Origin: a virus
Strand: one strand, 5' to 3'
Virus record (IMG/VR): IMGVR_UViG_3300030117_006290
Coordinates: 1-37,362 of that record
Length of the DNA stretch: 37,362 nt
Shown here: positions 1 to 37,362 of the stretch, piece by piece
Layout of the letters: the number at the start of each line of letters is the position of its first letter
Numbering within the stretch: position 1 is the first letter of the stretch
Program-made: the position numbers and the translations under genes
Notes under the pieces: model-generated
Seen by the model: the letters and a program-made list of their open reading frames with translations, nothing else
What the model was told of the DNA's origin: nothing
Databases searched by the model: none

Positions 1-705
1 AAAAACCAGAGTAGCTTTACAATAACTGGATTTAAAAAAAATAATTCATACCAATATAGACAATACTCTCGTAACGACAATGACGGGCCACGAACCTACA
101 ATGTGGACGACAATAAAGTTCCTAGTGTAACAGCCATTTTATCTGCCACGCAGTCCGAAGAGAAAAGACAAGCCTTGAATAAGTGGAGAAATAGGATCGG
201 ACATCAAGAGGCTCAACGCATCACGACCCAGGCAGCTACGAGAGGAACTGAAATGCACTATGTTCTTGAACAGTATATGAATGGAGTTGGGTATTTAAAT
301 TTAAGTAAGAGCGGACATCTACCTAGGATGATGGCGCATACCATTGTTAATAACTTAGGTGATTTATCTGAAGTTTATGGAACTGAAGTAAGTTTAGCCT
401 ATGATGATCGTTGGGCAGGTTCAGCTGATCTAATTTGTCAGTACAAAGATAGACCCACCATTGGTGATTTTAAACAAAGCAATAAACCAAAAAGAAAAGA
501 ATGGATTGAAGATTATTTTTATCAAATAGGAGCGTACAGTTTAGCACATAAAAAACAATATGGTGATATTGAGCAAGGTGTTGTTCTTGTTTGCACTAAA
601 GATTTATATTTTCAAGAATTTTTTATGGACAAAAACATGCTAAAAAAGTATGAGGATCTATGGTTAGAGAGAGTTGATCATTATTTTAAAATAAACCCTG
701 TTTAA
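1..705 (+). CDS. PD-(D/E)XK exonuclease, RecB/Cas4-like (5' partial)
   Basis: Seen: the reading frame is open from base 1, so the gene runs in from the left. The GTG at 103 is not a convincing start because the upstream frame (ending RTYNV just before DDNKVPSVTAIL) keeps the usual lead-in of this family. The motif PSVTAIL is followed by EMHYVLEQY, then AGSADLIC and PTIGDFKQS. The last two give the D...D-x-K catalytic signature of PD-(D/E)XK nucleases, and the later YQIGAYSLA helix fits too. Known: phages use such nucleases as recombination or genome-degrading exonucleases. Inferred: with the downstream helicases and polymerase it belongs to replication/recombination. It converges on the leftward methylase gene, and the two 3' ends overlap by 20 bases. 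Confidence 0.8.
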   Translation, partial: KNQSSFTITGFKKNNSYQYRQYSRNDNDGPRTYNVDDNKVPSVTAILSATQSEEKRQALNKWRNRIGHQEAQRITTQAATRGTEMHYVLEQYMNGVGYLNLSKSGHLPRMMAHTIVNNLGDLSEVYGTEVSLAYDDRWAGSADLICQYKDRPTIGDFKQSNKPKRKEWIEDYFYQIGAYSLAHKKQYGDIEQGVVLVCTKDLYFQEFFMDKNMLKKYEDLWLERVDHYFKINPV

Positions 706-1141
706 CCTCTACTGTGCATATGGTGTCATTATGCTGACTTCCATGCGCAACTAATAATATACGACTAATCTCAAAGCTATATTTTTTTCCTATACCAGCG
801 CTGTTCCAACCAAAAGATATTACTTTGCCACCTGGTCTTATAATCCTACCTATCTCTTTTCTACATTTTGACCAATAGCTATTGTTCATTGAATGCTCTA
901 AAGATATACCATTAGAATGATACATCTCTTTAAGCTGACGTTGTGAGTAAGGTGGATCAAAAACACAATAATCCTCTGACAAATCAGGTATTGTTTTAAG
1001 GTAGTCTATTGCATCCTGCTCATATGGATAAGGAAAAGGATCTAAATAATCTTCTCCTATCTCATCTTGAATCAACTCTTTTATGGGTTTAATTGTAAAT
1101 GTTTTGTGTGAAGGCATGGCCCAAATTCTATCTATTCTCAT
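686..1141 (-). CDS. DPPY-motif DNA methylase-like protein
   Basis: This 151-aa protein has the N-terminal block RIWAMPSHKTFTIKPIKELI, the catalytic motif IV DPPY (residues 62-65), and a C-terminal block PGGKVISFGWNS...HNDTIC that is typical of phage adenine-specific (N6) methylases. The SAM-binding motif I looks wrong: relatives have DPFAG-type sequence followed by about 25 residues before the DA-x-DYL helix. Here DPFP is followed almost at once by YEQDAIDYLKT. The gene may therefore encode a reduced or inactive enzyme. It overlaps the end of the upstream SNF2 helicase gene by 4 bases (ATG/stop overlap), so the two are translationally coupled and transcribed leftward from the promoter near 2600. 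Known family role: modification of phage DNA, often against host restriction. Confidence 0.7.
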   Translation of the reverse strand: MRIDRIWAMPSHKTFTIKPIKELIQDEIGEDYLDPFPYPYEQDAIDYLKTIPDLSEDYCVFDPPYSQRQLKEMYHSNGISLEHSMNNSYWSKCRKEIGRIIRPGGKVISFGWNSAGIGKKYSFEISRILLVAHGSQHNDTICTVEVKQGLF

Positions 1142-2556
1142 AAAAATGCAAGGACCTCCTCACCTAATGTTTCAGCACTCAATTTAATTTTTAAATTTAA
1201 AGCCTTGATTACAAACTCATCTATTGTTTTCTCTGCTACCAAATCAACATATAAGACTTTATTATTCTGTCCTATGCGGTGTGCTCTATCTTCAGACTGC
1301 TGTCGTTGTTCTAAATCATAATTGTTACTAAAATAAATTACTGTATTGGCTTCTGTTAATGTCAAACCATAACCCCCTGTTTGTGGATTGCTTACAAAAA
1401 ATCTAACGTCAGCGTTGTTTTGAAATTTTTCTACAGCTTGTTCTCTATCTTTACTAGGTATATCACCGTAAATTGCAACAACACTTTCGTCACCATATTT
1501 CTTTTTAAGTTCTCTAATGACCATCTCTAAACTATGCACCCAGTTAGCCCAAATAATAACTTTACCTTCTGTTTCATCAATCACATTAAGTAGTTCTTTC
1601 ATCTTAGCACTTTCAAATTCTTCTATATCACCCTCTTCAGTTTTTAAAAAACCTGCAGTCACTTGCAGCAATTTAATAATCTCTGTAAGTTTTGTATTGT
1701 ATTGCACAGTTTTATCTTCAATTATAACTCTAGCATTTTCTTTAAGCTGATCGTAAATATCTCTTTGTTTTTTAGATAACGAAATTAATCTTTTTTGATA
1801 AACTTTATCAGGTAAATCAAGACAATCTTTTTTTCGCACACGATATGAAAAAGACTTTACAATTTTTTCAAGACGACCCAAATCTTTGTAACCTACTGGC
1901 ATACTAAAATCTCTGCCAGAGGGATTAGTAACTCTGCGTAAAATGCAATATGTGTTTTGAAAAACGTAATAGTTATTTTTACATTCTAGAAGATCATCAT
2001 GCAAATATGTTGCTTGACTAAATAAATCCAAGGGACTTTTTGTTATCGGTGAACCAGTTAAGATCCTTCTATATTTTGCCTTACGACCTAAAGTAACAAT
2101 GTTTTTTGTTCTGATCGCTGTTCTATTTTTAATCGTGGTTGATTCATCAATGACCATACAACCTTTATCGCCATAATTTGCCAATAACATGTTTGCAATG
2201 GTCTTACCTGATTTATGACTAAATGCCTCTACGTTCATAAGAAATATATTTAATCTGTTGTGATCAAATTCAAAATTTTTAATTTTATCTACTTTATAAG
2301 TAAATACTGATGTGCTTATAGGACAATGTATGTTTAGTTCTCTTTTCCAATTTTGATAAACTGTGTTCGGAGCAACAACCAAAGCAAAATTTATTTTGTT
2401 TATATGATATAAATAGGCTAAGTTATCAATAGTTACTTTTGTTTTACCAGTGCCCATTTCCATGAAATAAGCGAAGTATAAGCGATCTTTACCTTCTTCA
2501 AAGGCTTCCAGCTGGTATTGATATGGTTCAGTCTTAAATCTGTAAGGTAATTGCAT
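1138..2556 (-). CDS. SNF2-family DEAD/H-box helicase
   Basis: This 472-aa superfamily 2 ATPase has the Q-like N-terminus PYQYQLEAFEEG, Walker A MGTGKTK (around residues 34-40), motif Ia VVAPNTVYQNW and motif II DEST (137-140). Motif III is LTGSPI, motif V is the NPQTGGYGLTLTEA region, and motif VI is QSEDRAHRIGQ. The RAHRIGQ form is diagnostic of SNF2/RapA-type translocases. Known: phage SNF2 helicases act in replication, recombination or chromatin/nucleoprotein remodelling, and their exact job is usually unproven. The gene has a good ribosome-binding site (AGGAG about 8 nt before ATG) and is the first gene of a leftward two-gene unit. It is divergent from the main replication operon and shares the 2557-2660 promoter region with it. 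Confidence 0.88.
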   Translation of the reverse strand: MQLPYRFKTEPYQYQLEAFEEGKDRLYFAYFMEMGTGKTKVTIDNLAYLYHINKINFALVVAPNTVYQNWKRELNIHCPISTSVFTYKVDKIKNFEFDHNRLNIFLMNVEAFSHKSGKTIANMLLANYGDKGCMVIDESTTIKNRTAIRTKNIVTLGRKAKYRRILTGSPITKSPLDLFSQATYLHDDLLECKNNYYVFQNTYCILRRVTNPSGRDFSMPVGYKDLGRLEKIVKSFSYRVRKKDCLDLPDKVYQKRLISLSKKQRDIYDQLKENARVIIEDKTVQYNTKLTEIIKLLQVTAGFLKTEEGDIEEFESAKMKELLNVIDETEGKVIIWANWVHSLEMVIRELKKKYGDESVVAIYGDIPSKDREQAVEKFQNNADVRFFVSNPQTGGYGLTLTEANTVIYFSNNYDLEQRQQSEDRAHRIGQNNKVLYVDLVAEKTIDEFVIKALNLKIKLSAETLGEEVLAFL

Positions 2557-2584
2557 ATAATAATTCTCCTATAATTTAATTGAT

Positions 2585-2613
2585 ATAATATTATTTTTTT
2601 GTTGACAATTCAA
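2585..2613 (-). promoter_or_regulatory. sigma70-like promoter for leftward helicase/methylase unit
   Basis: On the minus strand TTGAAT (2608-2613) and TATTAT (2585-2590) are separated by exactly 17 bases and lie just upstream of the SNF2 helicase start. The -35 box abuts the -35 box of the rightward promoter, so polymerase can occupy only one at a time. Motif reading only. Confidence 0.5.
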
Positions 2614-2630
2614 GGCACAATATTTATCCT
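2602..2630 (+). promoter_or_regulatory. sigma70-like promoter of replication operon
   Basis: A perfect -35 TTGACA (2602-2607), a 17-base spacer and TATCCT (2625-2630) lie 30 bases upstream of the first rightward gene. The initial transcribed region AATCTCATTAA resembles AATCTCACTAA after the promoter at 9922, which suggests a shared early-promoter class. Confidence 0.6.
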
Positions 2631-2660
2631 AGAATCTCATTAATTATATAGGAGGGTTTT

Positions 2661-3224
2661 ATGGACCTAGAACAAGACTCCGTAAACATTAGCATAGATG
2701 TAGACCCATCAAAAACTAATGCGATCGGACAACTTTGCCAAAGGCTATTAGAAACTCAGAAAGATATAGAAGGAACTGAAAAAAAGCTCAAAGAGCTTAA
2801 GAGCCTTGAAAGGGAATTTTCTGAAGTACTAATACCTGAGGCCATGCAGGCTGCTGGAATGGAAGACTTTAAATGTTCAGAAGAGTACGGAGGTGCTCGT
2901 GTTAAAGTTAGTGATTTTATTTCAGCAAGAATTAAAGTATCAGACCAAGAAGAAGCATTAAATTGGCTTCGTGAAAACGGCGCTGGTCATTTAATTAAAA
3001 ACACGGTGTCAGTGGATTTTGATACAAGTGAAGATGCAGAAGCTCAAAACTTTGTATCTGATCTACAGGCAAGAAACTTTAACTGCAAGCAAAAACAAGG
3101 CGTTCATGCTAATACACTAAGCGCATACGTACGAGAGGAATTTCGTAATGGTCGCATGGTGGACACTAAGTTGTTGGGCGTTTATCAAGCGAAGCAAACA
3201 AAATTAATTTTACCGGAGAACTAA
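2661..3224 (+). CDS. Conserved phage replication-operon protein with N-terminal coiled coil
   Basis: This 187-aa soluble protein was not assigned to a named family. Residues 20-60 (QLCQRLLETQKDIEGTEKKL onward) have heptad spacing and should form a coiled coil. The middle contains EYGGARVKVSDFISARI and EALNWLRENGAGHLIKNTV. The end contains HANTLSAYVREEFRNGR...LLGVYQAK, a block I recognise from hypothetical proteins beside phage replication genes. It starts at ATG with a strong AGGAGG site 8 nt upstream and leads the operon that continues into the primase and polymerase, so a role in replication or recombination is inferred from position. No catalytic motif or membrane segment is visible. Confidence 0.75.
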   Translation: MDLEQDSVNISIDVDPSKTNAIGQLCQRLLETQKDIEGTEKKLKELKSLEREFSEVLIPEAMQAAGMEDFKCSEEYGGARVKVSDFISARIKVSDQEEALNWLRENGAGHLIKNTVSVDFDTSEDAEAQNFVSDLQARNFNCKQKQGVHANTLSAYVREEFRNGRMVDTKLLGVYQAKQTKLILPEN

Positions 3225-3227
3225 ACT

Positions 3228-4049
3228 ATGGCTAAAGTAACAAAGAAAGACGAAACAAAAGTAATAACCAATGTTGTAAATCTTGAAGCAGATGAAGGAC
3301 TTGGCATTGAAAATATTAAATCTGACTCGACTAAATCGCCGTACATGAAACTACTACAAAGTAGTAATGATGAAACTAAAAAAGGCACAGAGAAATATGT
3401 TTTAAACGCAGAAGCTGGTGATTTGTACATTGAATCATCTGGGCAACTCTTTAAGGGCGAACAAGGTGTTAAGGTTATTTGTGCTTTGTACATGAAAACA
3501 TATAATGAGTGGAGCACTAGAGAAGCTCCTGCAGAGTCAAGATTACCTGCACCAATCATTCATACACAAAATATCATGCACTTAACCACGAAACAAGGCA
3601 CAAAAGATGTTTTAATAGATGACCCATATCGTGTCATAGAAAACACAGGTAATCATTTCTGTCTTTTATTAGACGATGATTACAATGAAATTGGATATAC
3701 TATACTCACTATGGCTATATCTAAAAAGAAAGTTTCCGATGCTTGGAACACTTTGATTAAAAATCAAAGAGCACCAAGAGCTGATGGGAGTGGTACGTAC
3801 AATCCAGCAAGTTTCGGTCAGATTTATAATCTTGGTTCTCAAATCGAAAAATCAAAAGCAGGGGATACATACTACAACTACAAGGTAAACTTTGATCGTA
3901 TTGTTGACACTACCAGTGAAAAAGAATGTGAGCTCTACTCAAAAGCTAAAAAACTTTATGAAAGTTTTAAAGATATGGACATGACCAGTAGTAACCCTGA
4001 GGGTTCTTCTGTAAAGCTTATTGAAACTAAAGAAACAGAAGTTTTTTAA
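3228..4049 (+). CDS. Conserved phage protein, possible ssDNA-binding replication accessory
   Basis: This 273-aa protein begins three bases after the preceding stop. The N-terminal half (SPYMKLLQSSNDETKKGTEKY, GDLYIESSGQLFKGEQGVKVI, KTYNEWSTRE) resembles phage proteins that sit next to primase/polymerase genes and are sometimes proposed as gp2.5/SSB analogues. It is rich in beta-prone stretches and ends in an acidic/polar tail (SSVKLIETKETEVF), as many ssDNA-binding proteins do. No definitive motif is present. Position between the coiled-coil protein and the primase supports a replication role. The ssDNA-binding idea is inference and would need structure prediction. Confidence 0.7.
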   Translation: MAKVTKKDETKVITNVVNLEADEGLGIENIKSDSTKSPYMKLLQSSNDETKKGTEKYVLNAEAGDLYIESSGQLFKGEQGVKVICALYMKTYNEWSTREAPAESRLPAPIIHTQNIMHLTTKQGTKDVLIDDPYRVIENTGNHFCLLLDDDYNEIGYTILTMAISKKKVSDAWNTLIKNQRAPRADGSGTYNPASFGQIYNLGSQIEKSKAGDTYYNYKVNFDRIVDTTSEKECELYSKAKKLYESFKDMDMTSSNPEGSSVKLIETKETEVF

Positions 4050-4052
4050 GTC

Positions 4053-5645
4053 ATGCACGAAAAGTTGTTTACACTTTTTGCGGGTGACAACACCCGTTAC
4101 CTCAAGTCCTTGCTCACCGGCAAGGACGACGAGAGGGGTAAGAAAGGGACAGAGTATCAAACGATACACGAACCACTGACACCTGAACTATGGCGAGAGC
4201 ATTTAGATGGTAAGATTCGTATAGGCTTAAAACCAGAGTTAGAAGGTAAGTGTATCTGGGGCTGTATTGATGTTGATCCACATAGTTACACATCGTTCTC
4301 ATCAAAAAAATATGTAGATATTATAAAAAAATTTAATCTTCCTTTAGTTGCCGTTAAATCAAAATCAGGTGGATTACATATTTTTGTATTTTTTACAGAT
4401 TGGGCTGATACAAAAAAAGTATCTAAAGTTTTGTCACAAATAAACAATGAATATTTTCAAGCTCAAGAAGTATTTCCATGTAACAAAATGTTAAACATGC
4501 CATATAACGATCAAGAGGCTACCATGGAACATGCGTATGATGACAATAACAATGCGTTGTTAGTGGGTAGATTTTTAAAACTTGCGGAACAAAAAAAAAT
4601 AGCGCCAGAAGATTTTTACAACTTAAAAGTACAAGAATATGATCTTGAATCAGAGTGGCGACATTACCCGCCATGTGCTCAAAAACTCATTCAAGAAGGT
4701 TGGGCAGGAAATAACAGAAACAATTATCTCTTTAACATTTTAGTTTTAGAGGGCAAAAAGAACACTGCTCTTACCGTACAACAGATACAAGAGATAGGCA
4801 TACAAAGAAATAATCAAATTTTTAACAACCCATTAGGACAAAACGAAGTTGTTAATTTGTGTAAATCTGTTCACAAGGGTAATTATGATTATCAATGTCC
4901 ACCCAAGCATCCTGAGCTGCAACCCATATGTAATAAAGATCTATGTCAACAAAGAAGACTTGGTATAGGTGCTGCAGTGCCAGAGATTATTGATGACTTT
5001 GAAGAAGTTACTTTTGTGAAAGGTATAAAAACAATGGAATATACATTTAAATTTAGAGGTAAAGAAATAACTGTGACTCCTGAAGATATTAAAGATCAAA
5101 AGTCATTTAAGGTTAGACTTGCATACGAACAAATATATTGGATGGAACTCAAGCCATCAAGAAAAGGTCCAAACCCATTTGATTTATTGATGCAAAGATT
5201 AGTAGAAAGTGCAGTTGAAGATAAGAGGCATTTATATCAAGACACTGTAGAAGAAAAGAAATATGGATTACTCAAAGATTTTTTTGAGGCACACATAGAA
5301 CAAGATAAGTTTGATAAATTAAAAGACAACTATGTTGTGATAGACTCTAAAACAAACATGTGTTACTTCAAAAAAGAAACATTAGAAAAGTTTTTAGCAA
5401 AAAAGAACAATGGTTTATTTAAAAGTGCATCACAAGCTTTAAAAATGCTTGGGTGTGCACATAGCGATTATTTGACTGGTCATCCTGATGTGCCAAAATC
5501 TGACAAAAGAAATATCTGGTCGGTGCAGATGCCTGAGTTTGTAAGTTATAGAAAACCAAAACCAAAGATAAAAGATACCATTAGTGAAATTGACGAAGCT
5601 CATCATGACAAATTTAGAAAGCCAGAAAACCAAAAGTCTACATAG
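4053..5645 (+). CDS. Archaeo-eukaryotic-type primase (AEP, TOTE-like) with Cys cluster
   Basis: This 530-aa protein carries the AEP catalytic signature: CIDVDPH (D73, D75) for metal binding, then VKSKSGGLHIFVF (S-G-G-x-H, H109), then VFPCNKMLNMPYND, matching the third (basic/acidic) strand region of TOTE-like AEP primases. A following RNNYLFNILVLE segment looks like a PriCT-type helical domain. Cysteines at about 208, 282, 293 and 298 could bind zinc or an iron-sulphur cluster. The C-terminal third (about 350-530) holds a likely winged-helix region. Known: AEPs make primers and can polymerise DNA. Inferred: it primes replication for the PolA two genes downstream, since no DnaG- or T7-type primase is visible. 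The start lies four bases after the previous stop, with no clear ribosome site, so translation is probably coupled. Confidence 0.75.
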   Translation: MHEKLFTLFAGDNTRYLKSLLTGKDDERGKKGTEYQTIHEPLTPELWREHLDGKIRIGLKPELEGKCIWGCIDVDPHSYTSFSSKKYVDIIKKFNLPLVAVKSKSGGLHIFVFFTDWADTKKVSKVLSQINNEYFQAQEVFPCNKMLNMPYNDQEATMEHAYDDNNNALLVGRFLKLAEQKKIAPEDFYNLKVQEYDLESEWRHYPPCAQKLIQEGWAGNNRNNYLFNILVLEGKKNTALTVQQIQEIGIQRNNQIFNNPLGQNEVVNLCKSVHKGNYDYQCPPKHPELQPICNKDLCQQRRLGIGAAVPEIIDDFEEVTFVKGIKTMEYTFKFRGKEITVTPEDIKDQKSFKVRLAYEQIYWMELKPSRKGPNPFDLLMQRLVESAVEDKRHLYQDTVEEKKYGLLKDFFEAHIEQDKFDKLKDNYVVIDSKTNMCYFKKETLEKFLAKKNNGLFKSASQALKMLGCAHSDYLTGHPDVPKSDKRNIWSVQMPEFVSYRKPKPKIKDTISEIDEAHHDKFRKPENQKST

Positions 5646-7221
5646 GAAGACAATAAAAATATTTGGACCACCAGGTACCGGTAAAACTTACACTTTAATA
5701 GAAAGGGTTTTAAAAGGTCACCTTAACAAAGGAGTGCACCCTAACGAGATTGCATTTATATCGTTCACTAATAAAGCAGTTAACACAGCAATTGAAAGAG
5801 CTATAAAAGCTTTTCCGCAATTCAAGGTAGAAGACTTTACTCGTTTTAAAACATTACATAAATATTGTAGGCAATACTTTGATGAAGAAGTATTTGATCC
5901 TAAAAACTGTATGTTGGATTACGCGCTGAACGCAAACATATTAAAAAGTTCTGATGAAAGATTAGCCGATGACAATTACATGTATAAAGATTGGTCATTG
6001 GGAGTATATGACAAAGCTCGTAACATGATGCTTGACCCAGAATTAGTTTGGAAGTTAGAGTCTTATCAAAAAGACTCGTTAGATGTGTACTTTAGAAAAA
6101 TTGCTACTTATGAACATTACAAAAAAAATTCGTTTATAGATTTTACCGACATGATTATGAGAGCAATTGACGAAGTAAACTTTCCACCTTTGAAAGTATT
6201 AATATTAGATGAAGCACAAGATTTTACGCCACTACAGTGGTCTGTAATTTATAAGATGGTAGACAATGTAGATCGTATTTATTTAGCCGGTGATGATGAC
6301 CAAGGCATTTATCGGTGGAATGGTGCAGATCCAAAATACTTTACAACTTATTTTCCTGGTCGCAAAGTTATTTTAAGAAAAACTAGAAGGTTTGGTAAAG
6401 AAATACATGATTTCTCACAAGTTATAAGAAGTGGTATACTAGACAGCGTAGAAAAAGAATACGAACATGAAAACAAAGAGGGTATTGTCAAACGTTATTT
6501 AAATTTTAATGAGATACCGATTGGAGAGATACCTGGCACTTGGTACATACTTGGAAGAGTTAATACAGTGGTAAACGAACTTAGAGGTTTTGCAAAAAAT
6601 TCAGGTCTATATTTTTCAGACAACAAAGGCAATAAGTCCTTTGATCGTAGACAATGGGATGCGATAAAAACTTGGACCAAGCTTAGTAATAAAAAAACAA
6701 TAACCAATAAAGAAGCCGAGCATATGTACCGATACATTAGAGAACTAAAAGATCCTGATTTCCGTACGCAAAAATTTTGGTTAAAGACAGATAACTTTAC
6801 AGAACTATCGTTTGAAAATTTAGTAGATTATTGTGGCCTTGATTTAAAACCCATGGATCAGTTCTTACCTTGGTTTGATATTTTAAAAAGAAATTTTAAA
6901 GAACAACAGGTATTGTATTTCAAAAGAATATTACAGCGTTATGGTCAGTCATCATTAGATGCTGAACCTGACATTATTATTGATACCATACACTCGGTGA
7001 AAGGAGGAGAGGCAAACAACGTGTTGTTATGTTCCAAAGGAAACTACCCGTCATCGTACGCACATAAAAATGTAGATGAGCGGTCAGACGAGAGAAGAGT
7101 TTTTTATACAGGGGTAACACGCGCAAAAGATACATTGCACATACTATCAACAGATTACAGATATAATTATCCTATTGGAGAAGATTATTTCGTTTATATA
7201 CAGGAGAAAAAGAATGGCTAA
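5605..7221 (+). CDS. UvrD/PcrA-like superfamily 1 DNA helicase
   Basis: This is an SF1 helicase of about 538 aa. The ATG at 5605 was preferred over the in-frame GTG at 5584; both lie inside the end of the primase gene. Motifs in order: Walker A FGPPGTGKT (20-28), Ia FISFTNKAV, motif II DEAQD (202-206), motif III LAGDDDQGIYRWNGAD, motif IV region LGRVNTVV, motif V TIHSVKGGEANNVLL, motif VI YTGVTRAKDTL. It is shorter than cellular UvrD (about 720 aa), with reduced 1B/2B insertions. Known: such enzymes unwind 3'-5' duplex DNA. Inferred: it is the replicative or recombinational helicase that works with the flanking primase and PolA. Confidence 0.9.
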   Translation: MTNLESQKTKSLHRKTIKIFGPPGTGKTYTLIERVLKGHLNKGVHPNEIAFISFTNKAVNTAIERAIKAFPQFKVEDFTRFKTLHKYCRQYFDEEVFDPKNCMLDYALNANILKSSDERLADDNYMYKDWSLGVYDKARNMMLDPELVWKLESYQKDSLDVYFRKIATYEHYKKNSFIDFTDMIMRAIDEVNFPPLKVLILDEAQDFTPLQWSVIYKMVDNVDRIYLAGDDDQGIYRWNGADPKYFTTYFPGRKVILRKTRRFGKEIHDFSQVIRSGILDSVEKEYEHENKEGIVKRYLNFNEIPIGEIPGTWYILGRVNTVVNELRGFAKNSGLYFSDNKGNKSFDRRQWDAIKTWTKLSNKKTITNKEAEHMYRYIRELKDPDFRTQKFWLKTDNFTELSFENLVDYCGLDLKPMDQFLPWFDILKRNFKEQQVLYFKRILQRYGQSSLDAEPDIIIDTIHSVKGGEANNVLLCSKGNYPSSYAHKNVDERSDERRVFYTGVTRAKDTLHILSTDYRYNYPIGEDYFVYIQEKKNG

Positions 7222-9082
7222 CCTGCAAATGACATTTAGTTTTAAAAAGAATATTTGGTCGGCGCCTAGTGAATACAAAGATCTTAGTAACTATGACGAG
7301 ATCGCTATTGATTTAGAAACACGTGACGAAGGATTAAATGCAGGTCTTGGCGCAGGCTGGGCCACGAACCACGGTGAGGTCATAGGTTTTGCAGTTGCGG
7401 TAGAAGGGTGGCAAGGCTACTATCCGTTTGCACATTTTGGCGGTGGTAATTTAATAAAAAAACAAGTGATCAAATACATGAAAGATATTTGTGCATTACC
7501 CTGCACTAAAATTTTTCACAATGCACAGTATGATGTCGGTTGGCTCAAAGCGATGGGTATTGAGGTACAAGGTGAGATCGTTGATACCATGGTGGTAGGT
7601 GCTTTGTTAGACGAAAACAGATTCAGTCAAAGTTTAAATGCTTTATCCAAAGAATATTTAGGTGAACTCAAAGCTGAAACAGAGTTAGTTGAAGCAGCAC
7701 AACAGCACGGGGTAGACCCGAAAGGTGAAATGTGGAAATTACCGGCAGAACATGTTGGTTTCTATGCCGAACAAGATGCACGGCTCACGTACCAATTGTG
7801 GCAAAGATTTAAAGTTGAATTACATCAACAAAGTTTGACCACTATTTGGGAGTTAGAAAAAACATTATTGCCGATTACCATAGAGATGCGTGCCAAGGGT
7901 ATTCGGGTAGATACCGAGAAATGTGAACAGTTGCAGGTAGACTTTGTTAAACAAGAAAAAGCATTGTTGAATAAGATTAAAAAATTAGTGGGTCAAGACA
8001 TTGACATTTGGGCAGCACGACAAATCGGTCATGCGTTTGATAGATTGGGTATAGAGTATCCACGAACCAAGACTGACGAACCCAGCTTTACGCAAAACTG
8101 GTTGATGAATAGTAGAGAAGAGATTAGCAAGTACATTGTTCAGGCAAGAGAGATCAACAAGTTTCATAACACTTTTTTAAACTCAATCATGAAGTTTGAA
8201 CATAAGGGTCGTATTCATGCAGAGATTAGACAGATCAAGAACGACCGAGGTGGCACGATAAGTGGTCGTTTATCTATGTCTCATCCGAACCTACAACAGT
8301 TACCGGCAAGGTCCAAAGAGTTTGGGCCATTGATTAGGGGTTTATTCTTACCTGAGGAAGGAGAGCAGTGGGGTAGCTTTGACTATTCGCAACAAGAACC
8401 ACGGCTCGTGGTGCACTATGCTGCATCTATTGGCGAAGGGTATGAGGGCTCACAGGAACTGGTTGAAGCATATACCAACGCAGATGCTGACTTTCATCAA
8501 ACGGTCGCCGATTTGATTGGTATAGAGCGTAAACAAGCAAAAACCATAGGTTTAGGGCTGATGTATGGTATGGGTAAGAACAAATTAGCCACGATGTTGG
8601 GGGTAAATACTGATGAAGCACACGATCTTATTGGTAAATACAACAATAAAGCTCCGTTTGTGAAGGCATTATCCGACAAATGTATGCAGAAAGCGTCCTC
8701 AGAGGGCGTTATTCGCACGAAATTAGGCCGTAAATGTCGTTTTGACCTATGGGAACCAAAAGACTTTGGTATACACACAGCAGAGCGATTTGACAATGCA
8801 TCTGCTAAATATGGTGCTGATAATATTAAGCGTGCTTTTACTTATAAGGCACTCAATCGTTTGATCCAGGGCAGTGCTGCTGATCAGACCAAAAAAGCTG
8901 TGGTTAACTGCTATAAACAAGGATATCTGCCCATGTTGCAAATCCATGATGAATTATGTTTTAGTATTAAAGATGACAATGATGTGAAAATTATCAAAGA
9001 AACCATGGAAAATTGCATTGAATTAAAAGTTCCTAGTTTAGTAGATGTAGCTTTAGGAAAAAACTTTGGTGAGGCGCTATGA
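7214..9082 (+). CDS. polA: DNA polymerase I family (PolA) with 3'-5' exonuclease, Leu762 type
   Basis: About 622 aa. The ATG at 7214 was chosen because CAGGAG precedes it and it overlaps the helicase stop by 8 bases. The exonuclease domain has IDLET (D33, E35), FHNAQYD and YAEQD, a complete DEDD set. The polymerase domain has the GRLSMSHPNLQQLP region, motif A SFDYSQQEPR (D390), motif B RKQAKTIGLGLMYG (K443, Y451) and motif C QIHDE (578-580). The residue equivalent to E. coli Phe762 is Leu447. There is no 5'-3' exonuclease domain, as is usual in phage. Known: family A polymerases replicate many podovirus genomes. It sits downstream of primase and helicase and upstream of a PP-loop protein with a 4-base overlap. 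Confidence 0.95.
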   Translation: MANLQMTFSFKKNIWSAPSEYKDLSNYDEIAIDLETRDEGLNAGLGAGWATNHGEVIGFAVAVEGWQGYYPFAHFGGGNLIKKQVIKYMKDICALPCTKIFHNAQYDVGWLKAMGIEVQGEIVDTMVVGALLDENRFSQSLNALSKEYLGELKAETELVEAAQQHGVDPKGEMWKLPAEHVGFYAEQDARLTYQLWQRFKVELHQQSLTTIWELEKTLLPITIEMRAKGIRVDTEKCEQLQVDFVKQEKALLNKIKKLVGQDIDIWAARQIGHAFDRLGIEYPRTKTDEPSFTQNWLMNSREEISKYIVQAREINKFHNTFLNSIMKFEHKGRIHAEIRQIKNDRGGTISGRLSMSHPNLQQLPARSKEFGPLIRGLFLPEEGEQWGSFDYSQQEPRLVVHYAASIGEGYEGSQELVEAYTNADADFHQTVADLIGIERKQAKTIGLGLMYGMGKNKLATMLGVNTDEAHDLIGKYNNKAPFVKALSDKCMQKASSEGVIRTKLGRKCRFDLWEPKDFGIHTAERFDNASAKYGADNIKRAFTYKALNRLIQGSAADQTKKAVVNCYKQGYLPMLQIHDELCFSIKDDNDVKIIKETMENCIELKVPSLVDVALGKNFGEAL

Positions 9083-9891
9083 AAACTTTAAGAGTTTTAT
9101 CCTTAGGCGCTGGAGTACAAAGCACCACATTGGCCTTGATGATTGAAAAAGGTGAAATACCAATGGTGGATTGCGCGATCTTTGCAGATACAGGCGGAGA
9201 ACCAAAAGAGGTTTACAAACATCTTGAATGGTTGAAAAAACAACTATCTTATCCAGTTCATGTAGTGCAATGGAGAAATCTTAAAGAAGACATAATAAAC
9301 GCCTCACAAGGTAAATATAAAGGATTTGTTGCACCATTTTATACAGTAAACCCTGATACAGGCAAAAAAGGCATTTTAATGCGTCAATGTACAGCGGATT
9401 ACAAAATAAAACCTGTGGTAATAAAAACTCGAGCATTGATGGGTTACAGCAAAGGGCAAAGAGTAGATCTTAAAAAATGGAGAGTTGAAAATATAATGGG
9501 TATTTCAACAGATGAAATGCAAAGAATAAAACCTAACCCACTAAAATACATTACTAATGTATATCCTTTAATTGAAAAAGATATATCAAGACTACAATGC
9601 TTCCAATGGATGAAAAAAAATAATTATCCAGAACCACCTAGAAGCGCTTGTACTTTTTGTCCATATCATTCAAATAAAGAATGGATCCGAGTCAAAAAAA
9701 ACAAAGAAGAGTGGGAAGAAGTTGTTAAAATGGATCATATGTTAAGAACTTACAAGGGTACATTACCTTTAAGAGGTACTTTATACCTACATGGTGACTG
9801 TAAGCCCATTGATGAAGTAGACCTTCATGAAGAAGAAAACCAATTTTCATTTAGTTTTGACGATGAATGTGAAGGAATGTGTGGTAATTAA
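9079..9891 (+). CDS. PAPS-reductase-like PP-loop ATPase superfamily protein
   Basis: This 270-aa protein has the N-terminal PP-loop SLGAGVQSTT (residues 8-17) and the adjacent FADTGGEPKEVYKHL segment of adenine-nucleotide alpha-hydrolases. It also has MRQCTADYKIKP and a C-terminal CTFCPYHSNKEW pair of cysteines (191, 194). This is the widespread phage PAPS-reductase-like group, related to CysH/QueC/DndC. Its substrate in phage is not known; genuine sulphate reduction is unlikely without partners, and nucleotide or RNA/DNA modification is a fair guess. The start overlaps the PolA stop (ATGA), with GGTGAGG upstream, so it ends the replication operon. Confidence 0.8.
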   Translation: MKTLRVLSLGAGVQSTTLALMIEKGEIPMVDCAIFADTGGEPKEVYKHLEWLKKQLSYPVHVVQWRNLKEDIINASQGKYKGFVAPFYTVNPDTGKKGILMRQCTADYKIKPVVIKTRALMGYSKGQRVDLKKWRVENIMGISTDEMQRIKPNPLKYITNVYPLIEKDISRLQCFQWMKKNNYPEPPRSACTFCPYHSNKEWIRVKKNKEEWEEVVKMDHMLRTYKGTLPLRGTLYLHGDCKPIDEVDLHEEENQFSFSFDDECEGMCGN

Positions 9892-9921
9892 TTTTAATTA
9901 TAGGACATTCTTTTATTTCTG

Positions 9922-9950
9922 TTGACAAATCCCATGAAATATCAGATAAT
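9922..9950 (+). promoter_or_regulatory. Strong sigma70-like promoter
   Basis: TTGACA (9922-9927), a 17-base spacer and GATAAT (9945-9950) give a near-consensus promoter. It shares TTGACAA-T and AATCTCA-TAA with the 2602 promoter. It would start a transcript near 9957, about 138 bases before the next gene. Confidence 0.65.
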
Positions 9951-9956
9951 CTCACT

Positions 9957-10094
9957 AAGTACTAAGCGTGGGTTTGAACTCCACTAGGTATTTAAGGTAA
10001 TAAGTGAAAGTGCCAGAGGCAGAGACGCGACTTATCTAAGCTGTAAATGCGAGAAACGAGGCCTTATACATATTAACTAAACGAGGAACTAAAA
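9957..10094 (+). ncRNA. Structured leader or small RNA (unclassified)
   Basis: This noncoding stretch after a strong promoter can form several hairpins. One is GTGGG-TTTGAAC-TCCAC (near 9965-9981), which mimics a tRNA T-arm. Another pairs ATAAGT (near 10000) with ACTTAT (near 10031) and contains TGCC-AGA-GGCA. A repeated CTAAGC and a GAGAAACGAG segment precede the ribosome site GAGGA. No known riboswitch consensus was recognised. It could be a cis-regulatory leader for the small genes downstream or a free small RNA. Confidence 0.4.
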
Positions 10095-10319
10095 ATGGCA
10101 GAAGATATGAGTGAAGCAAATTATGCACATGAATTGGAACTACAAGAACAAGAGGAATTAGAGGACAAACAAACAAGGATAGACAACTTTCAAAGTTGGT
10201 TGAACCAGTGTCCTGAAAGGATCTATGTAGTAAATCATGATGAGAAACCAACTAACTGGTGGTGGTGTGAAATACAGGTTAAAAGCGACATATCTTTAGA
10301 TGAATGGAGTATAAAATGA
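10095..10319 (+). CDS. Small acidic protein of unknown function
   Basis: This 74-aa protein is not recognised. The first half is acidic and helical with heptad-like Leu/Glu repeats (HELELQEQEELEDKQTRID). The second half has an aromatic cluster PTNWWWCEIQV. The GAGGA ribosome site is well placed 7 nt before ATG. It is the first gene behind the 9922 promoter and its long leader, so it is probably expressed early. It has no membrane segment. The stop overlaps a possible ATG for a 7-codon peptide. Confidence 0.65.
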   Translation: MAEDMSEANYAHELELQEQEELEDKQTRIDNFQSWLNQCPERIYVVNHDEKPTNWWWCEIQVKSDISLDEWSIK

Positions 10320-10332
10320 GTGCAGGTAGAAT

Positions 10333-10452
10333 ATGTTAGGAATATTATCAACATCTCTTTCTATATTTATTGGCTCTGCATTGGTTTTTTATTTTTATCC
10401 AAAAACAGTTTTATTTGTATCAGCAATAGTTTTTTATAATTTTTTTTACTAA
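10333..10452 (+). CDS. Tiny membrane protein, 39 aa
   Basis: An ATG with AGGT upstream opens a 39-codon frame that is almost wholly hydrophobic: MLGILSTSLSIFIGSALVF then YFYPKTVLFVSAIVFYNFFY. It has two short hydrophobic runs separated by a Pro-Lys turn, so either one long or two short transmembrane helices are possible. It fills the gap between the acidic protein gene and the RHH gene. Function is unknown; phage proteins of this kind include lysis modulators and superinfection factors. Confidence is limited by its size. Confidence 0.45.
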   Translation: MLGILSTSLSIFIGSALVFYFYPKTVLFVSAIVFYNFFY

Positions 10453-10515
10453 AAAAAAATAGATCAACGAAAAACGAACTACACTATTACTATTAATTAA
10501 CCTAGAGGGTATTTT

Positions 10516-10707
10516 ATGGACGTAAGTAAATGGAAAAGTGTCGCTGTTCGTAAAGAAACATCTGACAACTTTAAAAAAATATGTAAGTTGGAGAGGCGTT
10601 CTCCAAGTGATCAGCTGTCTATTTTCATAGAAGAATATGAAAGAAAGCATAATCTGGACTTGAATAAACTTAAGTTAGAAAAAATCAAGAAAAGCAGGGC
10701 AGCTTAA
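10516..10707 (+). CDS. Ribbon-helix-helix-like small DNA-binding protein
   Basis: This 63-aa protein begins with an Arc/CopG-like pattern. A short strand (WKSVAVRKET) is followed by helix DNFKKICKLE, a turn RRSPSDQ and helix LSIFIEEYERK, which matches the beta-alpha-alpha layout of RHH proteins. A basic C-terminal tail (KLEKIKKSRAA) could aid DNA contact. Known: RHH proteins in phages are transcriptional repressors or plasmid-type regulators. The AGAGGG ribosome site is upstream. The stop overlaps the next start (TAATG), so the next gene is co-translated. Assignment rests on pattern only. Confidence 0.6.
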   Translation: MDVSKWKSVAVRKETSDNFKKICKLERRSPSDQLSIFIEEYERKHNLDLNKLKLEKIKKSRAA

Positions 10708-11024
10708 TGAATGAAAAATTAGGAAACGATTTGCGAGAGCTCTTGCTTTGTATTTCAAAAATTACTGATGAAAAAGAATATCAGTTTCATATCAACACTA
10801 TAGCTCAGTTACTCATGGGACATAAGTTTGGTTACATGGAGGGTAATGATAATGAGATCGTTGACCTGCAGAAATTAAAGCATGAAGCAAAAATTATACA
10901 GAGTCAGGGTAATTGCGAGCATTTAAATTTTGTAGACGAAGTTAGTAAAGGTGTTACTTTAAAACCAAATGGTAAGAAACTTATCGTTTTAGATGGCGGT
11001 AAGGACGATATAGACCAGAAGTAA
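10707..11024 (+). CDS. Hypothetical protein, 105 aa
   Basis: Not recognised. It starts in the TAATGA overlap with the RHH-like gene. The N-terminal 50 residues are helical (NDLRELLLCISKITDEKEYQ). The C-terminus is polar with KPNGKKLIVLDGGKDDIDQK. No membrane segment, signal or catalytic motif is visible. Membership of the small early-gene cluster is the only functional hint. Confidence 0.6.
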   Translation: MNEKLGNDLRELLLCISKITDEKEYQFHINTIAQLLMGHKFGYMEGNDNEIVDLQKLKHEAKIIQSQGNCEHLNFVDEVSKGVTLKPNGKKLIVLDGGKDDIDQK

Positions 11025-11028
11025 ATTA

Positions 11029-11051
11029 AGCCATACAATTAAAGTATGGCT
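11029..11051 (+). promoter_or_regulatory. Hairpin enclosing a start codon
   Basis: AGCCATAC (11029-11036) and GTATGGCT (11044-11051) form a perfect 8-bp inverted repeat with a 7-base AT-rich loop. The ATG of the 76-aa gene (11046-11048) lies inside the right arm. No ribosome-binding site is visible upstream of that ATG. In RNA the start would be sequestered, which suggests translational control or protein binding at the operator. Confidence 0.45.
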
Positions 11052-11276
11052 ATCAAACTAGAGAAATTAAGCTTAACTTGGGAAGAAATCTTGGACATGG
11101 ATTTTGCTAGATTTTCTTTAGCAGATGTAGCAGAGATGTCAAGTGCAGATAAGCATGAGTTTATCGCTGGTGTGATTGCAGATTATAACTTTCAAAAGCA
11201 AATAAACTGTGATAAAAGTGTTCTTCAAGTATATGAAAAAATCATTGGCTATTTAATACGAGCACATGGACACTAA
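11046..11276 (+). CDS. Hypothetical protein, 76 aa
   Basis: Not recognised. This soluble, helix-rich protein has the motif LTWEEILDMDFARFSLADVAEMSSADKHEF at its start, which resembles a small protein-interaction fold. It lacks a recognisable ribosome site, and its ATG lies inside an 8-bp hairpin. The last base overlaps the next start, so the next gene is likely coupled to it. Confidence 0.6.
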   Translation: MAIKLEKLSLTWEEILDMDFARFSLADVAEMSSADKHEFIAGVIADYNFQKQINCDKSVLQVYEKIIGYLIRAHGH

Positions 11277-11746
11277 TGAAAGCATCCACAAACTTACTTC
11301 GAGCCATTGGAATTAACTTGGCTCGCAATATTATTGATCAGGACGATCTTTGTCCAGAAGCAAAACTTTGGCGCTGTGTAATATTAAATGCTTTTGAAGA
11401 TGCTTTTGTGACTCATTCAGATCGTAAAAACTCACTCAAAAAATTAAAAGCACATAATTGGATCATTTCTATGTGTGATGATTTTACCAATGTATGCATC
11501 TGCGCGGAACTCGAACCAGAAATAGTCAAAGAAGCTTATGTCAAAGCGTTAAAAGATAAAAATATACGATTTACTAAACGCCAGTTAATGTGGCTAGAGT
11601 ATAATAGACTTTATATTTATATGAAAAATTTATCTGATAAGGATAAACAACGTATGACCAGGAAAAGAGTTAATGCTTTGCGAGAAGAAGTTGTTTTGAC
11701 ATCAACAGAATATGTTAGCACTGTTTTTTTGTCAGTGTTGGCATAG
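11276..11746 (+). CDS. Conserved phage protein, 156 aa, function unknown
   Basis: The segment EAKLWRCVILNAFEDAFVTH followed by KAHNWIISMCDDFTNVCICAELEPEIVKEAYVKAL is a block I recognise from uncharacterised phage and alphaproteobacterial proteins: a helical domain with a conserved LW...A..D and W-I...DF..VC..A. The C-terminal half (FTKRQLMWLEYNRLYIYMKN, then a basic KQRMTRKRVNALREE) may be a separate DNA- or RNA-contacting helix pair. No enzyme motif is visible. It is translated from an overlapping TAATG junction with the previous gene. Confidence 0.65.
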   Translation: MKASTNLLRAIGINLARNIIDQDDLCPEAKLWRCVILNAFEDAFVTHSDRKNSLKKLKAHNWIISMCDDFTNVCICAELEPEIVKEAYVKALKDKNIRFTKRQLMWLEYNRLYIYMKNLSDKDKQRMTRKRVNALREEVVLTSTEYVSTVFLSVLA

Positions 11747-11857
11747 GGTGTGGGATCATTTTTTAATCAACTCTGAATGAAAAAAGTACGCTGATCTTGC
11801 ACCTTGTTGATTATATTAAGTTATTCAAGTAGCTTAGTAGTAGGGGAGGAGAGTTCT

Positions 11858-12490
11858 ATGGTTAGGAGAACCTCAAAAGATCTTACTATTTTGATTACTG
11901 AAACATTTTTAAAAAATTGGCAACCTGATTTTCTTAAAGTGAAATACGTTTATGTGCGCGATGCTTTGGTTAAAAATTTACTGGTATCGGCGTCTAAGAA
12001 AGGCACACATAGTTTTGTATTTGATTATGGTTATAATGGGGTACACAAGTCAAAAGTCATAGGTTATTGGCCTATCATGACAATTCAAGAAGCACGAACC
12101 AGAGTGCAGGAGTGTGATGTTTTAGTGAAAGAAGGTAAAACTTACGATGATCTGTTTGAGATAGAAAGAACACCGGCAACCATATATTTTTTAGAAAATG
12201 AACAAGGGTACATAAAGATTGGTAGGAGCAAGGAATGGGTACATCGGATCAAGGACCAAGTGCTATCGGTTAAAGGGGTACGGCTCATTGGAGTACGACC
12301 AGAAACAAAAGAGATTACCGAAACAAAGCTACACAACTTGTATGCACAATACAGACAGCCAAATACAGAATATTTTGATGACAAAAAAGGATTAATAAAA
12401 CAATTGATAACTCAAGCAATTGTATATAATGTAAGTGATGAACAGTTAACTAAAATGATGAAAAGACAAAAAGTTATAATTTACACGTAA
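11858..12490 (+). CDS. Integrase arm-binding (DUF4102-like) domain fused to GIY-YIG/T5orf172 domain
   Basis: About 210 aa. The ATG at 11858 is preceded by GGGGAGGAG, whereas the longer frame starting at 11804 has no ribosome site. Residues 28-93 (YVYVRDALVKNLLVSASKKG, HSFVFDYGYNG, IGYWPIMTIQEARTRV) match the N-terminal arm-site DNA-binding domain of P4-type tyrosine integrases. Residues 107-180 (ATIYFLENEQGYIKIGRS, R130, E155, then a QYRQPNTEYFDD end) match the T5orf172/MUG113 branch of GIY-YIG nucleases. No R-H-R-Y recombinase catalytic domain is present. Inferred: an integrase fragment recombined with a nuclease, perhaps a site-specific endonuclease or homing-type protein. It sits just before the packaging genes. 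Confidence 0.7.
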   Translation: MVRRTSKDLTILITETFLKNWQPDFLKVKYVYVRDALVKNLLVSASKKGTHSFVFDYGYNGVHKSKVIGYWPIMTIQEARTRVQECDVLVKEGKTYDDLFEIERTPATIYFLENEQGYIKIGRSKEWVHRIKDQVLSVKGVRLIGVRPETKEITETKLHNLYAQYRQPNTEYFDDKKGLIKQLITQAIVYNVSDEQLTKMMKRQKVIIYT

Positions 12491-12496
12491 GCACCT

Positions 12497-12531
12497 CTAT
12501 ACAAACATTTTTTAAAAATATGTTTGTATAG
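12497..12531. repeat. 12-bp perfect inverted repeat
   Basis: CTATACAAACAT (12497-12508) and ATGTTTGTATAG (12520-12531) flank an AT core that can pair further (TTTT/AAAA). As RNA this is a long hairpin just after the GIY-YIG gene. It lacks a downstream T-tract, so it is more likely a binding site or processing site than a classical terminator. An 11-base part (CTATACAAACA) recurs near 29463. Confidence 0.55.
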
Positions 12532-12550
12532 CACCAGGAATTAAGGAAAG

Positions 12551-12624
12551 TATGGAAAACACTGTATGAATAGGATTTTAGACAATAGCTTACTAGGAAT
12601 ATTCCTTAAAAACTATGGAAAACA
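12551..12624 (+). repeat. Direct repeat TATGGAAAACA upstream of terS
   Basis: TATGGAAAACA occurs at 12551-12561 and 12614-12624. Between them lies the 12-bp palindrome AGGAATATTCCT. Both repeats contain an ATG opening short frames. Clustered repeats beside a small-terminase gene are typical of pac/cos recognition sites, but this is inference. Confidence 0.45.
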
Positions 12625-12636
12625 GAGGAGGCGACT

Positions 12637-12690
12637 ATGGAATTTTTTTTAAAAATATTATTTCTAAGGAGGTGCATAGGTGCCAAGTAA
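12637..12690 (+). CDS. Possible 17-aa leader peptide overlapping terS start
   Basis: ATG 12637 has an excellent AGGAGG site 5 nt upstream and encodes a 17-residue peptide beginning MEFFLKIL and ending GAK. It reads across the terS ribosome site and stops 8 bases inside terS. It may couple or attenuate terS translation. It is very short and unproven. Confidence 0.3.
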   Translation: MEFFLKILFLRRCIGAK

Positions 12691-13177
12691 AGCAAAAACT
12701 TTAAAAACAACAGCTGATCTTACTGAAAAACAAAAAGCATTTGTAAACGCTTTAGTTGAAGATTGGGGTGTTATATCAAAAAAAGATGCAGTCATAAAAG
12801 CTGGATATAGCTCTAAAAGTGAAAATTCAGCTATGGTTTTAGGTAGTAGACTTACCAATCCTGAAATAAATCCACATGTGTGTCGTTACTTGGAGATGAG
12901 ATTAAGCGAGGAACAGGCTATTTATGAAAAAGATAAGTTAAGAAGATACAAAACACTTGAAAGATTAAGAGATGGTAGTGAAAAGAAGGGACAATACACT
13001 GCTGCGATTAATGCTGAGTTTAGATCCGGTCAACTAGCTGGTCAATATGTAGATAAAAAAGAAATAACGCACAATACTTTAGAGGGAATGAGCAGGGATC
13101 AACTTGAACAAAGACTTCAAGAATTAGAACAAAAGATTGGAGCAAATACTATAATTGTTCAGGGCGAAAATGATTAA
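12680..13177 (+). CDS. terS: Terminase small subunit
   Basis: This 165-aa protein starts at GTG with AAGGAGG 5 nt upstream. Residues 12-75 (LTEKQKAFVNALVEDWGVIS, DAVIKAGYSSKSENSAMVLG, RLTNPEINPHVCRYLEMRL) match the helix-turn-helix domain of Terminase_2/small-subunit proteins. The C-terminal part (RDQLEQRLQELEQKIGAN) is a coiled coil suited to ring oligomerisation. Known: TerS binds the pac/cos site and recruits the large subunit. Oddly, the large subunit is about 4 kb away; the two are usually adjacent. Confidence 0.8.
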   Translation: MPSKAKTLKTTADLTEKQKAFVNALVEDWGVISKKDAVIKAGYSSKSENSAMVLGSRLTNPEINPHVCRYLEMRLSEEQAIYEKDKLRRYKTLERLRDGSEKKGQYTAAINAEFRSGQLAGQYVDKKEITHNTLEGMSRDQLEQRLQELEQKIGANTIIVQGEND

Positions 13178-13425
13178 TTTATAATGTCAATCTCGTACAT
13201 CTCTACAATACAGTTTTTTAATATTAAATCTAAACCACCATGGCCATCATCGGAAGTGTAGGTATTACACAGTTTTACACATTCTTTATCTTGATGAATT
13301 AAATAACCAATACTGTAGGCAAGAATGTATTTTTCTTTCTTGACTTCTTCTTCACTTTTCCACCCAGCATCTCCAACGTGATCTTTCCATACCACGATAT
13401 AAAGAGGGTGTTTACTCGTTTTCAT
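13174..13425 (-). CDS. Hypothetical protein, about 83 aa
   Basis: Leftward gene. The second Met (MKTSKHPLYIVVWKDHVGDAG) was preferred because it aligns with the start of similar phage proteins; a start at 13437 (MCLK) is also possible. The pattern is IVVWKDHVGDAGW, then ILAYSIGYLIHQDKECVKLC, then GGLDLILKNCIVEMYE. It resembles small beta-rich phage proteins of unknown role that have a W-D-H...GW...VGYL layout. It overlaps the upstream leftward gene slightly and its 3' end overlaps the end of terS. Confidence 0.6.
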   Translation of the reverse strand: MKTSKHPLYIVVWKDHVGDAGWKSEEEVKKEKYILAYSIGYLIHQDKECVKLCNTYTSDDGHGGLDLILKNCIVEMYEIDIIN

Positions 13426-13717
13426 CTTCAAACACATTAGTCGCTAAGATCCTTTTTATAATTTCAATATTTCTTACTATGTCTTGAGGGTGTACTTCAA
13501 TATGCGTTATACCATTTTCTTCGTGGTGTATTATTTCAGGTTGGTCTTTGTCTAATAACTTTTTTGTGTAAGCCACATAGAAAGCATTTTCAATAATTTT
13601 TTTGATTGGTCTATCGAGAGCTAAATAAAAATAAATAAATTTTGCGTCATCTTGTTGATCTAAAATATCAAAAAGTGATATAGTTAAATTGCCATATTTG
13701 TCCATTTTTTGGTCCAT
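13412..13717 (-). CDS. Hypothetical protein, 101 aa
   Basis: Not recognised. It is the first gene of a leftward pair, divergent from the VRR-NUC gene. The sequence is mixed alpha/beta (KFIYFYLALDRPIKKIIENA, HHEENGITHIEVHPQDIVR) with no signal or membrane segment. No clear ribosome site precedes ATG, and TATAAT-like runs occur in the 45-base divergent gap. Leftward orientation in the midst of rightward late genes suggests an accessory (moron-like) unit. Confidence 0.55.
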   Translation of the reverse strand: MDQKMDKYGNLTISLFDILDQQDDAKFIYFYLALDRPIKKIIENAFYVAYTKKLLDKDQPEIIHHEENGITHIEVHPQDIVRNIEIIKRILATNVFEDENE

Positions 13718-13762
13718 GTTATAATCGTATAATAAATCAACTTATAAAGATACAGCACCGAA

Positions 13763-14179
13763 ATGTCCACCAAAGAAGCTAAATTATGGAAAAAAATTAA
13801 CCAGCTTCAAAAAGGTCGTAAAGACTGGCATTTAACTCGTATAGAATCCTCTACAATCAACGGAATACCTGATGTTTTTGGGTGTATTGAAGGTAGGTCT
13901 TTTTGGTTGGAACTTAAAGCTACAGATGCTAAGAATTGTGGGTTATCTAAATTTCAAATTAACTGGCATTTAAATTATCAACAAGCAGGTGGTACCGTTC
14001 GTATTCTCAATGCACATGCCTCGCAGACCGAGCTTGAACTTCTCGAGGTCCGTGAGTCAGGAGTCGTAGAATCCTTGTCCCGTCCCGCGCCGTCCCGCCC
14101 GTTCATGGATAACTTATATCATCTATTGGTCCTGGGATCCCATCCTCAGGATCCACGCTGCGTGCATCATTACTCCTGA
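13763..14179 (+). CDS. VRR-NUC-type PD-(D/E)XK nuclease with repeat-derived C-terminal tail
   Basis: This 138-aa protein has a core HLTRIESSTINGIPDVFGC followed by EGRSFWLELKAT, giving the D37...E50-x-K52 catalytic signature of VRR-NUC/Holliday-junction-type nucleases, then LSKFQINWHLNYQQAGGTVRIL. Known: such stand-alone phage proteins cut branched or single-stranded DNA and may help packaging or recombination. From about residue 103 (SLSRPAPSRPFMD onward) the frame runs through GC-rich repeat DNA. Base composition changes sharply there, so the normal C-terminus was probably replaced when a repeat unit inserted. The neighbours are a leftward pair and a noncoding repeat island. Confidence 0.75.
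   Translation: MSTKEAKLWKKINQLQKGRKDWHLTRIESSTINGIPDVFGCIEGRSFWLELKATDAKNCGLSKFQINWHLNYQQAGGTVRILNAHASQTELELLEVRESGVVESLSRPAPSRPFMDNLYHLLVLGSHPQDPRCVHHYS
14077..14155 (+). repeat. GC-box/palindrome repeat, unit 1
   Basis: Box A is GTCCCGTCCCGCGCCGTCCC (extending to 14100). It is followed by an AT-rich spacer with TATATC at 14114, then box B CTGGGATCCC plus a second CAGGATCC. The unit overlaps the 3' end of the VRR-NUC gene. Layout and orientation match the later units. Confidence 0.6.
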
Positions 14180-14545
14180 AGCCTCGTCCCGCCCCGTCCC
14201 AATAGGATCGTGAGGCATGCGCCATCAATAAAGTTAAAGGTTCCAGGATCCTGCGAACCTCAGTCGGTCTGGCTCAGGCCCGTCCCGCCGTTACAACGTT
14301 GTCCCAACAACGATCTGATATACAAAGATAGGTTCGTTCCCAGGATCCCAAAAACTTTGAAGCGTGGCAGAAGGTTGTTGTGTCCCGTCCCGCCGTTACA
14401 ACGATCTGAAGCTCCTGCTTACATATATAAACCTTCAGGTTCCCAGGATCCCGATTTCTGTGGCGTTGAGTCTGAGAAAATGCCTTGCAATAGCGTTCAA
14501 TATGGGATAAGGTGGGAATACATATAAATAAAAAAAGAGGACAAA
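14180..14545 (+). repeat. Repeat island, units 2-4 (gene-poor, 366 bp)
   Basis: No convincing gene. Unit 2: box A CGTCCCGCCCCGTCCC (14184-14199), box B GGTTCC-AGGATCCT-GCGAACC (14239-14259). Unit 3: A at 14279-14290, B at 14331-14349. Unit 4: A at 14383-14395, B at 14438-14452. Units 3 and 4 share the 20 bases CCCGTCCCGCCGTTACAACG and TTCCCAGGATCCC. The spacers contain ACGATCTGA and TATA-like runs. Confidence 0.65.
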
Positions 14546-14842
14546 ATGGACGAGAAAGAAAAAGGCAATGTGGTGTACAGCTGTAGTGAGCACGGAGCAG
14601 ACTTGTACCATGTAGTGAAAAATAATCCTGAGGTGCCAAGCGAATACATATACTGCATTTTTCCAAAAGCACCTGATGGTGTGACAGAGAAGATGTGGGT
14701 GTTGATTACTGAGGGGGACAGAAGCAAAGGTGTGGGCACATTGCAAAACGTGCCTGCACACGCAGAGTTTTCATTGGATGAAAAAGTTTCGTTTCATACA
14801 AATGAGCAGGATGTCACGTATGCTAGTAAAATTACAAACTAA
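14546..14842 (+). CDS. Small protein, possibly DUF2314-like
   Basis: A 98-aa soluble protein with AGAGGA before ATG. The central part SEYIYCIFPKAPDGVTEKMWVLI, followed by a short loop and GVGTLQNVPAHAEFSLDEKVSF, resembles the DUF2314 pattern (E-x-M/F-W-V ... G-x-L-x-N-x-P ... G/D-x-x-V-x-F). Function of that family is unknown. It lies immediately after the repeat island and before two tiny membrane proteins, within a probable accessory transcription unit. Confidence 0.55.
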   Translation: MDEKEKGNVVYSCSEHGADLYHVVKNNPEVPSEYIYCIFPKAPDGVTEKMWVLITEGDRSKGVGTLQNVPAHAEFSLDEKVSFHTNEQDVTYASKITN

Positions 14843-14855
14843 AGAGAGGTGAATT

Positions 14856-15014
14856 ATGTTAACGACGTTTATTATTGGATTTGTTTTCGGCGCCATGGCT
14901 ATGGCCCTGGTCCTCCTGATCATCATAGATTGGCAGGATGCAAATGATTTGAAGCACCGAAGAGGTCGGTACAGTAGTTCCGCCGCCGCTGCAACTAAAC
15001 CTGCGGAGGACTAA
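14856..15014 (+). CDS. Tiny membrane protein, 52 aa
   Basis: ATG with GAGAGGTG upstream. Residues 2-24 form one strong transmembrane helix (TTFIIGFVFGAMAMALVLLI), followed by a charged, Ala-rich C-terminal tail (DWQDANDLKHRRGRYSSSAA). The N-out or N-in orientation is not clear; the positive cluster suggests the tail is cytoplasmic. It resembles small holin/antiholin or superinfection-type proteins only in layout. Two bases separate it from the next tiny membrane gene, so they form a pair. Confidence 0.55.
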   Translation: MLTTFIIGFVFGAMAMALVLLIIIDWQDANDLKHRRGRYSSSAAAATKPAED

Positions 15015-15016
15015 GC

Positions 15017-15121
15017 TTGGGTCTGCTTGCTGGGATCCTGGGAACGCTGCTTGTGTTGTCCTTCTTGTATCCAGTCGCCACTTTGCTGCTTGTTCTTTTA
15101 ATCTGGTTGGCATGTTTTTAA
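15017..15121 (+). CDS. Tiny hydrophobic protein, 34 aa, TTG start
   Basis: A TTG codon 6 nt after GGAGGA opens a 34-codon frame of nearly pure hydrophobic residues (MGLLAGILGTLLVLSFLYPV then ATLLLVLLIWLACF). Without the unusual start this gene would be missed. It forms one long or two short membrane helices split by YPV. A copy of the repeat motif GGGATCCTGGGAA (15032-15044, inverted relative to box B) is inside the coding sequence. It pairs with the upstream 52-aa membrane protein and could act in lysis or exclusion. Confidence 0.45.
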   Translation: MGLLAGILGTLLVLSFLYPVATLLLVLLIWLACF

Positions 15122-15122
15122 G

Positions 15123-15195
15123 CCCCGCCGTCCCGCGCGTTGGACGCTGATCTTGTTACTTATATAAAAAAAGGAACCGGTTCCGGTTCCGAACC
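15123..15195 (+). repeat. GC-box/palindrome repeat, unit 5
   Basis: Box A CCCCGCCGTCCCGCGCG (15123-15139), spacer with GACGCTGATCTTG and TATATAAAA, then box B built of GGAACCGGTTCC-GGTTCC-GAACC (15173-15195). This unit also contains a promoter-like pair. Confidence 0.65.
15140..15168 (+). promoter_or_regulatory. Promoter-like sequence within repeat unit 5
   Basis: TTGGAC (15140-15145), a 17-base spacer and TATAAA (15163-15168). A predicted start near 15175 would fall on the palindromic box B, an arrangement like an operator at a transcription start. It faces the 198-aa gene at 15349. Confidence 0.45.
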
Positions 15196-15348
15196 TCAGA
15201 TGGTACAAAAGTCATCTTTTCAATCAATTTGGGGGGTACTCTAGTATAGGGCAAATTGAAATATCGCAAATAAGGAGCTAAAAAATTTGCAAATGTCTGG
15301 ATATTTGCTAACATGGGAGATGATATTAACTAAAAAAGAGAGGCAACA

Positions 15349-15945
15349 ATGGGTTTTGATATATATGGATTAAATCCAAAAGTAAACGAAGGTAGTGTTA
15401 GACCGAAAGAGATTGATTATGAAAGAGCTACCGAAGAAGAAAGAAAAGCATATTGGGAAGCGAAAGAAAAATTTCAAGAGGAAAATCCTGGAGAATACTT
15501 TCGCAATAATATTTGGTGGTGGCGTCTGTTGGCTCAATATGTGTATCAGTATACAGGCGAGATTGCTGAGAAAGAGTATGACGAATGGCATATGAATAGT
15601 GGGCATGAAGTTGATGAAGATACAGCAATCAGAATTGCTGATGCTTTGGATAAACTTATTAGAGTAGGGCATACTGCTAAAAAAGCAAAGGAAGTCAATG
15701 GAGCTATGAAAAAAGCAGAAGTGCATAATGCTAAGATAGATAAAGAAATGGAAGCATTAAAGCAAGAAGTCATAAAGATAACAGGCAAAGACCTTGCACC
15801 TGCAAAATATCCTGAAGTCCAAGCAAAGAAATGGGACAAGCTCTATCAAAAAAGAAGTTGGGAAGATAGCTATCCTTTCTCTGTTGAGAATGTACAAGCC
15901 TTTGCAGATTTTTGTAGACAGTCAGGGGGTTTTGAAATATGCTAG
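15349..15945 (+). CDS. Conserved phage hypothetical, MGFDIYGL family
   Basis: The 198-aa protein begins MGFDIYGLNP and contains GEYFRNNIWWWRLLAQYV, a signature I recognise from uncharacterised proteins common in phages and some bacteria. The middle (IADALDKLIRVGHTAKKAKE) is helical, followed by a coiled-coil stretch and the C-terminal SVENVQAFADFCRQSGGFEIC. No catalytic motif is evident; the Trp-rich region may be a ligand pocket. The ribosome site AGAGAGG lies upstream. A candidate structured RNA and a strong terminator follow it, so it looks like an independently transcribed unit with its own promoter in repeat unit 5. Confidence 0.7.
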   Translation: MGFDIYGLNPKVNEGSVRPKEIDYERATEEERKAYWEAKEKFQEENPGEYFRNNIWWWRLLAQYVYQYTGEIAEKEYDEWHMNSGHEVDEDTAIRIADALDKLIRVGHTAKKAKEVNGAMKKAEVHNAKIDKEMEALKQEVIKITGKDLAPAKYPEVQAKKWDKLYQKRSWEDSYPFSVENVQAFADFCRQSGGFEIC

Positions 15946-16039
15946 AGTGAATTAGGACTGAAATGGATTTTTCATTGGGGACTTTCGTCCCTGTCTCGAG
16001 TGGGTTGGTTATTCGTTAAGTTAGCACAACCCTTCTTTT
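15946..16039 (+). ncRNA. Possible structured 3' RNA before terminator
   Basis: Contains a small hairpin GGGAC-TTTC-GTCCC and a larger one pairing GGGTTG with CAACCC (near 16000-16032) directly before a strong terminator. It could be a 3'-UTR or a small RNA processed from the upstream gene transcript. No known RNA family was recognised. Confidence 0.35.
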
Positions 16040-16074
16040 CCCCGAGAATACTAACGCTTTCTCGGGGTTTTTTT
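16040..16074 (+). terminator. Rho-independent terminator
   Basis: CCCCGAGAA (16040-16048) pairs with TTCTCGGGG (16059-16067), with a 10-base loop, followed by seven T. A strong GC-rich stem ends the 198-aa gene unit. Confidence 0.9.
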
Positions 16075-16080
16075 GTCTAT

Positions 16081-16183
16081 CGTCCCGCCGTCCCGTTGTG
16101 CGTGGTGCGTGATCTGTTAGATATATTAATGCTGGTTCCAGGTTCCTGCGAACCAATTTTGGAAGCCGTCCCGCCGTCCCGCC
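16081..16183 (+). repeat. GC-box/palindrome repeat, units 6 and 7
   Basis: Unit 6: box A CGTCCCGCCGTCCCG (16081-16095), spacer with GTGATCTGTTAGATATATTA, box B GGTTCC-AGGTTCCT-GCGAACC (16134-16154; one base different from unit 2). Unit 7: box A only, CCGTCCCGCCGTCCCGCC (16166-16183). No gene lies between 16075 and 16353. Confidence 0.65.
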
Positions 16184-16280
16184 TCGCCTTGGTTGCTGGT
16201 TGATCATACAAATAAAATGCTTCCATGCAGTTGCCTGGAAAGCCAAGTCAAATTATTTTCTATATATATGAATATATAGG

Positions 16281-16308
16281 TAGACATGGGATAACAAATC
16301 CTTATAAT
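16281..16308 (+). promoter_or_regulatory. Promoter-like sequence for two-gene unit
   Basis: TAGACA (16281-16286), 16 bases, and a perfect TATAAT (16303-16308), 45 bases before the ATG at 16354. Confidence 0.5.
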
Positions 16309-16353
16309 AAGAATTGTAAGACAATATTAATTAACCAACATAGGAGTAAAAAT

Positions 16354-16731
16354 ATGAGCTTACAAAAACTTAACGAAAATTTTATCTTATCAACAGATAA
16401 AAAACTTACAAAAGATGAAAGGGTATTATTAAAATCTTTTGCAACCTTTAAACAGCAATTTGATAGTGATAAGGATTTATATAACAAAAGTAGAAAAAAT
16501 GTTTTATCTATTCTTAATAAACTATTAAGAAAAACTGTAGCTGTAAAAACTAATAACATTTATACATACTTTTTTCTTACACCTAAAAAAAGAAAAATTG
16601 TAGATTATAAAAATGTTATTAAATCATTAGCTGTTAACTATTCTATTCCAATGCATTATGTAGAGGAAGTTATAAAAGATAATACAACAGTTACTTCTTA
16701 TGATGAATTAAACTTAAAGGGAGAAGAATAA
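16354..16731 (+). CDS. Hypothetical protein, 125 aa, very AT-rich gene
   Basis: ATG at 16354 was selected for its TAGGAG ribosome site; the longer frame reaching back to 16225 covers promoter and repeat DNA. The sequence is Lys/Asn rich (KLTKDERVLLKSFATFKQQF, NVLSILNKLLRKTVAVKTNN) and mainly helical with a short beta hairpin (IYTYFFLTPKKRKIVDYK). The gene is noticeably more AT-rich than its neighbours, which together with its own promoter and downstream terminator suggests recent acquisition. Not recognised. It overlaps the next start (TAATG). Confidence 0.6.
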   Translation: MSLQKLNENFILSTDKKLTKDERVLLKSFATFKQQFDSDKDLYNKSRKNVLSILNKLLRKTVAVKTNNIYTYFFLTPKKRKIVDYKNVIKSLAVNYSIPMHYVEEVIKDNTTVTSYDELNLKGEE

Positions 16732-16985
16732 TGCCTGATAATAATTTTAACTTAATGGAATTTGTAGAAAGTCAATTAACAACACAAGAGAGGGAAAGGG
16801 TAGAGGGTGTACTTGTCAATGAGCAAATAGACTATCAATTATATGCTAGTCAATTGGAAAAGATACTTTTAGAAAATCTTATCAAGTATCAAGGCACAGC
16901 TCAATCAAGTGATTTAAAAACTCACATAGCAATTCTCTTGCAACCTCTTGCAGAAAAACTTCAAGGCAACCTTGAATTAGAGTAA
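16731..16985 (+). CDS. Hypothetical protein, 84 aa
   Basis: Coupled to the preceding gene by a TAATG overlap. The protein is acidic and helical (NLMEFVESQLTTQERERVEG, YASQLEKILLENLIKYQG), with a polar C-terminus. Not recognised. A rho-independent terminator follows 22 bases after the stop, closing a two-gene moron-like unit with a promoter near 16281. Confidence 0.6.
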   Translation: MPDNNFNLMEFVESQLTTQERERVEGVLVNEQIDYQLYASQLEKILLENLIKYQGTAQSSDLKTHIAILLQPLAEKLQGNLELE

Positions 16986-17007
16986 TACATAATTACTTGC
17001 AAGACTT

Positions 17008-17034
17008 AAAGCACATGGATTGTGCTTTTTTTTT
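17008..17034 (+). terminator. Rho-independent terminator
   Basis: AAAGCACA (17008-17015) pairs with TGTGCTTT (17021-17028) around a TGGAT loop, followed by a T-run to 17034. Confidence 0.85.
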
Positions 17035-17047
17035 GCCTGTAATAAAT

Positions 17048-17113
17048 CCCGTCCCGTCATGCAAACGTTGCGATTTCGTGCCTTTATAAAAAACCTGGTG
17101 TTTTTTGGATCCA
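17048..17113 (+). repeat. Degenerate GC-box repeat, unit 8
   Basis: Box A CCCGTCCCGTC (17048-17058), TATAAA near 17084, and a partial box B GGATCC (17107-17112). It keeps the order seen in the other units but is eroded. Confidence 0.4.
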
Positions 17114-17142
17114 ATTTGTCAAGTGTTTTTTTGGACCCAATT
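17098..17142 (+). repeat. Direct repeats upstream of terL
   Basis: GTGTTTTTTGGATCCAATT (17098-17116) and GTGTTTTTTTGGACCCAATT (17123-17142) differ by one base and one extra T. A second pair, AGATGTAGTTA (17264-17274) and AGATGTGGTTA (17289-17299), lies closer to terL. They occupy an otherwise gene-free 17035-17309 segment. A role as a packaging or regulatory site is possible. Confidence 0.5.
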
Positions 17143-17309
17143 ATTAGATAGGCTATTAATTTACAAGGCTCAATTGGCATCTCAAAACCAAAATTTCTTT
17201 TTTTGACTCACGCCACGCAGCAGCCGTGACTTGCACCCAGCCGCACTATAAATCCTATTTCATAGATGTAGTTACTAGCAAAAAGTCTAGATGTGGTTAT
17301 AATTGTTTT

Positions 17310-18785
17310 ATGCAAACCGACTTAATGACGACAGAACAGATGAGGCTCGAGGTAGAAAAGCTTTGGATACAACATGTAAAGCTTTGCCAAGATAATTTTT
17401 TAGCTTTTGTGCAAGAAGTCTGGCCGGATTTTATTTGTAGAAAATCAAAAGCCATGAGTGAGTGGGGTCATCATCAGATCATTGCTAAAGAATTTACCGA
17501 TATAGCTGACCAAAGAAAAGGGAGGCTCATTATCAATATGCCTCCTAGACATACCAAATCAGAGTTTGCTTCTGTTTACTACCCTGCTTGGATTATTGGT
17601 AAGTATCCAAAATTAAAAATTATGCAGGTGTCACATAACACGGAGCTTGCAGCACGGTTCGGAGCTAAAGTTCGTAACATTATTGACTCACCAGAGTACA
17701 AACAAATATTTGGTGATGTAAAACTGCGTGAGGATTCTAAAGCCAAAGGTAGATGGGAAACCAATCAAGGCGGTGAATACTACGCTGCTGGTGTTGGTTC
17801 GTCCATCACGGGCCGTGGTGCGGACTTACTGATTATTGATGACCCTCATACAGAACAAGATTCTATGTCAGACACTGCCATGGAGCGTGCGTACGAGTGG
17901 TACACCTCGGGTCCTCGTCAGCGTTTGCAGCCTGGGGGTTCGATTCTGGTGGTCATGACTCGATGGGCCGAGGATGATTTGACCGGTAGACTCTTAAGAG
18001 CACAGACTGAACCTAAAGCTGACACATGGAAACAAGTATCTTTTCCAGCGATCCTCGACTCAGGGAACCCAGTGTGGCCAGAGTATTGGGACTTAGAAGA
18101 GCTAGAAAAAATTAAAGCCTCTATTCCAATTCGTAACTGGTCGGCACAGTACATGCAAGAACCAACGTCAGAAGAAGGTGCGATCATCAAACGTGAGTGG
18201 TGGCAACCTTGGGAAGAAGAAGGTTTACCAATGTTGCAGCACGTCATTCAAAGTTATGATACCGCGTTTTCGAAAAAAGAAACGGCGGACTACAGTGCCA
18301 TTACCACTTGGGGTATATTTTTTCCAGAAGAAGGCGGAGCACCCAATATTATTTTACTGGATGCCTTGCGCGGAAAATTTGACTTTCCGGAGCTTAAAGC
18401 TGTGGCTCTCGACGCACAGAAATATTGGGAACCAGAAACGATCATTGTAGAACAAAAAGCGTCCGGCGAACCACTGACCCAAGAGTTCAGACGGATGGGT
18501 ATTCCGGTGGTCCCATTCACGCCAACCAGAGGTAACGACAAACACACTCGCGTAAACTCAGTGGCCCCTATCTTTGAAAGTGGGTCCGTGTGGTATCCGT
18601 ATGGTGAAAAGTTTGCGGAAGATGTGATTGATGAATGTGCCGCATTTCCGCATGGTTCCAACGATGACTACGTAGATTCAATGAGTCAAGCCATACTAAG
18701 GTATCGTCAAGGCAACTTTGTTGAGTTATACTCGGATTATAAAGACACAGATGATTTACCAGAAAAAACATATAAGTATTACTGA
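17310..18785 (+). CDS. terL: Terminase large subunit
   Basis: About 491 aa from ATG 17310; the GTG at 17226 and the ATG at 17325 are alternatives, and none has a strong ribosome site. The ATPase domain has Walker A MPPRHTKS (77-84), Walker B LLIIDDP (173-179) and the coupling region VVMTRWAEDDLTGR. The C-terminal RNase H-like nuclease has SYDTAFSKKE (D317), IIVEQKASGEPL and HGSNDDYVDSMSQAI, giving the acidic triad. Known: it cuts concatemeric DNA and pumps it into the procapsid. It is followed closely by the 757-aa protein and portal. It is separated from terS by about 4.1 kb. Confidence 0.93.
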   Translation: MQTDLMTTEQMRLEVEKLWIQHVKLCQDNFLAFVQEVWPDFICRKSKAMSEWGHHQIIAKEFTDIADQRKGRLIINMPPRHTKSEFASVYYPAWIIGKYPKLKIMQVSHNTELAARFGAKVRNIIDSPEYKQIFGDVKLREDSKAKGRWETNQGGEYYAAGVGSSITGRGADLLIIDDPHTEQDSMSDTAMERAYEWYTSGPRQRLQPGGSILVVMTRWAEDDLTGRLLRAQTEPKADTWKQVSFPAILDSGNPVWPEYWDLEELEKIKASIPIRNWSAQYMQEPTSEEGAIIKREWWQPWEEEGLPMLQHVIQSYDTAFSKKETADYSAITTWGIFFPEEGGAPNIILLDALRGKFDFPELKAVALDAQKYWEPETIIVEQKASGEPLTQEFRRMGIPVVPFTPTRGNDKHTRVNSVAPIFESGSVWYPYGEKFAEDVIDECAAFPHGSNDDYVDSMSQAILRYRQGNFVELYSDYKDTDDLPEKTYKYY

Positions 18786-18790
18786 TAGTT

Positions 18791-21064
18791 ATGGCCGAAC
18801 AACAAAAGACAGCAGCTGAAGAAAGAAGTGAAGCGTTATCTACGCTTGGCGTTGGTGGAGGTATTCTGACCGCTCTTTTGGCAAGAAAACCCATTTTTCG
18901 TACAGGTAAAAAAGTAATCAAAGGTATTCGAGGTCTTATGGATTCGGGCAAAAAAGCCACGGATGACATCTCCGATGTTACTGACCAAAGCATGGTCTCT
19001 GCACCTTCAAAAAATATAGCCGACGATATGGCTGCTTATGAATCGTTAACAAAACAACAAGCAGCAGCAAGAAAATTAAAAGATGCAGATATTCAGTTTG
19101 TAGAAGAGGCTCAAAAAAGAGTTAAAGAAAATCCGTTAACTTTAGCAGGACGTAATTTAAGTGAACGAGCGGATGAAAGTGTACATGGCTCGGCTCTGTT
19201 TGATTACATTGCAACCTTTCCAGGCATGGGTAGAAAAAAAGGTTATGTTGCCTCAGCTGATGCGTGGGCAAGTTATTTTAAAAAACCTTCACAACAAAAA
19301 GTAGGCAATATTAAATTAGAAATCACTCGTGATGAATTGTTTGATACCAACATCGCTAAATTTGACAAAGATGGTAATTTAACTGGTGGCTATTTAAAAT
19401 TAGCAAAAGACGAAAATGTGCCAGTTTCAGCAAGAACTTTATTAGAAATGGTTGCCAGAAACCCAGCCAACAACACAGGTGTAATAAAAATAGGAAATTC
19501 TGCAACCCCTCAACTGCAACCGGTGGTCGATGACTTTATAGATACCTTTGAAAATTCATACGCTAGAGTTATGAGCCATGTGAAAAAAACAGCTGGAGAA
19601 GACAGTTCTTTTTTTAAAACTTTACAAGGAAATATAGATGATCACTTTGAAGTTTGGATGAATTTTCAGGGTAGGAATTATGGTACTTACCTTCAACCTA
19701 ATACTCAAGCCGATAGAAATTTTATACAAACGTATCGAAAAATGATGAAAACAATACAAGATAATAAACAAGCATTAGAAGAAACAGGTTTTATGGTAGA
19801 CGATGTTTTAAAACCATTAAATAATAAATTTAAAAAATTTGAAAATGTAGTTGCAAATAGTGGTAAACCCTTACAAAGAGACCAGAACGCATATTACAGC
19901 TCAACAAACGATGCGTACAGACAATATGGCAGTGAAACGTACGATAACGACATAGTTTTTTTTAAAGTGTCAGACCCTGACGCCAGTATATTTGGTAGGG
20001 GGTTTAGGCAGCCATCTCATCATTACACAAGTGAAGTGCCAAATGCTTTGTATCACATAAGATATGGTAGACGAACTGTGCAAAAAAGTGATGAATTGAG
20101 TGGTACAGCTGATCAAGAAAAAATATATGTTGTGGATGAACTACAATCAGATGTGCATCAAAAAATGAGAAAAGAATTACTTGATTCAGGAGTGTTTGAT
20201 GGAAAACCTGAAAACAGACTAAACCCAATTAACGCTAATTTTTTAAATGCGTTATTTAGAGATAGGCGTCTTGAAAAATTTAACGAAATTGAAGATCTTT
20301 TAAATACTCAAGTTACGACAAAAGGTAGGCTTTCAAAAGAAGCTCAAGATAAATATAAAAAATTAAGCGCAGAATTTAAGTCTATAGATGAAGCTCAAAC
20401 AAGTGAAGCTTTAGGTAAAAATTCCTTGCAAGTCATGCAGGAAATTTATAGAAAAAATGATGTTGATTTTATGCCGTTATTTAATGATCAAAGGGGCTGG
20501 GGTGCTCATGCGTTAAAACTCATGGTAAAAAGAGCATCAAATGACGGAGTTGATTACATCGGAATTAGTCCTGCAGAAATGGTTTCTTTGAAAAAAGCAA
20601 CACGCAAAATTAAAAACTTACGTTTTTATGGAAACGCTCGTGGCACCGCAGGTTATCGAAACTATACCTTAAATGACCAATTAACCAATCCAAAACAAAC
20701 TGCAGAATTACCTCAAATCTTAAAAGATTTAGCAAAACAATATAATAGTGAAGCTAAAACTATTATGGTTTCTAAATCAGATCCAAAAAAACCATTTAAA
20801 GTATTTAGAGAAACAGACATTTTTGATGCTGGAGAGGAAATATTTACCTACACTAAAACAGAACACATGGGGGCGTTTAAAACACAAATTGAAGCTGAAA
20901 AATTTGCAAGTAGGGTGGGGGGCGGTATAAAAGAAATGTCTGCTGACGATCCAGACCTATATTATCCAGTATTTGCTTTAAAAATTACTCCCGAAATGGC
21001 AAAACTACCGCAAAAACTCTATAAGAGTAAAGGTGGTCTAGTAGTTAATATATTTAAATGGTAA
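18791..21064 (+). CDS. Large ELQSD-domain protein, probable ejected/internal virion protein
   Basis: This 757-aa protein has an N-terminal hydrophobic glycine-rich stretch (LGVGGGILTALLA), then a long polar helical region. Its middle domain contains LYHIRYGRR, IYVVDELQSDVHQ (ELQSD at about 450-454), NFLNALFRD and WGAHALKLMVKRASNDGVDYIGI. This ELQSD block occurs in large polyvalent phage proteins thought to be co-injected with DNA. The C-terminal YYPVFALKITPEMAKLPQKL is typical of the same architecture. Its position between terL and portal is unusual. A virion or ejection role is inferred; no enzymatic motif was proven. Confidence 0.6.
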   Translation: MAEQQKTAAEERSEALSTLGVGGGILTALLARKPIFRTGKKVIKGIRGLMDSGKKATDDISDVTDQSMVSAPSKNIADDMAAYESLTKQQAAARKLKDADIQFVEEAQKRVKENPLTLAGRNLSERADESVHGSALFDYIATFPGMGRKKGYVASADAWASYFKKPSQQKVGNIKLEITRDELFDTNIAKFDKDGNLTGGYLKLAKDENVPVSARTLLEMVARNPANNTGVIKIGNSATPQLQPVVDDFIDTFENSYARVMSHVKKTAGEDSSFFKTLQGNIDDHFEVWMNFQGRNYGTYLQPNTQADRNFIQTYRKMMKTIQDNKQALEETGFMVDDVLKPLNNKFKKFENVVANSGKPLQRDQNAYYSSTNDAYRQYGSETYDNDIVFFKVSDPDASIFGRGFRQPSHHYTSEVPNALYHIRYGRRTVQKSDELSGTADQEKIYVVDELQSDVHQKMRKELLDSGVFDGKPENRLNPINANFLNALFRDRRLEKFNEIEDLLNTQVTTKGRLSKEAQDKYKKLSAEFKSIDEAQTSEALGKNSLQVMQEIYRKNDVDFMPLFNDQRGWGAHALKLMVKRASNDGVDYIGISPAEMVSLKKATRKIKNLRFYGNARGTAGYRNYTLNDQLTNPKQTAELPQILKDLAKQYNSEAKTIMVSKSDPKKPFKVFRETDIFDAGEEIFTYTKTEHMGAFKTQIEAEKFASRVGGGIKEMSADDPDLYYPVFALKITPEMAKLPQKLYKSKGGLVVNIFKW

Positions 21065-21074
21065 AATTTACAAC

Positions 21075-21329
21075 ATGAGCATAAAAAGAGAGAGAGAATT
21101 AAAAAAATTACTTACTGAAAGAAAAAGAAAAAAATCTACAGCAGGTATAAGACAAGTGCAAGCTAAAAACAAAGCTTTACAAAAACTTTTAGCGAAAAGC
21201 ACACAAAGATTTAATCCTTTGAGAATGGTGGGAACCATTCCAACAGATATACCGATGTCTGCGAAAAAAGGCAAATATGTAACTGTTAAATGTAAAATGG
21301 GAAAAAATAAAAAAACTAAGGTAACTTAA
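21075..21329 (+). CDS. Small strongly basic protein, 84 aa
   Basis: Lys/Arg-rich, with N-terminal helix ERELKKLLTERKRKKS and a C-terminal GKYVTVKCKMGKNKKTKVT. Similar very basic small proteins occur near portal genes in marine phages, possibly as DNA-binding or connector accessory parts. No named family was recognised. The start follows the upstream stop by 10 bases, and the next start lies one base after its stop. Confidence 0.6.
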   Translation: MSIKRERELKKLLTERKRKKSTAGIRQVQAKNKALQKLLAKSTQRFNPLRMVGTIPTDIPMSAKKGKYVTVKCKMGKNKKTKVT

Positions 21330-21330
21330 T

Positions 21331-23685
21331 ATGGCTGTTGAAGATAACGTGCAAATCACTGAAGAAGAGGATCTTGACGAAGCCCTGCCTGTAGATGTAG
21401 AAATACAACCAGAAGGGACAGTCGAAGAAACTCCAGAGCCGGAAGAACAAAATTTTTATGGCAACCTTGCCGAGGATATGGACGAGGTTTTGCTAAGTCG
21501 TTTAGCAAATGATTTACTTGCTGATTACAAAAAAGATAAAGAAAGCCGTTCTGATTGGGAAAAATCTTATACGAATGGTTTAGATCTCTTAGGTTTTAAA
21601 TACGATAATGATGGTGGTCCATTTCAAGGGGCGAGCTCGGTAACACATCCGATGCTTGCAGAATCAGTAACACAATTTCAAGCACAGGCTTACCGAGAGC
21701 TATTACCTTCGGATGGTCCTGTCAGTGCACAAGTCGTAGGTGAGTTGACACCAGAAAAAATGGCACAGGCTGATCGTGTTCAAGAGTTTATGAACCACAT
21801 GATAACTGAAGAGATGGAAGAGTATACTCCAGAGTTTGATCAATTATTATTCTATTTACCACTTGCTGGATCTGCATTTAAAAAAGTTTATTTTGACGAT
21901 GTAATGCAAAGAGCGGTATCAAAATTTGTGCCTGCTGAAGATTTAGTTGTACCTTACTATGCAACAGATTTAAAAGATTGCGAAAGAATTACACATCTTG
22001 TACGCATGAGTGAAAATGAGATATTGAAAAAACAACAAATTGGTTTTTATCGTGATATTGAAATCATACCAAGTCGTATGGACGAAAATGATGTTGAGGA
22101 TAAATACAGTCAACTTAGTGGTGTAAGTCGCTCTGGTGACGCAGAAGGCGATTATCAATTTAACATTTTAGAAATGCACGTAGATCTTGATTTAATAGAC
22201 CCTGAAAACAAAAGTGACGAGAAAAATGTTAAAATACCTTATGTGGTGACCTTAGACGAGGGTTCAAGAGAGATTTTATCTATCTATCGAAACTTTGAAC
22301 CAAATGATCCTTTAATTAAACGTAAAGAATTTTTTGTGCATTATAAATTTTTACCTGGTTTAGGCTTTTATGGGTTCGGTTTAATTCATATGATCGGTGG
22401 TTTGAGTAAAACTGCAACAGCAGCTTTACGTCAATTACTAGATGCGGGCACATTAGCTAACTTACCTGCTGGATTTAAGACTAGAGGCATGCGTATTCGG
22501 GACGACGACCAACCATTTCAACCAGGTGAGTTTAGAGATGTCGACATTGTAGGGGGCAAGATACAAGATTCTTTTATGCAATTACCATTTAAAGAGCCAA
22601 GTCAGACATTATTTCAACTTTTAGGCTTTGTAGTGCAAGCAGGACAGCGTTTTGCTGCAATTGCTGACATGCAAGTCGGTGAAGATGGTAAAAATAGGGC
22701 TGTAGGCACCACAGTTGCGCTACTAGAGCGTGGTTCAAGAGTCATGAGTGCCATACATAAGCGTTGTTACTACGCTATGCGACAAGAATTTAGACTTTTA
22801 AACAATGTTTTTGCAACTTATTTGCCTCCAGTGTACCCATATGCGGTATATGGCGGGGATCGTATGGTAAAACAGGCTGATTTCAGTCCTGAAGTTGATG
22901 TAATTCCGGTTGCAGACCCAAATATTTTCTCAATGACGCAAAGAGTGACTTTAGCACAGACACAATTACAAATTGCCATGTCTAATCCACAAATGCACAA
23001 CGTTCATGAAGCTTATCGTAGAGTTTATGCTGCTTTAGGAACTAAAGATGTAAATACTTTGTTAAAACCACAACAACAACCACAACCTATGGATCCAGCA
23101 ATGGAAAATGCTGCAGCATTAGCGCTTAAACCACTTAAAGCTTTTGAATATCAAAACCATGACGCGCACATATTTAGTCATATGGCATTTATTCAAACTA
23201 GAATGGTGCAAATGAACCCTCAAGTGTATGCTTTACTACAAGCGCACATCAGTGAACACATATCTTTCAAAGCAAAAGCACAAGCCTTGATACAAATACA
23301 ACAACAAAGACCTGAAATTATGGAACTGCAACAAACTAACCCAGAAGGTTTTCAACAAATATTTGACGGTGTGCATGCAGAAAGAATACAACTCTTAACT
23401 GAAGAATTAGTTAAACAAGAGCAGCCTGCCGATGATCCGTTGGTGAGATTAAAACAACAAGAATTAGATATGCGTGCCGCTGACATGCAACGTAAGGGTG
23501 AAGAGTTCTTAGTGCAAGAACAAAGAAAAGCAGAAGAGTTTGATCAACGCATAGATTTAGATAAAATGGAACGTGAAGATGCAGAGGATGCTGGTAAAGA
23601 AAGAATACGAGTTGCAGATGACAAGTTAGACATTATGCGTGATAAGTTAAAACAGGACACCGGTAAAGATGAAAAAACTAAGTAA
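21331..23685 (+). CDS. Portal protein, P22-like
   Basis: This 784-aa protein has an acidic N-terminus, then the diagnostic block DWEKSYTNGLDLLGFKYD and GPFQGASSVTHPMLAESVTQFQAQAYREL. The long middle has portal features (FVPAEDLVVPYYATDLKDCERITHLVRM, FFVHYKFLPGLGFYGFGLIHMIG, RAVGTTVALLERGSRV). The C-terminus is a long coiled coil (LKQQELDMRAADMQRKGEEF), as in P22 gp1, where it forms the internal barrel. Known: twelve copies make the DNA portal. Its length fits P22-type portals (about 720-800 aa). Its end overlaps the next gene by 17 bases. Confidence 0.88.
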   Translation: MAVEDNVQITEEEDLDEALPVDVEIQPEGTVEETPEPEEQNFYGNLAEDMDEVLLSRLANDLLADYKKDKESRSDWEKSYTNGLDLLGFKYDNDGGPFQGASSVTHPMLAESVTQFQAQAYRELLPSDGPVSAQVVGELTPEKMAQADRVQEFMNHMITEEMEEYTPEFDQLLFYLPLAGSAFKKVYFDDVMQRAVSKFVPAEDLVVPYYATDLKDCERITHLVRMSENEILKKQQIGFYRDIEIIPSRMDENDVEDKYSQLSGVSRSGDAEGDYQFNILEMHVDLDLIDPENKSDEKNVKIPYVVTLDEGSREILSIYRNFEPNDPLIKRKEFFVHYKFLPGLGFYGFGLIHMIGGLSKTATAALRQLLDAGTLANLPAGFKTRGMRIRDDDQPFQPGEFRDVDIVGGKIQDSFMQLPFKEPSQTLFQLLGFVVQAGQRFAAIADMQVGEDGKNRAVGTTVALLERGSRVMSAIHKRCYYAMRQEFRLLNNVFATYLPPVYPYAVYGGDRMVKQADFSPEVDVIPVADPNIFSMTQRVTLAQTQLQIAMSNPQMHNVHEAYRRVYAALGTKDVNTLLKPQQQPQPMDPAMENAAALALKPLKAFEYQNHDAHIFSHMAFIQTRMVQMNPQVYALLQAHISEHISFKAKAQALIQIQQQRPEIMELQQTNPEGFQQIFDGVHAERIQLLTEELVKQEQPADDPLVRLKQQELDMRAADMQRKGEEFLVQEQRKAEEFDQRIDLDKMEREDAEDAGKERIRVADDKLDIMRDKLKQDTGKDEKTK

Positions 23686-24523
23686 AACAATACCACCTAA
23701 ACGAGGACCTAACCCACAAGGTCTTAAAACAAAAGGTTTTAAGAAAGGTGCAGATGTAAATTTATTTTTAAGAGGTGATCAGGATTTTGCTTTTGGAAGT
23801 GGCGACTTATCTTACACTTTTGAAAAGAAAAAAATCGACCTAACACCAAAAAAAATTAAAAAACAAACAAAAAAAGAAGAATCTAATGGCTTTAAGACGA
23901 AAGATCGTAATATGGCTTTTGATTATGACATCAAAACTTTGAAGATAAAACCTTTTATTACTGGTTCTGGATACAAACCTTACAAAAAAAGTATAAAAGC
24001 TCAAGCTGATAGGATTGGTCTTGATACATCCTACAACACCAAAAAATTTGATTTAAATACAAGATACTCGCAAAACGTACATGGAGAAAAGAATAAAAGA
24101 TTTAAGGCAGATTTATCTTATAGACCAAACGAAAAGACGCAAATAGATTTTGAGACAGATGCTGATAAAAGACATTTTGCTTCTTTAGCGTTTGCACCAA
24201 ACAAAAAGCTAGATATAGATATATCCTCTGATTTAGATAGGCGACATAATTTTGGTTTTGATTACAGAGGGAAGAAAACAAAATTTAGTGCTAGGACAGA
24301 TGCGGATCAAGATCACAGTTTTTTTGGTTCATACTCACCAAATAAAAATTTAAATTTTACAGGTAGTTATTCAGGACATAGAGGTTACAGAATAGGCGCA
24401 GATTTAAGGTTCTCAAAAGGCGGTAGCAGTGGCTGCCCTCATCGTGAGACAGGTGTGAAATCAGATATTAAAGGTGTGAAGGACATACAAGTTAAAGGTA
24501 AAAAATTTATAGGAGTCAAATGA
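23669..24523 (+). CDS. Beta-repeat protein of unknown function
   Basis: The 284-aa protein has a basic proline-rich N-terminus (IPPKRGPNPQGLKTKGFKKG) followed by about eight beta-hairpin-like repeats with alternating pattern (KADLSYRPNEKTQIDFETDA, LAFAPNKKLDIDISSDL, FGFDYRGKKTKFSARTDAD, GSYSPNKNLNFTGSYSG). Repeats resemble strands of outer-membrane-type barrels or elongated beta solenoids; no signal peptide is present. The end (GCPHRETGVKSDIKGVKDI) is typical of basic marine phage virion proteins. It overlaps portal at its start and the holin ATG at its end (ATGA). Function unknown. Confidence 0.6.
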   Translation: MKKLSKTIPPKRGPNPQGLKTKGFKKGADVNLFLRGDQDFAFGSGDLSYTFEKKKIDLTPKKIKKQTKKEESNGFKTKDRNMAFDYDIKTLKIKPFITGSGYKPYKKSIKAQADRIGLDTSYNTKKFDLNTRYSQNVHGEKNKRFKADLSYRPNEKTQIDFETDADKRHFASLAFAPNKKLDIDISSDLDRRHNFGFDYRGKKTKFSARTDADQDHSFFGSYSPNKNLNFTGSYSGHRGYRIGADLRFSKGGSSGCPHRETGVKSDIKGVKDIQVKGKKFIGVK

Positions 24524-24900
24524 TGATAGGTTTAATAGTCAACGGATTGTCAAAAGCTGTAGGTGGATACTTTGAACATAGTGCAAAAAAATCTAAAGCT
24601 AAAGCAGATTTAAAAATTGCAGAGATAGAAGCAAAGACAGCCGTAAAGAGAAAGATTGTAGAAGGTAAGGTCGAGTGGGAGAACACCATGGCTGATGCCA
24701 CCAAAGACTCTTGGAAGGATGAAGCATGGACTATTTGTTTTATTGCTCTAATAGTTATGAGTTTTATACCTAAACTACAACCTTATGTTGCAAATGGAAT
24801 ACAATTCTTATCAACCTTTCCAGAATGGTTACAATGGTCCATTCTTGCTAGTATTGGAGCGAGTTTTGGGTTAAAATCAATCGGTAAATTTACCAAATAG
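24520..24900 (+). CDS. Holin, GTA 3-TM type
   Basis: The 126-aa protein has an N-terminal amphipathic/hydrophobic helix (MIGLIVNGLSKAVGGYF), a charged Lys/Glu linker, the block DSWKDEAWTICFIALIVMSF, and the C-terminal segment PEWLQWSILASIGASFGLKS. The D-x-WKDE-x-W followed by membrane segments matches the family 'holin of 3 TMs for gene-transfer release'. Known: it makes lesions in the inner membrane so that endolysin can reach peptidoglycan. Here it lies in the portal/scaffold region, about 6 kb from the endolysin gene. The overlap ATGA with the previous gene implies coupling. Confidence 0.65.
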   Translation: MMIGLIVNGLSKAVGGYFEHSAKKSKAKADLKIAEIEAKTAVKRKIVEGKVEWENTMADATKDSWKDEAWTICFIALIVMSFIPKLQPYVANGIQFLSTFPEWLQWSILASIGASFGLKSIGKFTK

Positions 24901-24909
24901 GAGGTCTTA

Positions 24910-25149
24910 ATGCCTGGAATGAAGAAAAGTAAAGGTTATGCTAAGGGTGGCGCTAAAATGATGAAAGCCATGCGTGGTAAAATGGCAAAAGGTTATGCTA
25001 AAGGTGGCGCTAAAATGATGAAAGCCATGGGTGGTAAGATGGCAAAAGGTTATTCAAAAGGCACCGGTAAAGGCGGTGTAAAAACTATGACAGTCGCTCA
25101 GTTAAGAGCAGCAGCTAAGAAAAAAGGGTATAAAATAACCAAGGCTTAA
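24910..25149 (+). CDS. KGG-repeat small virion-type protein
   Basis: The 79-aa protein is built from tandem 19-residue units KGYAKGGAKMMKAMRGKMA, repeated almost exactly, plus a partial third copy, encoded by 57-bp direct repeats starting at 24931 and 24988. The C-terminus, TVAQLRAAAKKKGYKITK, looks like a SAP/HeH-type helix-extension-helix. Similar Gly/Lys-rich proteins are abundant in marine phage structural clusters. They may be minor virion or DNA-associated proteins. The ribosome site AGGAGG is upstream. No enzymatic role is expected. Confidence 0.7.
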   Translation: MPGMKKSKGYAKGGAKMMKAMRGKMAKGYAKGGAKMMKAMGGKMAKGYSKGTGKGGVKTMTVAQLRAAAKKKGYKITKA

Positions 25150-25151
25150 AT

Positions 25152-25838
25152 TTGTCACATTTAATATCAAACATACCTTTAGTTTTAAAGGCATGGGTAA
25201 GAAAAGAATTTACACATAATCATCGTGCTTATCACGGTGAGTTTCTACACTGCTACGTTATTGCAGTTAACACTATTCCAGATCGTTGTTTAAGTTTTCA
25301 AGTTATTTTTACCGGTTGTGAGGATGAAGAGAATCGTTTAGAAAATCCTCACGGTGGTGCAATGTGGGCTCGTATGCCAATTACCGCATTGGTTGAAGAT
25401 GAACCATTAGATGAAATGCCACCACCTATGCCAACGCATATTGCGCAACCTTGGGACGTATCGTCTCGAGATCATTCTATTATTGTATTTGATCGAACCA
25501 GTTCTAGTCCTTGGTTAGCTCGTATCGAGGGTGATTTTTATACAGCAAAATACTATTTTACTGTGGATTACACTAACAGCGAAATCGCAGACGACCCTGC
25601 ACAACATAAACAATCGCATGTTTTAGCTTTGACTGAAGGGCCTTGGAAAGGTTGTTTTGTAGCTTTACCTAACAACAGAGTAAGAGTTACTTCACCTGCT
25701 ATGTGGGTTACAGGTAATGGTCCACCAGATTTCATTCCATCTCAGTGGACTCATAAAGCAGAGGCTCATGATAGTTATATGGATTGGAAATACACTTTTA
25801 ATAATTTATACGCACCTGACGATAAAAAGAGAAAATAA
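25152..25838 (+). CDS. Conserved structural-region protein, TTG start
   Basis: 228 aa. The frame opens with TTG two bases after the upstream stop, with AAGG about 8 nt upstream; no ATG occurs near it. Contents include LKAWVRKEFTHNHRAYHGEF, AVNTIPDRCLSFQVIFTGCE, HGGAMWARMPITALV, then a Pro-rich segment MPPPMPTHIAQPWDVSSRDH and a beta-rich C-terminal half. I recognise this from uncharacterised proteins next to portal/scaffold genes in marine podoviruses. The role is unknown, possibly a head-maturation or connector accessory factor. It overlaps the next start by one base. Confidence 0.65.
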   Translation: MSHLISNIPLVLKAWVRKEFTHNHRAYHGEFLHCYVIAVNTIPDRCLSFQVIFTGCEDEENRLENPHGGAMWARMPITALVEDEPLDEMPPPMPTHIAQPWDVSSRDHSIIVFDRTSSSPWLARIEGDFYTAKYYFTVDYTNSEIADDPAQHKQSHVLALTEGPWKGCFVALPNNRVRVTSPAMWVTGNGPPDFIPSQWTHKAEAHDSYMDWKYTFNNLYAPDDKKRK

Positions 25839-26035
25839 TGTACGATCCAGACACTATTCAAAGTTTAATACATTTTATTAGAAAAAGAATCAACGATACA
25901 AAAGATCATATTGTATATGGGGTAGACAACTTAGAACAATTACAATATGCTAAAGGCAAGATCGGTGCATTAGAAGCACTGCTTCAGGATTTAAAAGACC
26001 TGCAAAAAAAAGGAGAGTCAGTAGATGACGAGTAA
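25838..26035 (+). CDS. Small helical coiled-coil protein, 65 aa
   Basis: Almost entirely helical with leucine spacing (LIHFIRKRINDTKDHIVYG, LEALLQDLKDLQKKGESV). No named family. Short coiled-coil proteins near scaffold genes are common in marine phages; a particle assembly or regulator role is a guess. It overlaps its neighbours at both ends (1 base before, 11 bases after), suggesting tight co-translation. Confidence 0.6.
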   Translation: MYDPDTIQSLIHFIRKRINDTKDHIVYGVDNLEQLQYAKGKIGALEALLQDLKDLQKKGESVDDE

Positions 26036-26459
26036 GTCAAATATTTTAAAACCAGATTATCTTTCAGATGAAACATCTTCATCGAAAAAAGATACCCCTA
26101 AATTAACTCAAAATTACATTGATGAAATAAATCGTTTACCTGACCCAGTAGGTTATCGTTTGCTCATTAAAATGTGGAAAATGTCTGAGATGACAGATGG
26201 CGGTATTGCTCTTGCTGAGAAAACTTTAGAGACCTCAGAGGTAACATCAGTCGTTGGCTACGTTATAAAAATGGGTGATATGTGTTACAAAGATAAAGAA
26301 AAATTTGTCAGTCCTTGGTGTAAAGTAGGACAATTTGTAGTAATTGGTCGATATGCTGGAGCTAGATTTAAAACCAAATTTGGTGAACACAGAATCATAA
26401 ATGATGATGAAATTATTGGTACCATTGAACAACCCGAGGATATCCTCGCACTATTTTAG
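26025..26459 (+). CDS. GroES-like co-chaperonin (Cpn10 fold)
   Basis: 144 aa. After a disordered 35-residue N-terminus, the segment LPDPVGYRLLIKMWKMSEMT, GGIALAEKTLETSEVTSVVG, YVIKMGDMCY, and VGQFVVIGRYAGARFKTKFG gives the GroES barrel: strand, mobile loop-like region, and a C-terminal INDDEIIGTI. Known: phage GroES-like proteins (T4 gp31 style) cap host GroEL to fold phage capsid protein. Inferred: it folds or escorts the major capsid or decoration protein. No GroEL gene is visible, so it would partner with the host chaperonin. Confidence 0.75.
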   Translation: MTSKSNILKPDYLSDETSSSKKDTPKLTQNYIDEINRLPDPVGYRLLIKMWKMSEMTDGGIALAEKTLETSEVTSVVGYVIKMGDMCYKDKEKFVSPWCKVGQFVVIGRYAGARFKTKFGEHRIINDDEIIGTIEQPEDILALF

Positions 26460-26468
26460 GAGTAAAAT

Positions 26469-27359
26469 ATGTCAGAAGTACAAGTTAAAGATGTTGAATT
26501 AGATACAGATGGAGTTGAAGAAAGTTCAATTGATGTCGCGGAACCCGTTGTAGAGGAGTCTGAGCAGACTCCTGAAGTTGATTTAGGATATAATGACCCA
26601 GTTTCTAAAGATGAAGCAAAAGTTGTAGAAGATGATTCTCAAGATAATTTGCAAGATTATTCTGAAAAAACGCAAAAAAGAATCGATAAGCTTACTCGTA
26701 AAATGAGAGAAGCTGAAAGAAGAGAGAAAGCTGCTCTTGATTATGCCAAAGGCGTGCAAGAAGAATTGAATCAAAAGAAAGCAAGTTTAAATTCTATAGA
26801 AGATAATCATCTTAAAGAGTTTGATGCAAGAGTAGATTCACAAAGAGAGCAAGTAAAAGCTAAACTAGCGACTGCAACAGCTGATGGCGATGTTGATAAA
26901 ATTGTTGAAGCTAATGATGAGTTGACAAGATTAGCGGTTGAAAAAGAAAAAGCTAGAGTTAAGATCGCTCAAAGAGAGCAAGAAGTAAAAGAGCCTGAAG
27001 CTGAACAACCTGCTCCTCAAGTGCCAGTTGTAGATCCAAAGGCAGAGGAATGGATGACAAAAAACACTTGGTTTAACAGTGACGCTGTAATGACTGGTGC
27101 TGCTGTTCAAAAACATGAGCAACTTGTTCAACAGGGTGTTGACCCAACCTCTAATGAATACTATGATGAAATAGATAAGACTATGAGAGAATATTTCCCT
27201 CATAAATTTGTCGAAGATAAAAAACCCGTTCAAACTGTTGCCTCGGCGGGGCGTAAACAGCAAGGACGCAGAACCGTGAAACTCACCCGTTCACAAGTAG
27301 CAATAGCTAAAAAATTAGGGGTGCCACTAGAAGAATACGCAAAACACGTGAAGGAGTAA
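26469..27359 (+). CDS. Scaffolding protein
   Basis: 296 aa. The N-terminus is strongly acidic (DVELDTDGVEESSIDVAEPV). The middle is a long charged coiled coil (KRIDKLTRKMREAERREKAA onwards). The C-terminus is basic and helical (GRKQQGRRTVKLTRSQVAIA). An acidic N-terminus, coiled coil and basic C-terminal capsid-binding helix make the standard scaffold layout. It lies two genes before the decoration protein and three before the major capsid protein. Known: scaffold shapes the procapsid and then leaves. No protease gene is visible in this region. Confidence 0.75.
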   Translation: MSEVQVKDVELDTDGVEESSIDVAEPVVEESEQTPEVDLGYNDPVSKDEAKVVEDDSQDNLQDYSEKTQKRIDKLTRKMREAERREKAALDYAKGVQEELNQKKASLNSIEDNHLKEFDARVDSQREQVKAKLATATADGDVDKIVEANDELTRLAVEKEKARVKIAQREQEVKEPEAEQPAPQVPVVDPKAEEWMTKNTWFNSDAVMTGAAVQKHEQLVQQGVDPTSNEYYDEIDKTMREYFPHKFVEDKKPVQTVASAGRKQQGRRTVKLTRSQVAIAKKLGVPLEEYAKHVKE

Positions 27360-27362
27360 ATT

Positions 27363-27839
27363 ATGAGTAAAAGTACTATTAAGAAAACCTCACGCGCGAG
27401 CCAAGAAAAGAAAGAGATTAGATCTAATAAACCTTGGACGCCACCATCCAGTCTGGATGCACCACCTGCGCCGCACGGCTATTGTCATAGGTGGATTAGG
27501 GTAGAAAGCGCTGGTTTTATGGATTCAGGTAATGTTTCCAAAAAACTTAGAGAAGGTTGGGAGTTTGTTCGAGCTGAAGAAGTGCAGAACGAAATTGGTG
27601 ACCATGAATATCCAGTAATCCATGAAGGCAAATATCAGGGGTTGATCGGGGTTGGAGGCCTTGTGTTGGCAAGGATACCTGAAGAGATTGTAGAGCAACG
27701 CAAGAAGTATTTTATGAATATTACTTCTGATCAAGTAAAAGCCGTTGATCAAGATATTCTTAGGGAACAACGACCAGAGATGCCTGTCAATGTTGACAGA
27801 CAATCTCGTGTAACTTTTGGTGGTAACAGAAAGTCTTAA
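27363..27839 (+). CDS. Conserved capsid-region protein, 158 aa
   Basis: Basic N-terminus (TIKKTSRASQEKKEIRSNKP), then PWTPPSSLDAPPAPHGYCHR and WIRVESAGFMDSGNVSKKLR, GLVLARIPEEIVEQRKKYFM. The WIRVE-x-x-G-F-D-D/S-x-NV pattern occurs in uncharacterised phage proteins located between scaffold and capsid. Likely a minor head or head-completion component; function is not proven. Translated from its own ATG with GGAG, three bases after the scaffold stop. Confidence 0.65.
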   Translation: MSKSTIKKTSRASQEKKEIRSNKPWTPPSSLDAPPAPHGYCHRWIRVESAGFMDSGNVSKKLREGWEFVRAEEVQNEIGDHEYPVIHEGKYQGLIGVGGLVLARIPEEIVEQRKKYFMNITSDQVKAVDQDILREQRPEMPVNVDRQSRVTFGGNRKS

Positions 27840-27891
27840 TTTTTTAGCTTATGTAACCACATTTGTTTAATTTTTTTATGGAGTTATTATT

Positions 27892-28473
27892 ATGGCAAAC
27901 ACAGATGCTGCATTTGGTATGCGTCTAGTAGGTCGCATGGGCGGACCTGCTACTAACGTGCAAAATACATATAGAATAGCTGCTAACTACGGAACTGCAA
28001 TTTTCAAAGGTGACATGGTAGCCCAAGTTACAGGTGGAGGTGTAGAAGTACATGCTGATGGCGGTACAGTTCCTATAGTGGGTGTTTTTAATGGTTGTCG
28101 TTATACAGACCCTACCACTGGAAAAGAAACCTTTTCCAATTTTTATCCTGCAAGTACTAACGCTTCAGATATTGAAGCTTTTGTTATTGATGACCCAATG
28201 GCTATATACGAAATTCAAGCGGATGCTGCTTTCCCAGTTGCTGATTTATTCGGTAACTTTGATATTGTGTATACTTCTTCTGGAAGTACCACAACAGGCA
28301 TTTCTGGTGCTGAATTAGATGTAACCACTGGTGCAACAACGGCTGGACTACCTCTCAAGGCAATTGATATTTCAAAAAGAGTCACTGACGATGATGTAAG
28401 TTCAGACGCTACAAACGTACTTGTAGTAATTCAAAACCACATACTCGGCCAAAAAGGGGCCGGCTTAGCTTAA
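27892..28473 (+). CDS. Probable capsid decoration/head protein
   Basis: 193 aa, beginning MANTDAAFGMRLVGRMGGPA, a start shared by many phage head proteins located immediately before the major capsid gene. Beta-rich with Gly/Thr/Ser repeats (VQNTYRIAANYGTAIFKGDM, PMAIYEIQADAAFPVADLFG). Known: such proteins decorate and stabilise the capsid lattice. A good GGAG ribosome site precedes it; it shares the transcript with the capsid protein downstream, 11 bases away. Confidence 0.7.
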   Translation: MANTDAAFGMRLVGRMGGPATNVQNTYRIAANYGTAIFKGDMVAQVTGGGVEVHADGGTVPIVGVFNGCRYTDPTTGKETFSNFYPASTNASDIEAFVIDDPMAIYEIQADAAFPVADLFGNFDIVYTSSGSTTTGISGAELDVTTGATTAGLPLKAIDISKRVTDDDVSSDATNVLVVIQNHILGQKGAGLA

Positions 28474-28484
28474 GGAGGTTAATT

Positions 28485-29396
28485 ATGGCTATTTCAAGAG
28501 CACAATTGGTCAAAGAGCTAGAGCCTGGTTTGAACGCTCTCTTTGGCTTAGAGTACAACCGTTATGAAAACGAACATGCGGAAATTTTTACTTCGGAAGG
28601 TTCTGATAGAGCTTTTGAAGAAGAAGTGATGTTGTCCGGTTTCGGATCGGCTCCTGTGAAAAGTGAGGGTGCAGGCGTACAATTTGACGATGCGCAAGAA
28701 TCTTACACAGCGAGATACACACATGAGACTATCGCAATGGCTTTTGCTATTACAGAGGAAGCAATTGAAGATAACTTATATGATAGGCTAGCAGGCCGTT
28801 ACACAAGAGCATTAGCACGTTCTATGGCTAACACTAAACAAGTGAAAGCTGCAAACGTTCTTAACAATGCTTTTAACAGTAGCTTCACTGGTGGTGATGG
28901 AAAAGAGCTTTGTGCTACAGACCATCCACTAACTGTTGGAGGTACTTTCCGTAACGAGCTTTCAACTGCTTCAGACTTATCTGAAACATCACTAGAGCAG
29001 TCAATGATTGACATTGCTGCATTTGTTGATGAAAGGGGGTTAAAAGTCTCTTTACAAGGTGTTAAGTTAATTATTCCTAAGGAACTTCAGTTCACAGCGG
29101 AAAGAATACTTAGATCACCACAACGTGTTGGTACATCAGATAATGACATTAATGCTATGGCTTCAATGGGTATGATCCCTCAAGGTTATAGAGTTAACCA
29201 TTATCTAACTGACACAGATGCTTTCTTCATTATGACTGATGCACCTAATGGACTAAAACAGTTCGTTAGAGCACCAATCAAAACTGCTATGGAAGGTGAC
29301 TTCGATACTGGTAACGTGAGGTTTAAAGCAAGAGAAAGATATTCATTTGGATTCTCGGATTCAAGAGGAATATTTGGTTCGCCTGGGGCTGCGTAA
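28485..29396 (+). CDS. Major capsid protein, Mu gpT-like
   Basis: 303 aa. Features of the Mu gpT/HK97-fold group: LVKELEPGLNALFGLEYNRY at the N-terminus (E-loop area), SYTARYTHETIAMAFAITEE, ALARSMANTKQVKAANVLNN, HPLTVGGTFRNELS, and the C-terminal core TDAPNGLKQFVRAPI and RYSFGFSDSRGIFGS. Strong AAGGAGG ribosome site 6-7 nt upstream, which suits a very abundant protein. A strong terminator follows 22 bases after the stop. Known: it builds the icosahedral shell. Confidence 0.9.
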   Translation: MAISRAQLVKELEPGLNALFGLEYNRYENEHAEIFTSEGSDRAFEEEVMLSGFGSAPVKSEGAGVQFDDAQESYTARYTHETIAMAFAITEEAIEDNLYDRLAGRYTRALARSMANTKQVKAANVLNNAFNSSFTGGDGKELCATDHPLTVGGTFRNELSTASDLSETSLEQSMIDIAAFVDERGLKVSLQGVKLIIPKELQFTAERILRSPQRVGTSDNDINAMASMGMIPQGYRVNHYLTDTDAFFIMTDAPNGLKQFVRAPIKTAMEGDFDTGNVRFKARERYSFGFSDSRGIFGSPGAA

Positions 29397-29418
29397 GTAG
29401 TTCTTTGGAGGAAAGATT

Positions 29419-29446
29419 AAGGGGACTTACGAGTCCCCTTTTTTTT
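29419..29446 (+). terminator. Rho-independent terminator after major capsid gene
   Basis: AAGGGGACT (29419-29427) pairs perfectly with AGTCCCCTT (29432-29440) around a TACG loop, followed by an uninterrupted T-run to 29446. Separates capsid transcripts from downstream genes. Confidence 0.93.
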
Positions 29447-29537
29447 AGGTATAATAAATTTACTATACAAACAACTTGAATACAGACGCGTATAGTCGAC
29501 GACCTAAAGACTGTATTCTTTTATTTAGGAGATAATT
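29447..29537 (+). promoter_or_regulatory. Leader with TATAAT box and 8-bp hairpin
   Basis: After the terminator come TATAAT (29450-29455) and CTATACAAACA (near 29463), then GAATACAG (29478-29485) paired with CTGTATTC (29511-29518). The loop of 25 bases contains GTCGACGAC, itself foldable. It precedes the 208-aa virion gene. Possible late promoter plus structured leader; motif reading only. Confidence 0.4.
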
Positions 29538-30164
29538 ATGGCTAATTCAACATTTTCAGGCCCAGTCAGATCAGAAGGCGGCTTTACAGTCGTTAGTAAG
29601 AACGCAACCACTGGTGATTTTACAACACAATCAAGCATAGATTCTAGTGGTATAGCATCTTTTGATGCCAATACTATGCCTGTTGAAGCGGGTACAGGTA
29701 TTACTACAGGCTCTGGAACAATTTACAGAAGTTCTGTAATACAAAGTGGTGGTGTTATTACTACACAAATCTTGATTGATTTAACAGGTTTAAGATCAAC
29801 AGGTTCAGGGGACATTATAGGTGTAAACGGTACATCTTTAGTTTGTCATATTGGTCAAATCACAGCTGCAAGAAACGGCACTATCTTAACAGGTAGTATG
29901 GAGTGCTTTGAAGCACCTGCTGGCGGAGACCCAGATATCAACGTGCACTCTGCGACAGAAGGCACAGGAGTTGAAGATGGAGCCATTGGCGATTTAACAG
30001 AAACACTATTAGTTAATGCTGGAGACGCAACATTAGGTAGTAAAGTATATTTTACAGCCGTACCTGCTGCTGATGAGTTCTTATATTTAACCACTGGTGA
30101 TGCAACAGATGCAGACTACACAGCGGGTAAATTACTTATTGAACTAAAAGGCTACGACGCTTAA
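29538..30164 (+). CDS. Virion-associated protein, 208 aa
   Basis: Low-complexity beta-rich sequence opening NSTFSGPVRSEGGFTVVSKN, then TGTGSGTIYRSSV-like and LIDLTGLRSTGSGDIIGVNG repeats, and ending AGKLLIELKGYDA. The opening SGPVRSE...F is common in marine phage structural proteins encoded directly after the capsid gene; a head fibre or decoration role is likely. It is bounded by a terminator on each side, so it has its own expression unit. Ribosome site AGGAG is upstream. Confidence 0.65.
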   Translation: MANSTFSGPVRSEGGFTVVSKNATTGDFTTQSSIDSSGIASFDANTMPVEAGTGITTGSGTIYRSSVIQSGGVITTQILIDLTGLRSTGSGDIIGVNGTSLVCHIGQITAARNGTILTGSMECFEAPAGGDPDINVHSATEGTGVEDGAIGDLTETLLVNAGDATLGSKVYFTAVPAADEFLYLTTGDATDADYTAGKLLIELKGYDA

Positions 30165-30172
30165 TATAATAG

Positions 30173-30196
30173 GTGCCTCTTCGGAGGCACTTTTTT
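30173..30196 (+). terminator. Rho-independent terminator
   Basis: GTGCCTC (30173-30179) and GAGGCAC (30184-30190) form a 7-bp stem capped by TTCG, an unusually stable tetraloop, followed by six T. The last T is also the first base of the parS-like palindrome. Confidence 0.92.
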
Positions 30197-30211
30197 GTTC
30201 CACGTGGAACA
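30196..30211. promoter_or_regulatory. Perfect parS-like site
   Basis: TGTTCCACGTGGAACA is a perfect 16-bp palindrome and matches the chromosomal ParB binding site consensus (TGTTnCACGTGnAACA). It lies between a terminator and the next gene, so it is not coding. No ParA or ParB gene is visible in the window. Other CACGTG occurrences (7320, 27345) lack the flanks. Confidence 0.8.
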
Positions 30212-30238
30212 TTTGTTTCTTAATTAAGGAGGGAAACC

Positions 30239-30661
30239 ATGGCAGATACAGTAACAGGACCTACAATCTTACAAGAAAACGATAAGAGAGTAGTAATTAA
30301 AATCGTAAACGAATCAGATGGCACAGGCGGTACAACAGTTTTTGCTGATGTATCAGCTCTTGCCGCTAACGCAAACGGGCAATCAGTAACCACAGTAAGT
30401 CCACAAAGAATATGGTGGTCATGTGCTAATGGTGATGGTGGCGACTCATTTGCAAGATTAGACTTTGAAGACTCAGATGGTGATATACCAATCGTAACAT
30501 TGGTAGATTCAGGTTACTGGGACTTTAGAGAGTTTGGTGGTATTCCAGCAAACACCTCATCCAACTCTAATCAAAGCGATGTCAACTTTGTTGTTCCAGG
30601 TGCAGCGGATTCTGGTAATACGTACACAGTGATTGCAGAATTTATTAAAAATTACGATTAA
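30239..30661 (+). CDS. Virion structural-region protein, 140 aa
   Basis: Beta-rich small protein (KRVVIKIVNESDGTGGTTVF, RIWWSCANGDGGDSFARLDF, SGYWDFREFGGIPANT, DSGNTYTVIAEFIKNYD). Similar proteins occur between capsid and tail genes of marine phages, probably as minor head or tail components. Ribosome site GGAGG lies 5-6 bases before ATG. The last bases of its stop are followed by the next gene within 3 bases. Confidence 0.65.
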   Translation: MADTVTGPTILQENDKRVVIKIVNESDGTGGTTVFADVSALAANANGQSVTTVSPQRIWWSCANGDGGDSFARLDFEDSDGDIPIVTLVDSGYWDFREFGGIPANTSSNSNQSDVNFVVPGAADSGNTYTVIAEFIKNYD

Positions 30662-30663
30662 TT

Positions 30664-30987
30664 ATGGAAATTAGTGTTGAACAGTATACAAATGAGTTAG
30701 TAGGCTTCTCAAAAGGGGGCATGCCTGCTCGTAATAAACGCAATTACAGATCAACTAAATCAGGCGCCGGAATGACACGAGCAGGTGTCAAAGCGTATCG
30801 TCGTATGAATCCAGGTAGTAAACTTAAAACAGCTGTTACCGGTAAAGTAAAAGCTGGAAGCAAAGCTGCAAAACGTAGAAAATCATTCTGTGCAAGAAGT
30901 GCTGGTCAGGCAAGGATGCACAATGTAAACTGTCGAAAAACACCAAACAAACGCATATGTCAAGCGAGGAGAAGATGGAAATGTTAA
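30664..30987 (+). CDS. Basic Cys-containing virion-type protein, 107 aa
   Basis: KAYRRMNPGSKLKTAVTGKV, KAGSKAAKRRKSFCARSAGQ and CQARRRWKC form a block widely shared by cyanophages and marine podoviruses (DUF6321-like). It is highly basic with several cysteines. Probably a nucleic-acid-associated virion protein, but function is unproven. It overlaps the start of a 44-aa membrane protein. Confidence 0.7.
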   Translation: MEISVEQYTNELVGFSKGGMPARNKRNYRSTKSGAGMTRAGVKAYRRMNPGSKLKTAVTGKVKAGSKAAKRRKSFCARSAGQARMHNVNCRKTPNKRICQARRRWKC

Positions 30988-31109
30988 CCAACACATATAA
31001 AAAAATAGACATGGTATGGTCGAAGTACAAAAATACTTGGACTTCTGAAAGTTGTAAAGTAAGAGATGCTATTATATTTATATTGGCAGTTTTAATTATT
31101 GTTATTTAA
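30975..31109 (+). CDS. Small tail-anchored membrane protein, 44 aa
   Basis: ATG with GAGGAG 4 nt upstream; the frame encodes a polar, aromatic N-terminus (TYKKIDMVWSKYKNTW) and a C-terminal transmembrane helix (DAIIFILAVLIIVI). It overlaps the upstream gene by 13 bases and abuts the endolysin ATG with no gap. Position suggests a lysis accessory (holin regulator, spanin-like) but the length and sequence give no family. Confidence 0.5.
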   Translation: MEMLTNTYKKIDMVWSKYKNTWTSESCKVRDAIIFILAVLIIVI

Positions 31110-31571
31110 ATGAGACTAACTGACAATTTCACATTAGCAGAATTAATTAAATCACAAACAGCAGAGCGATGTGGTATAGATAATAATCCCGACAAGGAAC
31201 ACATCGAAAACTTACAAAAACTTTGTGATAATATTTTGCAACCCGTAAGAGATTATTTTCAAAAACCCGTAATGATAAGTTCTGGGTATAGATCACCAAA
31301 GTTAAGTCAAAAAATTGGTTCTTCATCTCGGTCGCAACACTGTAAAGGTCAAGCGGCAGATTTTGAAGTGCCCGGTGTGTCAAACAAAGAATTAGCTGAT
31401 TTTATTAACGAAAATCTAAATTTTGATCAAGTCATTCTTGAGTTCCATAACCCTGATGAAATAAACTCTGGTTGGGTGCATGCGTCCTATACGGACGATC
31501 GCAATAGAAGTGAGTATTTAATTGCGGAAAGAGATGATTATGGAAAAGTGAGGTATAGCAGATGCCAATAG
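31110..31571 (+). CDS. Endolysin, peptidase M15 (D-Ala-D-Ala/L-Ala-D-Glu type)
   Basis: 153 aa. Opens with FTLAELIKSQTAERCGIDN, then QPVRDYFQKPVMISSGYRSP, the zinc motif SQHCKGQAADFEV (H...D), and the second His in GWVHASY, all characteristic of Peptidase_M15_3. No signal peptide, so release needs a holin (24520 gene). Known: it cleaves peptide crosslinks in peptidoglycan. Full length for the family. It directly follows the tiny tail-anchored membrane protein. Confidence 0.88.
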   Translation: MRLTDNFTLAELIKSQTAERCGIDNNPDKEHIENLQKLCDNILQPVRDYFQKPVMISSGYRSPKLSQKIGSSSRSQHCKGQAADFEVPGVSNKELADFINENLNFDQVILEFHNPDEINSGWVHASYTDDRNRSEYLIAERDDYGKVRYSRCQ

Positions 31572-31723
31572 GTAGATCACAAATGTCACAACAAATCTCT
31601 AAGCCACCTCAAAAAAAGAAGTGGTCGAAAAAACGTAAAACAAAAATTAATTGCAAAAACCCTAAGGGTTTTAGTGAAAAAGCACATTGCGCGGGACGTA
31701 AAAAAAGAAGTAGGTCTAGATAG
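31562..31723 (+). CDS. Small basic Cys-pair protein, 53 aa
   Basis: Overlaps the endolysin end by 10 bases. Extremely basic (QKKKWSKKRKTKINCKNPKG) with the motif NCKNPKGFSEKAHCAGRKK, which is repeated in many marine phage proteins. No membrane segment. It is one of four consecutive Lys/Arg/Cys-rich small genes here. Likely a virion or DNA-associated protein. Confidence 0.6.
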   Translation: MPIGRSQMSQQISKPPQKKKWSKKRKTKINCKNPKGFSEKAHCAGRKKRSRSR

Positions 31724-31767
31724 AACGTTTTGAAACTGATAGAATTAATTAACATCAGGAGGAAAGG

Positions 31768-32058
31768 ATGAGTAAAAAGAAAGGACAAAAGCTTTGCCCA
31801 AGAGGTAAAGCAGCTGCTAAAGCTAAATTTGATGTATACCCAAGCGCTTACGCTAACGCGTACGCGAGTAAAGTATGTGCGGGTAAAGTAAAAGGTCCTG
31901 GAGGCAAGAAACAAAAAGACTTTAGAGGACCTAAACCTGCTGCAGAAGGTGCGTTTATTGAGTCTGGAGATACTTCAGGTTCAGCTATAGATGTCGATAT
32001 AGATGGTATGCCTATGAGCAATCCATCTGCTGCTGCTTACTACAAAGATTTAATGTAA
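31768..32058 (+). CDS. Conserved phage protein with CPRGKAAAKAKFDVYPSAYAN motif, 96 aa
   Basis: The block from CPRGKAAAKAKF through YPSAYANAYASKVCAGK is a highly conserved short motif in marine phages of several lineages. The C-terminus is polar (GPKPAAEGAFIESGDTSGSA). Ribosome site AGGAGG. Presumed minor structural protein; function unknown. Its stop overlaps the next ATG (TAATG). Confidence 0.7.
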   Translation: MSKKKGQKLCPRGKAAAKAKFDVYPSAYANAYASKVCAGKVKGPGGKKQKDFRGPKPAAEGAFIESGDTSGSAIDVDIDGMPMSNPSAAAYYKDLM

Positions 32059-32327
32059 TGAGTTTAAAGAAGTGGTTTAACGAAAATTGGGTCGATATAG
32101 GATCTCCTAAAAAAGGGGGTGGGTATAAAAAGTGTGGGCGTAAAAGTGCAAAAGGCTCAAAACGAAAATATCCAAAATGTGTACCAGCTTCAAAAGCTGC
32201 CAGAATGAGTAAAAGTCAAATTCGTTCTGCTGTAACAAGGAAGAGAAAGGCGGGTAATGTGGGACCCAAACCCACTAACGTAAAGACCATAGATAAAAAA
32301 TACTATGGTGGATTAATTGATATTTAG
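32058..32327 (+). CDS. DUF5872-like basic protein, 89 aa
   Basis: WFNENWVDIGSPKKGGGYKK, CGRKSAKGSKRKYPKCVPAS, KAARMSKSQIRSAVTRKRKA match the DUF5872 layout seen in cyanophages and marine podoviruses. Very basic with conserved cysteines that could bind zinc. No known function. Coupled to the upstream gene. Confidence 0.75.
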   Translation: MSLKKWFNENWVDIGSPKKGGGYKKCGRKSAKGSKRKYPKCVPASKAARMSKSQIRSAVTRKRKAGNVGPKPTNVKTIDKKYYGGLIDI

Positions 32328-32336
32328 GAGGTTTAC

Positions 32337-33326
32337 ATGGGCGCGTTATCAAAGATAGTAAAAACAGCTTTTAAAGCAAAAACAAAAAAGAAGAAGTATA
32401 CAAATGATCAACTTAGAGCAGCATTTAAAAATTTGTCAGATGGTCAAATAGAGATGATGAAAAAAAGAGGGATTGATGAAGCTAAATTTGTTGCAAAATA
32501 TAAAGATGCTACTGCAAAAAGCGGACCGACACTGAATATACCTGTGTCAGTTCGTAATAAAGTAATTAAATTTTTAGCTACTGTAGCAGGTGGAGCTGAG
32601 CTAGGAGCTAGAACAGAGGCAAAAAAGAACAAAAAAGCTTTAGGTGGTTTTCAAAAGCCAAAAGGTGGCAACATTGGTAATGTAGAAGCTGTCTTAGGTA
32701 TAGGAAAGGGTATGGCAGGAGACGCTGCACCACAATTTCAAAAAGTAGGCAAACAACCACGCACTAAAATATACAATACCAGAATTAGTGATAGTCCAGA
32801 CGCTGGTTTTTCAGGTAGCAAGAAAATTATTAAACCAGGTAGTTTTAAAGAAGCTTTTGCAGTTGCATTTGCAAAAGGTCCAGGCACAAAATTTACATTT
32901 AAGGGTAAACAATACAAAGCCATTAAAAAACACGCTGGTAAAGGTCCACCTAAAAACAGAAAAGAAGATAAAGTCACTAAGGCTACTATCATTAAAGGTA
33001 AACGTGATACTACTAAATCTAAAGACCCTGTAGCTGCTGCTGGTGCTGGTGTTGGTGCTGGTGCTGCTGCTGTAAAGAAAAAGAAAAAATTACTACGTCC
33101 TTCAAAATTTGCTCAACGTAAAGCTGGTGGTTTGTCTGAGGGCGTTAAAAAAGTAAAGGCTATGGAAGCTAATAAAGGTGCGTTTCCTGATTTATCTGGT
33201 GATGGTAAAGTAACTCAAAAAGATATTTTAATAGGTAAAGGTGTTTACAAAAAAAGCAATGGCGGTTTGATGACTAAAGGACAAGGTGCAGCCGTAAAAG
33301 GTACAAAATTTAAAGGTATTTTTTAG
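32337..33326 (+). CDS. Lys/Ala-rich virion-type protein with EF-hand-like loop
   Basis: 329 aa. A helical N-terminus (LRAAFKNLSDGQIEMMKKRG) is followed by low-complexity basic and Gly/Ala segments (AAAGAGVGAGAAAVKKKKKL) and a C-terminal loop PDLSGDGKVTQKDILIGKGV that fits the D-x-S/D-x-D-G-x-I/V-x-x-x-D/E calcium-binding pattern. The ending (NGGLMTKGQGAAVKGTKFKG) is the Gly/Lys-rich type common in marine phage virions. Role is unknown, perhaps a minor head or internal protein. Ribosome site AGGAGG. Confidence 0.65.
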   Translation: MGALSKIVKTAFKAKTKKKKYTNDQLRAAFKNLSDGQIEMMKKRGIDEAKFVAKYKDATAKSGPTLNIPVSVRNKVIKFLATVAGGAELGARTEAKKNKKALGGFQKPKGGNIGNVEAVLGIGKGMAGDAAPQFQKVGKQPRTKIYNTRISDSPDAGFSGSKKIIKPGSFKEAFAVAFAKGPGTKFTFKGKQYKAIKKHAGKGPPKNRKEDKVTKATIIKGKRDTTKSKDPVAAAGAGVGAGAAAVKKKKKLLRPSKFAQRKAGGLSEGVKKVKAMEANKGAFPDLSGDGKVTQKDILIGKGVYKKSNGGLMTKGQGAAVKGTKFKGIF

Positions 33327-33334
33327 GAGGCTAA

Positions 33335-34024
33335 ATGGCAACCTCAGGTACAACCACATTTGATCTTGATATCGATGATATCATTGAGGAAGCATATGAG
33401 CGCTGTGCTGTTAGAACTAATAGCGGTCGTGACCTTAAGTCTGCTCGTCGTAGTCTTAACATTTTGTTTTCTGAGTGGGGTAATCGTGGTATTCACTTAT
33501 GGAAAGTTGCTTTGCATACTCAAGCTTTAACTGCAGGAACTGCGACTTACACAGCTCCTTCAAATACCAGTGATGTTTTAGAGGCATATATCAGTAGTTC
33601 AAGTTCAATTACAAGCACTACTAGTGATGTATCCTTAACCAAAATATCAAGAAGTGACTATGCTTCTAAAAACAATAAAGGAGCGCAAGGACAGCCCTCT
33701 GAGTATTACGTAGATCGTCAAACCACACCAACCATAACTTTGTATCAAACACCAGATGCAAGTACATTTACACATTTAAAATATTATTTTATGGAACGTA
33801 TTGAAGATGCGGGTGCATACACCAATCAGGCAGATGTTGCTTTTAGGTTTATACCTTGCATGGTGGCTGGTTTGGCTTATTATCTAAGTATGAAGATAAA
33901 TCCACAATTAACACAGCAAAACAAAATGATTTATGAAGACGAGCTTAAAAGAGCTTTAGATGAGGACGGGCAAAGAACTTCGGTGTATATAACACCGCAA
34001 AGCTTTTATCCGTCAGGGAGTTAA
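33335..34024 (+). CDS. Head-tail connector/tail accessory protein (P22 gp4-like)
   Basis: 229 aa. FDLDIDDIIEEAYERCAVRT, RDLKSARRSLNILFSEWGNR, GIHLWKVALHTQALTAGTAT followed by beta strands matches the phage adaptor group found after portal/head genes in podoviruses. Known: such proteins close the portal after packaging and link the tail. C-terminal half contains AFRFIPCMVAGLAYYLSMKI, a helical segment. AGGAGG ribosome site overlaps the previous stop. Confidence 0.75.
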   Translation: MATSGTTTFDLDIDDIIEEAYERCAVRTNSGRDLKSARRSLNILFSEWGNRGIHLWKVALHTQALTAGTATYTAPSNTSDVLEAYISSSSSITSTTSDVSLTKISRSDYASKNNKGAQGQPSEYYVDRQTTPTITLYQTPDASTFTHLKYYFMERIEDAGAYTNQADVAFRFIPCMVAGLAYYLSMKINPQLTQQNKMIYEDELKRALDEDGQRTSVYITPQSFYPSGS

Positions 34025-34027
34025 ACT

Positions 34028-34369
34028 ATGCCATACGCTAAAGGAAAATATGCAAAAGCGATATCTGATAGATCAGGTATGGAATTTCCATATAATGAGA
34101 TGGTTAAAGAATGGAATGGGTCACTTGTGCATAAATCAGAGTTTGAGGCAAAACACCCACAAATAAGACGTAGACATCATCAATCTGACCGAATTGCTTT
34201 GCAAAACCCTAGACCTTTAAAAAGTTCACCTACAGATGTGAATTTAGATCCAGCGCTGTTTGCAAGTTTTGATACTGATTCACAAAGTGTGCCAGATAGT
34301 GCAGATGAACAAAACAAGCGTCGTCAGATAAATATGAAAGTTGGCGAGGTAACGGTGAGTATATCATGA
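34028..34369 (+). CDS. Conserved structural-region protein, 113 aa
   Basis: KYAKAISDRSGMEFPYNEMV, KEWNGSLVHKSEFEAKHPQI is a conserved motif set in marine podoviruses; the second half is disordered (PLKSSPTDVNLDPALFASFD). Probably a minor connector or tail component. Overlaps the next start by four bases. Confidence 0.7.
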   Translation: MPYAKGKYAKAISDRSGMEFPYNEMVKEWNGSLVHKSEFEAKHPQIRRRHHQSDRIALQNPRPLKSSPTDVNLDPALFASFDTDSQSVPDSADEQNKRRQINMKVGEVTVSIS

Positions 34370-35034
34370 GTATTACACATGCAAATTTTTTAACACAGGT
34401 TAGGAACTACACAGAGGTAGATTCTAATGTATTATCGGATACTTTAATTGATCAGTTCATTAGAAATATTGAACTCGACATAGCAGGTAAAGTTGATTAT
34501 GACGATTTAAGAGCTTACAAAACATCAACCACAGTCGCCTCACAAAGATATGTCAGTATGCCTGAGGACTTAATTTATTTAAGATCAGTGCAAATAACAA
34601 GTAGTAGTAATCGAATATTTTTAGAAAAAAGAGATACTAGTTTTATATCTGAGTTTAATCCTGGTGATTCAACCGGAACACCTAAATATTATGCTAACTG
34701 GGATGATACAACTATTGTAATTGCACCTGTGCCAAGTACAACTTTTACTATTCAGCTTAACTATATAATTGACCCTCCACATTTTAATAGTTCAACGACT
34801 ACTTTTTTATCAAACAATCAAGAAAGTTTACTTTTACATGGCGTTCTTACAGAGTGTTTTAGCTTTTTAAAAGGGCCTGCTGATATGTACAACTTATACA
34901 AAGGTAAGTACAATGAAGAGGTACAGCAGTTTGCTATGCAACAGATGGGACAAAGAAAACGTGGACAATATACCGATGGTGAACCTAGGTTACCAATACC
35001 ATCAGTTTCACCAAATGCTAAGGGAGTAGGATAA
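34366..35034 (+). CDS. Head-tail adaptor-like protein, 222 aa
   Basis: HANFLTQVRNYTEVDSNVLS, TLIDQFIRNIELDIAGKVDY, DLRAYKTSTTVASQRYVSMP, EDLIYLRSVQITSSS then PKYYANWDDTTIVIAPVPST match the phage adaptor (Gp10/gp6-type) fold with a helical bundle and beta domain. Located between the gp4-like gene and tail genes, as expected for a neck protein. Overlaps its neighbours at both ends. Confidence 0.72.
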   Translation: MSITHANFLTQVRNYTEVDSNVLSDTLIDQFIRNIELDIAGKVDYDDLRAYKTSTTVASQRYVSMPEDLIYLRSVQITSSSNRIFLEKRDTSFISEFNPGDSTGTPKYYANWDDTTIVIAPVPSTTFTIQLNYIIDPPHFNSSTTTFLSNNQESLLLHGVLTECFSFLKGPADMYNLYKGKYNEEVQQFAMQQMGQRKRGQYTDGEPRLPIPSVSPNAKGVG

Positions 35035-35471
35035 TGGCAATAACAACTAACGCAATATGTAATTCGTTTAAAAAAGAATTATTAGAAGGCACCCATAATT
35101 TTAAATCAAGTGGTGGTAATTCATTTAAATTAGCTCTTTATACTAGTAGTGCTACTTTAGGTAAATCAACCACATCGTTTACTACAGACAACCAAGTATC
35201 GGCCACAGGTCAATACGCCTCTGGGGGAAGTGCTTTAACAAATGCAGGCACGTCATTATCATCTGACACAGCATTGGTTGATTTTGCAGATCTTTCATTC
35301 ACTGGTGTGACATTAACAGCAAGGGGTGCTTTAATATACAATGACACCGCTTCTGGAGATCCAGCAGTGTGTGTTTTAAATTTTGGAGCTGATAAATCAG
35401 CTACATCTGGAACTTTTACAATACAGTTTCCTGCCTTTACTTCTTCAGCCGCTGTCATACGAATAGCATAG
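35034..35471 (+). CDS. Tail/neck-associated protein, 145 aa
   Basis: Beta-rich (NAICNSFKKELLEGTHNFKS, FKLALYTSSATLGKSTTSFT, GVTLTARGALIYNDTASGDP) and ending TIQFPAFTSSAAVIRIA. This sequence type is common immediately before tail-fibre genes in marine phages. Function unproven, possibly a tail hub or distal adaptor. Overlaps the previous gene by one base. Confidence 0.65.
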   Translation: MAITTNAICNSFKKELLEGTHNFKSSGGNSFKLALYTSSATLGKSTTSFTTDNQVSATGQYASGGSALTNAGTSLSSDTALVDFADLSFTGVTLTARGALIYNDTASGDPAVCVLNFGADKSATSGTFTIQFPAFTSSAAVIRIA

Positions 35472-35480
35472 AGGTGACAC

Positions 35481-37331
35481 ATGGCGTTAGTTCTCAATGA
35501 CCGTGTAAAAGAAACCACCACGACCACTGGCACAGGCACAGTTACATTGGCTGGTGCAGTTCAAGGTTTTGAAACGTTTGCAGCAGGAATAGGTAATAAC
35601 AATACCACTTACTATTGTATTCAACTCAATGCTGAATTTGAAGTTGGTTTGGGTACATTATCATCAGATAGCTCAACTTTAGCTCGTACCACAATTATTT
35701 CAAGCTCTAACAGTGATAGTGCAGTCAATTTTTCTGCCGGTGCTAAGTTTGTTTTTTGCACCATGCCTGCCAGTAAGGCCATGGTTTTAGACGCAAACAA
35801 TAACTTAACTTTACCAGCAAAACTAATTATGCCAGATGTGACTTCTGGTAAAATGCTGGTGGGTGATGGCACAAGTTACGAGGAGGTAGCGGTAAGCGGA
35901 GATATTGGTTTAGCTTCTAGTGGGGCGATGACCATACAAAGTGATGCAGTGGAACAGTCTATGATAGCCGATGATGCTGTTGGTGCTGATCAATTAGCCT
36001 CTAGTGCTGTGGTAACAGCCTCTATAGTCGATGACAATGTAACTCAAGCAAAAATCGCAGATGATGCTGTGGGGGCTGACCAACTAGCCGCAAATGCTGT
36101 CGTCAATGCAAGTGTAGCTTCAGATGCAGCGATCGCCGACACAAAATTAGCAACCATCTCGACAGCCAATAAAGTAGACATAGGAGCATTAGATATAGAT
36201 GGTGCATCAGATATAGGTGCCGCCCTAGCTGATGCTGATTTAATTATTGTAGATGATGGTGCTGGTGGTACAGAGAAAAAATGCGAAGTGTCTAGAATAA
36301 AAACGTATATTGCAGATGTAACTTTGACAACAGCGGCACAAACCAACATAACATCACTTGGAACACTAACGACATTAACTGTTGATAATATAATTATTAA
36401 TGGCACCAATATAGGCCACACCAGTGACACAGACTCAATGGCAATAGCCTCAGACGGAGTGGTAACTTTTAGTCAAAGAGATGTGCATTCAGGTGGTATT
36501 ACTATAGCAGATGGCGGACAAATAGGTTCTGCCTCAGATACAGACGCTATAGCAATAGGATCTGATGGTGATGTGACCTTGACTCAAGATTTAGAATTGC
36601 AACACGATGGTGCGGTTTTATCTTTTGGTGCAAATGATGAAATTAGCTTAACTCATGTACACGACACTGGTCTTTTGTTAGAAGATAGTGGTGGCACACC
36701 TACTTTACAATTACATGATGCAGACGAAAGCATAGCGTCAGATGGCAGTAAAATAATTATGACCTCTGGTGGTACTGCTTTTAATATGCCGACCGCAGAT
36801 GGTTCAGCTAATCATGTTTTAAAAACCGATGGTAGTGGCACATTATCATTCGCAGCATCACCTGCTACAGCATTAGATGATATTGGCACTGGTGATGCAG
36901 CTTCAACTTTGGCAACATCGGCTGGTAATATTACGATTGATGCTCAAGGTAATGATACTGATATAATTTTTAAAGGCACAGATGGAAGTTCAGACACCAC
37001 ATTTTTAACTATTGATGGGTCAGATGCGGGTAAACTATTACCAAATAATGGTATGGATTTAAACGGTAAAGAGCTTATACTGGATGCTGATGCCGATACC
37101 TCAATAACTGCGGATACTGACGATCAAATAGACTTTAGAATTGCTGGTTCCGATGTGATGGAAATGAATCCAACTGCTTTTAGTGGTGGTGCAATTTATG
37201 AAAATGCTGATGATATTGCTGCTAATTATACAATAACGTCTGGCAAAAATGCCATGAGTGTAGGACCAATAACCATAGCAAGTGGAGTAACAGTAACCGT
37301 CCCTAGTGGACAAAGATGGGTGATATTATGA
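35481..37331 (+). CDS. Tail fibre protein with internal repeats
   Basis: 616 aa, Ser/Thr/Ala/Asp-rich. An N-terminal domain (LNDRVKETTTTTGTGTVTLA) of the type that attaches to the tail is followed by repeats of IADDAVGADQLA-x-x-AV (residues about 155-215), then beta-helix-like units (GHTSDTDSMAIASDGVVTFS, IGSASDTDAIAIGSDGDVTL) and a C-terminal beta domain. Known: such fibres or stubby spikes bind the host surface; repeats often vary between relatives. Ribosome site GAGGTGA. The stop overlaps the next ATG. Confidence 0.8.
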   Translation: MALVLNDRVKETTTTTGTGTVTLAGAVQGFETFAAGIGNNNTTYYCIQLNAEFEVGLGTLSSDSSTLARTTIISSSNSDSAVNFSAGAKFVFCTMPASKAMVLDANNNLTLPAKLIMPDVTSGKMLVGDGTSYEEVAVSGDIGLASSGAMTIQSDAVEQSMIADDAVGADQLASSAVVTASIVDDNVTQAKIADDAVGADQLAANAVVNASVASDAAIADTKLATISTANKVDIGALDIDGASDIGAALADADLIIVDDGAGGTEKKCEVSRIKTYIADVTLTTAAQTNITSLGTLTTLTVDNIIINGTNIGHTSDTDSMAIASDGVVTFSQRDVHSGGITIADGGQIGSASDTDAIAIGSDGDVTLTQDLELQHDGAVLSFGANDEISLTHVHDTGLLLEDSGGTPTLQLHDADESIASDGSKIIMTSGGTAFNMPTADGSANHVLKTDGSGTLSFAASPATALDDIGTGDAASTLATSAGNITIDAQGNDTDIIFKGTDGSSDTTFLTIDGSDAGKLLPNNGMDLNGKELILDADADTSITADTDDQIDFRIAGSDVMEMNPTAFSGGAIYENADDIAANYTITSGKNAMSVGPITIASGVTVTVPSGQRWVIL

Positions 37332-37362
37332 CATGTAAAATAAATGCAGATACAAGTAGTGG
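37328..37362 (+). CDS. Downstream tail gene, 3' partial
   Basis: ATG in the ATGA overlap with the tail-fibre stop opens a frame MTCKINADTSSG that is still open at the window end. The short sequence suggests another tail-fibre or fibre-tip protein but cannot be assigned further. Confidence 0.45.
   Translation, partial: MTCKINADTSS

Follow-up and report, generated by a model that had tools for sequence, protein, structure and literature searches.

A conserved orphan parS site in an aquatic podovirus family, a candidate borrowed centromere

Introduction

ParB-parS partition systems are among the most conserved in bacteria. ParB dimers act as CTP-dependent clamps that load at parS, slide onto the flanking DNA, and engage both ParA and the SMC complex. 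The locus described here raises the question of what such a site is doing in a phage genome in which no partition genes are seen. It lies in the viral record IMGVR_UViG_3300030117_006290, whose complete sequence of 37,362 bases is referred to below as the window. A first-pass annotation of the window, made from the sequence alone, drew attention to a palindrome at positions 30,196 to 30,211 and proposed that the phage may recruit ParB from its host, either for segregation or genome positioning or as a decoy.

Results

Phage type. The major capsid protein of the window is 78% identical to those of both the Pelagibacter phage HTVC023P and Phage DSL-LC04 and 72% identical to that of HTVC027P. The capsid, portal, terminase large subunit (terL), and DNA polymerase genes are all homologous to those of HTVC023P and follow the same order. 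Since the HTVC023P genome measures 60.9 kb, the window is, by homology, a fragment of a ∼58- to 61-kb HTVC023P-type podovirus genome, and the virus is a marine virus akin to phages of SAR11 bacteria. The cultivated relatives are lytic by description. Separately, the protein encoded at 11,804 to 12,487 weakly matches an integrase arm DNA-binding domain and a MUG113/GIY-YIG-like domain and has no integrase catalytic domain.

The parS site and its setting. The features to which the text refers are as follows.

17,226 to 18,785, plus strand: terminase large subunit gene (terL), which parS adjoins in many wider relatives
28,485 to 29,396, plus strand: major capsid protein gene, the marker of phage type
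29,538 to 30,164, plus strand: 208-aa gene 5' of parS, a swappable cassette
30,171 to 30,195, plus strand: TTCG-capped intrinsic terminator (9-bp stem at 30,171 to 30,192, then a T run), abutting parS
30,196 to 30,211, no strand: parS, TGTTCCACGTGGAACA, a perfect 16-bp palindrome, with counterparts at this position in 8 further contigs
30,212 to 30,238, plus strand: conserved leader and Shine-Dalgarno sequence (TTTGTTTCTTAATTAAGGAGGGAAACC) of the next gene, almost invariant across ∼77 related loci
30,239 to 30,661, plus strand: 140-aa open reading frame 3' of parS, just past the capsid region

The palindrome matches the parS consensus TGTTNCACGTGNAACA with 0 mismatches, and the window holds no second match to the 16-mer even when 2 mismatches are allowed. 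Under zero-order composition, 1.3e-4 matches to TGTTNCACGTGNAACA and 4.5e-6 exact copies of the 16-mer would be expected in the window. TGTTCCACGTGGAACA is also the longest perfect palindrome present, the runner-up spanning 14 bp. The site is intergenic, falling after the stop codon of the 208-aa open reading frame (ORF) and ahead of the Shine-Dalgarno sequence and ATG (30,239) of the 140-aa ORF; it stands directly 3' of the TTCG hairpin terminator, with the purine-rich Shine-Dalgarno sequence ∼15 bases further on. The annotation was therefore accurate in describing a perfect parS palindrome in a noncoding gap, and its judgment that a chance match is very unlikely agrees with an expectation of ∼1e-4. 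PHROG and Pfam searches with the 140-aa gene returned no match, and in some parS-positive relatives the slot of the 208-aa gene is occupied by a different, unrelated-looking gene.

Copies in the same gap of close relatives. A comparison of this gap across ∼77 loci that surround the 140-aa gene showed that the hairpin and the leader TTTCTTNATTAAGGAGGG are retained almost everywhere, and 5 of the loci carry parS between them. The annotation had suggested looking for the motif at the same locus in relatives; when all viral contigs were searched by pattern, parS turned up in the same gap in 8 contigs from 8 data sets besides the window, so the site is by no means absent from its relatives. In these phages, parS has the form of an ∼18- to 20-bp insertion: the nearest parS-free sisters (L005, L007, and L008) read GAGGCACTTTGTTTC in the gap, and parS-bearing gaps read GAGGCACTTT-TGTTCCACGTGGAACATT-GTTTC, for a minimal insertion of 18 bp. 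A second pattern that made no mention of parS, accepting any 10 to 38 bp from hairpin to leader and demanding the 3' arm of this hairpin, returned the same 8 contigs and nothing else; the invariance of parS is therefore no artefact of retrieval.

Conservation is concentrated on the site itself. The T/A tracts flanking parS vary among carriers, and within the adjacent 140-aa gene 30 of 60 fourfold-degenerate sites (∼50%) differ between the two main groups, whereas the fixed positions of parS are all identical. Were parS drifting at the fourfold-site rate, 14 unchanged positions would have a probability of ∼6e-5, an estimate that exchange between phages would weaken. The sole variant, in L212, reads TGTTTCACGTGAAACA; there the paired free positions have changed from C..G to T..A, which the parS consensus permits and which yields a site that is still perfect and is the exact form of SAR11 chromosomes. 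Across the nine sites, window included, variation is thus confined to the free positions. In the gene tree, parS carriers fall within one subclade and are interspersed with noncarriers, a patchiness from which it follows that gain and then loss, or phage-phage exchange, has occurred; the segment could owe its spread, and part of its apparent conservation, to recombination. Many close relatives have no parS at all, so the site is dispensable.

The annotation had also singled out the coupling of parS to the terminator, which does not hold up as a general rule. Sister loci possess the terminator both with and without parS, and where wider relatives carry parS next to terL or portal, this terminator is missing. 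A coupled terminator-parS device was accordingly rejected.

parS in the wider family and in other viral contigs. An untargeted scan of viral contigs gave at least 120 matches to TGTTNCACGTGNAACA, compared with 34 for the reversed motif in the whole collection. In the 80 loci listed, 90 of 94 sites have a pyrimidine..purine combination at the two free positions (25% by chance), and nearly all of these sites are therefore real parS. Kin of the window phage, recognized by terL, portal, or capsid genes, account for 15 of the 80 listed parS loci versus 0 of 34 reversed-motif loci (Fisher P = 0.005). ParB_N was found in 3 of 50 scanned parS records (2 above the cutoff), many of which are fragments and some of which could contain host DNA. 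As a side observation, parS is common in diverse viral contigs (L082 to L161), often in intergenic positions and mostly with no detectable ParB in the record, and clusters of 2 to 5 sites are present in L096, L112, L113, and L160.

For the wider family, in which terL, portal, and major capsid proteins are 40 to 75% identical, 80 terL homologues were gathered regardless of parS, leaving 76 after loci known from the scan had been dropped. Exact parS is present in 9 of these 76 loci, whereas 419 permuted palindromes of the same composition averaged 0.002 and never exceeded 1; the terL queries were mostly parS-positive phages, the sample includes near-relatives, and independent events number fewer than 9, as some loci are near-relatives of scan loci (L441/L125 and L442/L103). 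Within the head and packaging module, the positions differ from phage to phage: 35 to 150 bp upstream of terL, in a gene between terL and portal, after portal, or after the capsid gene. Several of these sites fall inside genes. Among 15 named genomes checked, the Alcaligenes phage QDWS535 carries exact parS at 47,934, upstream of terL in a 1.3-kb stretch with poor annotation, and two phages, HTVC027P of Pelagibacter and CRP-810 of Roseobacter, carry parS with one outer-base mismatch. The latter two could be coincidences, because the HTVC027P site falls in what looks like an unannotated reading frame and the CRP-810 site within a large gene.

Shortly 5' of the terL start, a GGGGCCCC/GGGNCCC element is conserved in the wider family, for example in L424, L425, L427, L431, L433, and L455. 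The idea that parS marks this element was discarded, since the element precedes terL with or without parS, and their proximity is probably incidental.

Search for a phage-encoded reader. The window, at 37 kb of a ∼58- to 61-kb genome, is too short to settle by itself whether the phage has partition genes. Two parS-positive records, G001 and G016, are near complete (58.7 and 58.0 kb). No match to ParB_N was detected in parS-positive relatives, these two included; none to HTH_ParB in the window or in relatives, with G000, G001, and G016 covered; none to the ParA-type family AAA_31 (PF13614) in 13 records comprising the window and relatives; and none to tyrosine integrases (PF00589) in 11 records. 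Control genomes were positive in every case. ParB_N is likewise absent from 9 wider-family parS-bearing terL records. The lineage therefore shows neither the ParB nor the ParA ATPase of a ParABS system, and neither the tyrosine integrase nor the partition genes of its own that would mark a phage-plasmid or temperate phage. On the strength of the near-complete relatives, the window parS is, as far as these models reach, an orphan with no phage-encoded reader, and the annotation's remark that no partition genes are visible extends to genomes of nearly full length.

Two further observations concern individual genes. Among 37 relatives, the only ParB_N match is a subthreshold one at 19,894 to 20,040 (minus strand) of G036, within L377/L378 and in a 304-aa frame; G036 is parS negative. 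At 686 to 1,141 (minus strand) of the window, a small gene with a DPPYS motif and no Pfam match resembles DNA adenine methyltransferases. It was found in parS-positive G000, G001, and G016, whereas comparison with parS-negative records did not turn it up. In a search for phage genes that track with parS, this possible methyltransferase gene was the sole candidate, and the genomes are too few for interpretation.

Host parS sites. In SAR11 genomes the recognizable site is mostly single; it reads TGTTTCACGTGAAACA or departs from this by one base, and it lies where rsmG begins in an mnmG-rsmG-parA locus (gene names assigned from translations). SAR11 chromosomes also contain CGTTTCACGTGAAACA, the variant seen in HTVC027P. 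Among 115 alphaproteobacterial genomes, the C..G form of the window was detected in 1; it is the type of Pseudomonas aeruginosa and Myxococcus (PMC7022226). Because this form is rare in Alphaproteobacteria while SAR11 uses T..A, the host of the window phage is left between two readings: either it lies outside SAR11, or its ParB disregards the two free positions, as the consensus implies.

Discussion

Recruitment of host ParB. We infer, at a probability of roughly 0.7, that this parS recruits host ParB, with the identity of the host, the binding, and the benefit all belonging to that inference. It builds on established ParB biology and on two precedents. Lambda engineered with parS gains ParB foci during infection with replication and lysis unblocked (PMC13190303), and SGI1, which has parS-like sites only, both profits from and damages the partition system that it borrows (PMC10954446). 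As relatives carry parS at several different places in the genome, the phage family probably exploits the host's own chromosome-sorting protein. Upon infection or after phage replication, host chromosomal ParB would load on the phage parS as a CTP-dependent clamp and slide onto the adjoining phage DNA. Each phage genome would then become a ParB-covered body that could engage host ParA and SMC, and such genomes would compete with the host origin for ParB.

The benefit is most likely that the host segregation machinery holds, positions, or condenses replicating phage DNA, although withdrawal of ParB from the host origin ranks near-equal with positioning or condensation; late-gene control and segregation in a carrier state are less likely than either. 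The fuller proposal, in which a widespread aquatic podovirus family repeatedly evolved a single orphan chromosomal-type parS in its head and packaging module and host ParB clamps, together with ParA and SMC, organize or position the lytic DNA, is put forward tentatively, at somewhat short of even odds. The annotation's suggestion of host recruitment is thus strengthened by a conserved parS in a lineage without partition genes, but the lysogen or plasmid-prophage purpose attached to it finds no support.

Alternative explanations. The alternatives do not all exclude recruitment, because a decoy and effects on transcription both presuppose ParB binding. In the first, one site per genome, amplified by replication, would titrate a small host ParB pool, stop segregation, and free resources. 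With mostly one recognizable parS per SAR11 genome, a burst of phage genomes would outnumber the host site, and the parS-like sites of SGI1 do destabilize the plasmid whose ParB they bind (PMC10954446). A decoy would nevertheless be expected to carry several sites, whereas near-complete parS-positive records have exactly one, and a short lytic cycle has little obvious to gain from a segregation block; we regard this purpose as rather unlikely.

Local control of transcription, with ParB at parS acting as a roadblock or spreading over late genes and so tuning their expression, would suit sites that adjoin terL, portal, or the capsid region (often just upstream of terL) and a window site wedged between terminator and Shine-Dalgarno sequence. 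It is improbable all the same: no promoter-like site above chance was seen near the window parS, the intragenic sites fit it poorly, and reviews rate the effects of ParB on parS-near genes as limited (PMC7022226). Slightly more improbable is an extrachromosomal lysogen or carrier state riding on the host ParABS system, as SGI1 does on IncC, even though an orphan parS suffices to borrow a partition system (PMC10954446). The parS-positive records lack ParA, ParB, and tyrosine integrase, and the plasmid-like prophage that the annotation envisaged was dropped for the same reason. The lytic description of the cultivated relatives also speaks against a carrier state.

That the palindrome is instead a further RNA hairpin or terminator whose sequence resembles a ParB site by coincidence is disfavored and quite unlikely. 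Its 6-bp stem and 4-nt loop do score as terminator-like, and the paired change in L212 is compensatory; however, the CACGTG center is invariant even though part of it would be an unconstrained loop, changes are restricted to the free positions of parS, and wider relatives have exact parS, often within genes, rather than other palindromes of the same composition. Hardly more credible is a divergent ParB-like reader encoded by the phage and beyond the reach of the models: many ORFs do lack a family match, and mobile elements commonly encode orphan proteins of the ParB fold (PMC12704722), but neither ParB_N nor the parS-reading HTH_ParB model matched, and a scan of the ORFs for the ParB CTP-binding motif returned only an unrelated peptidase-like protein. 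Finally, a functionless chance palindrome or passively acquired host sequence, which patchy presence and the many parS-free relatives might suggest, is the least plausible of all, since chance is ruled out by the composition-based expectation together with recurrence at differing positions across the family, and the core has survived ∼50% fourfold-site divergence.

Comparison with known systems. Should host ParB bind, these phages would offer a natural test of ParB loading on a foreign replicon and might throw light on the placement of phage DNA inside the minimal SAR11 cell. The cultivated relatives QDWS535 and HTVC027P, with an exact site and one mismatch, respectively, make the system directly testable. 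In the open-access literature, we found no paper on lytic phages that use ParB-parS via an orphan site, and no direct phage-parS precedent.

The phage site shares its 16-bp sequence and symmetry with bacterial chromosomal parS (in mnmG-rsmG-parAB loci; P. aeruginosa TGTTCCACGtGGAACa [PMC7022226]) but differs in having no parA or parB, either linked or anywhere in near-complete relatives. A link between a phage, ParB, and parS is also known from P1, mycobacterial extrachromosomal prophages (PMC7157519), and Lacachita (ParB only; PMC10286716); those, however, are plasmid-prophages that encode ParA and/or ParB, and the window lineage encodes neither. In engineered lambda (CFP-ParB; PMC13190303), parS on infecting phage DNA gathers ParB much as is proposed here, although that site is artificial and its ParB supplied, unlike a natural phage site. 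The closest precedent is SGI1 with the IncC ParABS system (PMC10954446), in which a mobile element without partition genes mimics the parS of another replicon, and the phage lineage likewise carries such a mimic with no ParAB of its own. SGI1 is an integrative mobilizable element whose imitation of a plasmid centromere has been proven experimentally; in the phage family the site is of the chromosomal type and is known from sequence, and its conservation and recurrence make this orphan parS a candidate borrowed centromere.
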